64,000 nt of DNA from contig NZ_JASISV010000003.1 in NCBI RefSeq assembly GCF_030063305.1, positions 1 to 64,000 on the forward strand, given 5' to 3'. The notes below the pieces were generated by a model. The model ran no database searches. It was not told the DNA's origin and saw only the letters and a list, made by a program, of their open reading frames with translations. The stretch comes from Salinibacterium sp. G-O1 (GTDB lineage Bacteria; Actinomycetota; Actinomycetes; Actinomycetales; Microbacteriaceae). Position numbers and translations under genes: made by a program. Positions within the stretch are counted from its first letter, which is position 1. Each line of letters starts with the position of its first letter. This document shows, piece after piece, positions 1-64,000 of the stretch.

Positions 1-24
1 CCCTCCCCCCGCCCGCCCACCGTA

Positions 25-103
25 GGAAATTCAGGAGATTTGCGCGCGGCGAGTCCCTGGCGGCCCTCATCGGGGTGTTCGGGTCTGGATTTCCTGAATT
101 TCC
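25..103 (+). repeat. 79 bp hairpin repeat, subfamily A copy 1
   Basis: Left arm 25-41 begins GGAAATTCAGGAG and right arm 87-103 ends CCTGAATTTCC. The 17 bp stem has no true mismatch if G.U pairs are allowed on the plus strand. The 45-base interior contains a smaller CCC/GGG hairpin. The copy at 287-365 has exactly the same length and arms. Confidence 0.85.
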
Positions 104-161
104 GAAGGGGGGCTGCGGATGCGGCAACCGTTCCGGCGCCCCGCCCGGTGCCCTTCCCCGC

Positions 162-262
162 GCCACCTCCTCCAAATGAAGGAGATATGGTCTCTGCCCC
201 CGGTCTCTACGGGGGTCTCGGCCCCGATTTCCACAAATCTCCTTCATTTGGCAGCAGGTGGC
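162..262 (+). repeat. Hairpin repeat, subfamily B copy 1
   Basis: Arms 172-186 (CCAAATGAAGGAGAT) and 237-251 are perfect 15-base complements. An outer stem GCCACCT/AGGTGGC (162-168, 256-262) extends the structure. The interior carries a six-pair hairpin CCCCCG/CGGGGG (197-202, 210-215). A related copy in the opposite orientation sits at 49762-49847. Confidence 0.85.
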
Positions 263-286
263 AGCGGGGCGGGGGCTCCCACCGTT

Positions 287-365
287 GGAAATTCAGGAGA
301 TTTGCGTGCGGCGAATTCGTAGGAGCCCAATATGGGGCGTTCGGGGCCGGATTTCCTGAATTTCC
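287..365 (+). repeat. 79 bp hairpin repeat, subfamily A copy 2
   Basis: Arms 287-303 and 349-365 are identical to those of 25-103. The 45-base interior differs but keeps an inner hairpin (GCCC/GGGC) and the flanking words GCGGCGA and GTTCGGG. The left flank CCCACCGT is also shared, so the repeated unit may be slightly longer than the stem. Confidence 0.85.
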
Positions 366-413
366 GATGCGGGGAGGCGAGGCAAGGCGGCGGGGAGGCG
401 GCCGTTAAACGCA

Positions 414-445
414 GGATGCCGCGAGGGCTGACCCCCGCGGCATCC
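414..445 (-). terminator. Terminator hairpin behind aquaporin gene
   Basis: GGATGCCGCG (414-423) and CGCGGCATCC (436-445) form a perfect ten-pair stem, extended by an inner GGG/CCC pair. It starts just past the aquaporin stop codon. The following T-run on the minus strand is weak, so intrinsic termination is likely but not certain. Confidence 0.6.
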
Positions 446-455
446 CGTGGTGACG

Positions 456-1196
456 CTACGCGCGCTTCTTCGCGTCGAACAGCAGGTTGTACGTGAAGCC
501 GGCGATCAGCGCGCCGACGATGGGCGCGAGGATGAACACCCACAGCTGGCCGAGCGACTCGGGTCCGCCGTAGATTGCTGTGGCGATCGAGCGAGCCGGG
601 TTGACCGAGGCGTTGCTAATCGGGATGAGCACGAGGTGCACGAGGGTCAGCGTGAGGCCGATCGCCAGGGGCGCGAAGCCGCTGGGCGCGCGACGGTCGG
701 TGACGCCGAGGATGACGTACAGGAAGATGGCCGTCAGCACGATCTCGGCGACGATGACCGAGCCAAGGTTGAACCCGGACGGGGAGTGTGCGTCGAAGCC
801 GTTGGAGACTCCCGTGAAGGTGCCGACGTTCTCGCTCGTGGATCCCGAGCGGATGGCGAGGATCACGGTGGTCGCCAGGGCGCCACCCACGATCTGGGCA
901 GCGACATAAGGCAGCACGTCTGACCAGGCGAAGCGGCCGGCAGCGGCTGCTCCGATGGAGACCGCCGGGTTGAAGTGGCCGCCGGAGATGTGGCCAACGG
1001 CGTAGGCGCCACCGACGACGGTGAGGCCCACGGCGAGCGATACGCCGACGAATCCGGTATTGAATGAGGCGAACATCGCGGTACCGATGACGCCGAAGAC
1101 CAGCAGGAACGTTCCGAAGATTTCGGCGGCAAGACGGCGGCCGAGGGTGGGTGTGGCGATATCGATGTCGGCGTTGATCACTTCGTTGGCAGCCAT
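456..1196 (-). CDS. aqpZ: Aquaporin, MIP family (AqpZ-like)
   Basis: 246-residue inner-membrane channel of the major intrinsic protein family, expected to pass water or small neutral solutes. Both half-helix signatures are intact: HFNPAV (NPA 76-78) and SVNPARS (NPA 199-201). By alignment from memory with E. coli AqpZ, the selectivity-filter positions read V56, H187, A196, R202 instead of F, H, T, R. The pore may therefore be wider than a strict water channel. The N-terminus carries about 18 extra polar residues. The ATG is preceded by GAAAGGG. It is monocistronic, followed by a hairpin and the repeat block. The family call is firm; the substrate is open. Confidence 0.93.
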   Translation of the reverse strand: MAANEVINADIDIATPTLGRRLAAEIFGTFLLVFGVIGTAMFASFNTGFVGVSLAVGLTVVGGAYAVGHISGGHFNPAVSIGAAAAGRFAWSDVLPYVAAQIVGGALATTVILAIRSGSTSENVGTFTGVSNGFDAHSPSGFNLGSVIVAEIVLTAIFLYVILGVTDRRAPSGFAPLAIGLTLTLVHLVLIPISNASVNPARSIATAIYGGPESLGQLWVFILAPIVGALIAGFTYNLLFDAKKRA

Positions 1197-1306
1197 AGGT
1201 AAGCCCTTTCGTCTAGGTTCGCGGAGCTGGGGTGCAGAATCCGTTCCTGAGACTAGCCTGTGAATTCCGCCACGCCGAGGATCTCCGCGCGAAATGCTGA
1301 GAAAAG

Positions 1307-2614
1307 CTAAAGTCGACCGGCTGCCTTGAGCGCGATGTACCTGTCGGCGAGCGCTGGTGGCAGGTCCTGCGGGGCACCCGTCACGACCTCGGCGCCGAGC
1401 TGGCGCACGGCGGCGGCCACCCGCGACTGGTCGAGCAGTGCGCGCTCGGCGGCGGCGGCCCTGTACACGAGCTCGCGGTCACCGCGTTGCAGCGTGGCAT
1501 CCAGCACTGCCGGATCGGTGACGGATGACACGACCACCATGTGTTTGCGGGTGAGCTGCGGCAGCACCGACAGCAGTCCGTGCGACGCCCCCGGTGCGTC
1601 GATGGTGGTGGCCAGCACCACGAGCGCGTGGTGGGACGTGATCGACCGCACGAGGGCGGGCACCGCCGTCCAATCCATCTCGATGAGCTCGGGATCGACC
1701 GGAGCCATGCTCGACACCATGCGCGAGAGCAGCTCTGCGCCGGAGGCTCCCTGCACCCTGGCGCGAACCCGGCGGTCGTAGATGACCATGTCGACGCGAT
1801 CGCCGGCGCTGGAGGCGAGGGCGGCGAGCAGTAGCGCCGACTCGAACGCCGTGTCGATTCTCGGTTCGTTGTCGATGCGCGCTGCCGAGGTGCGACCACT
1901 GTCGACGATGATCACGACGCGCCTGTCGCGTTCCGGTCGCCAGGTGCGCACGACAAGACCGGGGCCGGATGGCGCGGCACGGCGCGCGGTGGCCCTCCAG
2001 TCGATCGAGCGAACGTCGTCGCCCCTTACGTAGTCACGCAGGCTGTCGAACTCGGTGCCCTGACCGCGCACCATCACGCTGGTCGCGCCGTCGAGCTCAC
2101 GGAGCCGGGCGAGCCGGGACGGCAGGTGCTTACGGGAGTTGAACGGCGGCAGCACGGTGATCGCGCCTGGGGTCGCGATGGTCGCCTGACGCGCGGCGAG
2201 CCCCAGTGGTCCGAACGACCGGATCGTGACGTGTGCCGCCCGGCGCTCACCTCGACGGAACGGGGTCAGCGTCGTGGTGGTCGTGCGCTGCTCGCCGGGC
2301 GGAACATCCACGGCAGCGCGGAGAGGCGCTGCCGCAGCAGAGGGGGACCAGCCGTCGCGAACGATCCCGCGGACGCGCCGGCGACCGGGGTTGGCGATGA
2401 GCAGCGTGGATGACACGGTCTCACCCAGTCGCACCCGACCGGGCAGGTCACGTGACAGCCGTACCGCGCGCGGGGAGCCCGCGAGGGCGAGGTCGACACC
2501 GGCGAGCACGAGCACCAGAAGCAACCAGAGTGCGAGCGCCCACGGCTGCCCGATCAGGATGATCGGCAGCACGCCCGCCACGAGAAGTGCGACGAATCGC
2601 CCCGAGATGGCCAT
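1307..2614 (-). CDS. DUF58 protein (MoxR-associated)
   Basis: 435-residue membrane-anchored protein. Two hydrophobic helices lie at the N-terminus, followed by a soluble region with the DUF58 signature (GTEFDSLRDYVRGDD, then SIDWRATARR) and a von Willebrand A-like strand ending VVIIVDSGRTS. DUF58 proteins accompany MoxR AAA+ ATPases, which are thought to act as chaperones for metal-ion or vWA-domain complexes. It is the last gene of a five-gene operon and starts ten bases after the moxR stop. I chose the ATG at 2614 because it follows the moxR stop directly and begins with the membrane helices; a longer upstream frame would overlap moxR. Confidence 0.9.
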   Translation of the reverse strand: MAISGRFVALLVAGVLPIILIGQPWALALWLLLVLVLAGVDLALAGSPRAVRLSRDLPGRVRLGETVSSTLLIANPGRRRVRGIVRDGWSPSAAAAPLRAAVDVPPGEQRTTTTTLTPFRRGERRAAHVTIRSFGPLGLAARQATIATPGAITVLPPFNSRKHLPSRLARLRELDGATSVMVRGQGTEFDSLRDYVRGDDVRSIDWRATARRAAPSGPGLVVRTWRPERDRRVVIIVDSGRTSAARIDNEPRIDTAFESALLLAALASSAGDRVDMVIYDRRVRARVQGASGAELLSRMVSSMAPVDPELIEMDWTAVPALVRSITSHHALVVLATTIDAPGASHGLLSVLPQLTRKHMVVVSSVTDPAVLDATLQRGDRELVYRAAAAERALLDQSRVAAAVRQLGAEVVTGAPQDLPPALADRYIALKAAGRL

Positions 2615-2624
2615 CAGTCGAGCA

Positions 2625-3581
<957 letters not shown>

Positions 3582-3615
3582 AGGTTGATTCTCCAGTGTG
3601 TGTGGGCTGTGCGGG

Positions 3616-4800
3616 TTACGGGTGAACTGCTGCAGCGACGTTGTGCTCGAGAACGAGCAGGGCGTCTGACAGCGACACGAGGTCAGCATCGGTGGCGGGG
3701 ATGGCGTCGATCAGAAGGTTCCGGATGGCGCCTGACTGTGCCCCGGTCACGGCCGCTGCCGCCGAGATGACCTCGTCGACGGTGGCCGTTCTCGGTTGGC
3801 CGCACAGTGCGGCAAGTCGCTGGATGGTGCCGACCCGCAGGGCGTCGAGCGCCCTGAGCCTGGACGACGACCTTTCGTAGAGTCGGGCGCGACCGAGCAT
3901 GGTCTCGCTGGAGCGCACGGTCACCGGCAGGTTCTCGATGACGAGCGGGCCGAAGCGACGGCCGCGCCAGACGGCGGCGCTGACGAACGTGAGTACGAGG
4001 AGCAGCAGCACAGGGCCGACCCACGCTGGGGTGAGTTCCCCGAGGTTGGCATCGCCGTCATCCGGGACGTCGGCGAGGGTGGGGAGGTACCAGACCAGCG
4101 TGGACTTCGACCCGAGCAGGTTCAGCGCCATGGCGGCGTTGCCGCTGTCGATGACGTGCTCATTGGTGAGTGCGTCGGTCAGGCCGAGCAGGGTGAGTGC
4201 GGCCCCGTCGCGGCTCACCTGGATCAGCGAGAACACCCCGTCGCCGCTGCCGAAGCACGTGACGGCGGCGGCCGACCCGTCGACGATGCGATAGCCGTAC
4301 GCCTCTCCCGAGACCGCGCCGGCCCTGACAGCGGCGGGCAGGTCGCAGTCGGCGGTGAGCTCGGCATCCGCTCGACCGGCCTGCCTCACCTCGGGGGCGA
4401 TCGCCTGCAGTTGGGTGAAGTGCGCATCGACGACGATGACGGTGCGGGCAAGAGTGGTCGCATCCCTCAGCTGGTCGTCGTCGAGAAAACCCTTCGGGTC
4501 GTACAGCAGCACGGTGGTGTCGTCGAAGCCGTTGACCGCATCGCGGGCGTCGACGAGCGTGGATGCCACAACCACGTCGACCCCCTGCTGCCGAAGTACC
4601 TCCGCCACCGCCATCGACCCGCCGGGGGACGCACTGTCCGGGTCGAGTGGTGGGCCGTCGGCGTTGGATCCCACCGTCGACAACGACACGAGGGCGATCG
4701 CGACGACGAAGACGACGACAACGACCCAGAACAGCGCGCGTTTGGCGACGCGACCGATCGTCCGAGTGAGTACCTGCTGGTCCGGAGCCTGGGTCGTCAC
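3616..4800 (-). CDS. DUF4350 membrane protein
   Basis: 394 residues. One N-terminal membrane helix (about 20-43) is followed by an extracytoplasmic domain with the DUF4350 pattern: GGSMAVAEVLRQQGVDVVVA, then strands TVLLYDPKG and VIVVDAHF. A second membrane helix (about 265-285) precedes a cytoplasmic tail. The start is GTG within a GTGA overlap with the DUF4129 stop, pointing to translational coupling. The domain resembles a periplasmic binding or class-I glutamine-amidotransferase-like fold, but no function is established. Its position between DUF4129 and MoxR is conserved in actinobacteria as I know them. Confidence 0.88.
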   Translation of the reverse strand: MTTQAPDQQVLTRTIGRVAKRALFWVVVVVFVVAIALVSLSTVGSNADGPPLDPDSASPGGSMAVAEVLRQQGVDVVVASTLVDARDAVNGFDDTTVLLYDPKGFLDDDQLRDATTLARTVIVVDAHFTQLQAIAPEVRQAGRADAELTADCDLPAAVRAGAVSGEAYGYRIVDGSAAAVTCFGSGDGVFSLIQVSRDGAALTLLGLTDALTNEHVIDSGNAAMALNLLGSKSTLVWYLPTLADVPDDGDANLGELTPAWVGPVLLLLVLTFVSAAVWRGRRFGPLVIENLPVTVRSSETMLGRARLYERSSSRLRALDALRVGTIQRLAALCGQPRTATVDEVISAAAAVTGAQSGAIRNLLIDAIPATDADLVSLSDALLVLEHNVAAAVHP

Positions 4801-5459
4801 ACCAGCTCCAGAACCGGCCGGGCGGCCCGCAGGTTTTTCTCGAGCGTTGCCACCTGCTGGAACTGGGCGGCCGTGCCCTCGCGACCCAGGTAGCGCACAT
4901 CGTCGAACGACGTCGCAGCGGTGCGCAGCGCCTCCCCGAGCTCGGGGAACGGCGTACTTGACGCGATCGCGAAGTCCCGAGCCGTGGTTCCCGGGCTCGT
5001 CGTGATGATGGAACGCTCGGCCAGCCCGCGAGCGATGGAACGGAACATCTCGGCAACCGCGGTGGAGTGGTCGCCGCGCGCGGCCGCAGCCTCGGCATCA
5101 TCCCGGATCTGTGCCGCTGTTCGGTGATCGTCATCGCCGAACAGGGAACCGGTAACCGTGCTTCTGCGGTTGAAGCGGGGCAGCCCGAAGATGAGGAACG
5201 CGACGACGATGCCGACGACGACGATTGCGACGATCACGCCGATCCCGAGGACGGGCGGGCCCTGAACGTCGCCAAGGCGAAGCGTCGACAGCCAATCCTG
5301 GACGGCCTTGGCGAGCAGGTCGAACCAGGTGGGCTTTGCGGCCTGGTACGCGGGCTTGGAGAGTTCGGTGATGAGCAGGTCTGCCGCTTCGGGGGCGTCA
5401 GGATCGACCGGAACGTCGAACGGCAGGGTCGAGAGTGCCAGCAGGGGGCTCACGACCAT
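4797..5459 (-). CDS. DUF4129 membrane protein
   Basis: 220 residues: a short extracytoplasmic N-terminus, one membrane helix (about 73-96), then a helical cytoplasmic DUF4129 domain (for example GLAERSIITTSPGTTARDF). Such C-terminal domains occur in transglutaminase-type membrane proteins of MoxR/DUF58 clusters; here the transglutaminase core is absent. The start is uncertain. ATG at 5459 overlaps the upstream gene by ten bases, while GTG at 5453 gives the compact GTGA overlap used elsewhere in this operon. Function unknown, presumably in assembly of an envelope complex. Confidence 0.85.
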   Translation of the reverse strand: MVVSPLLALSTLPFDVPVDPDAPEAADLLITELSKPAYQAAKPTWFDLLAKAVQDWLSTLRLGDVQGPPVLGIGVIVAIVVVGIVVAFLIFGLPRFNRRSTVTGSLFGDDDHRTAAQIRDDAEAAAARGDHSTAVAEMFRSIARGLAERSIITTSPGTTARDFAIASSTPFPELGEALRTAATSFDDVRYLGREGTAAQFQQVATLEKNLRAARPVLELV

Positions 5460-6628
5460 GGTGATGGCGAGCTGGGCGCGTGCGGTTCTGCGCCGTGGGT
5501 CGCGACCCGCTGCAGGTAGGGATCCGGCACGCTGCCGTTTCCGGCCTGTCGCGCTTCGACGAACCGGTTGAGTTCGAGGTCGAGCCCTTCTTTGCGCATC
5601 CTGAGATCGATGTAGATCAGGGCTGTCGTCGCGCTCTGGATGACGGCAGCGATCGCGCCGAACACGACGCTCAGGATGATCGTCAGCAGGTACAGCACGA
5701 CCGCGCCGGCGATGAGGCCGTCGGTCTCGCCGTTCGGATTGATCAGGAATCCGCTGAACCCCAGCAGCACCTGCAGGGGCGCACTGATGATGCCGGCGAC
5801 GGTCTGGATGATGACGGCCACGAGCAGCTGGATGCCCAGCGTCTTCCAGAAATAGCCGGTCGTCAACGACCAGGAGCGGGTGATGGCGGCACGCAGGGGG
5901 AGGCGCTCGAGCATGAGTGCGCTCGGCACGAGGCAGAGGCGGGTTCCCAGCCAGAAGGCGACGGCGATGGCGGCTCCTGCGGCGAGAACACCCAGGATGA
6001 TGCCGATGACCAGCCCGGCTGTGCCCCCGAAGGCGATGCTCAGCCCGATGACGACCGAAAGGATGGCGAGCGCCGCGACAGCGGCTCCGGTGAGCAGCAG
6101 AGCCCAGCCGATGACGGCGCCGATGCGGCCCTTCGCTGCACGCCACAGCCCGGGAAGCCGGAGTTTCTCGCCCACGGTTCCCCGGGCAACCTCAAGCACG
6201 ATGATGGCCTGCAGAACGGCGGTCACGACGATCGACAGCACCACAGGGACGAGCCCGGACAGGATGATCGTCGCCACCGATCCGGCCGCGACGGCGTCCT
6301 CATCGGCGCCGGTGGCACTTGCGATCCTGGACAGCGCGAAAAATGACACAAAGCCGACCGCCAGAAGCGTGACCACGAAGATCAGCCCGGTGAGCAGGAG
6401 TGCGAATCCGAACGTGGGGCGGGGGTTTCTGCGGAGCACCTGAAATGCCGCGCCGAGCAGCGTTCCGAGGGTCAGCGGCCGCAGCGGGATGAGGCCGGGT
6501 TTGGGCGGTGGCGTCCATCCGGGCGGACCCGCCGGCGGGGGAGGCGTCGCACCGGACGTCGCGTATGGCGAGGGCGGCGGAGAGGCCGATGGGCCGGCCG
6601 GGGACTGCCATGGGGTGTTGTCGCTCAC
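5450..6628 (-). CDS. Proline-rich multi-helix membrane protein
   Basis: 392 residues. A 45-residue N-terminus rich in Pro, Gly and Ser precedes six or more hydrophobic segments containing glycine-rich helices such as GLVIGIILGVLAAGAAIAVAF. It resembles the DUF7544/glycerophosphodiester-phosphodiesterase-type membrane domain proteins that begin this operon in other Microbacteriaceae, but no catalytic motif is visible. The start is GTG preceded by AAAGGA. It is the first gene of the operon and divergent from mtrA, with a 112-base shared promoter region. Function unknown. Confidence 0.85.
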   Translation of the reverse strand: MSDNTPWQSPAGPSASPPPSPYATSGATPPPPAGPPGWTPPPKPGLIPLRPLTLGTLLGAAFQVLRRNPRPTFGFALLLTGLIFVVTLLAVGFVSFFALSRIASATGADEDAVAAGSVATIILSGLVPVVLSIVVTAVLQAIIVLEVARGTVGEKLRLPGLWRAAKGRIGAVIGWALLLTGAAVAALAILSVVIGLSIAFGGTAGLVIGIILGVLAAGAAIAVAFWLGTRLCLVPSALMLERLPLRAAITRSWSLTTGYFWKTLGIQLLVAVIIQTVAGIISAPLQVLLGFSGFLINPNGETDGLIAGAVVLYLLTIILSVVFGAIAAVIQSATTALIYIDLRMRKEGLDLELNRFVEARQAGNGSVPDPYLQRVATHGAEPHAPSSPSPWS

Positions 6629-6740
6629 AGCGTTATCCTTTGCCTCATCGAACAGTCCTCAACATGGTTTCACACTCGACTACTCTTATGCGAAAGCTCC
6701 CGCACCCGTACGGCGGGCTCGATGCAGTAGCGAGGTACAG

Positions 6741-7421
6741 GTGAACGCCCGAATTCTTGTGGTCGACGACGACACAGCTCTGGCCGAGATGATCGGCATT
6801 GTGTTGCGCACGGAAGGGTTCGAACCCTTCTTCTGCGCTGACGGAGCGGCGGCCGTGGAGGCGTTTCACGTGTCACGGCCCGATCTTGTCCTGCTCGACC
6901 TCATGCTGCCCGGCATGAACGGCATCGAGGTGTGTGCCCGGATTCGGGAAGAATCCGGCGTGCCTATCATCATGCTGACGGCGAAGAGCGACACCGCCGA
7001 TGTGGTGAAGGGCCTCGAAAGTGGTGCAGACGACTACGTGGTCAAGCCGTTCAACCCGAAGGAGTTGGTCGCGCGAGTGCGCACACGCCTCCGGCCAGGC
7101 ACCGAGGTCGCGACGGGTTCGCTGCAGGTCGGTGACCTGACGCTGGATGTCGCGGGTCACGAGGTCAAGCGGGGCGACGCCGCCATCAATCTGACTCCGC
7201 TCGAGTTCGAGCTGCTGCTGGCGCTCGCCCTGAAGCCGCAACAGGTCTTTACGCGCGAAATGTTGCTCGAGCAGGTGTGGGGCTATCACTACAAGGCAGA
7301 CACCAGGCTCGTCAACGTGCACGTGCAGCGGCTGCGCGCCAAGGTCGAGGAAGACCCGGACAATCCGCGCATCGTCATGACCGTGCGCGGCGTCGGCTAT
7401 CGCGCGGGCAGCATCACGTAA
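6741..7421 (+). CDS. mtrA: Response regulator MtrA
   Basis: 226-residue OmpR/PhoB-class DNA-binding response regulator. The receiver domain has acidic pocket D9-D10, phosphoacceptor D53 (in VLLDLMLPG), T80 and K102. The C-terminal winged helix contains LTPLEFELL and ends in TVRGVGYRAG. In actinobacteria MtrA couples cell-wall remodelling to division and replication. The start is GTG with GAGG six bases upstream, and the length matches the family (225-228). It is followed four bases later by mtrB and then lpqB, the standard three-gene order. Confidence 0.97.
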   Translation: MNARILVVDDDTALAEMIGIVLRTEGFEPFFCADGAAAVEAFHVSRPDLVLLDLMLPGMNGIEVCARIREESGVPIIMLTAKSDTADVVKGLESGADDYVVKPFNPKELVARVRTRLRPGTEVATGSLQVGDLTLDVAGHEVKRGDAAINLTPLEFELLLALALKPQQVFTREMLLEQVWGYHYKADTRLVNVHVQRLRAKVEEDPDNPRIVMTVRGVGYRAGSIT

Positions 7422-7425
7422 GACG

Positions 7426-9027
7426 ATGCCCGGTTTCGAGTGGCGCGTAGCGGTGGAGCGAGCCGTGCGGCTATGGCGCACCTCGCTGCAGCTGCGCACG
7501 ATCGCGATCACACTCGTGCTGTCAGGTTTCGCCGTGGCCGTCATCGGCGGCTACATGTCGGTCAGTGTCGGCGCCAACCTCTTCGACGCGCGGCGCGACC
7601 AGCTCAGGGGAACCACCTCGAACGCAGCGATCATCGGCCAGCGGTTCTTCGACGAGGCCACCGAGCAGCTGGGCGCTGACGACATCGATGCAACGACGAC
7701 GGATGCCGCAGACGCCATCCTGAACGCGGCGGCGAGCACCGGGGTTACCCAGTTCGCGCTCAAACGCGCGCCGGGGGAGGAGGGGCCGCGCAGCCCGTCC
7801 GACCTCCAGTCGCCCGGTCTCGACCCGACGCTGATCTCCGATGATATGAGGGCGGCGGTGCAGGGCCTGAAGGAGTTGCGTACAGTCTCCCAATCTGTCG
7901 GCCTGGCCCAGGCGGACTCCACGGTCGAGCCAGGGCTCGTGTTCGGTACCGTCCTCGACATTCGCGGGTCGCGATATGAGTTGTATCTCGTCTACAACAT
8001 CCAGGATCTGCAGGAATCCCTGGGCCTCGTGCAGCGCACGCTGACCCTCGGCGGTCTGGCTCTCATCCTGCTGATCGGTGCCGTCACCTTCGTGGTCGTC
8101 CGTCTGGTCGTCGGCCCCGTGCAGCTGGCGGCGGAAACCAGCCAGAAGCTCGCTGCGGGGCAGCTCGAGGTGCGTATCCCGGTGAAGGGTGACGACGTGA
8201 TCGCGACGCTCGCGCGATCGTTCAACGGGATGGCGGCGTCGCTGCAGAACCAGATCACGCGGCTGGCGGCACTCTCGCAGGTGCAGCAGCGATTCGTCTC
8301 GGATGTGTCCCACGAACTGCGCACGCCCCTCACGACCATCAGGCTCGCCGGCGATGTGCTGTACGACCAGCGCGAGACCTTCTCGCCATCCGCGGCTCGC
8401 ACGGCCGAGCTGCTGCACACGCAGGTGCAGAGGTTCGAATCTCTGCTCGCTGACCTGCTTGAGATGAGCCGCTACGACGCGGGAGCCGTCGACATGGAGA
8501 CCGAGCCCACCAACCTGGTGTACCTGGTCGAAGACGCGATCGAGAGCGTCGCCACCCTCGCCGAGTCCAAGGGGTCGCCGCTTCGCATGGTCGCGCCCGG
8601 CGGCTATTTCGAGGCGGAAGTCGACAGCCGTCGCATCCGCCGCATTCTGCACAACCTGCTGGGCAACGCCATCGACCACGGCGAAGGTCACCCGATCGTC
8701 GTGTGGGTAGACAGCGACACCAACGCCGTCGCGATCGCCGTGCGCGACTACGGGGTTGGCATGACCTCGGCGGCCATGGAACGGGTCTTTGACAGGTTTT
8801 GGCGCGCAGACCCCTCCCGTCAGCGAGTCACCGGCGGCACGGGGCTGGGGCTGGCGATCTCGCTTGAAGACGCGGCGTTGCACGGTGGCTGGCTTGAGGT
8901 CTGGTCCGCTCCCGGCGAAGGTTCCTGCTTCAGGCTTACGCTTCCCCGAGTGCGGGGTGCTGTGCTTTCCAGCTCGCCGCTGGCACTTCCGCCCGAAGAC
9001 CCGGCCCAGGAGGCGATCAATGCGTAA
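7426..9027 (+). CDS. mtrB: Sensor histidine kinase MtrB
   Basis: 533-residue membrane kinase partnering MtrA. Helix 1 (about 24-45), an extracytoplasmic sensor domain, helix 2 (about 206-230) and HAMP precede the phosphoacceptor box SDVSHELRTPLT with H296. The ATPase domain has N box HNLLGNAIDHG, G1 VRDYGVGM and G2 GGTGLGLA. The extracytoplasmic domain is thought to respond to the lipoprotein LpqB. The gene starts four bases after mtrA and overlaps lpqB by eight bases, so all three are co-translated. Confidence 0.97.
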   Translation: MPGFEWRVAVERAVRLWRTSLQLRTIAITLVLSGFAVAVIGGYMSVSVGANLFDARRDQLRGTTSNAAIIGQRFFDEATEQLGADDIDATTTDAADAILNAAASTGVTQFALKRAPGEEGPRSPSDLQSPGLDPTLISDDMRAAVQGLKELRTVSQSVGLAQADSTVEPGLVFGTVLDIRGSRYELYLVYNIQDLQESLGLVQRTLTLGGLALILLIGAVTFVVVRLVVGPVQLAAETSQKLAAGQLEVRIPVKGDDVIATLARSFNGMAASLQNQITRLAALSQVQQRFVSDVSHELRTPLTTIRLAGDVLYDQRETFSPSAARTAELLHTQVQRFESLLADLLEMSRYDAGAVDMETEPTNLVYLVEDAIESVATLAESKGSPLRMVAPGGYFEAEVDSRRIRRILHNLLGNAIDHGEGHPIVVWVDSDTNAVAIAVRDYGVGMTSAAMERVFDRFWRADPSRQRVTGGTGLGLAISLEDAALHGGWLEVWSAPGEGSCFRLTLPRVRGAVLSSSPLALPPEDPAQEAINA

Positions 9028-10660
9028 ACAGCCAGCGGTCGTCGTGGCCGCATTCGCCCTGATTCTGGCGCTCGCCGGCTGCGTGGGAATTCCGTCGAGT
9101 GGAGGAGTGCAGGTCGGGCCGATAGTGAATGACCCAGACAATGCCGAGGTCGAATTCGTCGTGTCCGGCCCGCAGGACGACGCAACGCAGGACGAGATTC
9201 TCGCCGGGTTCATGCAGGCCGTGCGAGCGCCTCAGAGCAATTTCGCCATCGCGAGGCTGTTCTTTACGAAGGAAATGGCGGGCAGCTGGGATCCGGATGC
9301 CGGAACGCTGATCAGGTCGGGAATCGCAACGACGACCATCGCCGATGCGCCAGACACTCTCGCGTACACGGTGACGACCGGAGCCCTCGTCGACAACAGG
9401 GGCAGGTATACCGAGCCGCCGCCGGCCGCCCAGACGCTCACCTTCAGTTTCGCCCAGGAGAACGGGCAGTGGCGCATCAGCGACGCGCCCCCGGGGATCA
9501 TCCTCTCGCGCAGCAGCTTTAATCTCGTCTTCGACGAGAGGTCGCTTTACTTCTTCGACCAGAGCTACCGGTACCTGGTGCCGGAGGTGCGCTGGTTCGC
9601 CAAGCGATCGAACATCACGCGAGACACGGTCTCGGCACTGCTCGCGGGCCCATCAGACTGGCTGGCGCAGGCCGGAGTCACCGCGTTTCCGCAGGCGACG
9701 ACGCTCGAGTCGGTGAGCGTGCAGTCCGCCCAGGCGATCGTCGACCTCAGCAAGGAGGTGATCGACTCCACGCCCGTCGCCCGCGACCAGATGCGCCAGC
9801 AGCTGGTGGCAACCCTCGGGATCGCGAACGTGGTGATCTCCGTGGGCGGGACCGAGCTCGCGACACCCGCTGCCTCCGGAAGCGACGCGATCATTCCCAC
9901 CGTCGACAGCGCAGCCCTCGTGGGCACTGACACCGCTTTCGGATTCAACGGTGGCGGTGGCATCGCAAACGTTCCGGGACTGTCGAACCAGGTCGTCGCC
10001 GCACAGCCCACAGCCGCCACCCTCTCGCAGGACAAGTCGGCCGCGGTCATCCTGGCTGCCGACGGTGTGTCGCTGGCCAGCGCCGGTGCCAACGCGGTGA
10101 CGCTCCTGGACGGCAGGGCCGGACTCATTCGGCCCTCGATCGATCCGCTGGGATACGTCTGGTCGGCCAGGGGCGCCAGCGCGGCGTCGCTGCTGACCAT
10201 CGAGGCCGACCGCACAGAACACACGCTTCAATCCGGCCTGCCCGACGACAGCAGCATCGTGTCGATGGCCGTCTCGCGGGACGGCGCGCGGCTGCTGGTC
10301 TACCTCGCGACACCGGTCGGTCCGCGACTCGCGGTGGCGGGGATCATCCGTCAGGACGGCGTGCCCGTCAGGCTCGGCCAGCTCTTTGATCTGCCCACCC
10401 CGCAGGGTGCGCCGGTGGATGCCACGTGGGTGGACGACAAGTCGGTCGCGACCCTGTCAGGGGCCGGGGTCATCACGCTCGTCGAGATCGGCGGACCCAC
10501 CCTCCCCCTCGGCCAGCTCGACGGCGCCGTCTCCATCGCCGGCGGAACGGCAGGAACCGACGGGCTTCGCGTGCTGAGCGACGGGGAGGTCTGGCGGTCG
10601 CAGGGCACCGGCTGGGTGCCGACCGGCATCGCCGCCACCCTGCTCGCGACAAAGCAGTAG
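9020..10660 (+). CDS. lpqB: Lipoprotein LpqB
   Basis: 546-residue lipoprotein attached outside the membrane. The signal peptide ends in a lipobox LALAGC with C21. A GerMN-like domain and a C-terminal beta-propeller-type region follow. LpqB binds the MtrB sensor domain and modulates MtrA phosphorylation. The ATG at 9020 is chosen over longer frames because it is preceded by a perfect AGGAGG six bases upstream and opens the signal peptide. It overlaps the end of mtrB by eight bases. Confidence 0.95.
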   Translation: MRKQPAVVVAAFALILALAGCVGIPSSGGVQVGPIVNDPDNAEVEFVVSGPQDDATQDEILAGFMQAVRAPQSNFAIARLFFTKEMAGSWDPDAGTLIRSGIATTTIADAPDTLAYTVTTGALVDNRGRYTEPPPAAQTLTFSFAQENGQWRISDAPPGIILSRSSFNLVFDERSLYFFDQSYRYLVPEVRWFAKRSNITRDTVSALLAGPSDWLAQAGVTAFPQATTLESVSVQSAQAIVDLSKEVIDSTPVARDQMRQQLVATLGIANVVISVGGTELATPAASGSDAIIPTVDSAALVGTDTAFGFNGGGGIANVPGLSNQVVAAQPTAATLSQDKSAAVILAADGVSLASAGANAVTLLDGRAGLIRPSIDPLGYVWSARGASAASLLTIEADRTEHTLQSGLPDDSSIVSMAVSRDGARLLVYLATPVGPRLAVAGIIRQDGVPVRLGQLFDLPTPQGAPVDATWVDDKSVATLSGAGVITLVEIGGPTLPLGQLDGAVSIAGGTAGTDGLRVLSDGEVWRSQGTGWVPTGIAATLLATKQ

Positions 10661-10672
10661 CACGGCACGCTC

Positions 10673-10687
10673 TCCACAGATTGTGGA
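10673..10687. terminator. Small hairpin after lpqB
   Basis: TCCACA and TGTGGA form a perfect six-pair hairpin with a GAT loop, 12 bases past the lpqB stop. No T-run follows, so it could be a weak terminator, an attenuator or an operator ahead of the ComF gene. Confidence 0.35.
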
Positions 10688-10728
10688 AGCGCCGCGTCGA
10701 GTGTGCCGCCTCCGGTGAGCATGAGGGC

Positions 10729-11511
10729 ATGGAGTCGTGGCCGGCCATCGTACGCGCGGCGCTTCTGGACGCCTGGGCGGTGCTCATGCCCATCCAATGC
10801 GCGGGATGCGACGCAGAAGACCGCGGCCTGTGCCCCGATTGCGCCTCGGCGTTGCGTCCGGCGCCGACCCGCCAGACAACCGCGGGCGGGCTCGAGGTCG
10901 TCACAGCGCTGCGATACGAGGCACGCGTGCGCCGCGTCATCCTGGCGTTGAAAGAGCATCACCGCACGGATGTCGCTGCAGCCCTCTCACGGCCCCTGGA
11001 TCTCGCGATCGGGCAGTCAGTCGCGGACGCTGTTGCGCGCTGGCAGGGGCCCGGCCTGGCGCCGCTGCGAGGGCGGGTGGAGATCGCCCCCGTGCCGACC
11101 AGCAGGACGTCGTACCGGCGTCGCGGCTATGACCCTGTCGCGCTGATCCTGCGCCACACGATGTACACACCGGCACGGGTGCTGTATGCCGCACGCCGGA
11201 CGACAGCCCAGAAATCGCTCGACCGAGCGGGTCGCGTCTCAAACCTGCGAGGCGCGATGGCCGCGAAGCGCGCCCTGACAGGCCGGTGCTTCGTTCTCGT
11301 CGACGACATTGTGACCACGGGAGCGACCCTGGATGAGGCCGCGCGGGCCATTCGGGCGGCGGGTGGCGAGGTTGTTGGAGGAGCAACTATAGCGTTCACC
11401 GCGAGGATGTTTGGGGCGCGTGACAACCCCAGCCGCGAGGACTACGGTGGGGCAAAAGGCGCAGAACAAAAACCGCCTGGGTTCGATTCAGGCTCTGGCG
11501 GCTGCGCATGA
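10729..11511 (+). CDS. ComF family phosphoribosyltransferase-like protein
   Basis: 260 residues. An N-terminal zinc-ribbon with C24, C27, C35 and C38 (CAGC and CPDC) is followed by a PRTase domain with the PRPP loop FVLVDDIVTTGAT. The family (ComFC/GntX) is linked to DNA uptake and recombination, although its reaction is not firmly known. The polar C-terminus runs on about 30 residues past the domain into the region just upstream of hpf and ends 16 bases before it, which looks like read-through rather than a structured addition. In actinobacteria the gene usually lies between lpqB and hpf, as here. Confidence 0.88.
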   Translation: MESWPAIVRAALLDAWAVLMPIQCAGCDAEDRGLCPDCASALRPAPTRQTTAGGLEVVTALRYEARVRRVILALKEHHRTDVAAALSRPLDLAIGQSVADAVARWQGPGLAPLRGRVEIAPVPTSRTSYRRRGYDPVALILRHTMYTPARVLYAARRTTAQKSLDRAGRVSNLRGAMAAKRALTGRCFVLVDDIVTTGATLDEAARAIRAAGGEVVGGATIAFTARMFGARDNPSREDYGGAKGAEQKPPGFDSGSGGCA

Positions 11512-11527
11512 TGGCTGGGAGGTCGCC

Positions 11528-12223
11528 GTGGAAATTACCGTCAGCGGACGAAACCTGGGGGTTACCGACAGGTTCAGGGAATACGCGATAGAGAAGGCTG
11601 AAAAGGTCAATCATCTGGCCGAAAAGGCAATCGCATTCGAGATTAAAGTCACCCGTCATCATGAGACCAGGGGAGCGAGCGGCGACGACAGGGTCGAACT
11701 CACCCTCATCGGTCCCGGTCCGCTGGTACGAGCGGAGTCCGCTGGATCCGACAAGTACGCCGCCTTCGACCTGGCCATGGCCAAGCTGATGGAGCGGGTA
11801 CGCCAGTCGAAGGACCGCAAGAAAGTACATCGCGGTCAACATCGTCCCGTCTCGCTCCGCGAGGCAACCGCTGACGGTTTCGCGGTCGTGGACATCACCC
11901 CGGCAAGCCCGGACGTGATCGAGAAGGTGAGCACCGGATCGGTCCCCGTGCAGGAGGCGACAGAGCCAGAACCGGGCGATGACGACTACACACCCGTGGT
12001 GATTCGACGCAAGGTGTTCCCCACCTCGCACATGACGGTCGAGAACGCGCTGGATCACATGGAGCTCGTCGGGCACGACTTCTTCCTGTTCATTGACAGC
12101 GAAACCGACCGTCCGAGCGTGGTTTATCGGCGCAAGGGATGGGACTACGGGGTGATCGGTCTCGAGGAAGAGTCTGAGGAACTGCCCACAGTCGCCGCTC
12201 GGGGGCGCAGCGGGAGGCACTGA
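11528..12223 (+). CDS. hpf: Ribosome hibernation promoting factor, long form
   Basis: 231 residues, typical of long HPF. The N-terminal S30AE domain (MEITVSGRNLGVTDRF onward) binds the decoding region of the 30S subunit. The C-terminal domain (VIRRKVFPTSHMTVENALDHM, then RRKGWDYGVIGLEE) mediates dimerisation into inactive 100S ribosomes in stationary phase. The start is GTG preceded by GGGAGG with five bases between; a longer upstream frame would fall inside the ComF gene. It lies directly upstream of secA, as is usual in actinobacteria. Confidence 0.95.
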   Translation: MEITVSGRNLGVTDRFREYAIEKAEKVNHLAEKAIAFEIKVTRHHETRGASGDDRVELTLIGPGPLVRAESAGSDKYAAFDLAMAKLMERVRQSKDRKKVHRGQHRPVSLREATADGFAVVDITPASPDVIEKVSTGSVPVQEATEPEPGDDDYTPVVIRRKVFPTSHMTVENALDHMELVGHDFFLFIDSETDRPSVVYRRKGWDYGVIGLEEESEELPTVAARGRSGRH

Positions 12224-12263
12224 TACGGCTCGACTTGGTACGATTGGCCACCGGTAACGCGAT

Positions 12264-12314
12264 TATTGTCGTGCCGGAAACTCGGGGATATCCCGACGAA
12301 GACTGGAGTTATCG
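12264..12314 (+). promoter_or_regulatory. Putative secA promoter and leader
   Basis: A TATTGT -10-like hexamer (12264-12269) is followed by a leader with a ten-base palindrome GGGATATCCC (12285-12294) and a GGAG ribosome binding site (12305-12308) six bases before the GTG of secA. No good -35 box is visible. Confidence 0.4.
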
Positions 12315-15104
<2,790 letters not shown>

Positions 15105-15116
15105 ACAAAACATGAC

Positions 15117-15147
15117 AAAGGGGCGGCTCCAGTGGAGCCGCCCCTTT
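15117..15147. terminator. Strong terminator between secA and citE-like gene
   Basis: AAAGGGGCGGCTCC (117-130 of this kilobase) pairs perfectly with GGAGCCGCCCCTTT over 14 bases with a three-base loop, followed by GTTTTGT. It lies between convergent genes and can serve both strands. Confidence 0.92.
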
Positions 15148-15173
15148 GTTTTGTCTGTGCGCGGATTGCCTCG

Positions 15174-16013
15174 CTAAGCGGGCTCGACGCCAAACGCGCG
15201 AGCGAGCTTGTCGATCTTCTGCGCGCGACCGAGCCGGGGCGGGTCGCTGCCGTCGCGGATGACCCGTCCCCGTGCCTCGAAGTCGATAAGGAAGTCGCGT
15301 GCCCACGCCACGTCCGACCGGGTGGGGCTGATGACTTCGTTGATGATCGGGAGCTGCTCGATGTCGAGGCACAGCTTTCCGGTCATCCCGAGCGCCACAG
15401 CCATGCCGCCCTGCTCCCGGAGGAGCGTGTGGTTGGTGCCGACCGTGGGGCCATCAATGGGGCCGGGGAGGTTGCCGACGCGGCTGGCGACGACCAGTCG
15501 GGAGCGCGGGTACGCCATCGCCATGTCGTCTGAACTGGTTCCGGTATCACGACGGTAGTCGCCGCTGCCGAAGGCGAGGCGGTACGCACCGCGAGCTCGT
15601 GCGATGTTCGCCGCCTCCTCGATGCCGAGGGCGGACTCGACGAGCGCGATCACGGGGGTGACACCGTGGAGCCTGTCGAATGTTTCGGAGACATGGGCTG
15701 GCGACTCTGCCTTGGCAAGCATCACGCCGCGGAGTCCCGGGATGCCGACCAGCGCGTCGACGTCGTCAGACCAGAAGTCGGAGGTGCGGTCGTTGATGCG
15801 CACCCAGCCGCTTCCGCCGGTGCTCAGCCAGTCGACGACGTCGGCGCGGGCGCTGTCTTTGAGACCGGGGTCGACGGCATCCTCGATGTCCAGGATGATC
15901 TGGTCTGCGCGGGAGCCTTCGGCTTCGTCGAAAGTCTGCGGCTTCGTCGCCGCGACCAGGAGCCACGAGCGCGAGATCTCGGCCGACACGGTACGGGATG
16001 AATTTTGCTGCAC
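15174..16013 (-). CDS. HpcH/HpaI aldolase / CitE-like CoA ester lyase
   Basis: 279-residue TIM-barrel protein of the CitE/citramalyl-CoA lyase group. Recognisable segments are DQIILDIEDAVDP (metal and CoA region), WVRINDR, ALVESALGIEEA (conserved Glu) and LAFGSGDYRRD. Stand-alone CitE-like enzymes cleave citramalyl-CoA or malyl-CoA and may also work as thioesterases; the exact substrate cannot be read. The start is GTG with GAGAGG upstream. It ends against the secA terminator and is preceded on the same strand by the oxidoreductase gene, but after a 111-base gap with its own -10 candidate. Confidence 0.87.
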   Translation of the reverse strand: MQQNSSRTVSAEISRSWLLVAATKPQTFDEAEGSRADQIILDIEDAVDPGLKDSARADVVDWLSTGGSGWVRINDRTSDFWSDDVDALVGIPGLRGVMLAKAESPAHVSETFDRLHGVTPVIALVESALGIEEAANIARARGAYRLAFGSGDYRRDTGTSSDDMAMAYPRSRLVVASRVGNLPGPIDGPTVGTNHTLLREQGGMAVALGMTGKLCLDIEQLPIINEVISPTRSDVAWARDFLIDFEARGRVIRDGSDPPRLGRAQKIDKLARAFGVEPA

Positions 16014-16059
16014 TACACAACCTCTCTGGTGCTGACGCGCCGTTTCAGGCGCCTCCCAC

Positions 16060-16065
16060 AGGCTA
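16060..16065 (-). promoter_or_regulatory. -10 box of citE-like gene
   Basis: TAGCCT on the minus strand, 47 bases before the GTG. A GCGCC/GGCGC hairpin (16037-16052) would lie in the leader. The -35 region is weak. Confidence 0.4.
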
Positions 16066-16124
16066 GTCGCAGCAGGCTGTGTGTGTACTCCACCTCGGCG
16101 GTGGCGCGGGTGCGTGCCTGCTGG

Positions 16125-17087
16125 TCAGACGGTGAGCACGATCTTTCCGTGAGCGAGGCCATCGGTCATCCTGGTGATAGCGGCCGCGGCCTCGGCGAGC
16201 GGGTATTCGCGGTCTATGACAGGGTGCACAGTTCCTGCCGCCACGAACTCGAGGAGCGACTCGAGATCTGCCGAGGTCTCTGTCGAGATCAGCCCGATCG
16301 TCTTCTGCCGCGCGAAGGGTGCCAACATCGCCGTGAACTGCCGGCCGGTGTTGCCGGCGAATTTGCCACCGCCCTCCGCTCCGACAATCACGATTCTGCC
16401 GCGTTCGGTGAGCGCGGATCGCAACTCTGACAGTGGCCGGTTGCCCGCCGTGTCAATGATGACGTCGAATGGTGGATGCCCCGAGAGATCGTTCATCGTG
16501 TAGTCGATCACGCCCTCTGCTCCGAGGGAGCGCACGAGATCCACCTTCGACGTACTGCAGACGCCCGTGACCGTGGCGCCGAGTGCGATGGCCAGTTGCA
16601 CGGCGAAGGTGCCGATGCCGCCGCCAGCGCCGATGACCATGACGCGTTTTCCTGCAGAGACGAGCCCGGCATCCCGGACGGCATGAAGCGCTGTGCAAGC
16701 CGCCATCGGAATCGCGGCGCCCTGCACGAAAGTCAGGGACTCCGGCATGAGGGCCAGCGTGCCGGTCGAGGCTTTGGCGAATTCGGCGAAGGAACCGCCG
16801 GCGATGCCGAACACACTGTCGCCGGTGCGGAACGCCGTGACCGCCGAGCCGACCGAGTGCACCACGCCGGCGACGTCCATGCCGCGCACCGGATTCTTCG
16901 GGCGTGACAGTCCGAGAGCGATGCGCGCCATCTGTGGCAGGCCGGTCATCAGGTGCCAGTCCGCCGGGTTGACCCCGGCCGCATGCACGCGAATGAGCAC
17001 CTCGTTGGGCCCCGGTGTTGGCGCCTCGATCTCCCGGAGGGAGAGCACCCCGACCGGGCCGTATTCGTCCTGAACTATTGCCTTCAT
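16125..17087 (-). CDS. Zinc-independent medium-chain dehydrogenase (quinone oxidoreductase-like)
   Basis: 320-residue NAD(P)H-dependent oxidoreductase of the MDR superfamily. The N-terminal GroES-like fold includes HAAGVNPADWHLMTG and RGMDVAGVV; the Rossmann domain has VIGAGGGIGTFAVQLA. The catalytic-zinc ligands of alcohol dehydrogenases are absent, which points to quinone or enone reduction. The ATG overlaps the stop of the upstream XRE regulator gene (ATGA), so the pair is coupled. Probably a stress or detoxification enzyme; substrate unknown. Confidence 0.9.
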   Translation of the reverse strand: MKAIVQDEYGPVGVLSLREIEAPTPGPNEVLIRVHAAGVNPADWHLMTGLPQMARIALGLSRPKNPVRGMDVAGVVHSVGSAVTAFRTGDSVFGIAGGSFAEFAKASTGTLALMPESLTFVQGAAIPMAACTALHAVRDAGLVSAGKRVMVIGAGGGIGTFAVQLAIALGATVTGVCSTSKVDLVRSLGAEGVIDYTMNDLSGHPPFDVIIDTAGNRPLSELRSALTERGRIVIVGAEGGGKFAGNTGRQFTAMLAPFARQKTIGLISTETSADLESLLEFVAAGTVHPVIDREYPLAEAAAAITRMTDGLAHGKIVLTV

Positions 17088-17317
17088 GGCGCAGTCCCTT
17101 CGTTGGCTGGGTATTGGAAGACCTCGCCCAGTTGCACCTCGAACACCTGGGCAATCTGGAACGCCAGTTCGAGCGACGGCGAGTACTTGCCCTGCTCAAT
17201 GGCATTCACGGTCTGGCGGGTGACGCCGATCCGGTCGGCGAGCTCGGCCTGAGTCATCTCGGAATGGCCGAACCTCAGTGCGCGGATCGAGTTGGTGACG
17301 CTGGTCGGCTTCACCAT
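17084..17317 (-). CDS. Small XRE-family repressor
   Basis: 77-residue Cro/cI-type protein that is essentially only a helix-turn-helix (AELADRIGVTRQTVNAIEQGKYSPS). Regulators of this size paired with a four-helix membrane protein form a recurring cassette in bacteria. The gene overlaps the membrane protein gene by seven bases and the oxidoreductase gene by four. It probably autoregulates through the repeated CGATGTCAAGAA sites at 17755-17812. Confidence 0.93.
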   Translation of the reverse strand: MVKPTSVTNSIRALRFGHSEMTQAELADRIGVTRQTVNAIEQGKYSPSLELAFQIAQVFEVQLGEVFQYPANEGTAP

Positions 17318-17739
17318 GCTGGCATCCCCCTGCGGTACGACACCAGCTTGGCGATCGTGCCCAGGATCGCCGAGAGCACGAAGGCAAGGTACAGCGTGTT
17401 GGCGATCCAGAAGTGGGGCAGTTCGAACATGGCCATGAGCATGGCGGCGAGGGCACCCGCGATGACGAACGATTGGCCGATGTATTCACCCATCCGGTAG
17501 ATCTGGCGGTCACGCTGGTCTTTCCTGCCGGCGTCCTTTCGCGAGGTCAGGCCGATGGCGATGTGCAGCAGGATCGATGCGACGATGGATGCCCCGATCA
17601 TCCAGATCATGACGGGCACGTAGTCCACCTCGGGAAGCGGCACGGTTTGTGCTAGGCCGGACATGATGAACGCGTAGATCGCGTACGTGACGACCGCAAG
17701 GATCCCCATGATCCACGCGCTCTTCTCTTCGAATGGCAT
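17311..17739 (-). CDS. Four-helix membrane protein (XRE-associated)
   Basis: 142 residues with four hydrophobic helices in two pairs separated by a charged loop (SRKDAGRKDQRDRQIYRMGE). It looks like the DUF2178-type partner of small XRE repressors; function unknown. The ATG at 17739 is preferred to an upstream TTG because GGAGAGG lies immediately before it. It is the first gene of the three-gene operon. Confidence 0.82.
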   Translation of the reverse strand: MPFEEKSAWIMGILAVVTYAIYAFIMSGLAQTVPLPEVDYVPVMIWMIGASIVASILLHIAIGLTSRKDAGRKDQRDRQIYRMGEYIGQSFVIAGALAAMLMAMFELPHFWIANTLYLAFVLSAILGTIAKLVSYRRGMPAW

Positions 17740-17754
17740 GACCTCTCCGATGCT

Positions 17755-17812
17755 CGATGTCAAGAATTGCTGACACGACGAATGTACGAGAAGTCATACA
17801 CGATGTCAAGAA
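17755..17812 (-). promoter_or_regulatory. Promoter and direct-repeat operator of XRE operon
   Basis: On the minus strand TTGACA (17804-17809) and TACATT (17781-17786) are separated by exactly 17 bases, a near-ideal housekeeping promoter. The 12-base word CGATGTCAAGAA occurs twice (17755-17766, 17801-17812); one copy covers the -35 box and the other lies downstream of the start point. This arrangement suits repression by the encoded XRE protein. Confidence 0.75.
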
Positions 17813-17841
17813 AACTTTACTTAGCCGGTGAGGGCTGGCTG

Positions 17842-20800
17842 CTACCCGGCGAGAAGCTTGGTGATGCGCTGCAGGCTGACGGGCTCGGCCGTCGCAATGT
17901 GCTGGGCGAAAAGACTGAGCCGCAGCTCCTCCAGCATCCAGCGGGCCCGGATGATGCGAGCCTCGGCCGCGGGATCGACCGGCAGGGCCCCACCGGCCGT
18001 GATGTAGCGCCCCTGCGCGAGCTGCACCTCGGTCATCCACACCCGGTCTCTGGAGGGATTCTCGACCAGCTTGCCCACCCGGTGGATCAGTCCATCGAGG
18101 TAGGCGGGGATGCGGCGCAGCCGCTCCAGCCCGGTTGCGCTCACGAAACCGTCGAAGACCAGGGCATCGAGCTGGCTGCGGGCATCGCCCAGCGGCGCGA
18201 TGAGGGCGAGGCTCGTCGCCGCCTTGATCGCCTTATCGGCCTCGCGAGCCCTGGCGGTGATGCGTGACACGAGGGCGACAGCCTGGAAGAGGGCATCCAC
18301 AATCGTGGCGGAGACCGCATCCCGGGCCTTCTCGAACTCGGCGCGCGTGAACAGCTGGCCATCGCCGATCACGGCGTCGATGCAGGCGATCATGCAGTCC
18401 TCGAACAGGGCAGCGTTCGTGCGGTACGGGCTCTGGGCGAGCACCAGCTTCTCCTGCGTGGTGAGATGCTCCTGCACGTAGCCCGTCGGGGAGGGGATCG
18501 CGAGCATCAGGAGCCGTCGCACGCCGAGCCGGTGCGCCGTGGCCTGGTCTTCCGGGGTGCTCATGAGCCTGATCGCCACGCTCGACTTCTCGTCAACGAG
18601 GGCAGGGTAGGCACGAATCGTGTTCGTGCCGTGCTTCGTGTCGCGGCTGCGATCGAGCTCGTCGAAGTCCCAGGTGGTGATCCCGGCGCGCTCGACGCGC
18701 TCGCTCTGGGGCGAGGCCGCCGACGCTGTTTCCGTCACACGAGCGACGCTCGCTCGTGCGACCGGCTTGAGGCTGGCCTGCAGCGCGCTCAGCGCCTTGC
18801 CGCTCGCGACGAGGTTCGCACGGTCATCCATCACGGCGAAGGTCACGCGAAGGTGGGCGGGAACCCGGTCGAGGTCGAAGTCTGAGACGGCAACCGGCGT
18901 GTACGTCTTCGCGGTGATCTGGCGGGCGAGGAACGCGACCAGGGAGCCCTCGGCGCCCTCGGCCTCTGCCAGCAGGGTGCGTGCCCAGTCCGCCGCCGGC
19001 ACGACATGGCGACGGATGCTCTTCGGCAGCGACCGGATTAGAGCCGTCACCAGCTCCTCACGTAACCCCGGCACCTGCCAGTCGAACCCGTCGGGCTTCA
19101 ACCCCGCCAACAGCGGGAGCGGAATCGCGACCGTGACGCCGTCATCCTCGGAGCCCGGCTCGAACCGATAGCTCAGGTCGAGCGACTGGTCACCCTGCTG
19201 CCAGGTGCTCGGGAACGCGTCGTGATCGAGGTCTGGCGTCTCGTCGTCGACGAGGTTCTCGGCGGTCATCGTCAACAGGTCGGGGGAGTCGACCTTCGCC
19301 TTGCGCCACCAGCCCTCGAAGTCTCGCGTCGACGCCACCTCGGGCGGGATGCGTCGTTGGTAGAAGTCGAAGACCGCCTCATCGTCGAACAGGATGTCGC
19401 GGCGTCTCGTGCGCTCCTCGAGCTGCGCGAGCTCGGCGCGCAGCCGCTTGTTCGCGCGGTCGAAGTCGTACAGTCGCGCTCTGAGCGTCTCGTCGGTGAC
19501 GTCACCCTCGACGAGCGCGTGCCGGATGAACAGCTCGCGGGCGTACTGCGGGTCGATGCGGGAAAACTGCACGCGACGCTTGACGATGATGGGCACCCCG
19601 TACAGGGTGGCGCGCTCGAAGGCGACAGACGCGCCCTGCTTGCGCTCCCAGTGCGGCTCGGAGTACGTGCGCTTGATCAGGTCTCCCGCGATCGTCTCGG
19701 CCCAGGCCGGATCGATGGCGGCGTTCATCCTCGCGAAAAGCCGGCTGGTCTCGACGAGCTCAGCGCTCATCACGGCGGCCGGCTGCTTCTTCGCCAGCGC
19801 CGATCCTGGGAAGATCACGAATCGCGACTGACGCGCGCCGACGTAATCCTTCTTCGCCGAATCCTTCAGGCCGATATGGCTCAGCAGCCCCGCGAGCAGT
19901 GAGCGGTGGATGCCATCGGGGTTCGCGTGGGCATCGCCGATGTGGAGCCCCAGCTGCTTGGTGGTGCGCGACAGCTGGCGGTAGACGTCCTGCCATTCCC
20001 GCACGCGCAGATAGTTGAGGTACTCGCTCTTGACCTCGCGGCGGAACTGGTTGCCGCTGAGCTCCTTCTGCCTCTCCTCGAGGTGGTTCCAGAGGTTCAG
20101 CAGGGTCAGGAAGTCGCTTGTCGGGTCGGTGAACCTGGCGTGCTGCTGGTCGGCCTGGGTGCGGCGCTCGAGCGGCCGCTCGCGAGGATCCTGAATGCTC
20201 AGCCCGGCGACGATCGCCATCACCTCGCGCGTTGTCGCGTGCTGCTTCGACTCGATGACCATGCGCGCCAGCCGCGGGTCGATCGGCAGCTGGCTCAGCT
20301 GCTTGCCGATGCGCGTGATGGTGGAGGTTTTGGTGATCGCGTTCAGCTCGTGCAGCAGGTCGAGACCATCCTTGATGCCGCGCGACTCCGGTGGTTGCAG
20401 GAAGGGGAAGGCGGCGATGTCGCCGAGCCCCAGCGAGATCATCTGCAGGATGACCGCGGCCAGGTTGGTGCGCAGAATCTCGGGCTCGGTGAACTCGGGT
20501 CGCTTGGAAAAGTCTTCCTCGGAGTAGAGGCGGATGGCGATGCCGTCGCTGGTTCGCCCCGACCGGCCGCTGCGCTGGTTCGCGGACGCCTGGCTGATCG
20601 CCTCGATCGGCAGCCGCTGGATCTTGGAGCGCACGCTGTACCGGCTGATACGTGCCGTGCCGGCGTCGATGACGTACCGGATGCCCGGAACCGTCAGGCT
20701 CGTCTCGGCGACGTTGGTCGCCAGCACGATGCGGCGGCGGGTGCCGGGGGTTCTGCTGCTTTCGAAGACGCGGTGCTGGTCCGCGGCGCTGAGGCGGCCG

Positions 20801-21612
20801 TAGAGGGGGAGCACCTCGGTGCCGGGCAGGTGTCGGCCCCGGATGGCGTCTTCCGCATCCCGGATCTCGTTCTCGCCGGACAGGAACACGAGCACGTCGC
20901 CAGCGCTTTCGCGCCCGAGCTCGTCGATGGCCTCGTTGATCGCCTGGAAGAGGTCGCGGCCTTCGTCGCCCTCCTCGTCGGGCGCGAGCGGTCGGTAGCG
21001 GATCTCGACCGGATAGGTGCGGCCCGAGACCTCGATGATCGGGGCCGGGGTGCCGTCGGCTGCGGCGAAATGCCTCGCGAAGCTCTCGGGGTCGATCGTC
21101 GCGCTCGTGATCACGACCTTGAGGTCGGGACGCCTGGGCAGCAGCTGCTTGAGGTAGCCGAGCAGGAAGTCGACCGTCAGGCTGCGTTCGTGCGCCTCGT
21201 CGATGATGATCGCATCGTACTTTTTGAGGTCGCGGTCGCGGTGGATCTCATTGAGCAGGATGCCGTCGGTCATCAGCTTGATCTTCGTGTCTTTGCCGAC
21301 CCGGTCGGTGAAGCGCACCTGGTAGCCGACGAGCTGGCCCACCTCCTGCCCCAGCTCTTCGGCGATGCGCTCGGCGATGGTGCGCGCGGCGATGCGGCGG
21401 GGCTGGGTGTGGCCGATGCTGTCGTAGCCGAGCTCCATCAGCATCTTGGGGATCTGGGTGGTCTTGCCCGAGCCGGTCGCACCGGCCACGATGACGACCT
21501 GGCTGCCGCGGATCGCCTTCTCGATGTCGTCTTTACGCTGACTAACGGGAAGGTCGGGCGGGAAGGTGACGTGCGGGGGCCCGGTTGTCGGCGGCGCGCT
21601 CTCGGAAGACAT
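17842..21612 (-). CDS. hrpA: ATP-dependent RNA helicase HrpA
   Basis: 1256-residue DEAH-box helicase. Motif I GATGSGKT (44-51), DEAH within IIIDEAHERS, SAT motif and motif VI NQRSGRSGRT are all present. They are followed by the helicase-associated and OB-like domains and the long C-terminal DUF3418 typical of HrpA. It unwinds structured RNA and rescues collided or stalled ribosomes. ATG at 21612 is preferred over GTG at 21621; a TAGAGT box lies nine bases upstream, so the mRNA may have almost no leader. Monocistronic. Confidence 0.96.
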   Translation of the reverse strand: MSSESAPPTTGPPHVTFPPDLPVSQRKDDIEKAIRGSQVVIVAGATGSGKTTQIPKMLMELGYDSIGHTQPRRIAARTIAERIAEELGQEVGQLVGYQVRFTDRVGKDTKIKLMTDGILLNEIHRDRDLKKYDAIIIDEAHERSLTVDFLLGYLKQLLPRRPDLKVVITSATIDPESFARHFAAADGTPAPIIEVSGRTYPVEIRYRPLAPDEEGDEGRDLFQAINEAIDELGRESAGDVLVFLSGENEIRDAEDAIRGRHLPGTEVLPLYGRLSAADQHRVFESSRTPGTRRRIVLATNVAETSLTVPGIRYVIDAGTARISRYSVRSKIQRLPIEAISQASANQRSGRSGRTSDGIAIRLYSEEDFSKRPEFTEPEILRTNLAAVILQMISLGLGDIAAFPFLQPPESRGIKDGLDLLHELNAITKTSTITRIGKQLSQLPIDPRLARMVIESKQHATTREVMAIVAGLSIQDPRERPLERRTQADQQHARFTDPTSDFLTLLNLWNHLEERQKELSGNQFRREVKSEYLNYLRVREWQDVYRQLSRTTKQLGLHIGDAHANPDGIHRSLLAGLLSHIGLKDSAKKDYVGARQSRFVIFPGSALAKKQPAAVMSAELVETSRLFARMNAAIDPAWAETIAGDLIKRTYSEPHWERKQGASVAFERATLYGVPIIVKRRVQFSRIDPQYARELFIRHALVEGDVTDETLRARLYDFDRANKRLRAELAQLEERTRRRDILFDDEAVFDFYQRRIPPEVASTRDFEGWWRKAKVDSPDLLTMTAENLVDDETPDLDHDAFPSTWQQGDQSLDLSYRFEPGSEDDGVTVAIPLPLLAGLKPDGFDWQVPGLREELVTALIRSLPKSIRRHVVPAADWARTLLAEAEGAEGSLVAFLARQITAKTYTPVAVSDFDLDRVPAHLRVTFAVMDDRANLVASGKALSALQASLKPVARASVARVTETASAASPQSERVERAGITTWDFDELDRSRDTKHGTNTIRAYPALVDEKSSVAIRLMSTPEDQATAHRLGVRRLLMLAIPSPTGYVQEHLTTQEKLVLAQSPYRTNAALFEDCMIACIDAVIGDGQLFTRAEFEKARDAVSATIVDALFQAVALVSRITARAREADKAIKAATSLALIAPLGDARSQLDALVFDGFVSATGLERLRRIPAYLDGLIHRVGKLVENPSRDRVWMTEVQLAQGRYITAGGALPVDPAAEARIIRARWMLEELRLSLFAQHIATAEPVSLQRITKLLAG

Positions 21613-21641
21613 CAGCCTCACACTCTAACCCGGTGTCGCAG

Positions 21642-22142
21642 TCAGCCCCTGACCGAGAGCCCCGGGGTGTGGTGCTCGAAGACCAGGCTGGTGCGCGTGG
21701 ACGCGACCGAGGGGTGTGCCGAGAGGTTGTCGACCACGAATTGCCTGATGTGGTCGGAGTCCCGCGACGCGACGTGCAGGATGAAGTCTTCCGACCCGCC
21801 CAGGAAGAAGACCTGAACGACCTCGGGCAGCTGACGCATCTCGTCGGAGAACTGCGCGATGGCCCGTCGGGCGCCGACCCGGATGTTGACGCTGATGAGC
21901 GCCTCGAGGCCGAGACCCAGAGCCCGCGGGTTGAGCTCGGCGTGAAAACCGCGCACGACACCACGCTCGATCAGCGACCGCACGCGTGTCAGGCAGGTGG
22001 ATGCGGCGATTCCCACCTCCTCGGCAAGGCGGGCATTCGACATGCGCGCATCGTCGCGCAACAGCCGCACCAGGGTCAGGTCGATGTCATCGAGTTGCGG
22101 CAGCGGCCGAAGGATCTCCTGTTCGGACATGAAATCGGGCAT
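21642..22142 (-). CDS. Lrp/AsnC family regulator (AldR-like)
   Basis: 166 residues: an N-terminal helix-turn-helix (MSNARLAEEVGIAASTCLTRVRSL) and a C-terminal RAM ligand-binding domain (LISVNIRV, VVQVFFLGGSEDFILHV). Lrp proteins form dimers and octamers and sense amino acids. It is divergent from alanine dehydrogenase, the arrangement of AldR-ald in other actinobacteria, so regulation of ald by alanine is the natural inference. The start is ambiguous among GTG 22148, ATG 22142 and ATG 22130; none has a convincing ribosome binding site. Confidence 0.9.
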   Translation of the reverse strand: MPDFMSEQEILRPLPQLDDIDLTLVRLLRDDARMSNARLAEEVGIAASTCLTRVRSLIERGVVRGFHAELNPRALGLGLEALISVNIRVGARRAIAQFSDEMRQLPEVVQVFFLGGSEDFILHVASRDSDHIRQFVVDNLSAHPSVASTRTSLVFEHHTPGLSVRG

Positions 22143-22161
22143 CCTCACGTTCGGTACGAAT

Positions 22162-22230
22162 GAATTTTGCCAACTTTACAGAATTTTCTGCGGATGAAAC
22201 CCGTTTGTAACGAATCTTCCACAAAATTGT
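22162..22230. promoter_or_regulatory. Lrp-type operators in lrp-ald intergenic region
   Basis: This is an AT-rich island in GC-rich DNA. CAGAATTTTCTG (22179-22190) is a perfect palindrome resembling the outer bases of the E. coli Lrp consensus. A related half, GAATTTTGC, begins at 22162, and a second palindrome ACAAAATTGT lies at 22221-22230. They sit in the 100-odd bases between the divergent genes. Confidence 0.6.
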
Positions 22231-22263
22231 TCCCACCGCCTATTCACAGATCGGATCACAGCC

Positions 22264-23370
22264 ATGCGCGTCGGAGTCCCCACAGAGGTCAAGAACAACG
22301 AGAACCGCGTAGCACTCACCCCCGCGGGTGTGCATGAGCTTGTGCGCCGAGGCCACGAGGTTGTCATCCAGAAGGGTGCAGGGCTTGGCGCGCAGATCAC
22401 CGATGAGCAGTATGTCGCCGAAGGCGCGACCATTCTGGCGACTGCCGACGAGATTTGGGCCGCGGGCGACCTGCTGCTGAAGGTCAAGGAGCCCATCGCC
22501 GAGGAATACCCGCGGTTGCGCGACGGACAGGTGCTCTTCACCTACCTGCACCTCGCGGCCTCACGCCCGTGCACCGACGCTCTTCTCGCGGCGGGCACGA
22601 CCTCCATCGCCTATGAGACAGTGCAGTTGCCCGACCGTACGCTTCCCCTCCTCTCGCCCATGAGCGAGGTCGCCGGCCGACTGGCCGCGCAGGTGGGAGC
22701 AAACCAGCTGATGAGCTCGAACGGTGGTGGCGGCGTTCTTATGGGTGGCGTGCCCGGCACCGCGAAGGCGAAGGTCGTGGTGATCGGTGGCGGCGTTGCC
22801 GGCGAGCACGCAGCGGCAAACTCCCTCGGGATGGGAGCCGAGGTCACGGTGGTCGACCTCTCCATTCCCCGTCTCCGCCAGCTCGAGGGCCAGTACCCCG
22901 GGCTGAAGACCGCCGTCTCGACGAACTACGCGATCGCGGCGCTCGTGAAGGAGGCCGACCTCGTGATCGGCTCAGTGCTCATCCCCGGGGCGGCCGCCCC
23001 GAAGCTTGTGACCGACGCCATGGTCTCAACGATGAAGCGCGGAAGCGTGCTCGTCGACATCGCGATCGACCAGGGTGGATGCTTCGAGGGAAGCCGCGCG
23101 ACAACCTATGACGACCCGACCTTCCCCGTGCACAACAGCACCTACTACTGCGTCGCGAACATGCCGGGCGCCGTGTCGCAGACCTCAACCCAGGCTCTCA
23201 CCAACGCGACGCTTCCCTACGTGCTGCTGATCGCCGACAAGGGCTGGCTGGGCGCCGTCACCGCCAACGAGCCCCTCTCGAAGGGCCTCAGCACCCACGC
23301 CGGATCCCTCTTCAACGCAGAGGTCGCCCAGGCGCTCGGATATGAGCCGAAGGCGATCAGCGACCTCTAG
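22264..23370 (+). CDS. ald: Alanine dehydrogenase
   Basis: 368 residues, the normal family size. It catalyses NAD-dependent L-alanine to pyruvate plus ammonia. N-terminal MRVGVPTEVKNNENRVALTP, catalytic Lys in LLLKVKEP and His in FTYLHLAAS, and the nucleotide-binding VVVIGGGVAGEHAA are all present. No Shine-Dalgarno sequence is visible before the ATG. It is divergent from an Lrp/AsnC regulator with AT-rich operators between them. Likely roles are alanine catabolism and NADH balance at low oxygen. Confidence 0.97.
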   Translation: MRVGVPTEVKNNENRVALTPAGVHELVRRGHEVVIQKGAGLGAQITDEQYVAEGATILATADEIWAAGDLLLKVKEPIAEEYPRLRDGQVLFTYLHLAASRPCTDALLAAGTTSIAYETVQLPDRTLPLLSPMSEVAGRLAAQVGANQLMSSNGGGGVLMGGVPGTAKAKVVVIGGGVAGEHAAANSLGMGAEVTVVDLSIPRLRQLEGQYPGLKTAVSTNYAIAALVKEADLVIGSVLIPGAAAPKLVTDAMVSTMKRGSVLVDIAIDQGGCFEGSRATTYDDPTFPVHNSTYYCVANMPGAVSQTSTQALTNATLPYVLLIADKGWLGAVTANEPLSKGLSTHAGSLFNAEVAQALGYEPKAISDL

Positions 23371-23421
23371 GCCACGCCTCCCCTCCACAGCGTCCGCGCG
23401 AACGCCCCTGTCCGTTTTTTG

Positions 23422-23461
23422 AATGTCAGTTGCGACTGACGTCAGTCGCAACTGACATTGT
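23422..23461. promoter_or_regulatory. 38 bp nested palindromic operator of arsR
   Basis: Positions 23422-23459 form a perfect 19+19 palindrome with no spacer. Each half is itself an inverted repeat, GTCAGT-N4-ACTGAC, giving four half-sites in alternating orientation. The right end runs into a CATTGT -10-like box (23456-23461) exactly six bases before the GTG of arsR. A bound repressor would block the promoter. Confidence 0.8.
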
Positions 23462-23467
23462 GTTTTT

Positions 23468-23854
23468 GTGCACCCATACGAAGTGCTGGCCGAGCCCATT
23501 CGGCGCCGCCTTGTGCAGATTCTCGCGTCGGGCGAGCACACCGCCGGCGAACTCGAAGGGGTCATCACCCACGAGTTCGGGGTGGGCCGCACCGCCGTCC
23601 AGCACCACCTGCGCCTGTTGCTGGCCTGCGGCTGGACGGATACCAGGGACGACTGGCCCAACCACTGGTACCACCTCAAACACGGCGTCATCGAGCACAT
23701 CGAGCGAGAGGCGCATGACCTGCGCGTGCTGTGGGACCAGCGGGTCGGGTGGAACGGGGAGGGGCGGGCGCAGTTCGACCCCACGGCGGGCCGCAAGGGC
23801 AGACGGGGGCACGGCTGGGATCCCGACAACATCTGGCTGCATGTATTCGACTGA
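23468..23854 (+). CDS. ArsR-type winged-helix regulator
   Basis: 128-residue winged-helix protein (VLAEPIRRRLVQILASGEHTAG, then GVGRTAVQHHLRLLLACGWTD). It lacks the cysteine-rich metal site of classical ArsR/SmtB and has a Trp/His-rich C-terminus (DNIWLHVFD). It may be one of the non-metal ArsR-like regulators. GTG start, no ribosome binding site, and a -10-like box six bases upstream suggest a leaderless mRNA. The nested palindrome directly upstream is the probable autoregulatory operator. The cytochrome b-like gene 26 bases downstream has its own leaderless promoter. Confidence 0.87.
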   Translation: MHPYEVLAEPIRRRLVQILASGEHTAGELEGVITHEFGVGRTAVQHHLRLLLACGWTDTRDDWPNHWYHLKHGVIEHIEREAHDLRVLWDQRVGWNGEGRAQFDPTAGRKGRRGHGWDPDNIWLHVFD

Positions 23855-23868
23855 CGAGTGGCTAAGGA

Positions 23869-23874
23869 TATTGT
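23869..23874 (+). promoter_or_regulatory. Leaderless -10 box of cytochrome b-like gene
   Basis: TATTGT followed by exactly six bases and then the GTG start. Confidence 0.65.
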
Positions 23875-23880
23875 GGGCAG

Positions 23881-24807
23881 GTGACGACGCCACAGACCTC
23901 CGCCGCCCGAAGCCGCTGGCGGAAGCTCGCCTGGATGATCCCCGCGGGGCTGGCGCTCGTGATCCTCGTCGTGCTCGCCGCGCGCGGCATCCGCGAACTT
24001 CCCGCCGTGCAGTCGTTTATGAGTGACTACCCCGGCGAGTCCGAATTGCCGGCGGATGCCCCGGTCGGCTTCCCTGCCTGGCTCGGCTGGCAGCACTTCC
24101 TCAACTCGTTCTTCATGCTCTTCATCATTCGAACGGGCTGGGAGATTCGCAAAGGCAAGCGCCCAGCAGCCTTCTGGACGCGCAACAACACCGGCCTGCT
24201 GAAAACCAAGAACCCGCCGGTTCGCATCGGGTTGCCGGTCTGGTTCCACCTCACGGTCGACTCGCTGTGGGTGCTCAACGGGGTCGTGTTCTACATCCTC
24301 CTGTTCGCCACCGGGCAGTGGGTGCGTGTCATTCCGGTCAGCTGGGACGTCATCCCCAACGCGCTCTCCGCAGCACTGCAGTACGCGTCGATGAACTGGC
24401 CGACCGAGAACGGATGGCTCAACTACAACGCCCTGCAGCTGCTGGCCTACTTTGTCACCACGTTCATTGCGGCCCCGCTGGCGCTCGCCACCGGCATCCG
24501 CATGGCGCCCGGGTTCGCGACGAAGTTCCGCAAGTTCGACAAGGTGTTCCCGCTGCCGGTGGCTCGTGCCATCCACTTCCCGGTGATGATCTATTTCGTC
24601 GCGTTCATCATCGTGCACGTGGTGCTCGTGCTGTTGACCGGAGCCCTGCGCAACCTCAACCACATGTACGCCGCCCGCGACGACCAGGGCTGGCTCGGGC
24701 TCGCCTTCTTCGCCGGATCGATCGTGCTCATGGTCGCCGGCTGGTTCGCCGCCCGACCGACACTGCTCGCGCCGGTTGCCGGACTCACGGGCAAGGTTCG
24801 CCGCTAG
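23881..24807 (+). CDS. Cytochrome b561/b6-like membrane protein
   Basis: 308 residues with about five membrane helices. Histidines sit inside or at the edges of helices (WQHFLNSFF, WFHLTVDSLW, RAIHFPVMIYF, FIIVHVVLV), the pattern of a diheme cytochrome b. It probably moves electrons between quinones and a partner reductase, perhaps the molybdopterin protein at 59140, which has a similar helix set; that pairing is inference. The GTG start has no Shine-Dalgarno but a TATTGT box at leaderless spacing. Confidence 0.8.
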   Translation: MTTPQTSAARSRWRKLAWMIPAGLALVILVVLAARGIRELPAVQSFMSDYPGESELPADAPVGFPAWLGWQHFLNSFFMLFIIRTGWEIRKGKRPAAFWTRNNTGLLKTKNPPVRIGLPVWFHLTVDSLWVLNGVVFYILLFATGQWVRVIPVSWDVIPNALSAALQYASMNWPTENGWLNYNALQLLAYFVTTFIAAPLALATGIRMAPGFATKFRKFDKVFPLPVARAIHFPVMIYFVAFIIVHVVLVLLTGALRNLNHMYAARDDQGWLGLAFFAGSIVLMVAGWFAARPTLLAPVAGLTGKVRR

Positions 24808-24815
24808 CCCGTCTT

Positions 24816-24875
24816 TGCATACACAGAAGCCCAATCGTTGCGATTATGGGGCTGTAGCGCTAGCCTGTGTATACA
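24816..24875 (+). promoter_or_regulatory. GntR operators and promoter of gntR-prpDBC
   Basis: The palindrome TGTATACA (24868-24875) is a textbook FadR/GntR site. A second site TGCATACA lies at 24816-24823, and longer arms ATACACAG (24819-24826) and CTGTGTAT (24865-24872) are inverted copies. A TAGCCT -10 box (24861-24866) overlaps the downstream operator, fitting autorepression. Confidence 0.75.
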
Positions 24876-24892
24876 ACGGCGAAGGGGTGTGG

Positions 24893-25540
24893 ATGCGAGC
24901 GAGCGAACGCGCCTATGCGGCCCTGCGCGAAGACATCCTCGAATGGCGGCTCGAACCCGGCACCGTGCTCGGCGAAGTAGAGCAGTCTGAACGGCTCGGA
25001 ATCTCCCGAACACCACTGCGCGAGGCCCTGGCCAGGCTGCTGTCTGATGGGCTCGTCGCGGCCCAGGGCGGCAGGGGACTCGTCGTCACCGCCGTCTCGG
25101 TCAGCGACATCGCCCAGCTCTTCGAGCTCAGGCAGGCACTCGAGCAGCAGATCGCCCGCCAGGCCGCGCAGCATCGAGACCCGGCCGTGTTCGAAACCCT
25201 CGCCGCCGAATTCAGGGTCGCACCCGACCTGCTCGAGCGCTCAGACCACGCCGGCTACTACGAACTCGTCGCCAGGTTCGATGCCGCGATGGATGCCGCC
25301 TCCGCCAACACCTACCTCGTGACGGCCCTGCGCAGCCTGAGGCCGCACCTGGTCAGGCTCCGCCGCATCTCGCGCGACAACAACTCCCGCCTCCGTGCGG
25401 CCGCCCGCGAGCACCTCCTCATCGTCGAGGCCGTCGCGGCCGGCGACAGCGAACTGGCCGCCTCGGCAACCCACGTCCATCTCCACCAAAGCCTGACCAG
25501 CATCCTCGCGACCGCGCAGATGCTCAGCACGCATCGATAA
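24893..25540 (+). CDS. GntR/FadR-type repressor of the prp operon
   Basis: 215 residues. The winged helix-turn-helix (YAALREDILEWRLEPGT, then LGISRTPLREALARLLSDGLV) is followed by an all-helical FCD effector domain. It is nine bases upstream of prpD and on the same transcript, so it likely senses a propionate-pathway metabolite and represses its own operon. ATG at 24893 is preceded by GAAGGGG; earlier in-frame starts lie upstream of the promoter. Confidence 0.92.
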   Translation: MRASERAYAALREDILEWRLEPGTVLGEVEQSERLGISRTPLREALARLLSDGLVAAQGGRGLVVTAVSVSDIAQLFELRQALEQQIARQAAQHRDPAVFETLAAEFRVAPDLLERSDHAGYYELVARFDAAMDAASANTYLVTALRSLRPHLVRLRRISRDNNSRLRAAAREHLLIVEAVAAGDSELAASATHVHLHQSLTSILATAQMLSTHR

Positions 25541-25549
25541 AGGAACGCC

Positions 25550-27049
25550 ATGACAACCCTGCATCCTGTTCGTGTCTACAAGAGCGAAGAAAACCTGCCC
25601 AGAGAAAACCAGCTCGCCTGGAAGATCGCCGCGGTGGCCTCCGAGCAGATCGAGGCGACGGATGCCGTGGCCGACATGGTCATCAACCGCATCATCGACA
25701 ACGCGTCGGTGGCGACCGCGTCCCTCACCCGCGCGCCCGTGATCGCCGCGCGCGCCCAGGCCGAGGCGCATCCCGTCTCACGCAATGGAGCAGGGTCCAC
25801 CGTCTTCGGCAGCAACCTCCCGACCAGCCCCGAGTGGGCGGCCTGGGCAAACGGGGTCGCCGTGCGCGAGCTCGACTACCACGACACGTTCCTCGCCGCC
25901 GAGTACTCGCACCCCGGCGACAACATCCCGCCGATCCTGAGCGTCGCCCAGCACCTCGGTTGCTCCGGAGCCGAGCTGTTGAAAGGCATCGTGACGGGCT
26001 ACGAGATCCAGGTCGACCTGGTGAAGGCGATCAGCCTGCACAAGCACAAGATCGACCATGTTGCCCACCTCGGCCCATCGGCGGCCGCCGGCATCGGTAC
26101 CCTGCTGGGGCTGCCGACCGAGACCATCTTCCAGGCCGTCGGCCAGGCGCTGCACACCACCACGGCCACCCGCCAGTCGCGCAAGGGTGAGATCTCCACC
26201 TGGAAGGCGCATGCCCCGGCCTTCGCGGGAAAGATGGCGGTCGAGGCCGTTGATCGTGCGATGCGCGGACAGACCAGCCCCACCCCGATCTACGAGGGAG
26301 AAGACGGGGTTATCGCCTGGTTGCTGGACGGCGCTGACGCCGCCTACGAGGTTCCGCTGCCCGCCCGCGGAGAGGCACGCCTCGCCATCCTCGACACGTA
26401 CACGAAAGAGCATTCTGCCGAGTACCAGGCGCAGGCGTGGATCGACCTCGCGCGCCGGCTGAAGCGCGAGCATCCCGCGCTCACAGCTGAGTCGATCGTG
26501 AGCGCCGTGCTGCATACCAGCCACCACACCCACTACGTGATCGGCTCCGGCGCAAACGACCCGCAGAAGTACGACCCGAGTGCGAGCCGCGAGACCCTCG
26601 ACCACTCGATCCCGTACATCTTCACCGTCGCCCTGCAGGACGGCGAATGGCACCACGAGCGCTCGTACGCTCCGGAGCGCGCCAACCGTCCAGACACCAT
26701 CGCGCTGTGGAACAAGGTCACCACCATCGAAGACAAGGAGTGGACCCGCCGATACCACTCCAACGACATCACCGAGAAGGCGTTCGGTGGTCGCGTAGAG
26801 ATCGAGCTCGCTGACGGTTCACGCATCGTCGACGAGATCGCGGTCGCCGACGCGCACCCGCTCGGAGCGAGGCCGTTTGCCCGGGAACAGTACATCCACA
26901 AGTTCCGCAGCCTGGCCGACGGAGTGTTGGAGGCTGGCGAGATCGAGAGGTTCCTCGACACCGCGCAGAACCTGCAGAATCTCACCGACCTGACGGGGCT
27001 CACCGTCAACGGTGACTTCCCGGCAGTGACCCCGAAGGGGATTTTCTAA
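25550..27049 (+). CDS. prpD: 2-Methylcitrate dehydratase, MmgE/PrpD family
   Basis: 499 residues, full length for PrpD. It dehydrates 2-methylcitrate to 2-methyl-cis-aconitate. Family segments include [35 protein letters not shown] and [21 protein letters not shown] lies five bases before the ATG. The stop codon shares one base with the ATG of prpB, so translation is coupled. It stands second in the gntR-prpD-prpB-prpC operon. Confidence 0.95.
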
Positions 27050-27954
27050 TGCTGTACGCGACAACCACCCCCGCAGAGAAGCGCGCCACGCTGCGAGCCG
27101 CACTCGCCACGGGGGAGCTGCTGCGCTTTCCGGGGGCGTTCAACCCGCTGAGCGCGAAACTCATCCAGGACAAGGGCTTCGAGGGGGTCTACATTTCGGG
27201 GGCCGTGCTCGCCGCCGACCTCGGCCTGCCCGACATCGGGCTCACGACCCTGACCGAGGTCGCGGCGCGCGGCCAGCAGATCAGCCGCATGACCGAGCTG
27301 CCCACCCTGATCGATGCAGACACCGGCTTCGGCGAGCCCATGAACGTTGCGCGAACCGTGCAGGCGCTCGAAGACGCCGGGGTCGCGGGGCTGCACATCG
27401 AAGACCAGGTCAATCCGAAGCGTTGCGGTCACCTCGACGGCAAGGCCGTGGTGGGGCCGGATGTCGCGGCCAAGCGCATCCGCGCGGCCGTCGACGCGCG
27501 GCGCGACCCCAACCTGCTCATCATGGCGCGCACCGACATCCGGGCGGTTGACGGACTGCAGGCGGCCATCGATCGCGCGAAGCAGCTGGTCGACGCCGGC
27601 GCGGACGCGATCTTCCCGGAGGCGATGGCCGATCTGGCCGAATTCGAGGCTGTGCGCAAGGCCGTGGATGTGCCGATCCTCGCCAACATGACCGAATTCG
27701 GCAAGAGCGAACTGTTCACCACCGAGCAGCTGGCCGCTGTCGGAATCAACATCGTCATCTACCCGGTCAGCCTGTTGCGCATCGCCATGGGCGCGGCGGA
27801 GCGGGGGCTGGAAACGATCACCCGCGAAGGTTCTCTTAACTCGGAGGTTGCAGGAATGCAAACTCGCGCCAGACTGTATGAACTGCTCGACTATGAGTCG
27901 TACAACGCCTTCGACACCTCGGTATTCAACTTCCAGGTCCCGCAAGGGAAGTAG
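27049..27954 (+). CDS. prpB: 2-Methylisocitrate lyase
   Basis: 301 residues of the isocitrate lyase/PEP mutase superfamily. It splits 2-methylisocitrate into pyruvate and succinate. The active-site loop KRCGH with C126 is intact, as are the metal-binding IDADTGFGEP and HIEDQ. It overlaps prpD by one base and lies ten bases before prpC. Confidence 0.96.
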   Translation: MLYATTTPAEKRATLRAALATGELLRFPGAFNPLSAKLIQDKGFEGVYISGAVLAADLGLPDIGLTTLTEVAARGQQISRMTELPTLIDADTGFGEPMNVARTVQALEDAGVAGLHIEDQVNPKRCGHLDGKAVVGPDVAAKRIRAAVDARRDPNLLIMARTDIRAVDGLQAAIDRAKQLVDAGADAIFPEAMADLAEFEAVRKAVDVPILANMTEFGKSELFTTEQLAAVGINIVIYPVSLLRIAMGAAERGLETITREGSLNSEVAGMQTRARLYELLDYESYNAFDTSVFNFQVPQGK

Positions 27955-27963
27955 GGAACATCC

Positions 27964-29073
27964 ATGACTGACCCAGAGATCCACAAAGGCCTGGCCGGCG
28001 TCTACGTCGACACCACCTCCATCTCGAAGGTGAACCCTGAGACCAATTCGCTGCTGTATCGCGGGTACCCGGTGCAGGAGCTCGCCGAGAAGTGCACGTT
28101 CGAGGAGGTCGCCTACCTCCTGTGGAACGGTGAACTGCCCACCCCGACGCAGCTGGCAGACTTCGAGAACCAGGAGCGCGCGCTTCGGCACATCGACGAG
28201 CGGGTGAAGCGCATCATCGACGAGCTGCCGCTCACCGCGCATCCCATGGACGTCGTGCGCACCGCGGTGAGCGTGATTGGTGCCAACGATCCGGATGTCG
28301 CGGATTCCAGCCCAGAGTCGAACCTGGGCAAGTCCATGGCCCTGATGGCGCAGCTTCCCTCCATCGTCGCGTACGACCAGCGCCGCCGCCGCGGCGAGCA
28401 CCTCGTGGAGCCACGGGACGACCTCGGTTACTCCGCCAACTTCCTCTTCATGACGTTCGGTGAGTTGCCGAATGAGGTGGTCGTCAACGCGTTCGACGTG
28501 TCGATGATCCTGTACGCGGAGCACTCCTTCAACGCATCCACATTCACGGCTCGCGTCGTGACGAGCACGCTCTCGGACCTGTACTCGGCCGTGACGGCCG
28601 CGGTGGGTGCGCTCAAGGGCGCGCTTCACGGCGGAGCCAACGAGGCCGTCATGCACACCTTCGAAGAAATCGGCACCGCAGGTGGCGTCGAACTGTGGCT
28701 CGACGCCGCGCTCGCCGAGAAGCGCAAGATCATGGGCTTCGGTCACCGCGTCTACAAGCATGGCGACTCCAGGGTGCCCACGATGAAGGCCGCACTCGAG
28801 ACGCTCGTCGCCGAGTACGACCGGCCCGAGATGCTCGAGCTGTACGTCGCCCTCGAGACGGCGATGACCGAGCGCAAGAACATCCTGCCGAATCTGGACT
28901 ACCCGAGCGGCCCGGCGTACAACCTCATCGGGTTCGACACCGAGATGTTCACGCCGCTGTTCGTGGCATCGCGCATCACCGGATGGACGGCTCACATCAT
29001 GGAGCAGCTCGCGTCGAACGCGCTGATCCGACCGCTGAGCGTCTACAACGGCCCCGACGAGCGGCACGTCTAG
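27964..29073 (+). CDS. prpC: 2-Methylcitrate synthase / citrate synthase II
   Basis: 369 residues, the short bacterial methylcitrate-synthase form. It condenses propionyl-CoA (or acetyl-CoA) with oxaloacetate. Catalytic histidines H222 (LHGGANEA) and H261 (GFGHRVYKHGD) and the C-terminal Asp region GFDTEMFTPLF are present. It closes the prp operon. A large GC-rich hairpin follows the stop codon. Confidence 0.95.
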   Translation: MTDPEIHKGLAGVYVDTTSISKVNPETNSLLYRGYPVQELAEKCTFEEVAYLLWNGELPTPTQLADFENQERALRHIDERVKRIIDELPLTAHPMDVVRTAVSVIGANDPDVADSSPESNLGKSMALMAQLPSIVAYDQRRRRGEHLVEPRDDLGYSANFLFMTFGELPNEVVVNAFDVSMILYAEHSFNASTFTARVVTSTLSDLYSAVTAAVGALKGALHGGANEAVMHTFEEIGTAGGVELWLDAALAEKRKIMGFGHRVYKHGDSRVPTMKAALETLVAEYDRPEMLELYVALETAMTERKNILPNLDYPSGPAYNLIGFDTEMFTPLFVASRITGWTAHIMEQLASNALIRPLSVYNGPDERHV

Positions 29074-29076
29074 GCC

Positions 29077-29123
29077 GAGCGCGCCCGTTCGGCCCGACCG
29101 CGGTCGTCCGCACGGGCGCGCTC
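29077..29123 (+). terminator. Hairpin after prp operon
   Basis: GAGCGCGCCCG (29077-29087) and CGGGCGCGCTC (29113-29123) pair perfectly over 11 bases, and the loop holds a ten-base palindrome GACCGCGGTC. There is no T-run, so it may reduce rather than stop read-through into the next gene. Confidence 0.55.
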
Positions 29124-29168
29124 GCACCGAAGGGCCGCGCTCGCGCGCACAACGAAGGGACCCCTGAC

Positions 29169-30071
29169 ATGACGCAACCACCGCTGGTGACGGATCTCGA
29201 CTTCGTCGAACTCTCGGGTGGGAGCTTTGCCATGGGGTCAACCGACTTTTATCCGGAAGAGGGACCGGTCGTGCAGCGGCACGTCGCCCCCTTCGCGATC
29301 GCTCGCACCCCCGTCACCAACGCCCAGTTCGCCGAGTTTGTGGCAGCGACGGGCTACGTGACCACCGCCGAAACCCCGCTCAATCCCGACGATTTCCCCG
29401 GCGCTGTCGACCTCGACCTACGCCCGGGGTCACTCGTCTTCAAGCCGACCGAGGGCCCCGTCGATCTCGGCAACTGGCGTCTGTGGTGGCACTGGGTCAC
29501 GGGTGCTAACTGGCGCGAGCCGCACGGCCCCGGCACCACGAACGACTCTGTGGCGCAGCATCCGGTTGTGCAGGTATCTTTTGCGGATGCCACGGCTTTC
29601 TGTGAATGGTCGGGCTCGAGGTTGCCGACCGAAGCCGAGTGGGAGTTCGCCGCTCGCGGTGGCAAGCCCGGCGCCACGTTCGCGTGGGGAGAAGAACCCC
29701 AGAACGTTGGTGAACTGAAAGCCAATACGTGGCAGGGGGCTTTCCCGTGGCGCAACACGGGAGCGGCCGGCTGGGTCGGAACGTCGCCGGTCGGATCCTT
29801 CCCACCGAACGACTTCGGGCTCGTGGATGTCACGGGGAACGTTTGGGAGTGGACCTCGACGGTCTGGGAGGCGCGGCACTCGGAACAGGCAACGACCTGC
29901 GGATGCTCGCCCGCCGGCAAACCCGCCACGTCCACCGACCGGGTGGCCAAGGGTGGATCGCACCTGTGCGCTCCCGAATATTGCCTGCGATACCGCCCGG
30001 CGGCGCGGACCCGCCAAACCGTGGACTCCTCCACCACCCACATGGGGTTCCGCGTGGCACGCAACCTGTAA
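29169..30071 (+). CDS. Formylglycine-generating enzyme (sulfatase-modifying factor)
   Basis: 300 residues of the FGE-sulfatase/C-type-lectin fold. It oxidises a cysteine in a CxPxR motif of client sulfatases to formylglycine. Both copper-binding catalytic cysteines of true FGEs are present, C267 and C272 in GGSHLCAPEYCLRYR, and the C-terminus has the usual MGFRVA. ATG at 29169 is chosen with AAGGGA upstream; longer frames overlap prpC antiparallel to its codon pattern. No sulfatase gene is seen in the window, so the client lies elsewhere. Signature and length make this call strong. Confidence 0.92.
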   Translation: MTQPPLVTDLDFVELSGGSFAMGSTDFYPEEGPVVQRHVAPFAIARTPVTNAQFAEFVAATGYVTTAETPLNPDDFPGAVDLDLRPGSLVFKPTEGPVDLGNWRLWWHWVTGANWREPHGPGTTNDSVAQHPVVQVSFADATAFCEWSGSRLPTEAEWEFAARGGKPGATFAWGEEPQNVGELKANTWQGAFPWRNTGAAGWVGTSPVGSFPPNDFGLVDVTGNVWEWTSTVWEARHSEQATTCGCSPAGKPATSTDRVAKGGSHLCAPEYCLRYRPAARTRQTVDSSTTHMGFRVARNL

Positions 30072-30076
30072 TGACA

Positions 30077-30082
30077 TAGGCT
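30077..30082 (+). promoter_or_regulatory. Leaderless -10 box of aldo/keto reductase gene
   Basis: TAGGCT followed by exactly six bases and the ATG at 30089. Confidence 0.7.
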
Positions 30083-30088
30083 GGAATC

Positions 30089-30919
30089 ATGACTGTTCCC
30101 ACCATCACCCTCAACGACGGCGCCACGATTCCGCAACTCGGTTTCGGTGTTTTCCAGGTCGATCCAGAAGCCACCGAGCGCATCGTGACCGACGCCCTCG
30201 AGGTCGGCTACCGCCACATCGACGCCGCGGCAATCTACGGCAACGAGATCGGCGTGGGCCGCGCGATCGCCGCGTCCGGCATCCCGCGCGACGAGCTCTT
30301 CATCACCACAAAGCTGTGGAACAGCGACCAGGGCACCCAGTCTGCGATCGACGCAATGGACCTCAGCCTCGAAAAGCTTGGCCTCGACTTCGTCGACCTG
30401 TACCTGATCCACTGGCCGCGCGCCGACCTCGACCGCTACCTCGACAGCTGGCAGACCCTCGCCCAGCTCAAGGCAGACGGCAAGACCCGCTCGATCGGCG
30501 TCAGCAACTTCCACCGGGCGCATCTCGACAAGATCATCGCTGGCACGGGTATTGTTCCGGCTGTCGACCAGCTCGAACTCCACCCCGCTTTCGCGCAGCG
30601 CGAGCTTCGCGCATTCGGTGCTGAGGTCGGAATGCACATCCAGGCATGGGGTCCGCTCGGCCAGGGAAAGTACGACCTGTTCAGCGAGCCAGCACTTCAG
30701 GCAGCGGCCGAGGCGCATGGCGTCACACCAGCACAGGTGACCATTCGCTGGCACCTCCAAAACGGCATCATCCTGTTCCCGAAGTCGAACTCCCGCAACC
30801 GCATGGCCGAAAACTTCGACGTCTTCGGCTTCGAGCTGACCGCCGAGCAGATGGCATCCATCGATGCACTCGACCGCGGCCAGCGTGTCGGCTCAAACCC
30901 GGACGAGGCAACCTTCTAA
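30089..30919 (+). CDS. Aldo/keto reductase (AKR5-like)
   Basis: 276-residue NADPH-dependent TIM-barrel reductase. The catalytic tetrad is complete: D45, Y50, K75, H108. The cofactor-binding LFPKSNSRNRMAENFDVF is present near the C-terminus. The size and sequence resemble 2,5-diketo-D-gluconate reductases and methylglyoxal reductases; the substrate is unknown. It is leaderless by promoter spacing and converges on the giant surface-protein gene. Confidence 0.94.
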   Translation: MTVPTITLNDGATIPQLGFGVFQVDPEATERIVTDALEVGYRHIDAAAIYGNEIGVGRAIAASGIPRDELFITTKLWNSDQGTQSAIDAMDLSLEKLGLDFVDLYLIHWPRADLDRYLDSWQTLAQLKADGKTRSIGVSNFHRAHLDKIIAGTGIVPAVDQLELHPAFAQRELRAFGAEVGMHIQAWGPLGQGKYDLFSEPALQAAAEAHGVTPAQVTIRWHLQNGIILFPKSNSRNRMAENFDVFGFELTAEQMASIDALDRGQRVGSNPDEATF

Positions 30920-30930
30920 GTCGACTTGCT

Positions 30931-30954
30931 GTGCTGGCGCCATCGCGCCAGCAC
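30931..30954. terminator. Hairpin between convergent genes
   Basis: GTGCTGGCGC and GCGCCAGCAC form a perfect ten-pair stem with a CATC loop between the aldo/keto reductase and the intended end of the Ig-like gene (30967). There is no clear T-run on either side. Confidence 0.6.
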
Positions 30955-30966
30955 CCGCAGGGCGGT

Positions 30967-33900
30967 CTAGACGCTGCCGCAGTCGGGAACTGTCGCGTAG
31001 CTCCTGCTGGTGTCGGCTGCCCTGATGAAGTATCCGCTGTAATCGCCCATGTTCATCAGGTACCAAACGACACCGTTCTGCGTGCCCCAGCAATAGATGT
31101 ACAGCCCATAGCCGGGGCTGAGGTTCACATTCGAACACGTGGAGTACTGGTACCAGGCGGCACTGTTGACGATGCAGGTCTGAGTAGTGACCGTGCCATT
31201 CGTTGGCGGTGGTGGGGGGGGTGTAAGCCGTGACGGTCGTGCCCCCGGATGTTGTACTCGGCCCGTTCCCGCCGCTGTTTCGTGCAAGAACTGTGATCGA
31301 GTAAGGGCCGCCCGGTCCTACAGTGATCGACGCAGAGGTCGCCGTGGTTGTTCCTGATCGACCATTGCTTGTCGACCACAGGTATTGCAGTCCTTCTCCG
31401 GCCTGGTCGGCAGAGGCGTTGTCTGGCGCATCCCAGGTCCATGTGAGCGTGGTGGAATTCGACGAAACGTTCGGCGGCGTGGAGAGGTTGCGCACAGCAT
31501 TGGGCGTCGGCTGCACGTTGATTGCGACGGCGTTCGACTGAGTTTCTGCGGGGCTCCGCTTGCCGCCAGCGTTTTGCGCATACACACCGATCGTGTAACT
31601 ACCTGCGCTCAGTCCCGAGATCGGCCCGGTACTCAGGCCCGACGTTTGGTTGAATCCGCCGCCGTTGAGGTTCCAGAAGTAGGTTGTCGTGCCGCCCGTC
31701 GCGCCAACGGAATCCCAGCTGCCCTGAATGGTGCCCGGCGCCCAACGGTTCGATTGCGCGAGCGAGACCGGAGTGACGGTCCCGGGGGTGCCATACGGGG
31801 TGATCTGTTCGCTGGCGGCGGAGTAGGCACCGGCGCCGTTGTCGTTGATGGCTCTGACCTGGAATGTGTACGGGGTTCCGTTGGTGAGGCCGTTCACAGT
31901 GCAGGCCTGGCCGGCAGTGCAACCCTCAGTGATCGTGTTCGTTTGTAGATTCTTCACCTGATAGCCGGTGATGGTTTTTCCGTTGGTCGCGGGAGCCGCG
32001 AACTTGATCGTGGCAGATTGATCGCCTCCGACAGCGGAATCCCCGTCACGGTCGGGCTTCTGCACGACATCGGGCACATCGGTGACGGTGAAGGTGATCC
32101 TGCCATTGACGCGGCGGTCCCGGTCTTTCGTGGCATCCTGCACCGTGTAGACGACCTCGATGACCATGTAGTGCGGGGTGGAATTCGGGGTAACCCTGAT
32201 CTGGGTGCCCGTGAAGGTGATGACGCCGACGTTTTCTGCGTTGCTGATCTGCGCATCCACGATCGTCAGTGGCTCGCCGGTGTTCTGATACGGATTGGAG
32301 TCGTTGGTAAGCGGATCCATCACGAAGGTTCCGACTGGGCGTTTGGTTTCGTAACTGTCTGCGACGGCCACGGGAAGCGGCTTGGTCGAACCGACCACAG
32401 TGACATTGATCGTGCCCGGGACCGTGAACTTGTCCCACCGCAGTGTCACGGCGACGGTGTACGTGCTGCCCTTGACGGCGTCTCTGGGGATGCTGAGCGC
32501 TAGCTGGGATCCAGTGAGAGACGCGGTCAATGTCGACGCGGATGTAGAGACACTGGAGTATGTGACCTCCTGCAGAATCTGCGGATTCGGGTGCCCGGTC
32601 GACTGGCGAAGGTCGGTGGTGGACGTCTCGCCGACCTCGACCTGCACGTTTGGGGTGGTGAAGCCCGGTGGGATATCGCGGGACTCAGGGTCGCCGACGA
32701 CGATGGGCAGGGTGACAGTCGCGGCGATTCCCTTGGGGTCGTTCCTGGATTCGCCGTCCGAGACGGTGAAGGTGATCGACGCAGGGCCGCGGTAATCCTC
32801 GGCCGGAGTGAATCTGATCGTGCCATCATCAACAAAGCTGGATTCGCCATTGCTGCGGATCGAGCTCACGCTCGTCGGGGTGTAGATGTGAGCGTCCCGA
32901 CCAGAGGGCACCACGAGAATGTCGGACAGCGCCCACTGCCGTGACTCGTTCATGCTCACATATTGGATCGGCAGATTCGGGTCGAGCATGGGGGGCTCAT
33001 CGAAGTCCTCGTCCACCGCAGCGGGCACGAGGATGAACGCCATTGCGCTCAATTCATCCACGGTATTGGTCACCCGGTACGCGATGGCCTGGCGGGTTTC
33101 GCCCGGGATGACCTCGATCCGGCCGTTGCGCTCGAGCAGTGTCGCGGCCCCGGCGTTGGGGCCATCAATCGATACGACAAGGTCTTCAGTTCTGCCAGCA
33201 GGGTTGAACGCGTAGCCATCGAAGATGTTGACCGTAAATGATTTCTTGCCCGCAATGGATTTTGTGAGGATGGGCACATCATTGGCCGTCGGCGGCAGCA
33301 GTGGCGCATCCGGGGTCACGGTCACGAGCACGTAGCTCATTGTCTTACCGCCGCGGTCATTGGTGAGTTCGTAGCGCAGCGAGAACGATTGCTCGGTTTC
33401 CGGCGCGGTGACCACCAGATACTGTCGGCCGACGACCTCGGCGTCGATGCCCTTTGGCACGTCCACCAGAGTCTTCGAAACCTTGATCGGAGAGCCCTGC
33501 GGGTCGGAGTCGTTGGCCATCAGGTCGACCTGAGCGACGCGCCCCGGCCTGACAGCGACGCTGTCAGGGACCGCGTTCGGCGGCTGCAACTGGCTGGGCT
33601 GCGGGATGACAGCAATTCTGATGCTCGCGTCACCCGTTGCACCGAAGGTGTCATACACGCGGTAGCTGAACTCGTCGGTGCCAGCGGCCGCCTCGGAAGA
33701 GTCGTAGATGAAGTAATCGTTGCCGACCTCCACCACAGAGCCCAGCGTTGGATTCTGCGGAAAGTTCAGAAGCTGCGCGGAATCCCCATCCGGGTCAATG
33801 CCGTTCAGTGGAACGTCGACGCGGATAGACCCGCCGGCGAGCACGCGCCCCACCAGCGGATCGGGTATGGGATCGCGGTTGCCGTCGGTGCTCAGGGGGG

Positions 33901-36523
33901 TGACAATGAACACCGCGGTCGCTGCAGCCATCTCGCCGAACGGGTCGAGCACCCGGTAGTCGACGCGGTACTCGCCGGCCACAGCCGGCGCCTGGAACCG
34001 CAGCAGGTTGTTCGAGACGAAGGCGATTCCTGCCGTGGGTGCGGTGATCAGGTTTGTGTCGAGGAACATGCTCGAGTCATCTGGATGGAAGTCGTTGGCC
34101 AGCACATCCAACGTGATGATGTCTCCGACCCGCACGGTGGCCGCATCATCGGCCGCGACCGGCGGCTGGTGTTTCGTCAACGCCGGCACCGGTACCACGG
34201 TCACTCCGGCGGTCGCCGTCGAGATGCCGTCCGAGATTGTGTAGCTGAAGTTGACCTGCTCCGTCATCGCCGATGTCGCGGTCACCCGCACAAGCGTCGA
34301 CTCGAGAAGTTCGACGACGAGCCCCTTCGCCTTCACATCCGCGGGAACAGTCACCGACTGCACGGCCAGAATCTTCCCTGTGGGGCTGACATCGTTTGAG
34401 AGCACAGAGACCGTGATGGGCTCTTCCCCACGCAGGTACGCGGTATCTTTCACGGCAATCGGCGGAACATTGTCATCCGCGGGCTTGTCTTTGACATCGA
34501 TGCGAATGATGCCCACACTCGTGTTTGCGCCAGCCTGCAGCGTGTACTTCAGGTAGAAGATGCCCGGGTTCGACGACGAGAACGTCACCTGTCGGCGATC
34601 GGAGTTGAAGGATGCCACGGCCCCACCGCTCGTTTCATCCATGCCGATCAGGCTCAACTGCGCCCCCGACGGTGACAGGTCGTTCCTCAACGGCTCGATG
34701 ACCGTTGTCTCCCCCACGAAAGCGCTGGCGAAGTCAGGCGTTCCGATCGGGTTGAGGGTACCGGAAGGCTCGACGACGACCGTGAGAGTTCCCGTCACGG
34801 GTGAGCCGCGGCCATCGCTGACCTGGAACTGCACCTCCTTCTGTCCCAGCTCCGAGGTCTGGTGGGTGAATGTGATGAAACCGTCGGGGGTGAATCTCAC
34901 AAGGTCGCCCGATTTCGGGCTAGCGCCGATGAGATAGAGGTCGTCCCCGTCGGGATCGCGCCAATCTGACAGCACGTTGTAGGAGATCGTCTGGTTGGCT
35001 TCGACCGCGACCCCCGGGAGTCGAACCGGGTACGGCGCCTCATTGATCTCGTCGGGCACCACTCGAGCAGTGACATGTGCTGAGTCCGTGCCGCCACGGC
35101 CGTCATCCACCGTGTAGTTGAACGAGATGCTGCCCACGAAGCCCTCGACCGGAGTGAACTGCAAGGCCCTGCTGCCATCGATCGGGTCGAGCCTGCCGGT
35201 CGTCTCCGCGATCGCGTCATACGACGAGATCACCAGCACGTCACCATCGGGGTCGGAGTCGTTGTCCAGCACCGAAAGAATAGTGGTGCGTCCGGGCCGT
35301 ACCCCGAACTCGTCGTCTTTCGCGGTCGGTGGCCGGTTCGTATCGGTGCGCTCGGCGAGGGTGTCTTCGAACGACTGGATCGCCGACTTCTCTTCGCCGA
35401 TCTCCTCAGATTCCTGCTCCACCGGTGGCGTCACATCATCCCAGTTGTTGACCAGCCGCATGTTCTCACTCGGCAACCACACATTGCCATTCGTCAAGTC
35501 GTTCAATGCGATCACCGACCGATTGACCCGAAACTCCAGCACCCCCGCTTGTGTCGGCTCCGCAATGGCAAGGGTCACGACATCCTGGCCCTCGCACGAC
35601 AGCAGGTACGTTTGGTCCGCGCCCCACGCACCGTGGGCGCAACCATCTTGATTCACCGGGGCCGCGATACCACTCACATCGCTGTTGTTGCTCGTGAAGC
35701 CGGCACCCATCGTCTCGACTGAACCTGAGCCCAGATCTACCCGAACCAGGGAGTCTGCTGTTGCAAGCACAGCGAAACCCGATGTGGGACCCGTCTGCTG
35801 CAGAGCCAATCCGGGCGCGTCACCGATGCCGTACCGCTGCCCGCCCTCAGTGACGATCTCATTCGTCGACTGGTCGAACACCACAGGGGCATCGCCGACC
35901 GCAGCGAGCTGGAACTCTCCGACACCCGGAAAATCTGTGGCGAGCGGTGCGGCGTCGAGAGTCGCGATCCGAAACAACGTCTTCGTCTCGGGCGACACCG
36001 CCAGGATCACGCCGTCGGGGGACACCGCAACGTGCGCGCCCTCGCCCAACTCCGCTATCGGAGCGTCGGAGACATAGTTGAACTGCAGGTCGCCCACCGA
36101 CGGGATGCCCCACAGCTTCCCGTCAGCTGCCAGGATCGCGATAACACTGCCGCCATACGCAACCTCGGCGCCGATCGGCACATCCACTGACGACGTCACC
36201 TCGGTTGACGCCGGATTCACCGACTCGACCCGACCCGCATCCGGGTCATGCATGAACAGGGTGTCGCCATCCTGCATCACATCGAAATTCGCGCTCGACG
36301 CCACCACAGAGCCGTTCAGCTCATCGATCTGACGATTCAGCCGTCCGCCCAGGAGTTTCTGGCCGTTGGTCACCCACACATCTCGTGACGTCAGTTTCAC
36401 ATCAGAAACCGGGAACCCGGGATGCAGCGCCGCGATCGTCAGGGGCACGCCAACGACGAGCGCGACCACCAGTACGGATGCGGTCGATTTGCGGGCGGCG
36501 ACCCACCGGGTGAGAGCGCTCAC
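30967..36523 (-). CDS. Giant Ig-like/FN3 surface protein, frameshifted at a C8 tract
   Basis: One N-terminal membrane helix (15-33) precedes a WD-like region, then about nine cadherin/Ig-like modules marked by motifs such as VLDNDSDPDGD, VLSNDVSP and LMANDSDPQG, and three fibronectin-III-like domains. As written, the reading frame leaves the true frame at a run of eight C (minus strand) at 31214-31221 and would end at 30893 inside the antisense of the neighbouring gene. Removing one C gives an exact 1851-codon frame ending at 30967 with a Cys-containing tail (TQTCIV, STCSN, YCWG, PDCGS). GTG at 36523 is chosen because GGGGAG lies six bases upstream. Probably a wall-spanning adhesin or scaffold. 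Confidence 0.8.
31214..31221 (-). repeat. C8 homopolymer causing frameshift
   Basis: Eight consecutive G on the plus strand (C on the coding strand) in a Pro-rich linker. Seven (or ten) would keep the surface-protein gene in frame; eight does not. It is either a slipped-strand contingency site or a sequencing or assembly error. Confidence 0.85.
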
Positions 36524-36587
36524 GGAACTCTCCCCATCATTGCCCGCCACGGTCAGTTACCGCGAAGCAGCGGGGGCGCAACGCCTC

Positions 36588-36593
36588 AATCTA
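36588..36593 (-). promoter_or_regulatory. -10 box of Ig-like gene
   Basis: TAGATT on the minus strand, 64 bases before the GTG at 36523. The -35 region is weak. Exactly six bases downstream begins a 14-codon TTG reading frame (36537-36581) that ends next to the ribosome binding site of the large gene. Confidence 0.45.
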
Positions 36594-36663
36594 ACATGAC
36601 AAAAGCACACGATCGACGCCCCGAAAGAGTGGTATTCGCCACGATCGCGACGTCCTAATACAG

Positions 36664-37413
36664 CTACAGCGTGACGGTTTCGCCGCGCGGGGTTGCGACC
36701 AGCAACCCCGTGTGGGCGAACGCCACTTCGAGTTGGGTCCGGGATTCGGAGAAGTGATTCCAGTCTTCGGTGTGAACTCCGACGACGGTGGTGGCCGCGA
36801 GGATCGCGGCGGCGCGAGCCGCATCCTGCGAGGTCAACGTCAGCGCAGCGTCGATGCCGGGCACGCGGGCGGCGCCGGCGAAGAGCACGGCGATCGCGAC
36901 ATCCGGAAACCGCCCGGCGATCTGCTCGACCAGCGGAAGCGAGGCGTTGTCGCCGCTGATGTAGACGGTCGGCTCGCCTTCGGCCTCCAGCACGAAACCC
37001 GTGACGTGGCCGACGAGCCGCTCGCTGCCGGGAGGGCCGTGCAGCGCCGGAACCGCGGTGATCGTGACATCGCCCGTCTCCCAGGACTCCCAGGAGTCGA
37101 GGCCGACGACCGATCCGCCGAACAGGTCGCCCGCAGCCTCCCGCGTGCTGAGGGTGGGGATGCCCGTGGCGATGAGCTCGAGGCCCTCGTAGTCGAGGTT
37201 GTCTTTGTGGCCGTGGTGGCTCAGCAGCACGACGTCAATCATGCCGATCTCGGAGCGTTCGATGGCCGGTCCCGCCGTCTTGACGAGGGTGGTTTCGCCC
37301 GGCGCCTCATAGGACTGGGGAGCATCGAAGGTGGGATCGGTGATGAACCGTTTGCCGGCGTACCCGAGGATGCCGGTGGGGCCACCAAGGTACGTGAAGC
37401 TCGTCGACGACAT
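36664..37413 (-). CDS. Metallo-beta-lactamase-fold hydrolase (UlaG-like)
   Basis: 249 residues. The metal motif SHHGHKDNLD is followed by HGPPGSE, YISGDNAS and the C-terminal VGVHTEDWNHF, the pattern of UlaG/YhfI-like MBL-fold hydrolases. Substrate unknown. Its ATG is only 11 bases from the ATG of the divergent DUF255 gene. A TAGTCT box lies exactly six bases upstream and overlaps the other gene's start codon, so the mRNA should be leaderless. Confidence 0.88.
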   Translation of the reverse strand: MSSTSFTYLGGPTGILGYAGKRFITDPTFDAPQSYEAPGETTLVKTAGPAIERSEIGMIDVVLLSHHGHKDNLDYEGLELIATGIPTLSTREAAGDLFGGSVVGLDSWESWETGDVTITAVPALHGPPGSERLVGHVTGFVLEAEGEPTVYISGDNASLPLVEQIAGRFPDVAIAVLFAGAARVPGIDAALTLTSQDAARAAAILAATTVVGVHTEDWNHFSESRTQLEVAFAHTGLLVATPRGETVTL

Positions 37414-37427
37414 AATCTGAGACTATG
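37411..37427. promoter_or_regulatory. Shared 17 bp divergent leaderless promoter
   Basis: The 17 bases CATAATCTGAGACTATG contain both start codons and both -10 boxes. TAATCT (37413-37418) serves the plus gene and TAGTCT (37420-37425, minus) the other, each exactly six bases from its ATG. Each -10 box includes one base of the opposite start codon. The whole element is a quasi-palindrome. Confidence 0.8.
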
Positions 37428-39239
37428 CCCAACGCATTGATGGATGCTGTAAGCCCGTACCTCAGATCGCACGCCGACAACCCCGTCGACTGGTGGCAGT
37501 GGGGGCCGGAGCCCTTCGCCGAGGCCGCCAGACGTGACGTCCCCGTGCTTGTTTCGATCGGGTATTCGACCTGCCACTGGTGTCACGTGATGGCCCGCGA
37601 AAGCTTCAGTGATCCTGCGATCGCTGCGATCATGAACGAGGGATTCGTCGCGATCAAGGTCGACCGCGAGGAGCACGCCGAGGTCGACTCCACCTACATG
37701 GCGGCGGCGGCCGCCTTCACCGGCAACCTCGGCTGGCCGCTCAACGTTTTTGTGACGCCGCAGGGCAGGGCCTTCTTCGCGGGAACATACTGGCCGCCCG
37801 AACCCGTGCAGGGGCATCCATCGTTCAGGGTGGTACTTGACGCGGTCGCCGATGCCTGGCGCGACCGGCGTGCCGAGGTCGAGCAGAACGGCGCCGCGAT
37901 AGTGGATGCCCTGTCCGCCGCTCCCGGCGGCGGCGGCGCGCTCGTGGTCGACTTCGAGCCGATCGTCGCCGAGCTCGCGGGTTACGAAGACGCCGAGCTG
38001 GGCGGCTTCGGGGGAGCGCCGAAATTCCCAGTGGCGCCGGTGCAGCGCTTCCTGCTGGAGCGGGCGTCGGTGGGGGATGACGTCGCCGCCGCGCTCGCCG
38101 GCCGCACGCTTCACGCCACTCTCGGCTTGCGCGACCGCGTGGACGGCGGATTCTTCCGCTACGCGACGATGCGCGACTGGAGCGATCCGCACTACGAGCG
38201 CATGCTCTACGACAACGCCCAACTACTCTCGGCATACGCGCTGGCGGGCGATCGCGATGTTGCAGAAGGAATCGCCGAGTGGATCACCTCGATGCAGCAG
38301 CCCGGCGGCGGCTTTGCGACGGCGCAAGACAGCGAGAGCACGGTCGACGGCGCACGGGTCGAGGGCTTCTACTATTCATTGGATGCGGCCAGCCGCTCGC
38401 GGGTGGAGGCCCCACCCGTCGACACGAAGATCCTCACCGGGTGGAACGGTCTCGCCATCGAGGGGCTCGCGCTCGCCGGGCGCACGCTCGACCGACCCGA
38501 GTGGATCGCAACTGCCAGCGCCGCCGCCGACTTCCTGCTGGAACGCCATGTGGGCGACCGGCTCATCCGCGCCTCGATCGGTGACGCGATTTCGAGTGCC
38601 AGAGCCACCCTCGAAGACGTCGGGATGCTTGCCTCCGGTCTCATCGAGCTCGCGGTCGCCTCCGGGGAGGTGCGGTACGCGGTGGCGGCCCGCGAGCTCA
38701 TCGATGACTCACTCGCCGCCGGGTCCGGCGGTTTTGGCGTGCCCGGCGGGGCCGACCCGGTACTCGAGTCGCAGGGGCTCGCGGTGCGGCCAGACCCGAG
38801 CGACGGCGCACATCCGTCGGGACTGAGCGCCGTGGCATCCGCCGCCTATCGGCTGTTTTTGCTGACCGCCCACGAACCGTACCGGGCCGCGGCGAGTGGC
38901 GCGATGGCCGGGGTTGCCGAGGCCGCGGCGCGCCAGCCGATCTCGCTCGGCGCCGCGCTCACCGTGATGTCTGCGCTGTCTGAACCAGCTCGCCAGGTCG
39001 TCGTCGTCGGCGACGATGCGCAGGATGCCGCGGCCACCCTCGCGCGGCACTGGCACCGCTCCGGCAGCATCTCGGTAGCGCTGACGCGGGCGCAGGCCGC
39101 GGACTGGGCAGCCGCCGGGTTCGAGTTGCTGCAGGGCCGCGCGGGCACGGCGGGGGACACCACGGCCTGGGTGTGTGCCGACTTCGTGTGCAGGCTGCCG
39201 ACCACGGACGCGGCCGAGCTCGCGGTGCAGCTGGCTTAA
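37425..39239 (+). CDS. DUF255 / YyaL-type thioredoxin-domain protein
   Basis: 604 residues. The N-terminal thioredoxin-like domain has the family signature [10 protein letters not shown] (C50, C53). A long alpha/alpha-toroid, six-hairpin-glycosidase-like region follows ([33 protein letters not shown]). Homologues are YyaL and human SPATA20; the biochemical function is not established, with redox or N-acylglucosamine 2-epimerase-like roles proposed. It is slightly shorter than most homologues (about 650-700). Leaderless, divergent from the MBL-fold gene. Confidence 0.92.
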
Positions 39240-39244
39240 AAGGC

Positions 39245-39272
39245 GGGGAGGCCGCCCGAAGACGACCTCCCC
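39245..39272. terminator. Hairpin between convergent genes
   Basis: GGGGAGG (39245-39251) and CCTCCCC (39266-39272) pair with a 14-base loop between the DUF255 gene and the M28 peptidase gene. There is no T-run, so it is a moderate candidate. Confidence 0.45.
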
Positions 39273-39286
39273 TGTTCCCTGCGTGG

Positions 39287-40825
39287 TTACTTGATGTTGC
39301 GGTTGGCCTTGAACTCCATGTTGGCGGAGCCCTTGCCGTTGCCCTTGCCGGTGCCATTGACCGCGGAGGTGGTCTCCGCGAACGTCAGCGTGGAGTGCGC
39401 GATAGCGTCGGCCATCTGTTCGAGCACCTCGGCGTTGATGTTCGTGATGTCGTCACACGCCGCGTGGTAGCACGCATCGTAGGGAGCACCCGCTGTGCCG
39501 CCAAACAGTGTGGCCTCCTCCTCGGTCTTCAGGCCCTCTGCGCCGGTGAACAGTCCGCCGGCGGGAATGCCGTTGTTGATGAACGCGAAGTAGTCCGAGC
39601 GGCCGTCGAACTCCGACGGCACGGTCGTGAGACCCTGCGAGGCGAAGTAGTCGAGGAACACCTTCTCCACGCGCGACGAGCCATTGGGCCCGGTGGAGCC
39701 GAACGCGGATCCATCACCGTCGTAGACGGAGCGGATGAAGTTCGGAGAGGCGACCATATCGAAGTTCAGATTCACGGCGTGATCCTTGATGTCCCTCTTG
39801 CTCAGCTGCGCCACGTAGTACTCAGAGCCGACCAGTCCGTCTTCTTCTCCGCCCCAGAAGGCGAAGCGAACCCGGTTGGTGGGCTCGTCACCGGATTCGG
39901 CGAGCTGGATGGCGGTCTCGAGGATCGAGGCGATGCCGGATCCGTTGTCGTTGATTCCGGCTCCCTCCGCGACCGAGTCCATGTGCGCTCCCACGACGAC
40001 GGTTCGGTCGGTGCGACCGGCCGACTCGGCGAGCACGTTGAACGAGTCGATGGTCTCGAGCCTGGCATCCACGCTGACCCTCATGGTCAGCCCGGCAAGC
40101 CCGGCGAGTTCCTCGCCGATGGCGAAGCTTGTGCCGACGGCGGGGATGCCCAGCTGAACGTCGCCGAGCGTTCCGAACAGGACACCGAAGCGGTCGCCTG
40201 CTGACGCGTCGCCCTGGTTGAAGACGATGACGGCGGAGGCCCCGGCGGCATCGGCGTTGCTGACCTTGTCCCCGAACGCGCAGGTTCCGCGTTGGATGAG
40301 CGCAATGTTGCCGACCGGGAAGCCAGCGAAGTCGCTCGCCTCGCACCCGCTGGAGGAGGCGCGGTCGCCTGCGAGGTTGATGTCCACTGCGGTGACGGCG
40401 GCGGTGACGTCGCCCGCGCCCGAGTTGGTCATGACGTAGTACTCGTCGAGGTCCGCGTAGGTGCGCGGGGTCGGCGTGACCCGCTGGAGGGCGGAGCTGG
40501 TGACCACGAACTGGTCGTACGAGAAGTGCTGGCGCCTCGGTTCGTACCCGGCCGCGATCAGTTGCTCCTCGACGTACACGGCCGAGGCCTCATAGCCGGA
40601 GGTGCCGGCGGCGCGGTTGCCGCCGTTGGCGTCGGCAATCAGCTGCAGCTGCTCCAGATGTTCGATGATTGCGCCAGCCGACACGGCCTCGCGCAGTGCG
40701 CTCGTGTCTGTGCCGTTGTCGGCATAGGCGGGCAGGCCCCCGCTCACGACAAGCGCGAGCGCGGAAACGGCCGAGACGGCCGAGGTGGCGAGTACAGCCC
40801 GCCGGTTTTTCCTATTCAGTTCCAA
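39287..40825 (-). CDS. Secreted M28 aminopeptidase with PA domain
   Basis: 512 residues. A signal peptide (basic start, hydrophobic core about 10-30, cleavage near AYA-D) leads into an inserted PA domain (about 130-250) and an M28 zinc peptidase domain. Likely zinc ligands are H281, D293, E328, D356 and H454, with E327 as general base (GGEEDG). It should release N-terminal residues from peptides outside the cell. The C-terminus ends in a Gly/Lys/Asn-rich tail without a sorting signal. The start is TTG, supported by AAGGAG six bases upstream. Confidence 0.93.
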   Translation of the reverse strand: MELNRKNRRAVLATSAVSAVSALALVVSGGLPAYADNGTDTSALREAVSAGAIIEHLEQLQLIADANGGNRAAGTSGYEASAVYVEEQLIAAGYEPRRQHFSYDQFVVTSSALQRVTPTPRTYADLDEYYVMTNSGAGDVTAAVTAVDINLAGDRASSSGCEASDFAGFPVGNIALIQRGTCAFGDKVSNADAAGASAVIVFNQGDASAGDRFGVLFGTLGDVQLGIPAVGTSFAIGEELAGLAGLTMRVSVDARLETIDSFNVLAESAGRTDRTVVVGAHMDSVAEGAGINDNGSGIASILETAIQLAESGDEPTNRVRFAFWGGEEDGLVGSEYYVAQLSKRDIKDHAVNLNFDMVASPNFIRSVYDGDGSAFGSTGPNGSSRVEKVFLDYFASQGLTTVPSEFDGRSDYFAFINNGIPAGGLFTGAEGLKTEEEATLFGGTAGAPYDACYHAACDDITNINAEVLEQMADAIAHSTLTFAETTSAVNGTGKGNGKGSANMEFKANRNIK

Positions 40826-40860
40826 GGGGATCTCCTTTGATCACGGAATGTGAATCGACC

Positions 40861-40934
40861 CGAGCCGGTTTGGCTCGAGGCCGTGATATCGACGTTATCC
40901 CCCAAACGGGGGTAGAACCAAGGAAAACTTGGTT
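40861..40934 (-). terminator. Three tandem hairpins between mfs and M28 genes
   Basis: AACCAAG/CTTGGTT (40916-40922, 40928-40934), CCCCC/GGGGG with AAAC loop (40899-40912) and CGAGCC/GGCTCG (40861-40877) lie in a row. The first overlaps the mfs stop codon. They probably separate the two same-strand genes, and the last two may lie in the M28 leader. Confidence 0.5.
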
Positions 40935-42145
40935 TAGGTCGAGGGCACTCCGCCCGGCATCCGAGTCGCGTAGAGCGAGGTGGCGAGCAGCAGCGCCGCG
41001 CCGACGGCGAAGGCCACCGGGTAGGAAACGGTGTCGGCGAGCAGTCCGGCGACGAGCGGACCAATGATGGCGCCGAGATCAGAGAACATCGAGAAAACGG
41101 CGACGGGCCGGCCCCCGCCTCCACCGGATGCGTCGCCGACGGCCGCTGCGGGAGCGGTGCCCATAAACGCGGCCGCGACGCCGTAGAGGCAGAGCAGCGC
41201 GGTGAGCACCCAGATGTTTGGCGAGAACGGCACGGCGAGGATCGTGGCGGCGGCGACCGCGAACGCCCCGATGATGGCCGGGCGGCGGCCGACGCTGTCG
41301 ACGAAGCGGGCGGCCGGGGCGAGCGCGAGCGTCTGGGCGACCGCGGCGCACGCGAACGCGATTCCCGTGTAGACGGTCGGCTCGCGCAGCACCTCGACGA
41401 TGAGCAGCGGGATGAGCGCGCCGCGCACGCCGAACGAGGTCCAGCCCTGGGAGAAATTGGCGAGGCATGCGGCCCGGAACCGGGTGTCGCGCACGACGGT
41501 GGCAAACGGCACGCGCGGCGCCGCTCCGCTGGCGGCATCCGTCCGCTGCACCCGCGGCGAGAGCAGGAGGAACCCGACGAGGCCGGCAACCCCGAGCGTT
41601 CCGGCGTAGAAGAAGAATGGCGCGGTGAGTGAGATCGTCGCGAGCAGGCCGCCGAGTGCGGGTCCGGCCATCCCGCCGATCAGGAACCCACCCTGGTAGA
41701 AGCCGATCGAGCGGGCGCGGAGCGTAGGGGCAGCGCCGAGCAGCAGCGTCATCGCCGACACGCTGAACATCGCCGACCCGATGCCGCCCACGCCGCGCAG
41801 GAGCAACAGCTGGGGGTAGTCCTGGGCGATGCCGACGAGGCCGCTCGAGACGGCGACGATGCCGATGCCGACCGTGAGGATGGTGCGCTCGCCGCCCCAG
41901 TCGATCATCCGGCCCACGAACGGGCTCGCGACAAGGCGCATAAGCGCGAACGCCGAGATGATCGCCCCGACCTCGATGTAGCCGACTCCGAAGCTGCGCG
42001 CGTAGACCGGCAGAACAGGGATCACGACACCGAACCCGACCATCACGAAGAACGCGATGACGCCGAGCACGTACGCGTCGCGTGAGAGGCGGGGCCGAGG
42101 AGTGGATGCCGCAGAGCCCGCCGTCCGGAGTCGCGCGAACCTCAT
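40934..42145 (-). CDS. MFS transporter
   Basis: 403 residues with 12 predicted helices. It carries the MFS loop motif in the form SPFVGRMIDWGGERTIL after helix 2 and a matching loop in the second half (ARFVDSVGRRPAIIG). It is most like drug or sugar efflux permeases of the DHA1/YajR type; substrate unknown. TAATCT lies exactly six bases before the ATG, so the transcript should be leaderless. Confidence 0.9.
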   Translation of the reverse strand: MRFARLRTAGSAASTPRPRLSRDAYVLGVIAFFVMVGFGVVIPVLPVYARSFGVGYIEVGAIISAFALMRLVASPFVGRMIDWGGERTILTVGIGIVAVSSGLVGIAQDYPQLLLLRGVGGIGSAMFSVSAMTLLLGAAPTLRARSIGFYQGGFLIGGMAGPALGGLLATISLTAPFFFYAGTLGVAGLVGFLLLSPRVQRTDAASGAAPRVPFATVVRDTRFRAACLANFSQGWTSFGVRGALIPLLIVEVLREPTVYTGIAFACAAVAQTLALAPAARFVDSVGRRPAIIGAFAVAAATILAVPFSPNIWVLTALLCLYGVAAAFMGTAPAAAVGDASGGGGGRPVAVFSMFSDLGAIIGPLVAGLLADTVSYPVAFAVGAALLLATSLYATRMPGGVPST

Positions 42146-42151
42146 GGGTTC

Positions 42152-42157
42152 AGATTA
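42152..42157 (-). promoter_or_regulatory. Leaderless -10 box of mfs gene
   Basis: TAATCT on the minus strand, then six bases, then the ATG at 42145. Confidence 0.7.
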
Positions 42158-42306
42158 CGTCGCACCGGAGGTGGCGGCCGACCGCGTGCCCGATCAACGA
42201 AGGTCACAGTGTTTCGTTGTGTGACGCGGGCAGGTGATATCCGCGAGCCGGAAATCTAGACTCCAATGCAACGCCCACGGGCCCACAACGACGAACGGAG
42301 GTCATG

Positions 42307-42657
42307 ATGTCGAGTCTCAAACCACAGGTGAAGAACCCCATGCTGTGCACCTCCGCGGACGGCGAGGAGTGCTCCGCGCACGGCGCGGGACACGCCCTCT
42401 CGACGATGCACGGCCGCCTCGCGTCTGCGACCCCCAGCAAGTGGCGCGACGGCATCGCGGGCGACACGACGGACGACGGATGGACCCCGATCGCGCTGCT
42501 CGAGCCGGATGCGGCAGGCGACAACATCGTCTGGGTGTGGAACCACGCGCGGGGCCTCGTCGCATCGGGCGAACCGGTCGCGCTGCACTCGGTTTACGGC
42601 GCACTCGCGGTCGGCGCGGCACGCTTCAACGTGCTCGTCGCCGCGTCGATCGCCTAA
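42307..42657 (+). CDS. Small conserved-looking protein, unknown function
   Basis: 116 residues, soluble, with no signal peptide or membrane helix. I do not recognise a family. The N-terminus has two Cys and two His (LCTSADGEECSAHGAGH), which could bind a metal. The second of two adjacent ATG codons is preferred because GGAGG stands five bases upstream of it. A TAGACT box lies about 45 bases upstream. It converges on the Met/Cys-rich copper-type gene with only six bases between stops. Confidence 0.7.
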   Translation: MSSLKPQVKNPMLCTSADGEECSAHGAGHALSTMHGRLASATPSKWRDGIAGDTTDDGWTPIALLEPDAAGDNIVWVWNHARGLVASGEPVALHSVYGALAVGAARFNVLVAASIA

Positions 42658-42663
42658 GCCGCC

Positions 42664-43086
42664 TCAGTTGCCGGCCATCGACCCTGTCATGGAGTCCATC
42701 ATCTTCTGGCAGGCCATCGCGCACTGACGGCAGGCCTCCGCGCACATGCGGCAATCGTCGCTCATGTCCGCGTGGGTCATGCACTCCTCGGCACACGCAC
42801 CGCACATCGTGATCGTCGCCTGGAGCATGGCCATCATGCTCTCCTTGTGCATGCCGTTCGGGCGCATCATCATGCGCATCATCATGTTGGTCATGTCGGC
42901 GGTGTTGGCGCAGCGGCCCATGCAGGTGGCCATGCCCTCGCCGGTCATCGCGTTCGAGCACATCGTGCACGCCTGCTCGCAGGCCGAACACGCCTCCATG
43001 CACTCCTGCATCATCGCCATGTCCATGCCCATCGACGACATGTCTTTTTCGTGCATCTGCATCATCTGCATCGCTGAGTTCATCAT
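42664..43086 (-). CDS. Met/Cys-rich four-helix copper-binding protein (Csp/DUF326-like)
   Basis: 140 residues with 15 Cys and about 37 Met. Repeated CxxxC and CxxC spacings in helices (ECMEACSACEQACTMC; DDCRMCAEACRQCAMAC) match the DUF326/copper-storage-protein four-helix bundle, which binds many Cu(I) ions in its core. No signal peptide is seen, so it is cytosolic. The central segment (TNMMMRMMMRPNGM) is an unusual extra Met cluster. GGAG lies eight bases before the first ATG. A long GC-rich hairpin sits in the leader. Confidence 0.87.
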   Translation of the reverse strand: MMNSAMQMMQMHEKDMSSMGMDMAMMQECMEACSACEQACTMCSNAMTGEGMATCMGRCANTADMTNMMMRMMMRPNGMHKESMMAMLQATITMCGACAEECMTHADMSDDCRMCAEACRQCAMACQKMMDSMTGSMAGN

Positions 43087-43112
43087 TGATCGATCTCCAG
43101 ACGCGGACGGTA

Positions 43113-43140
43113 CCGGGCGCCGGTCGATACCGGCGCCTGG
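43113..43140 (-). promoter_or_regulatory. Leader hairpin of the copper-type gene
   Basis: GGCGCCGGT (43116-43124) and ACCGGCGCC (43129-43137) pair perfectly with a CGAT loop and extend to 12 pairs. It lies between the promoter (43163-43191) and the ribosome binding site. It could be an attenuator, an mRNA stabiliser or an operator. Confidence 0.5.
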
Positions 43141-43162
43141 CGCGGCACCCCGCTATGCCGGA

Positions 43163-43191
43163 ATGCTACGCCGGAGGTCGCGGCGCTGTCA
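43163..43191 (-). promoter_or_regulatory. Promoter of the copper-type gene
   Basis: TAGCAT (43163-43168, minus) with TGACAG 17 bases upstream (43186-43191). The predicted leader is about 70 bases. Confidence 0.5.
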
Positions 43192-43216
43192 CCCCATGTC
43201 TTTTCTCCGGCAGTCG

Positions 43217-43222
43217 TATCGT
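43217..43222 (+). promoter_or_regulatory. Leaderless -10 box of BCCT gene
   Basis: TATCGT, six bases, then the ATG at 43229. Confidence 0.68.
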
Positions 43223-43228
43223 TAGGGA

Positions 43229-45130
43229 ATGACTGAGCAGACGAAAATTCCGATGGTCAAACGTTGGGTCTTCTGGCCCGCCGCCGCGATAGTGACGGTG
43301 TTCGTCGCTTTCGCCCTGCTCGCCCCTGGTGCGGCCGAGTCACTGTTCTTGACGATCCAATCCCAAATCGTGAACACGTTCAACTGGTATTACGTGCTGA
43401 TCTCGGCATTTTTCGTGGCTTTCAGTTTGTTTCTCGGGTTCAGTCGATTCGGGAATATCAAGCTCGGCAAGGACGACGACAAGCCCGAGTTCTCGCTCCT
43501 GGCATGGTTCTCGCTGCTGTTCGCCGCTGGCATGGGCATCGGCCTCGTGTTCTACGGGGTCAGCGAGCCCCTCAGCCATTTCGCGAATCCGCGCCCCGGG
43601 GTAAGCGGGACCCCCGCGCAACTCGCCCAGGCGGCGCTGAGCCAGACCTATCTTCACTGGGGCGTGCACGCCTGGTCGATCTACGTAGTCGTCGGCCTCG
43701 CACTGGCCTACGCCATCCACCGGCGGCAGCGGCCCATTTCGATTCGCTGGGCGCTCGAGCCCCTGCTCGGCAAGAAGGTGCAGGGTGGCTGGGGCAACAC
43801 GATCGACGTGGTCGCCCTCGTGGGCACCCTGTTCGGCGTCGCCACGTCGCTGGGGCTGGGCGTTCTGCAGATCAGCGCTGGCCTCGATGCCGCGAACCTG
43901 GTTGAGCCCAGTCGTGGCTCACAGGTGGCCATCATCGTCGTCATCTCCTTCTTCGTGCTGCTCTCGGTGCTGTCCGGATTGACGAAGGGCATGAAGTGGC
44001 TCTCCAGCATCAACCTCATTCTCGCCGGCCTGCTCGTCCTCTACCTGGTTGCCTTCGGGCCGACGACGTTCCTCCTGCGGGAGTTCGTGCAGTCGATCGG
44101 CGCCTACATTCAGAACTTCGTGACGCTCTCCTTCAACGTCAATGCCTTCACCGGGGTCGAGGGGGAGTCGTGGCAGGCCTCCTGGACCTCTTTCTATTGG
44201 GGCTGGTGGATCTCGTGGGCCCCGTTCGTCGGGATCTTTATCGCGCGGATCTCGAAGGGACGCACTGTTCGCCAGTTCGTCGCGGGTGTGATTCTCGTGC
44301 CGACCCTCATCGGCATCCTGTGGTTCAGCGTGCTCGGCGGAACGGCACTCGCGATCGAGCTGAGCGGTGAGGGCACCCTCGTCGCCGCGGACGGGAGCAT
44401 CAACTTCGCGGGGGCATTGTTCGACATGCTCAACTACGTTCCCGGCACGCCGGTACTCACGGTCGGGGTGCTCCTGCTCATCACGATCTTCTTCGTCACC
44501 TCGTCGGATTCCGGCGCGCTCGTGATGGGCATGATCGCGACCGGCGGGCAGGTGAACCCGAAGAAGCGCGTGCGCACGTTCTTCACGCTCATTACCGCGG
44601 CGCTCGCGATCTCCCTGCTGCTTTCCGGCGGCCTGCTGGCGCTGCAGACCGCGGCCATTATCATCGCGCTCCCCTTCAGCGTGGTCATGCTCCTCATTTG
44701 CTGGTCGACCGTCATTGCGTTCGGCCGCGAGCGCCGCGCCTATGACCGTGCACGTCGGGCCCAGCTCGTCGACCACATCGGCGAGTACTACGGTCTCGAG
44801 GTGGAGGAACCGTCCGATCGGGGCATCCTCGACACGGTGTCGCGCTGGTCCCGCCTGCTGCGTCGCGGCGGCACCCCGAAGCAGACACCGGCGCCCGGCG
44901 ACCCGGTCGCAACGCTCCCGGGCGCCGCGCTACCTGGCAGCCCTCGCGACTCGGCGGAGCAAAGCGTCCCTCGGCACGTATCGGAGCGCGCGTTGCTGGC
45001 GGAGGCCGCCGAACCAGACGGCGTGTCCACTGACGACGTCGACGAGGTCGTCGGGCACGACTCGAGATCCACACAGGATGTGGAGGACGTGCCCGATCGG
45101 GGCGGTCCGGTGCAGGGCGGACCGTTCTAG
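43229..45130 (+). CDS. BCCT-family betaine/choline/carnitine transporter
   Basis: 633 residues with 12 helices. The helix-3 glycine stretch GMGIGLVFYG (from 101) has the Met form found in Na+-coupled betaine carriers. The family box WTSFYWGWWISWAPFVG (about 319-335) supplies the aromatic substrate cage. Beyond residue about 515 lies a 115-residue hydrophilic, acidic C-terminal tail, longer than the osmosensing tail of BetP and without its strongly basic character. It probably takes up a compatible solute under osmotic stress. Leaderless by promoter spacing. Confidence 0.95.
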   Translation: MTEQTKIPMVKRWVFWPAAAIVTVFVAFALLAPGAAESLFLTIQSQIVNTFNWYYVLISAFFVAFSLFLGFSRFGNIKLGKDDDKPEFSLLAWFSLLFAAGMGIGLVFYGVSEPLSHFANPRPGVSGTPAQLAQAALSQTYLHWGVHAWSIYVVVGLALAYAIHRRQRPISIRWALEPLLGKKVQGGWGNTIDVVALVGTLFGVATSLGLGVLQISAGLDAANLVEPSRGSQVAIIVVISFFVLLSVLSGLTKGMKWLSSINLILAGLLVLYLVAFGPTTFLLREFVQSIGAYIQNFVTLSFNVNAFTGVEGESWQASWTSFYWGWWISWAPFVGIFIARISKGRTVRQFVAGVILVPTLIGILWFSVLGGTALAIELSGEGTLVAADGSINFAGALFDMLNYVPGTPVLTVGVLLLITIFFVTSSDSGALVMGMIATGGQVNPKKRVRTFFTLITAALAISLLLSGGLLALQTAAIIIALPFSVVMLLICWSTVIAFGRERRAYDRARRAQLVDHIGEYYGLEVEEPSDRGILDTVSRWSRLLRRGGTPKQTPAPGDPVATLPGAALPGSPRDSAEQSVPRHVSERALLAEAAEPDGVSTDDVDEVVGHDSRSTQDVEDVPDRGGPVQGGPF

Positions 45131-45187
45131 GGCGATCGACGCGATCTGCCCGGGGTCACCACCGCCCGGTTGTGCGCGAACTTCGCC

Positions 45188-45673
45188 CTACTCGGCGAGG
45201 ATCGCCTCGATCTGCCCCTGCGCCATGATCATCCCCTCCTCAATGCCCATGTCGATCATCTGATTGAGCTGGTCTTCACTGGCGAATTGCGTGACAGCCG
45301 TCATGCGCGTGCCGCCATCAAACGGTTCGAGGGTGACGCTCATGTGCGTCGGAGGGATCTGGTCGTTGGGTGAGCCGTCGGGATCAGCGAAGCCGTCGTC
45401 GAATTCGAGATGCGACGGAGCATCCGTGGCCGTGACGGTCCACCAGCCCCACATCTTCTGCCCCTCCGGGCTGGTCATGAAGTAGAGCGACTTGCCACCC
45501 TCGACGAAGTCGTGCTGCTGGAAGGTGGCCGGGTAGTCCGGCGGACCCCACCAGCGTTCGAGCTGGCGCGGGTCTTCCCACACCTGCCACACGCGCTCCA
45601 CTGCCGCATCGAAGTGCGAGGTGAACGTGAGCGTGAGTGCCTCGACGTTCTTGTCTGAGGTGATGATAGGCAT
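45188..45673 (-). CDS. SRPBCC (AHSA1-like) domain protein
   Basis: 161 residues. The START-like fold is recognisable by TSHFDAAVERVWQVWEDPRQLERWWGPP and the C-terminal GGTRMTAVTQF followed by the long helix. Members bind hydrophobic ligands or act with ArsR regulators; no partner is adjacent. AAAGGA precedes the ATG. Function unknown. Confidence 0.9.
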   Translation of the reverse strand: MPIITSDKNVEALTLTFTSHFDAAVERVWQVWEDPRQLERWWGPPDYPATFQQHDFVEGGKSLYFMTSPEGQKMWGWWTVTATDAPSHLEFDDGFADPDGSPNDQIPPTHMSVTLEPFDGGTRMTAVTQFASEDQLNQMIDMGIEEGMIMAQGQIEAILAE

Positions 45674-45759
45674 GGTTGCGATCCTTTTCCGGTGGTTCTT
45701 TCAGGATGCCGCAGTTGCGGCCGGATCGCACGCGACGCACGCCCCGCTGGCCTCCACGG

Positions 45760-45828
45760 GCTCGCGAACCGCGGCAGATTGCGGCTTCCCCGCGGTCGAG
45801 ACGCAACTTGCCGCAGTTCGGTGCGAGC
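45760..45828 (+). repeat. 56 bp hairpin repeat, copy 1, with flanking stem
   Basis: CGAACCGCGGCA (45765-45776) and TGCCGCAGTTCG (45809-45820) form a 12-pair stem around a smaller inner hairpin. GCTCGC/GCGAGC extends it outside. The same arms at the same distance occur in opposite orientation at 55061-55116. It lies between two minus-strand genes. Confidence 0.8.
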
Positions 45829-45845
45829 ATCCGCCGCCTATGAGG

Positions 45846-46190
45846 TCAGCCCAGGCCGAGGGCCTGGCGCACGTGCACGTACTGAGTGAGGAAGGCACGC
45901 TCGTCGAGGCGCTTGCGGCGCATCCATGAGGTCACTTCGTCGTTGCTCTTGCTGGCGTTGCACGACCCGCAGGCGGGAACGACGTTGCCGACGGTGTAGC
46001 GGCCGCCCCGGGAGATCGGTTGCACGCAATCCTTCTGCAGCGCGAACTCATTAGATGTGCAGTAGGCGCACCCACCCCACTCCCGCTTGAGCAACTGCCA
46101 CTGCTCGTCGGTGAGGTCGTGCTCCACCTCGCCCATGCGCCGCTTGCGCTTGCGCGCGGCGCGCAACCGTCGAGTCTGGTTGACAGCCAT
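45846..46190 (-). CDS. Small HNH-type endonuclease-like protein
   Basis: 114 residues with a basic N-terminus and a zinc-bound HNH-like core: C41/C44 (CAYC) and C74/C77 (CGSC), plus the SRGG...N...P..C..CN pattern. The first His of the usual D-H pair is replaced by Cys (KDCVQPISRGG, C55), so nuclease activity is doubtful unless another residue substitutes. TACCTT lies exactly six bases before the ATG, giving a leaderless mRNA. It stands alone with no toxin, phage or restriction partner. Confidence 0.85.
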   Translation of the reverse strand: MAVNQTRRLRAARKRKRRMGEVEHDLTDEQWQLLKREWGGCAYCTSNEFALQKDCVQPISRGGRYTVGNVVPACGSCNASKSNDEVTSWMRRKRLDERAFLTQYVHVRQALGLG

Positions 46191-46196
46191 AGCGCC

Positions 46197-46202
46197 AAGG
46201 TA
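46197..46202 (-). promoter_or_regulatory. Leaderless -10 box of HNH gene
   Basis: TACCTT on the minus strand, six bases, then the ATG at 46190. Confidence 0.68.
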
Positions 46203-46226
46203 GCCCAGCCCGAGCGCGCGTTGTGG

Positions 46227-46799
46227 CTAGCGGGTGGCGCGGCGGGAGCTGATGACTCCGGTGTCGAAGCCGAGCAGGTGAAGACCACCGTGGAACCTCG
46301 CGTGCTCGACCTTGAGGCAGCGGTCCATGACCACCGTGAGCCCCTTCGATTCGCCGTAGATCGCGGCATCCTGATTCCAGATGCCGAGCTGCACCCACAC
46401 GGTCTTCGCGCCAATCGCGAGCACGTCATCGATGACGGAGGGGATGTCGCTGCCCTTGCGGAACACGTCGACGATGTCGGGCACCTCCGGCAGTGAGGCG
46501 AGATCCGGGTACGCCTTCTGGCCGAGGATCGTATCGGCGTTCGGGTTGACGAAGTACACGCGGTAGTCGCTGGACTGCTGCAGGTAGGTGCCGACGAAGT
46601 AGCTGGAGCGGGCCGCATTGGGGGAGGCGCCGACGATCGCGATGGACTTCGCGTTGCGCAGGATCGCGAGGCGCTGTTTCGCGTCTGGGCCGACCCAGGT
46701 GCGCTGCGACTTCAGCAGCTTCGCCAGCGGGGAGCTCGCGGGCAGCTCACACGTGAGCCCGTTCGCCATCTGGGTGGTCTGTACCTCTGCTGTCGACAT
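46227..46799 (-). CDS. CoA-binding domain protein (YccU-like)
   Basis: 190 residues with a Rossmann CoA-binding fold (SIAIVGASPNAARSSYFVGTYL, VYFVNPNADTILG, TVWVQLGIWN, VVMDRCLKVEHAR). It has an N-terminal extension of about 45 residues. The family lacks an assigned reaction. It starts two bases after the metY stop, with AAAGG upstream, and is co-transcribed with metY, hinting at a link to sulfur or acyl-homoserine metabolism. Confidence 0.9.
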   Translation of the reverse strand: MSTAEVQTTQMANGLTCELPASSPLAKLLKSQRTWVGPDAKQRLAILRNAKSIAIVGASPNAARSSYFVGTYLQQSSDYRVYFVNPNADTILGQKAYPDLASLPEVPDIVDVFRKGSDIPSVIDDVLAIGAKTVWVQLGIWNQDAAIYGESKGLTVVMDRCLKVEHARFHGGLHLLGFDTGVISSRRATR

Positions 46800-46801
46800 C
46801 G

Positions 46802-48091
46802 TCAGCCTTTCGTCGCCGCGGACAGTGCCTGGTCAAGGTCATCAACAATGTCTTCGGGGTCTTCTATTCCGACACTGATGCGCACAACGCCCGGCAGCAC
46901 CCCGGCGTCGAGCAGCTGCTGCTCGGTGAGCTGGGCGTGAGTGGTCGATGCGGGATGAATGACCAGAGTCTTCGCATCACCGATATTGGCGAGATGGCTG
47001 GCCAGGTTGACGCTCTCGATGAACTTCTGCCCGACCGCGCGGCCGCCCTTCACCACGAACGAGAACACGGATCCGGCGCCCTTGGGCAGGTACTTCTGTG
47101 CGCGCTCGAAGTGTGGATGCCCGGGGAGCCCTGCCCAGAAGACCGTCTCGACGCGAGGGTCTGCCTCGAGCCATTCCGCGACGATGCGTGCGTTGTCGAC
47201 GTGGGCCTGCATCCTGAACGGGAGGGTCTCGACACCGGTCGCCAGCAGCCAGGCGGAGTGCGGGGCGAGCGCCGGGCCAATGTCGCGCAGCTGCTCGGCG
47301 CGCAGGCGGGTGAGGAAGGCGTACTCGCCGAAGTTTCCGTGCCAGTTGAGCCCGCCGTAGCTGGGCACCGGCTGGTCGAACAGCGGGAAGTGTTCGTTGG
47401 CCCAGTGGAAGCGCCCGCTCTCGACGACGACGCCGCCGAGGGTGGTGCCCGCCCCGCCGAGGAACTTGGTCGCCGAGTGGGTGACCACGTCCGCGCCCCA
47501 CTCGATCGGGCGGTTCAGGTACGGGGTGGCGACCGTCGAGTCGATGATCAGCGGCAGGTTGTGCGCGTGGGCAACGTCGGCGAGTCCCTCGATGTCGGCG
47601 ATCTCGCCCGACGGGTTGGCGATGGTCTCGGCGAAGATCAGCTTCGTCTTGTCCGTGACGGCTGCGGCGTAGTCGGCGGGGTCGGAGGAGCGCACAAACG
47701 TGGTGTCGACGCCGAAACGGCGGAGCGTGACATCCAGCTGCGTGATGGAGCCGCCGTAGAGGTTGGCGCTCGAGACGATGTGGTCGCCGGCGCCCGCGAG
47801 CGACGCGAAGGTGATGAATTGCGCGCTCAGTCCGCTGCCGGTGGCGACGGCGCCGAGGCCGCCCTCGAGGGAGGCGACGCGCTCCTCGAAGCTTGCGACG
47901 GTCGGGTTGGCGAGCCGGGAGTAAATGTTGCCGTACTTCTGCAGGGCGAAGCGGGCGGCGGCATCCGCGGTGTCGTCGAAGACGTACGCGCTCGTCTGGT
48001 AGATCGGCAGGGCGCGGGAGCCCGTCGCAGAGTCGGGGATGTTGCCAGCGTGAATCGCTCGCGTGCGGAAACCATAGTCACGATCAGCCAT
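46802..48091 (-). CDS. metY: O-acetylhomoserine sulfhydrylase
   Basis: 429 residues, the length of MetY. This PLP enzyme of the Cys/Met-metabolism family makes homocysteine from O-acetylhomoserine and sulfide. The PLP lysine is K209 in HSATKFLGG; NIYSRLANPT and the AETIANPSGEI segment are typical. TAGCCT lies exactly six bases before the ATG (leaderless). It is followed two bases later by the CoA-binding gene. Confidence 0.95.
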   Translation of the reverse strand: MADRDYGFRTRAIHAGNIPDSATGSRALPIYQTSAYVFDDTADAAARFALQKYGNIYSRLANPTVASFEERVASLEGGLGAVATGSGLSAQFITFASLAGAGDHIVSSANLYGGSITQLDVTLRRFGVDTTFVRSSDPADYAAAVTDKTKLIFAETIANPSGEIADIEGLADVAHAHNLPLIIDSTVATPYLNRPIEWGADVVTHSATKFLGGAGTTLGGVVVESGRFHWANEHFPLFDQPVPSYGGLNWHGNFGEYAFLTRLRAEQLRDIGPALAPHSAWLLATGVETLPFRMQAHVDNARIVAEWLEADPRVETVFWAGLPGHPHFERAQKYLPKGAGSVFSFVVKGGRAVGQKFIESVNLASHLANIGDAKTLVIHPASTTHAQLTEQQLLDAGVLPGVVRISVGIEDPEDIVDDLDQALSAATKG

Positions 48092-48097
48092 GGCCTC

Positions 48098-48103
48098 AGG
48101 CTA
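48098..48103 (-). promoter_or_regulatory. Leaderless -10 box of metY
   Basis: TAGCCT on the minus strand, six bases, then the ATG at 48091. Confidence 0.7.
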
Positions 48104-48150
48104 CAGAAACACCGGTCTCACGCGGTCGCGCGACGTAACAGTGCGCCATG

Positions 48151-49707
48151 CTAGCGCCAGGTCGGTAGCCACCAGTGCGCCGCCAGCCAGGCGTAGTCGA
48201 GGCGAAGACCCGTCCAGATCGGCCAGAAGAAGACACTCACCGCGATGGCGACGGCCAGGAAGATGACGACGATCCGGATGCCGCTGAGCCGCCGCCAGCC
48301 CGGATCCCCTGAGCTGCCCAGCACGATGCCGATCACCGCCGTCAGCGCGAGAATCAGGTACGGCTCGAACGCGATTGTGTAGAACTGGAACACCGTGCGG
48401 TTCAGATACATCAGCCATGGCAGGTAGCCGGCGCCGAGGCCCGCCAGGATCAGCCCCACCCGCCACTCCCTGAAGCGGATCAGCCGGTACACGAGGTAGA
48501 GGGCCGCGGCGGTGGCCGCCCACCAGATGATCGGGTTGGCGATGCCCGAAATGGACTCGCCTCCGGTGTCGTCGCCCTGGTAGTACATGCTCGTCGGGCG
48601 GATCAGGAACAGCCAGGTGAGGGGGTTCGCCTGATAGGGATGTGGGCGAGATTCGCCCACGTGGTAGTTGTAGACGCTGACCTCGAAGTGCCAAAAACTC
48701 TGGAGGCTGAGCGGCACCCACGAGAGCAGGCCCGTCCAGGCGTTGCCCGTGCCCTCGGCCCACTGCCGGGAGTAGCCGCCCGAGGTCACGAACCACCCGA
48801 TCCACGTCACCAGGTAGGTGACAACGGCGGCAGGAACGGTGAGCAGGAAGCTGACGGGGCCCTGTTTGAAGATCGTGCCGCTGAGCCAGAACGGGATGCC
48901 GGCCCGGCGCCGCGCCATCGCATCCACCGCCAGCGTGTAGACGGCCAGCGCCGCCAGGAAGTACAGGCCGTTCCACTTGACGGCGGTGGCGGCGCCGAAC
49001 GCGACCCCGGCCGCGATGAGCCACGGCCGCCACCAGATCGCCGGACCCCAGTCGCCGTTCTTGCGGGCGAGCCAGAGGTCGAGTCGTTTCTGGCTCCACC
49101 CCCGGTCGTTGAGGATCGCGATGAACCCGAGCAGCGCGAACAGCATCACGAAGTTGTCGAGCAGGGCGACCCGGCTCATCACGATCGCGTTGCCGTCGAT
49201 GGCGAACAGCAGCCCGGCGATGGTGGCCAGCAGCGCCGACCGGAACAGCATCTTCGCGACGACCATGAGCAGCACCACCGCGAGGATGCCCGCCAACACT
49301 GTCGCGATGCGCCAGCCGACCGGGTTGTCCGGCCCCAGCCAGCCCATCCCGAGGCCGATGAACCACTTACCGAGCGGCGGATGCACGACGAAGGCGGGAT
49401 CCGTCGTGAAGATGTCTGTGGCGCCGGCGTTGAACTGGGTGTCGGCCTCGGCGGGCCACGACCCCTCGTATCCGAGGTTGAACAGCGTCCAGGCATCCTT
49501 CACATAGAAGGTCTCATCGAAAACGAGCGACGCGGGATGCCCCAGGCCGACCAGTCGCGTGATCGCGGCGATGACCACCACGAGTGCGGGAGCACCCCAA
49601 TGCGCCAGCCGGTGGATGGCGAGCGACTGCCTCAGCCACCAGTCGTCGATGCGGGTTCCCGCGCCCGCGACGACAGCGTCGAACTCGCGGGGCGCCCGGG
49701 TGGTCAT
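48151..49707 (-). CDS. pmt: Protein O-mannosyltransferase (GT39)
   Basis: 518-residue polytopic membrane enzyme that moves mannose from polyprenyl-phosphate-mannose to Ser/Thr of exported proteins. The catalytic acidic pair in the first external loop is intact (VFDETFYVKDA), followed by VVHPPLGKWFIGLG and the C-terminal PMT_4TMC region. ATG at 49707 is preceded by TATGCT at six-base spacing (leaderless). It is divergent from rsmI, the usual actinobacterial neighbourhood. Confidence 0.95.
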   Translation of the reverse strand: MTTRAPREFDAVVAGAGTRIDDWWLRQSLAIHRLAHWGAPALVVVIAAITRLVGLGHPASLVFDETFYVKDAWTLFNLGYEGSWPAEADTQFNAGATDIFTTDPAFVVHPPLGKWFIGLGMGWLGPDNPVGWRIATVLAGILAVVLLMVVAKMLFRSALLATIAGLLFAIDGNAIVMSRVALLDNFVMLFALLGFIAILNDRGWSQKRLDLWLARKNGDWGPAIWWRPWLIAAGVAFGAATAVKWNGLYFLAALAVYTLAVDAMARRRAGIPFWLSGTIFKQGPVSFLLTVPAAVVTYLVTWIGWFVTSGGYSRQWAEGTGNAWTGLLSWVPLSLQSFWHFEVSVYNYHVGESRPHPYQANPLTWLFLIRPTSMYYQGDDTGGESISGIANPIIWWAATAAALYLVYRLIRFREWRVGLILAGLGAGYLPWLMYLNRTVFQFYTIAFEPYLILALTAVIGIVLGSSGDPGWRRLSGIRIVVIFLAVAIAVSVFFWPIWTGLRLDYAWLAAHWWLPTWR

Positions 49708-49713
49708 CCCAGA

Positions 49714-49719
49714 AGCATA
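49714..49719 (-). promoter_or_regulatory. Leaderless -10 box of pmt
   Basis: TATGCT on the minus strand, six bases, then the ATG at 49707. Confidence 0.7.
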
Positions 49720-49761
49720 AATGTCGGGGGCCGTCAGCGTTGGCCCCGCTTCCCCCACTCA

Positions 49762-49847
49762 CATCCAAATGAAGGAGATTTTCCACTCGAGCCCCTTCTC
49801 GCCCACCTGCGTGGTGCGGGTTTGGCGATATCTCCTTCATTCGGATG
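49762..49847 (-). repeat. Hairpin repeat, subfamily B copy 2
   Basis: Arms 49762-49779 (CATCCAAATGAAGGAGAT) and 49830-49847 pair with one A/C mismatch on the plus strand, which becomes a G.U pair on the minus strand. An inner CCAC/GTGG hairpin lies at 49803-49814. It is in opposite orientation to the copy at 162-262 and sits between the divergent pmt and rsmI genes. Confidence 0.85.
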
Positions 49848-49879
49848 CGGAGGGGGCGGTCGGCGTTGGCGCGGGCTGG

Positions 49880-49885
49880 GAGAAT
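49880..49885 (+). promoter_or_regulatory. Possible leaderless -10 box of rsmI
   Basis: GAGAAT lies six bases before the GTG at 49892. It keeps A at position 2 and T at position 6 of the TANNNT pattern, but is weaker than the other cases. Confidence 0.4.
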
Positions 49886-49891
49886 GGGCGG

Positions 49892-50701
49892 GTGATCATC
49901 CTCGCGGCAACCCCGATCGGCAACCTCGGCGACGCATCACGGCGACTTATCGAGGCGCTCACCAACGCCGAGGTGATCGCGAGCGAAGACACCCGCACCA
50001 CCATCCACCTGATGCGCGCCCTCGGCATCGAGAACCGTCCGCGGCTCATCGCGCTGCACGAGCACAACGAGAGCGAGAAGGCCGCCGAGATTGTCGAGCT
50101 GGCCAGGGCGGTGGATGTTCTGATCCTCAGTGATGCGGGAATGCCGGCGATCAGCGATCCGGGGTTCCCACTCGTGGCCGCCGCAGCCGCGGCAGGGGTG
50201 ACGGTCACGGCGCTGCCGGGACCGAGCGCCGTGCTGACTGCCCTGGCAGTCTCCGGATTACCCACCGATCGGTTCACGTTCGAGGGGTTCCTGCCGCGCA
50301 AATCCCGCGTCGCCTACTTCACAGCCCTCGCCCGCGAGGAGCGCACCATGGTCTTCTTCGAGAGCCCCAACCGCCTGCCCGCAGCGCTCGCCGACCTCGC
50401 GACCGCGCTGGGTGCCGACCGCAGGGCCGTGGTGTGCCGCGAGCTGACCAAGCTCCACGAGGAGGTCGCGCGCGGCACCGCCGCCGAGTTGGCCGAGAAG
50501 TTCAAGGATGGCGCTCGCGGCGAGATCTGTCTCGTCGTCGAGGGAGCAGAGCCCGCGACATCCGATCTGCCGACCGGTATCGCGCAGGTGCTGAAACTCG
50601 TCTCAGAGGGCTCCCGCCTGAAGGAGGCCGCGACCGAGGTCGCCGACCAGACCGGCCTCTCGCGGCGTGACCTGTACGAGGGCGCGCTCGCGGCGCGGTA
50701 A
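49892..50701 (+). CDS. rsmI: 16S rRNA (cytidine-2'-O)-methyltransferase
   Basis: 269 residues. It methylates the ribose of C1402 in 16S rRNA with SAM. Tetrapyrrole-methylase-fold motifs are clear: LAATPIGNLGDASRR, ASEDTRTT, SDAGMPAISDPG and GFLPRK. I chose GTG at 49892, which begins the conserved strand directly; longer frames would include the repeat. It has no Shine-Dalgarno. Confidence 0.95.
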   Translation: MIILAATPIGNLGDASRRLIEALTNAEVIASEDTRTTIHLMRALGIENRPRLIALHEHNESEKAAEIVELARAVDVLILSDAGMPAISDPGFPLVAAAAAAGVTVTALPGPSAVLTALAVSGLPTDRFTFEGFLPRKSRVAYFTALAREERTMVFFESPNRLPAALADLATALGADRRAVVCRELTKLHEEVARGTAAELAEKFKDGARGEICLVVEGAEPATSDLPTGIAQVLKLVSEGSRLKEAATEVADQTGLSRRDLYEGALAAR

Positions 50702-50719
50702 CACGCGCATCCAGCCCGG

Positions 50720-50725
50720 TACGAT
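50720..50725 (+). promoter_or_regulatory. Leaderless -10 box of metG
   Basis: TACGAT, six bases, then the ATG at 50732. Confidence 0.7.
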
Positions 50726-50731
50726 TAAGCC

Positions 50732-52300
50732 ATGGCCGCCGGAGACTCCTTTTACATCACGACGCCCATCTTCTACGTCAACGATGTTCCGCATATCGGT
50801 CACGCGTACACGGAGGTGGCTGCTGACGTCCTCGCACGCTGGCACAGGCAGCGGGGCGACGACACCTGGCTGCTGACCGGCACCGATGAGCACGGGCAGA
50901 AGATCCTTCGCACCGCCGTCGCCAACGACACGACACCGCAGGCCTGGGCCGACAATCTGGTCGAGAACGCCTGGAAGCCGCTGCTTGAGACGATCGACAT
51001 CGCCAACGACGACTTCATCCGCACCACCGACGAGCGCCACGAGAAGGCGGTATCCACCTTCCTGCAGAAGCTCTACGACGACGGCCACATCTACTCGGGC
51101 GAGTACGAGGGCTACTACTGCGTCGGTTGTGAGGAGTACAAGCAGCTCGACGACCTCATGGAGACGGCAGACGGCGATTTCGCCGGGCAGCTGGTCTGCA
51201 AGATCCACAGCCGGCCGGTGGAGGTGCTGAAGGAGAAGAACTACTTCTTCAGGATGAGCGCCTTCGAGAAGCCGCTGCTCGACCTCTACGAGAGCCGCCC
51301 CGACTTCGTGCAGCCGTCGAGCGTACGCAATGAGATCGTGCAGTTCGTCAAGCAGGGCCTCGCCGACCTCTCGATCTCGCGCTCCAGCTTCGACTGGGGC
51401 ATCAAGGTTCCGTGGGACGACACCCACGTCGTCTACGTCTGGTTCGACGCACTGCTGAACTACGTAACGGCCGCCGGCTACGGCATCGACGACGACCTGA
51501 TGGATCGTCGCTGGCCCGCCGTGCACATCGTCGGTAAAGACATCGCGCGCTTCCACGCCGTGATCTGGCCCGCCATGCTGATGGCGGCGGGGCTCGAGGT
51601 GCCGCGTGCGGTCTTCGGCCACGGCTGGCTGCTGGTCGGCGGCGAGAAGATGAGCAAGTCGAAGCTGACCGGCATCGCGCCCACGCAGATCACAGACACG
51701 TTTGGCTCTGACGCGTTCCGCTACTACTTCCTGTCGGCGATCACGTTCGGCCAGGATGGCTCGTTCAGCTGGGAAGACCTCAGCGCCCGCTACCAGTCTG
51801 AGCTCGCGAACGGCTTCGGCAACCTGGCATCCCGCACGGTTGCGATGGCCACCAAATACTTCGATGGCAAGATCCCGGAGGCCACGGCCGACGCCCCCAT
51901 CACTGCCCTCGCCGAACGTGTCACGGTCGCCGCCGACGCCGCGATCGACCGCTTCGCGATCAACGAGGCGCTCTCGTCCATCTGGGAACTCGTCGATGCG
52001 CTCAACGGGTACATCACCGAGCAGGAGCCGTGGGCGCTCGCGAAGGATCCCGCGAACCGCGATCGGCTCGCGCAGGTTCTCACGACCATCGTGCACGGCC
52101 TTGGAACTCTCACCGTGCTGCTGTCGCCGGTGCTCCCCAAGGCGACACCCATCTTGTGGGCGGCGCTCGGCGGCGAGGGCAGCGTCGAAGACCAGCGCGT
52201 CGACCGCGCCTGGCAGTGGAAGGGCGGCGCGAGCATCACCCCGCTCGCCGCTCCGCTATTCCCGCGCATCGAGCAGACGGAAGCCGACGGCGCGGCGTGA
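50732..52300 (+). CDS. metG: Methionyl-tRNA synthetase
   Basis: 522-residue class I synthetase of the compact type without the C-terminal tRNA-binding domain. HIGH motif in VPHIGHAYTEV, KMSKS at 306-310 and a zinc-type knuckle (YYCVGCEEY, VCKIHSRPVE) are visible. It charges tRNA-Met. It is leaderless by spacing, and its stop overlaps the tatD GTG (GTGA), opening the metG-tatD-ksgA operon. Confidence 0.97.
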   Translation: MAAGDSFYITTPIFYVNDVPHIGHAYTEVAADVLARWHRQRGDDTWLLTGTDEHGQKILRTAVANDTTPQAWADNLVENAWKPLLETIDIANDDFIRTTDERHEKAVSTFLQKLYDDGHIYSGEYEGYYCVGCEEYKQLDDLMETADGDFAGQLVCKIHSRPVEVLKEKNYFFRMSAFEKPLLDLYESRPDFVQPSSVRNEIVQFVKQGLADLSISRSSFDWGIKVPWDDTHVVYVWFDALLNYVTAAGYGIDDDLMDRRWPAVHIVGKDIARFHAVIWPAMLMAAGLEVPRAVFGHGWLLVGGEKMSKSKLTGIAPTQITDTFGSDAFRYYFLSAITFGQDGSFSWEDLSARYQSELANGFGNLASRTVAMATKYFDGKIPEATADAPITALAERVTVAADAAIDRFAINEALSSIWELVDALNGYITEQEPWALAKDPANRDRLAQVLTTIVHGLGTLTVLLSPVLPKATPILWAALGGEGSVEDQRVDRAWQWKGGASITPLAAPLFPRIEQTEADGAA

Positions 52301-53223
52301 CTGGGGCGCACATCCGGCATCGAGACACCGAGGGCCCTCGGGATCTCGAGTATCCACCGCTGCCGGAAGCGCTCGTCGTCGGCACCTACGACAACCACAC
52401 CCACCTCGAGATCTCTGACGGCGGCCCCGGCGGGCAGCTCGACTATCACGAGCACCTCGACCGCGCATCCAGTGTGGGGATTCGCGGTGTGGTGCAGGTC
52501 GGCACCGACCTCGAGACCTCACGCTGGTCGGCGGATGTCGCCAGCGTCGAGCCGCGCGTGCTTGCGGCCGTGGCACTGCACCCGAACGAGGCGCCGCGCT
52601 ACGCGGAATCCGGAACCCTCGATGAGGCCCTGGCCGAGATCGACGAGCTCGCGGCACGACCGCGCGTGCGGGCCATCGGCGAAACAGGGCTCGACTTCTT
52701 CCGCACGGGAGAAGACGGCCGAGACGCACAATTCCGGTCGTTTGAGGCGCACATCGAGATCGCGAAACGCCACAATCTCGCGCTGCAGATTCACGACCGG
52801 GATGCCCACGCTGAGGTCATCCAGACGCTCAGGCGTGTCGGTGCCCCCGAACGAACGGTGTTCCACTGTTTCTCCGGGGATGCCGACATGGCGCGGCTCT
52901 GCGCGGACAACGGCTGGTACCTGTCATTCGCCGGAACCGTGACGTTCAAGAACGCCGGGGGGCTTCGCGACGCTCTCGCGGTGATCCCGCGCAGTCGCAT
53001 CCTGATCGAAACTGACGCCCCCTACCTGACGCCGCACCCGCTGCGTGGCCGCCCGAACGCGCCATACCTGTTGCCGTACACGCTGCGCGCGATGGCCGCG
53101 CATCTGGAGACCGAGGTCTCCATGCTGGCGGCGCAGATCACCTCAACGACCGAGGAGGTCTACGGGCGCTGGGATGCTGAGCCGGTCACCGCCCCCGACG
53201 GCCCCTTCGCGGATCTCGCGTGA
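52297..53223 (+). CDS. tatD: TatD family DNase/hydrolase
   Basis: 308-residue metal-dependent TIM-barrel hydrolase. Metal ligands appear in YDNHTHLE, GETGLDFF, QIHDRD, FHCFSGD and ETDAPYL. The family shows 3'-5' exonuclease and AP-endonuclease activity, in DNA repair or degradation. The GTG start overlaps the metG stop by four bases, and the stop overlaps the ksgA GTG. About 35 extra residues precede the first metal motif. Confidence 0.93.
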   Translation: MTGAHIRHRDTEGPRDLEYPPLPEALVVGTYDNHTHLEISDGGPGGQLDYHEHLDRASSVGIRGVVQVGTDLETSRWSADVASVEPRVLAAVALHPNEAPRYAESGTLDEALAEIDELAARPRVRAIGETGLDFFRTGEDGRDAQFRSFEAHIEIAKRHNLALQIHDRDAHAEVIQTLRRVGAPERTVFHCFSGDADMARLCADNGWYLSFAGTVTFKNAGGLRDALAVIPRSRILIETDAPYLTPHPLRGRPNAPYLLPYTLRAMAAHLETEVSMLAAQITSTTEEVYGRWDAEPVTAPDGPFADLA

Positions 53224-54068
53224 GCGCCGCATCGGGCGGCACCCTGCTGGGGCCGGTCGAGATCCGGGAGCTCGCCGAACTTCTCGACATCCAGCCGACC
53301 AAGAAGCTCGGCCAGAACTTTGTGATCGACGCGAACACCGTCAGGCGCATCGTGAAATCGGCGGGCGTCACCTCCGGCGAGACCGTCGTCGAGGTCGGCC
53401 CCGGCCTCGGATCGCTGACGCTCGGGCTGCTCGAGACCGGCGCCTCCGTGGTGGCCGTCGAGATCGACAGGCGACTCGCGGCCCAATTGCCGACCACCGT
53501 CGCGCAGTATCAGCCCGAGGCCGTGCTGACCGTGATCACCGAGGATGCCCTGCGCGTCACCGAGCTTCCGAACGACCCGACGGTGTTCGTCGCCAACCTT
53601 CCATACAACGTCTCAGTGCCGGTGCTGCTGCATTTCCTGGAGCGCTTCCCGACCATCCAGCGCGGGATGGTGATGGTTCAGGCCGAGGTCGGCCAGCGCG
53701 TCGCGGCCGGCCCAGGGTCGAAGATCTACGGCAGCCCGAGCGTGAAGGCCGCCTGGTACGGAAACTTCTCGACCGCGGGGCAGGTGAGCCGCCAGGTGTT
53801 CTGGCCGGTGCCCAACGTCGACTCCATCCTCGTGCGCTTCGAGCGGCACGAGCAGCCCGGAACCGAGCAGGAGCGCCTCGCCACCTTCGAGCTGGTGGAT
53901 GCCGCATTCCAGCAGCGGCGCAAGATGCTCCGTCAGGCGCTCTCGAGTGTGCTGGGCGGCTCGACCGATGCGTCAGCAACACTCGAGGCTGCCGGAATCG
54001 CCCCCACGGCCCGCGGCGAGGAGCTCACCGTCGCCGACTTCCTCGCGGTGGCGCGGGCCCGCGGCTGA
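53220..54068 (+). CDS. rsmA: 16S rRNA dimethyladenosine transferase KsgA
   Basis: 282 residues. It dimethylates A1518 and A1519 of 16S rRNA. SAM motif VEVGPGLGSLT, VAVEIDR and catalytic NLPYNVS are present, with LGQNFVID near the N-terminus. The GTG start overlaps the tatD stop (GTGA). It is the last gene of the operon. Confidence 0.96.
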   Translation: MSAASGGTLLGPVEIRELAELLDIQPTKKLGQNFVIDANTVRRIVKSAGVTSGETVVEVGPGLGSLTLGLLETGASVVAVEIDRRLAAQLPTTVAQYQPEAVLTVITEDALRVTELPNDPTVFVANLPYNVSVPVLLHFLERFPTIQRGMVMVQAEVGQRVAAGPGSKIYGSPSVKAAWYGNFSTAGQVSRQVFWPVPNVDSILVRFERHEQPGTEQERLATFELVDAAFQQRRKMLRQALSSVLGGSTDASATLEAAGIAPTARGEELTVADFLAVARARG

Positions 54069-54088
54069 GCGGTCATCCCGTTGCGCGC

Positions 54089-54094
54089 TAGGTT
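54089..54094 (+). promoter_or_regulatory. Leaderless -10 box of ispE
   Basis: TAGGTT, six bases, then the ATG at 54101. It lies in the 32-base gap after ksgA. Confidence 0.7.
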
Positions 54095-54100
54095 GGACTC

Positions 54101-55033
54101 ATGACATCGGGGCCGGGATCACACGTGGTGCACACCCGTGCGCCGGGCAAGATCAACGTCTTCCTGAAGGTCGGGTCGCTGCTCGATGACGGCTACCACG
54201 ACGTGGCAATCGCCTACCAGGCCGTGTCTGTCTATGAGGATGTGCGCGCGTATCCCGCCGACGATTTTTCGGTATCGCTGACCGGAACTGTCGACCTCTC
54301 GCGGGTGCCGACCGACGGCTCCAACATCGCCATCAAGGCCGCACGGCTGCTCGCGCGCCGCACCGCCTACCGCGGTGGTGTGCGGCTCGAGATCGATAAG
54401 CATGTACCGGTGACCGGCGGCATGGGCGGCGGGTCTGCGGATGCCGCGGCCACCCTCCTCGCCTGTGACACCCTCTGGGGCACCGGCCTGCCCCGCGAGG
54501 AGATGCTCGACCTCGCCAGCGAACTCGGTGCCGACGTTCCGTTCGCGCTCACCGGTGGCACGGCCATCGGAACCGGGCGCGGCGACCAGCTGAGCCCCGC
54601 GCTGGCGAAGGGCACGTTCCAGTGGGTTCTCGTCCTGGCCGACTTCGGCCTGTCGACCCCGGAGGTGTACAGCGAGCTTGACCGGCACCGCGATCGCCAC
54701 TCGCAGGACATCTTCCCCGCGTCCATCGCGCCCACCGTCGACACGAACGTGCTGCAGGCACTGCGGGCGGGAGATCCGCACATGCTCGCGGAATGCCTCC
54801 ACAATGACCTTCAGGCGCCGGCGTTGCACCTGCAGCCGTCTCTGGCGGCGGTGCTCGAGCTCGGCGAGGAGAACGGCGCGCTCGCCGGGATCGTGTCAGG
54901 GTCGGGTCCGACCATCGCCTTCCTGACGGCCGACCTCGACTCGTCGCTCGAGCTGCAGATCGCGCTCAGCGCCGCTCGCCTCACCGTGGTGCGGGCGTCC
55001 GGCCCGGTGCACGGCGCCCGCGTCATCACCTGA
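54101..55033 (+). CDS. ispE: 4-Diphosphocytidyl-2-C-methyl-D-erythritol kinase
   Basis: 310-residue GHMP kinase of the MEP isoprenoid pathway. [12 protein letters not shown] at the N-terminus, the ATP loop [17 protein letters not shown] and C-terminal [13 protein letters not shown] are diagnostic. It has its own leaderless promoter, although it follows ksgA closely in the common rsmA-ispE order. Confidence 0.96.
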
Positions 55034-55060
55034 GCCGCGGCATCCGGCCCGAACGGCGCG

Positions 55061-55116
55061 CGAACTGCGGCAAACGTTGCGTGACGCGGCTTGGTGCCGC
55101 GATGTGCCGCGGTTCG
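55061..55116 (-). repeat. 56 bp hairpin repeat, copy 2
   Basis: CGAACTGCGGCA (55061-55072) and TGCCGCGGTTCG (55105-55116) form a 12-pair stem with one T.G wobble on the plus strand. The 32-base interior holds a perfect CGCGGC/GCCGCG hairpin (six pairs, 5-base loop). Read on the minus strand, the arms are identical to 45765-45820. It lies between convergent ispE and a GT39-like gene. Confidence 0.8.
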
Positions 55117-55162
55117 TGCATCCGGTTGCGCCTTGGGCGGGCGGCCGCGGGCAGGCGCGGCC

Positions 55163-56707
55163 TTAGTCGCGGACGTACCTCAGCACGTTGACGTGGGTGA
55201 AGCTCCACTCGTCGGTGACGTGCCAGCCGACCGAGGCGAGCGCCTCGGTGGTGGCGGGGCGAAGGTCGCGCGTCGTGCTCGTGATCAGGTAGGCGACGTC
55301 GGTTCCGTCCAGCCGGTCGAGTGATTCGGCGATCGGGGCGCGGGTCTCCCACAGCTGGGCGGTTTCGGCCGCTGGCGTGAGGATCGTGACATCCACCGTC
55401 GATTCGAACTGCTCGGGATAGGAGTACGCAATCGCCCTGGTCGTCGCTTTCGCATGGCCCCAGAGTTCTCCGTAGATGATGGCGGTCGTGCTGTCGGGCC
55501 CGTCTGACGCGCGTTCGGCGGCGATGAGGTCGGCGACCTGCGCCCACGACGAGAACTCTTTCGTCTCGGGCGTGCGCTGGAGTGTGACCTGCGGCAGGGC
55601 GAGCACCACGAGCAACGCGACCGCCATCGCGGATGCCGGACGCCAGCGGATGGCGTCGATGCCGGCCGCTATTGCCAACGCCACGAACGGCGTGCACATG
55701 CTGAGGTAACGCGGCTGGTAGATGGGCTGGTACACGGCGCTGACGAACAGCAGCGCGAGGGTGGGCACCAGCATCGCGGGCAGCACGACGGCGAGGAAAG
55801 TGCGGGCAGCGTGGCCGGCCGGCCCATTGGCGACCCTGCGCGCCAGAACCAGCGCTCGGACCATCACGATGACGCCGACCACGGTGAATGCCCAGGCCGC
55901 GATGGCGAACGCTTCGCTCGAGTAGAACCACTGCGACCGCAGCACGCCCTGCACGGTCAGGCCCGTCAGTGGCCCGATCCACGAAATCTGTCCACTCTGG
56001 CTCATTGTCTCGAGCACGAAGGGGATGCTCAGCACACCGGCGACCCCCGCCGAGATGAGCCAGTTCCTGGCGTTCAGTCTGGCGCGGCCGCTGCGCTCGG
56101 CCAGCAGCCAGGCGACCGTCACGGCGTGCGCGACGATCACGAGCGCGAGGTAGATGAAGACGGTGACGGAGAGCAGAGCGACGAATCCGTACAGAACCCA
56201 CGATCCGCGCGTCCCGAGGCGGATAGCGCGCACGAGAACGACGGTGGCGAGGATGGCGAGGGTGGCGGTGAGGGCGTACGAGCGGCCCTCGGTTCCCATC
56301 CACGTGACGCGGGGGATGAGGCAAAACGCGACAGCGGCGATGATCGCGAGCCTCGGCCTGCCGAGCTGACGGCCAAGGATGACCACGAGAGCGGCGGCGA
56401 TGCCGACGGCGATGGCGCTGGGCATCCTGAGCGACAGGGGCGAGTAGCCGAACACGTCGAAGACGAGGTGCATGACGGCGTAATAGAGGGCGTGGACCGC
56501 GTCGACGTTGCCGAGTTCGGCCCAGAGCTGGGTCCAGCTGCGAGTGGTCGAGATGACGGTGGCGGCTTCGTCGTACCAGAGGCCGGGAATCGTGATCCCG
56601 ATCATGGAGATCGTGAAGCCGAGCAGCCCCGCCAGTAGCGGGAGTGTGGCGCGGCGGCGCAGGCGCTGGCGGGTGCCATCCGACTCGCGGGCTATCGTCG
56701 CGGTCAT
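55163..56707 (-). CDS. GT39-like membrane glycosyltransferase
   Basis: 514 residues with about 11 membrane helices. The acidic pair in the first external loop (GLWYDEAATVIST) is the hallmark of GT-C enzymes that use lipid-linked sugars. A C-terminal soluble domain of about 130 residues ends NVLRYVRD. It is likely a mannosyl- or arabinosyl-type transferase of the envelope; donor and acceptor are unknown. TAATCT stands exactly six bases before the ATG (leaderless). Confidence 0.85.
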   Translation of the reverse strand: MTATIARESDGTRQRLRRRATLPLLAGLLGFTISMIGITIPGLWYDEAATVISTTRSWTQLWAELGNVDAVHALYYAVMHLVFDVFGYSPLSLRMPSAIAVGIAAALVVILGRQLGRPRLAIIAAVAFCLIPRVTWMGTEGRSYALTATLAILATVVLVRAIRLGTRGSWVLYGFVALLSVTVFIYLALVIVAHAVTVAWLLAERSGRARLNARNWLISAGVAGVLSIPFVLETMSQSGQISWIGPLTGLTVQGVLRSQWFYSSEAFAIAAWAFTVVGVIVMVRALVLARRVANGPAGHAARTFLAVVLPAMLVPTLALLFVSAVYQPIYQPRYLSMCTPFVALAIAAGIDAIRWRPASAMAVALLVVLALPQVTLQRTPETKEFSSWAQVADLIAAERASDGPDSTTAIIYGELWGHAKATTRAIAYSYPEQFESTVDVTILTPAAETAQLWETRAPIAESLDRLDGTDVAYLITSTTRDLRPATTEALASVGWHVTDEWSFTHVNVLRYVRD

Positions 56708-56713
56708 CTCTGC

Positions 56714-56719
56714 AGATTA
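56714..56719 (-). promoter_or_regulatory. Leaderless -10 box of GT39-like gene
   Basis: TAATCT on the minus strand, six bases, then the ATG at 56707. Confidence 0.7.
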
Positions 56720-56780
56720 GCGGTCGGGGCGGCGGTTGATGCTGGGAACGTGCCGTGCACGGGGGAACCTCCGGATATGC

Positions 56781-56818
56781 GGAAAGCCCCGCTGCGCGAA
56801 TCGCGTAGCGGGGCTTCC
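56781..56818 (-). terminator. Terminator behind lipoprotein gene
   Basis: AGCCCCGCT (in 56781-56793) and AGCGGGGCTTCC (56807-56818) form a stem of about 12 pairs with one bulge, 20 bases past the lipoprotein stop. There is no long T-run. Confidence 0.7.
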
Positions 56819-56838
56819 GGGTGAAGCGGGGGCGGTAG

Positions 56839-57525
56839 TTACGCCTTCGCCTTTGCAGTGATGGTGGCGATGCCGACGACGAGCTTGTCGGTGACAGCGT
56901 CGGTGCCGAAGGTCGAGTTCAGCAGGCCGGCGGCGTCCGGGCTGATCAGAACCGTGGTGCCCTGCAGGACGGCGTTGCCATCAGCGTCGGACTCGAGCGG
57001 GTTCAGGGTTGAACCGTCGAGGTTGAAGATGTAGATGTCCTTGCCGACCTCTTCACCGTTGGCGGTGACGGTACCGGTGAGGCGTGATGTTCCCGGGTCG
57101 ATCTTGAAGTCGCTGAGGCCCACGACGGTGTCGCCAGCGGTCAGCGTGATTCCGGAACCCTCGTGGAGGATCTCACCCTGGACGTACGGGCGGTACTTCG
57201 CGGCGGGGTCGTAGTAGTCCACGTTTCCACCGGTGATCGGGAAGTGCAGCGAGCCGTCAACCAGCGTCGCGGTTCCGGTCACTCCGGGGGTGAGGCCGAG
57301 GCTCGTGAGGGCGTCAACGAATCCCTGGTCGAGAGCAACAGCGGTGTCAACACCGTCGAGGGCGGGGATGGATGCCAGCGGCTGCGGGTCGGCCTCAGCC
57401 GAGGGAGCAGGAGCGGTGGTCTCTTCGGTGTCCGTGGTGGCGGTAGAAGCCGAGCAGCCAGCGAGTCCTGCAACGAGAAGGCTTGCAGTAGCGAGGCCGA
57501 GGCTTACTTTGGAGAAGGTGCGCAT
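56839..57525 (-). CDS. Secreted lipoprotein with beta-rich domain, unknown function
   Basis: 228 residues. The signal peptide ends in a lipobox LAGLAGC (C24), followed by a Thr/Glu/Pro-rich linker (about 25-50). A domain of short alternating strands follows (TATLVDGSLHFPITGGNVDYY, GITLTAGDTVVGLSDFKIDP, RLTGTVTANGEEVG). This repeated 'tall order of strands' resembles secreted beta-sandwich proteins of unknown role; I do not recognise a named family. AAAGGA lies eight bases before the ATG. It has its own promoter region with direct repeats. Confidence 0.8.
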   Translation of the reverse strand: MRTFSKVSLGLATASLLVAGLAGCSASTATTDTEETTAPAPSAEADPQPLASIPALDGVDTAVALDQGFVDALTSLGLTPGVTGTATLVDGSLHFPITGGNVDYYDPAAKYRPYVQGEILHEGSGITLTAGDTVVGLSDFKIDPGTSRLTGTVTANGEEVGKDIYIFNLDGSTLNPLESDADGNAVLQGTTVLISPDAAGLLNSTFGTDAVTDKLVVGIATITAKAKA

Positions 57526-57613
57526 TGGTTCAATCCTTTGTTTGGTTTGGGGGTGTTCTTGGTGCTGATGAGTGTTCGGCCCCCTGTGCCAAATCAGATT
57601 GGAATCAGTTCGC

Positions 57614-57632
57614 TCCGTTACCTTTCCGTTAC
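57614..57632 (-). promoter_or_regulatory. 11-bp-spaced direct repeat upstream of lipoprotein gene
   Basis: TCCGTTAC (GTAACGGA on the coding strand) occurs twice, 11 bases apart, overlapping the stop of the upstream GT87 gene. One-turn direct repeats are typical binding sites of OmpR/PhoB-class regulators such as MtrA. Confidence 0.5.
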
Positions 57633-59060
57633 AAACTCTGAGTGAAATCCGCGTAGTTCCGCGGTTTTTGCTCCGCCGAAAGGATGCCGAATCTGCTTCC
57701 CCAGTCGTGACAGTGCCCCGGGCCCGGCGCGGTGAAGCGTCATTGCGACGATCAGGATGATCGCGAGAGTGACGGTGAGACGTGCCAGATCGACCGAAGG
57801 GATGAGCAGCCGCTCCGTCAGCGCGAGGGGAACGGCCAGCCACTCCCAGCGCCCCGTCATCGCAATCATGGGTACGAGCATGAGCGCGTACCAGGGGTAG
57901 CGCGGCGTCACGATGAGCAGGGTGACCCCGATCATGACGAGCTGGGCCAGCCACGGGTCATCCGGATTCGACTTCCACCAGGTGAGCGCCGCCGTCATCA
58001 GAATCAGGATGCCCGCCACCACGAGCGCGGCGGCGCCCGGAGCCACCAGCGAGATCATGATGAAGCGCGTGCCCGAGGTGTAGCCCTCCTCGCTGAGGTA
58101 GCCGGGGAGGTAGCCGAGCACGTCGATGCCGCTCGCCAGAATGTAGGGCACATAGAGCAGGGCGAAGACGGCGATCGAGCCGAGGATGACCTTGAAGGGG
58201 TTGCGCTTCAACAGTGCGAACGACCCGATGACCGGGATGAGCTTGCTCGAGATCGCGATACCAAGAGCGATGCCACCCAGCGTCGGCCGCCGGGTCGACA
58301 CGAGCAGAGTGGCGATGAACACGAACATCGCGCCCAAAATGTCGACGTGGGAATTGGTCACTCCCTCGGTCGCGATCAGGGGGCACCACCCCCACAGGGC
58401 TGCCCAGCGTGGGTCGCGGCCGCGCGCGACGAGCGCTCGCAGCAGGAGCACCGTGGTGGTGAGGCTCATGATCAGACCGGCGAGCTGCATGGGCCAGTAC
58501 TGGGGTGTTGGTCCGGTCACGAACCTGACCGCGGCGAAGAAGATCTCGCTGGCCGGGGGATAGATGGTGGTGACCTTGGCCCGGTTGATGGCCGTGCAGA
58601 GCACGTCGCCCGTCTTCGGCTCTTTCACCGTCATGATGCGCGGGCCGGTGCATCCCAGCTCTCCGTTGGACTTCACGACGGGGGTGGGGAACAGCCACTC
58701 CGGGCGCAGGTCGGCGAGCGCCGGGTCGGCGGGGGCGTGGTCGTATGGCGAGATTCCGGCGTTCTGCACGATGCCGTCCCAGGCGTACCGGGCGGAGTCA
58801 GTGCTCGTGTTCGGCGGGCCGGCCATCGCGGCGCCGCCGATCGCGACGGAACCGATGAGTATCAGCACGACCGCGGCCCGGGTGCGGACGGCACGGAGCG
58901 CCACGATCGACAACCCGAACACGATCCACAGGCCGGCGGTCACATACACGAGGGGAAGCAGGGCGCCGGACTTGTCGTCGTAGTACGGCAGGGCGGTGAT
59001 CGACCAGGCGGTTCCGGCCGCGGCAACGGCCAGCAGCAGGGAGGTCAACGCAATTCGCAC
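57618..59060 (-). CDS. GT87-like (DUF2029) membrane glycosyltransferase
   Basis: 480 residues with about 11 helices. It resembles actinobacterial polyprenyl-phosphate-mannose-dependent alpha-mannosyltransferases (YAWDGIVQNAGISPYDHAP near residue 110 carries a conserved Asp; TTIYPPASEIFF). It probably acts on lipoglycans or wall polysaccharide. GTG at 59060 is preferred to an upstream TTG because it opens directly into helix 1 and a CAGGAT box sits six bases upstream. Confidence 0.82.
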   Translation of the reverse strand: MRIALTSLLLAVAAAGTAWSITALPYYDDKSGALLPLVYVTAGLWIVFGLSIVALRAVRTRAAVVLILIGSVAIGGAAMAGPPNTSTDSARYAWDGIVQNAGISPYDHAPADPALADLRPEWLFPTPVVKSNGELGCTGPRIMTVKEPKTGDVLCTAINRAKVTTIYPPASEIFFAAVRFVTGPTPQYWPMQLAGLIMSLTTTVLLLRALVARGRDPRWAALWGWCPLIATEGVTNSHVDILGAMFVFIATLLVSTRRPTLGGIALGIAISSKLIPVIGSFALLKRNPFKVILGSIAVFALLYVPYILASGIDVLGYLPGYLSEEGYTSGTRFIMISLVAPGAAALVVAGILILMTAALTWWKSNPDDPWLAQLVMIGVTLLIVTPRYPWYALMLVPMIAMTGRWEWLAVPLALTERLLIPSVDLARLTVTLAIILIVAMTLHRAGPGALSRLGKQIRHPFGGAKTAELRGFHSEFVTER

Positions 59061-59066
59061 AGATCC

Positions 59067-59072
59067 ATCCTG
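59067..59072 (-). promoter_or_regulatory. Possible leaderless -10 box of GT87-like gene
   Basis: CAGGAT on the minus strand, six bases, then the GTG at 59060. It keeps A2 and T6 but lacks T1, so it is a weaker case. Confidence 0.4.
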
Positions 59073-59139
59073 TCGGATTCGGTGACGGCTACGAACCAAC
59101 GTCGCCGTTAGTCTTCGGATAGACCATGGGAGGTCGCAC

Positions 59140-60426
59140 GTGCTGCTGAAATGGCAGGTTCAACGCTTACTGCACCAGACGCGGCATTCTCTGGCTGCAC
59201 CCTCGCGCAATCCGCGGGCGGCTGTCGTGCTCGGACGACTGCTGGGCATCGCCTTCATCATCACCTTCCTGACGGGCCTGTACAGCCACTTCATCCAGGA
59301 ACCGCTGCCCTGGATGGTGTTCCTCACCAGGCCGATCTGGCTGTACCAGGTTTCGCAGGGCATCCACATCACCGCCGGCATCCTGTGCTTCCCGCTGATC
59401 TTCGCCAAGCTCTACACGATCTTCCCTGAGCTGTTCCAGACGCCGCCGGTGCGCTCCTTCCCCCACTTCCTCGAGCGCGCATCCATCACCGTGTTCGTGG
59501 CGTCATCGCTCGTGCAGATCACCATCGGACTTCTCAACACGTACCAGTGGTACGCGCTGTTCCCTTTCCCGTTCCGCCAGACGCACTACGCCCTGTCGTT
59601 CGTGATCATCGGTTCGCTGGCCATCCACATCGCCCTGAAGCTGCCGGTGATCGCGCAGTACTGGCGCAAGCGTGACGCGCTCACGGCCGACGGCCACCTG
59701 GTGGAGCACGCGACCGAGCCCGAGCCACAGCGTCAGGATGAGCTGCAGCGGCTCACCGGCAAGGTGCAGAACGCGGGGATCACCGGCCGCATATTCGAGT
59801 GGATCGACCGGTCACCGACGCTGCCACCACAGACCAGCCGCCGCGGATTCTTCGCGACCGTCGCGGTGGCCTCGGCGGCCCTCGTCACCCTCACCGCGGG
59901 CCAGTCGTTCCGGGTTTTTGACGCCACCAACCTTTTTGGCGCCCGCAAGAATGACACGGGACCGCAGGGACTCCCCGTGAACCGCACGGCGAAACGCGCG
60001 AAGGTTCTCGAGAGCGCGACGGCGCCCGACTGGCAGTTGACCGTCAGCAACGGCGCATCCACCAAATCATTCAGCTACGAGGAACTGCGGGCGATGCCCC
60101 AGCACGAGGTGGTGCTGCCGATCGCCTGCGTCGAAGGCTGGAGCCAGTACGCCACCTGGAAGGGCCCGAGGCTGAAAGAGCTCATCGCCACGGTCGACGG
60201 CGACCCGAGTTCGACGGTGCGCATCACCAGTCTCGAGCAGGGAAGTTCGTACGCCCAGACCACCATGGGGCCAGAATTCGTTCGGGATGACCTCACCCTG
60301 GTTGCGCTCGACCTCGAAGGCGAACCCCTCGACATCGACCACGGGTATCCGGCCCGCATGATCGCGCCAGCGCGCCCAGGTGTGCTGCAGACCAAATGGC
60401 TCAGCACCCTGGAGGTTCTGTCATGA
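59140..60426 (+). CDS. Cytochrome b-like / molybdopterin oxidoreductase fusion
   Basis: 428 residues in two parts. Residues 1-190 contain four to five helices with histidines (YSHFIQE, QGIHITAG, QTHYALSF, LAIHIALK), resembling a diheme cytochrome b. After a linker, SRRGFFATVAVASAALVTL forms a Tat-like RR helix and leads to a sulfite-oxidase-type molybdopterin domain with candidate Moco ligand Cys in LPIACVEGWSQYATWKG. The external domain probably oxidises or reduces a small substrate and passes electrons through the membrane part. The GTG start has GGGAGG six bases upstream. Its stop overlaps the next ATG. Confidence 0.88.
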   Translation: MLLKWQVQRLLHQTRHSLAAPSRNPRAAVVLGRLLGIAFIITFLTGLYSHFIQEPLPWMVFLTRPIWLYQVSQGIHITAGILCFPLIFAKLYTIFPELFQTPPVRSFPHFLERASITVFVASSLVQITIGLLNTYQWYALFPFPFRQTHYALSFVIIGSLAIHIALKLPVIAQYWRKRDALTADGHLVEHATEPEPQRQDELQRLTGKVQNAGITGRIFEWIDRSPTLPPQTSRRGFFATVAVASAALVTLTAGQSFRVFDATNLFGARKNDTGPQGLPVNRTAKRAKVLESATAPDWQLTVSNGASTKSFSYEELRAMPQHEVVLPIACVEGWSQYATWKGPRLKELIATVDGDPSSTVRITSLEQGSSYAQTTMGPEFVRDDLTLVALDLEGEPLDIDHGYPARMIAPARPGVLQTKWLSTLEVLS

Positions 60427-60908
60427 GTATCACCACCGCCCCCGAACCCGTTCTTGCCCGGCCGATGACCACCACGCGACGCTGGCAGACCGGGCTGATC
60501 CTCTTCGGCATCGCGATGCTCGTGGTGGGCGCCATCGTGCTGCTGAACGACGTCGCCCCGAAGAACTACATCGGAATAGCGATCTGGTTTCTCGGCGCCC
60601 TCGTCATCCACGACGGGATTGCGGCGTTCGCGATCTTCGGCGTGAGCATCCTGATGCGCAGGGCATCGCGAAAGATCCCCTTTGTCGTCATCGCCATCCT
60701 GCAGGGCGCGCTGGCCATCGCCGCGATCTTCTTCGTGATCGTGGTGCCCGCCATGCTGAAGAAAGACATCGGCTCGGCCAACACCTCGATTCTGCCGCTT
60801 GACTACGGGCTCAACCTCGTGTTGTTCTACGCGGGGCTTGCCGTGGTGACCGCGGCCGCGATCGCGGGCTACCTGGTCGTGGCTGCCAGGAACAGATCAC
60901 GCGCCTAA
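60423..60908 (+). CDS. Small four-helix membrane protein
   Basis: 161 residues with four hydrophobic helices and no recognised domain. The ATG overlaps the stop of the oxidoreductase gene (ATGA), so it is translationally coupled and probably a partner or assembly subunit. Function unknown. Confidence 0.82.
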   Translation: MSITTAPEPVLARPMTTTRRWQTGLILFGIAMLVVGAIVLLNDVAPKNYIGIAIWFLGALVIHDGIAAFAIFGVSILMRRASRKIPFVVIAILQGALAIAAIFFVIVVPAMLKKDIGSANTSILPLDYGLNLVLFYAGLAVVTAAAIAGYLVVAARNRSRA

Positions 60909-60947
60909 GCGCATCGCTGAATCGGGCAGCTGCTCCGCGTGCGGAGG

Positions 60948-61616
60948 CTATGTGATCTTGGCGAGACGGCAGAACGCGCGCCCGTCGATCTCCCAGGACT
61001 GAACGAGCTCGAGGCCGAGGTGGTCGAGCATCAGGCACAGGCGATCGAGGCCGATCTCGGCCCAGGGGAATGAGTCGCTGCGGTTGCCGTGACTGTCGAC
61101 AACCTCCGCGAAGTAGTGCTCCTCGTGGCTGGCGTCAGCATTCAGCTCGATCACGATCTCGCCGGTCGCTGACAGCAGGTCGCGGCAGCGGGCCAGCAGG
61201 CTCGGGATGTCGCCACCGATGCCCACGTTTCCGTCGACGAGTAGCGTGGTCTGCCACATTCCCTCACCGGGCACACGGTCGAAGACTGAGCCCTGGAAGA
61301 ACGAACCGCCGAGGCTGCCGGCGATCTCGAGCGCGGCCGCCGAGACGTCGATGCCCACGGCGTGCATCCCGAGATTCATCGCGGCGCGCACCATGCGGCC
61401 GGGGCCGCAACCGATGTCGAGCACAGGCCCGGTGACGCGCGAAAGCAGGGTGAGGTCGACGTGATCGGCGTCGGCGTTCCAGCGCGACACATCCATCGTC
61501 ACGCGGGTGGTGGCACTGGTGCGGGTGTCGCTCAGGTAGAGCAGATCACCGCCGCGCAGGGCGCTGGCGTACGGCTCCGCACCACCGGCGCCGAAGGTTG
61601 CTACCGCGAGGCTCAT
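60948..61616 (-). CDS. Class I SAM-dependent methyltransferase
   Basis: 222 residues. SAM motif VLDIGCGPGRMVRAA and following GIDVS acidic loop are clear. It is the third gene in a GT2-DUF2064-methyltransferase operon and overlaps DUF2064 by four bases (ATGA), which suggests modification of a glycolipid or nucleotide-sugar intermediate. Substrate unknown. Confidence 0.9.
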   Translation of the reverse strand: MSLAVATFGAGGAEPYASALRGGDLLYLSDTRTSATTRVTMDVSRWNADADHVDLTLLSRVTGPVLDIGCGPGRMVRAAMNLGMHAVGIDVSAAALEIAGSLGGSFFQGSVFDRVPGEGMWQTTLLVDGNVGIGGDIPSLLARCRDLLSATGEIVIELNADASHEEHYFAEVVDSHGNRSDSFPWAEIGLDRLCLMLDHLGLELVQSWEIDGRAFCRLAKIT

Positions 61617-62254
61617 CGGTTTGCCTGCTCGAACTGGTCGAGGGTGCGGGCGAACAGCGTGTGGGGTGCGATCCCGGCCACTTCGCGGGCGGAGTCGATG
61701 GTGTCGACATCCGTGAGCGTGGGGAGGGTGCCCACCGTCAGGCCGGCCTCGTGCAGTCGTGCGAGCTGGGCCGCGCCCGTGTCATCCTGCGACATTTCGA
61801 CACCGCGGATGAGGTCACCGCGAGGTTCGCGCATGCCGAGCGCCCAGAAGCCGCCGTCGGTTGCCGGGCCGAACCAGGCATCGACGTCGCTGTCTGCGCC
61901 GTTCAGCGGCCAGCCGCCGAACGCGGGAGCCAGGTCGTCAGAGGTCAGCTGCGGAGTATCCATGCCGATCAGCAGCATCGGTTCGGTGCACTCGTCGAAA
62001 ATGGCGCCTAAACGCAGGTCGAGAGTGCCAGTTGTTTGCCCAGTCACGTCATAGTCTTCGGAGCGAGCGGGCGGGCGGTTGCCTTCGAACAGCAGAATTC
62101 GGCGCGTGGCAGGTAACGATTGCATTGCGGCCAAGGTGTCATCGATGGCGGCCGCCGCGAGGCTGGCGGCCTGTTCGAGAGTCAGCGGGGGATGCAGTCT
62201 GGTCTTCGCTTTGCCGGGCAGCGGCTCTTTGGCGATGAGAACGAGGGTAGTCAC
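61613..62254 (-). CDS. DUF2064 / TIGR04282-type nucleotidyl-glycosyltransferase-like protein
   Basis: 213 residues with a GT-A fold (LVLIAKEPLPGKAKTRL at the start, LLIGMDTPQL with a DxP metal motif, FGPATDGGFWALG). The family resembles molybdenum cofactor guanylyltransferase-type nucleotidyltransferases. It overlaps both neighbours by four bases (GTGA and ATGA), so the three genes form one translational unit. Confidence 0.9.
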   Translation of the reverse strand: MTTLVLIAKEPLPGKAKTRLHPPLTLEQAASLAAAAIDDTLAAMQSLPATRRILLFEGNRPPARSEDYDVTGQTTGTLDLRLGAIFDECTEPMLLIGMDTPQLTSDDLAPAFGGWPLNGADSDVDAWFGPATDGGFWALGMREPRGDLIRGVEMSQDDTGAAQLARLHEAGLTVGTLPTLTDVDTIDSAREVAGIAPHTLFARTLDQFEQANR

Positions 62255-62937
62255 GTCAGGGTATTCGGAGCCCTACGCTGAGCGGCTAGGAGCCGTGACA
62301 TATCTTTTACCGCGATGATCGTGCCCTTGAGGGTGCCGGTGACCTTCGACCTGCCGACTCTGGGGGAGTACGGAGTGTCGACCTCGGTAATGCGCCAGCC
62401 CGCGTTGTGAGCCTTGAGCACGAATTCGAGGGGGAAGCCGCTGCGGCGGTCACGCAGGTCGAGGGCGACGACCGCGTCGCGCCGGGCGGCGCGCATCGGC
62501 CCGAGATCGCTGAAAGTGATGCCGGTCGCGCGTCGCATCAGCAGCGCGAGGGCGCGATTGGCGATGCGGGCATGGATGGGCCAGGCCCCGCGGGTGGTCG
62601 GCTTTCTGCGCCCCAGCACGAGGTCGCTCGTTCCGGCGCGCACAGGGTCGACGACTTTTGGCAGGTCTGCCGGGTCCATGGACGCGTCAGCATCGCAGAA
62701 CGCCACGATCGGAGCCGTCGCCGCGGTGAGTCCGGCGTGCGCGGCAGAACCGAAGCCGCGGATCGGCTCAGTGACAACGAGAGCACCGTGTTCCAGGGCC
62801 ACCTCGGCCGAGCGATCTGTCGACCCGTTATCGACGACGATCGCGCGGTAGCCCTCCGGAAGTCGTGACAGCACCCAGGGCAGCGCGCCCTCCTCGTTGA
62901 GGCAGGGAAACACGACGTCAACGATGGGGGTGGGCAC
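62251..62937 (-). CDS. GT2 family glycosyltransferase
   Basis: 228 residues. The GT-A core includes PCLNEEGALPWVL, IVVDNGSTD, FCDADASMDP (DxD-type) and RSGFPLEFVLKA. It is similar to dolichyl-phosphate-mannose-synthase-like enzymes without membrane helices. It begins GTG three bases after the DedA stop and is the first of the coupled GT2-DUF2064-methyltransferase set. Confidence 0.92.
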   Translation of the reverse strand: MPTPIVDVVFPCLNEEGALPWVLSRLPEGYRAIVVDNGSTDRSAEVALEHGALVVTEPIRGFGSAAHAGLTAATAPIVAFCDADASMDPADLPKVVDPVRAGTSDLVLGRRKPTTRGAWPIHARIANRALALLMRRATGITFSDLGPMRAARRDAVVALDLRDRRSGFPLEFVLKAHNAGWRITEVDTPYSPRVGRSKVTGTLKGTIIAVKDMSRLLAAQRRAPNTLT

Positions 62938-62940
62938 TCG

Positions 62941-63627
62941 TCAGATGCTAGCGGTGTCGGCAGTGTGATCGCCGGGATCGGCTTCGCGCCGAGCCGAGCG
63001 GTCCATCACGAGCGCCCTGATTCCGGCGATGATGGATGCGAGGATCACGAGCCCGGCGACGACATAGGCGATCGGACGGAGCTGCGGTTGCGAGCCTGCC
63101 GCGTAGCCGACGACGGTGATCAGGACTCCCCACGACACCGCGCTCACGAGGTTGGCGGTGAGGAATCGCCAATAGGCCATGCCCGCGATTCCGGCCACCG
63201 GGGGAACAAACACCCGGCCCCAGGGGATGTACCGGGCCACCACCACAGACCACCAGCCGAACAGTTCATAGAAGCGCTCGGTGCGCGCGATGCCCGCCTG
63301 CATCCATCGTCCGCGGCGTCGACTCAGGTAGGGGCGCCCGAAGTGGCGGCCCAGAACGAAACCGACCTGGTCGCCCGCAAAGGCGGCAACGCCCACCCCG
63401 ATCGCGAGAACCCAGATCGACAGCCTGTCGTTGGTGGCCGTGGCGATCCCGGCCGCGAAAAGCAGTGAATCGCCGGTGATGAATGGGATGAAGACACCCA
63501 CGAACAGCGCGGTGCCGACAAAAACGAGGCCCCACACGGCGAGATAGAAGGCGATCGGGCCCACCTGGGTCAGCAGGTCGGCGAGCTGATCACCGATCGT
63601 GGGGGATGCCGTCACGCTGGCGGGCAT
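62941..63627 (-). CDS. DedA family membrane protein
   Basis: 228 residues, the usual DedA/VTT size. Hallmarks include GDSLLFAAG, AFAGDQVGFVLGRHFGRP, the RYIPWGRVFVPPVAGIAGM segment and re-entrant-like loops. The family translocates polyprenyl-phosphate or phospholipids across the membrane. I chose ATG at 63627 because GGAGGA stands immediately upstream; a TATGCT box at 63659-63664 then gives a leader of about 25 bases. It is likely co-transcribed with the glycosyltransferase genes. Confidence 0.93.
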   Translation of the reverse strand: MPASVTASPTIGDQLADLLTQVGPIAFYLAVWGLVFVGTALFVGVFIPFITGDSLLFAAGIATATNDRLSIWVLAIGVGVAAFAGDQVGFVLGRHFGRPYLSRRRGRWMQAGIARTERFYELFGWWSVVVARYIPWGRVFVPPVAGIAGMAYWRFLTANLVSAVSWGVLITVVGYAAGSQPQLRPIAYVVAGLVILASIIAGIRALVMDRSARREADPGDHTADTASI

Positions 63628-63658
63628 GTCTCCTCCAGGTCGGACTCGGGTCGGATCA

Positions 63659-63664
63659 AGCATA
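63659..63664 (-). promoter_or_regulatory. -10 box of dedA-GT operon
   Basis: TATGCT on the minus strand, 31 bases before the dedA ATG. No clear -35 box. Confidence 0.5.
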
Positions 63665-63793
63665 GGCCGCGTCATCCATAGTGCAGTTGTGGCCGTTTCG
63701 AGTCGCCGAAAGCGGCAACAATCGCACACTCGATTGTGGGAGGAGCGGCGCGGCGGCGCGGCGGCGCGGCGGTGCAGCGGCGGGGGATCCCGC
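63665..63793. other. Intergenic region with GCGGCG tandem
   Basis: 129 bases between the dedA promoter and the epimerase stop. It contains a low-complexity GCGGCGCG run (about 63748-63785). No gene is evident. Confidence 0.6.
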
Positions 63794-64000
63794 CTAGGTC
63801 ACCGCGGGGCGCAGCGGGGCGGTGGCGAACTCGCGCATGCCGTCGTCGAAGCTGACGGCGGGCATCCACGACAGTTCATTTCTGAGGCGGGCGGATGACG
63901 CGGTGATGTGCCGCACGTCACCGAGCCGGTACTCGCCCGTGGTTACGGGCGGCAGACCGCCGGAGTGCAGGCTCACCTGGGCCGCGAGCTCCCCGATGGT
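63794..64000 (-). CDS. NAD-dependent epimerase/dehydratase, C-terminal part
   Basis: The last 68 residues of a protein whose start lies beyond the window. GEYRLGDVRHITASSARLRNELSW matches the C-terminal end of short-chain UDP-sugar 4-epimerases, where RLGDVRH is conserved. It fits the neighbouring glycosyltransferase genes. Partial by window edge, not by damage. Confidence 0.75.
   Translation of the reverse strand, partial: TIGELAAQVSLHSGGLPPVTTGEYRLGDVRHITASSARLRNELSWMPAVSFDDGMREFATAPLRPAVT

Follow-up and report, generated by a model that had tools for sequence, protein, structure and literature searches.

In Escherichia coli, divergent transcription starts most often lie 18 bp apart, distances of 10 and 23 bp being also common, and polymerases cannot bind bidirectional promoters in both directions simultaneously, as described in the accessible part of PMC12825309. 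The same portion of that work reports that the basal activity of all five bidirectional promoters tested (5/5) did not suffice for competition, and that when one side is activated, the other tends to be repressed (PMC12825309). Leaderless genes of bacteria have a TANNNT motif some 12 bp ahead of the start, and for Actinobacteria a TAnnnT pattern is described, according to the excerpted text of PMC3160421, and the start maps of Mycobacterium tuberculosis carry no -35 motif in the available sections of PMC3898074. The interlocked layout described here would bring leaderless translation together with bidirectional promoters at a single site.

The site lies between two divergent genes in a window of 64,000 nucleotides, which is the whole stretch of DNA analysed. 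One gene, on the minus strand at 36664..37413, encodes an MBL-fold hydrolase of 249 aa (PF12706, E 7e-14, and PF13483; for PRK00685 the score of 32 bits did not reach the cut-off of 144), and the other, on the plus strand at 37425..39239, encodes a DUF255/Thioredox_DsbH protein of 604 aa (PF03190, E 3e-66); judged by Pfam, both genes are real. The minus-strand ATG of the MBL gene reads as CAT at 37411-37413, the DUF255 gene starts with the ATG at 37425-37427, and the 11 bases separating the two start codons are AATCTGAGACT. The 17-bp interlocked start region as a whole, CATAATCTGAGACTATG (37411..37427, assigned to no strand), was recognised by direct reading and pattern scans and is kept in relatives. 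Within it, the -10 box of the DUF255 gene, TAATCT, occupies 37413..37418 on the plus strand, its first T being the T of the opposite CAT, while that of the MBL gene, TAGTCT, occupies 37420..37425 on the minus strand, its first base pairing with the initial A of the DUF255 start codon. Six bases lie between each box and its own ATG, and each box overlaps the opposite start codon by exactly one base (37413 and 37425); both genes have, some 12 bp ahead of the start codon, the TANNNT that characterises leaderless genes. The sequence-only reading had described this arrangement (start codons 11 bases apart, -10 boxes at leaderless spacing, one-base overlaps) exactly.

From the TANNNT-N6-ATG arrangement, leaderless transcription of the DUF255 gene is predicted to start at 37425 (plus strand), the A of its ATG, and that of the MBL gene probably starts likewise at the A of its ATG, 37413 (minus strand). 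The predicted starts are 12 bp apart, which is none of the common optima of 18, 10 and 23 bp; in the available part of PMC12825309, these optima are typical values from which small variations are allowed. As in bidirectional promoters, two opposed -10 elements (37413-37418, plus; 37420-37425, minus) lie so close that occupation of one would be expected to exclude the other. The layout of the boxes confirms the extreme compactness claimed earlier for the predicted divergent promoter, and their overlapping placement lends inferential support to the accompanying claim that polymerases for the two genes must exclude each other. Elsewhere in the window, a giant Ig/cadherin/fn3 repeat protein is encoded at 30893-36550 (minus strand), whose final hundred or so residues look unlike the remainder, as though another frame was read, and a 140-aa Met- and Cys-rich protein encoded at 42664-43086 (minus strand) resembles copper storage proteins of the Csp1 kind, with a score of 31 bits that falls short of the cut-off of 100.

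The pattern CATANNNTNANNNTATG occurs once in the window, compared with a mean of 0.00 in shuffled sequences (n=100). Its one-sided form, TANNNTN6ATG, has 12 matches on both strands of the window versus 3.38 expected, a number reached in 0 of 100 shuffles, and this excess suggests that leaderless starts are common in the genome. The whole genome contains three matches of CATANNNTNANNNTATG, with none in the reversed control: this site; L081, flanked by genes for a chorismate enzyme (pabB-like) and a class IV aminotransferase (pabC-like); and a third site, L082. Two of the three lie between two coding frames, L082 being coding-like on one side only by GC content at codon positions. A relaxed pattern, with GTG allowed and spacings of 10-12, gave 5 matches versus 4 in the control, and therefore only the ATG form stands out in this genome; neither of the two additional matches, both GTG variants, is flanked on both sides by long frames.

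Among 27 genomes of the genus, we found 54 matches versus 1 in the reversed control (match totals for genus, family, order and class, like those for spacing 17 below, were summed by hand from tables). The conservation of the 17 bp in related genomes, proposed with the sequence-only reading as a check, was borne out: the CATANNCTGAGACTATG form is present on one strand in 17 of the 27 genomes, and the CATANNCTAAGNCTATG form in 23 of the 27, both counted by eye. Of 42 genus loci read, codon bias marked both flanks as coding-like in 33, one flank in 8 and neither in 1. At the family level (150 genomes, which we take to be Microbacteriaceae), 90 matches versus 17 in the control were distributed over 67 genomes and 44 of 85 genera. 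By the same rule, 41 of the 74 family loci read among these 90 matches were two-sided, 20 one-sided and 13 neither; with 33 of 74 not two-sided, the family count consists partly of chance or one-sided sites. At the order level, 198 genomes were scanned, 14 of the 198 being from the family (the genome under study included), and 41 had a spacing-11 match, giving 57 matches versus 19 in the control, and the 28 loci read from other families (L137-L164) were two-sided in 3 cases, one-sided in 15 and neither in 10 by codon bias. In the class, 41 of 148 genomes had a match at spacing 11 or 12 (58 matches versus 27), and 3 of 28 loci read were two-sided, one of these being a map pair of the own family. 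The pattern exceeds its control beyond the family, yet mostly in one-sided form, and among the loci read, the four conserved gene pairs described below were found in the own family only.

The 153 sites of spacing 11, which include repeats, closely related genomes and order loci, comprised pabB/pabC (54), MBL/DUF255 (25), tadA/upp (2) and DUF255/PPK2 kinase (1), the other 71 having no reference protein on either side. Counted as distinct sites over spacings 11 and 12, with near-identical species counted separately, there were 96 in total: pabB/pabC 60, MBL/DUF255 21, map/small protein 11 and tadA/upp 4. Here, pabB and pabC are to be read as 'pabB-like' and 'pabC-like', as these are the best NCBIfam matches with scores under the curated cut-offs, for pabC far under. 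In the single PPK2 case (L127, genome G079, 1501-1517), the partner interlocked with the DUF255 gene at spacing 11 is not an MBL gene but one for a polyphosphate kinase; the layout at the DUF255 gene may have had more than one origin. The map genes (type I methionine aminopeptidase) stand head to head with a gene whose product, some 58-70 aa long, carries a conserved WYN..TG.VE motif (L288 1216-1425, L289-L293, L296, L298, L310, L165 and L235); the L288 copy, searched as one representative, had no Pfam or NCBIfam match.

The pabC-like gene was surveyed at the 30 best-scoring loci of 72 matching genomes among 90, a sample of 28 genera biased to near relatives. Of these best 30, spacing was 11 at 20 loci and 12 at 3, and 6 loci were wider or without a two-sided leaderless pair. 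At one locus (L265, genome G114, around 1452-1482) the boxes are still interlocked, but the first ATG there begins a frame of five codons, which overlaps the pabC-like start as ATGA; this could possibly be a leaderless upstream frame with translational coupling. Around the DUF255 gene, an MBL relative lies upstream on the opposite strand in 15 of 28 near homologues (L001-L028), and in none of the remaining 52 of the 80 loci searched (L001-L080; L006 and L007 have fewer than 500 bases upstream). The MBL/DUF255 spacing is 11 in 8 near homologues, and otherwise 22, 23, 35, 57, 72 or 82, with more than 1 kb in L003; some of these values were read by eye, those of L008 and L015 from the printed sequence with GTG starts. 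In L008 and L015, the two -10 boxes have a TA in common, and their starts are predicted to be 24 and 23 bp apart, similar to the 23-bp distance reported for E. coli bidirectional promoters. TANNNT is present at -12 to -7 of the DUF255 gene in 19 of the 28 near homologues, including 11 of the 20 without an 11-base site. A long spacer at homologous loci, together with missing -10 boxes, had been named beforehand as grounds for abandoning the divergent-promoter idea; this applies only by half, as longer spacers do exist but 11 of these 20 non-compact homologues keep TANNNT.

To compare spacings, the middle of the pattern was varied as N{0,4} in 80 family genomes, which keeps ten fixed bases at every spacing. 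The scan gave 113 matches versus 57 in a control pooled over the five spacings. Among the 75 of 113 matches listed, spacing was 11 in 31, 12 in 32, 10 in 4, 13 in 2 and 14 in 6; a predicted start-site distance of 12-13 bp dominates among these listed matches. At spacing 12 the interlock is unchanged except that seven bases lie between the -10 box and the ATG; this spacing is seen at map/small protein, tadA/upp, pabB/pabC and, in other genera, MBL/DUF255. A spacing of 12 with non-overlapping boxes, CATTANNNTANNNTAATG, was also tried and rejected, with 0 matches in 150 family genomes and 0 in the control, fewer being expected from its two extra fixed bases. The 18-bp layout of E. coli, in which one -10 element (TANNNTA) is shared at spacing 17 and starts would be 18 bp apart, had 52 matches versus 16 in the control (150 family genomes), and 12 of 30 such loci were two-sided by codon bias; from this excess and the two-sided loci, the shared -10 layout is used in the family too. 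The two-sided loci (L166, L169, L171, L173-L176, L187, L189, L191, L192 and L194) include some repeated in related genomes.

We consider that the site is quite probably a compact housekeeping promoter of the bidirectional kind, serving two leaderless genes, the transcription starts, leaderless translation, mutual exclusion and co-expression all being deduced from sequence. Sigma-A reads T-12, A-11 and T-7 of a promoter. The housekeeping sigma factor would recognise TANNNT on either strand, RNA would have the A of the ATG as its first base, with ribosomes initiating on the 5'-terminal AUG; translation of this kind makes a leader and a Shine-Dalgarno sequence unnecessary. The self-complementary TA would be used twice, positions -12/-11 of one promoter being -1/+1 of the other on the opposite strand, so that the +1A of each gene would pair with the -12T of the other, and the -1T of one gene with the -11A of the other. 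Judging from this geometry, both open complexes would melt almost identical DNA, and the two starts could hardly approach closer, at this -10-to-ATG distance, without damage to a -10 box. With one polymerase at a time on the site and low firing, both genes would be weak and loosely co-expressed instead of forming a toggle, and interference between the polymerases would be at most mild. The earlier suggestion that -35 contacts fall inside the opposite coding region became moot, as no TTGACA-like signal is seen at the usual spacings: over 192 promoter sides, at least 4 of 6 matches to TTGACA occurred in 0-6% at spacers of 15-20 versus 0-12% at other offsets, and -35 elements inside the opposite gene were rejected on these grounds. 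This absence is in line with the M. tuberculosis start maps, as far as the accessible part of PMC3898074 goes.

The sequence-only reading had suggested a built-in either/or switch, in which a polymerase on one gene silences the other and yields two expression states. Simultaneous binding does appear implausible from the overlapping placement of the two -10 boxes, and in E. coli strong activation one way tends to repress the other, as the available portion of PMC12825309 states. A switch would nevertheless require that one side be strong or activated, and no -35 signal capable of making one side strong turned up. The same geometry recurs at the pabB/pabC-like, tadA/upp and map pairs, whose members are expected to be needed together. 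The commonest user, pabB/pabC-like, pairs what we presume to be enzymes of successive steps of p-aminobenzoate synthesis, for which either/or expression would make little sense. The MBL/DUF255 pair itself is also found at spacings of 22-82 bases, and exclusivity is thus not evidently under selection. Taken with the tested basal promoters of E. coli, which are weak and showed no appreciable competition in the part of PMC12825309 available, the housekeeping pairs and the wider-spaced homologues leave the proposed MBL-versus-DUF255 switch unsupported, and we regard it as unlikely.

Alternatively, the real promoters of one or both genes might lie deeper in the opposite gene and produce leaders, the -10-like boxes being incidental. 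This would suit the 9 of 28 near DUF255 homologues with no exact TANNNT at positions -12 to -7 (in 4 of these 9 the first aligned codon is not ATG), but it sits poorly with the leaderless geometry, which is itself conserved and spacing-preferred, and 11 bases are too short for a leader unless transcription begins within the neighbour; we judge it very unlikely.

The palindrome also admits an explanation from the promoter geometry. The arms of the 17-bp region are complementary at 7 of 8 positions around the centre at 37419, with one mismatch (37415/37423). Two TANNNT-N6-ATG units placed head to head at 11 bases force 10 of the 17 bases into a perfect palindrome and leave three pairs free; because this geometry forces CATANNNTNANNNTATG, the palindrome is a by-product. 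The free pairs were complementary in 27 of 78 cases at 26 distinct pabB/pabC sites (24.4 by shuffling) and in 14 of 36 cases at 12 distinct MBL/DUF255 sites (15.2 by shuffling), and dyad symmetry beyond the promoter and start-codon bases, as a dimeric operator would show, is thus at chance level in these two sets of sites. No binding protein is needed to account for the dyad, and the idea that a dimeric regulator uses the palindrome as its operator, suggested by the 17-bp quasi-dyad and by the CT.AG around the centre common to many genus sites, was rejected as highly improbable on this chance-level symmetry, as the free positions moreover differ between unrelated gene pairs and the nearly equal use of spacings 11 and 12 in the family list would shift the half-sites apart.

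Overall, the compact bidirectional housekeeping promoter remains our preferred explanation. A bolder proposal, which we advance tentatively and hold to be rather doubtful, is that Microbacteriaceae possess a distinct minimal class of divergent promoter, CATANNNTN(1-2)ANNNTATG, in which one stretch of DNA would be both promoter and start codon and would enforce alternating, low-noise firing of functionally paired genes; the same pairs would be retained, as drift of either gene would destroy the other's -10 box, which would lock gene order. The compact promoter predicts pairs of start sites 12-13 bp apart at conserved Microbacteriaceae gene pairs. With its two start codons counted in, this two-way promoter measures 17-18 bp; it is minimal, conserved and simple to edit, and through it one may ask whether polymerase exclusion couples, alternates or merely limits two housekeeping genes.

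In the titles and abstract openings of the papers listed on leaderless genes and divergent or bidirectional promoters, drawn from literature with few subscription journals, no description of the interlocked layout was found. It is best read as a family-wide variation on the bidirectional promoters described for E. coli, as far as the sequence comparisons indicate. Like the promoters of Warman and Grainger in E. coli and Salmonella, which in the accessible text have opposed -10 elements, starts within 7-25 bp, steric exclusion and often mRNAs as products (PMC12825309, PMC10268837), the site combines these features, here as predictions. In those promoters, the starts are mostly 18 bp apart around or within a shared -10 element, according to the same portion of PMC12825309, whereas here a distance of 12 or 13 bp is predicted, the -10 boxes stand side by side, and each is fused to the start codon of the opposite, apparently leaderless gene. 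Among leaderless genes, the adjacent and divergent PrpD (Rv1130) and Rv1129c of M. tuberculosis, which go up in starvation, are both leaderless in the available part of PMC3898074, as is predicted for the pair studied here. The two genes share with leaderless genes of Actinobacteria, as these appear in the parts available of PMC3160421 and PMC3898074, the TANNNT some 12 bp ahead of the start codon and the lack of a detectable -35 motif; unlike those single-gene signals, two of them are interlocked here and conserved as a pair.
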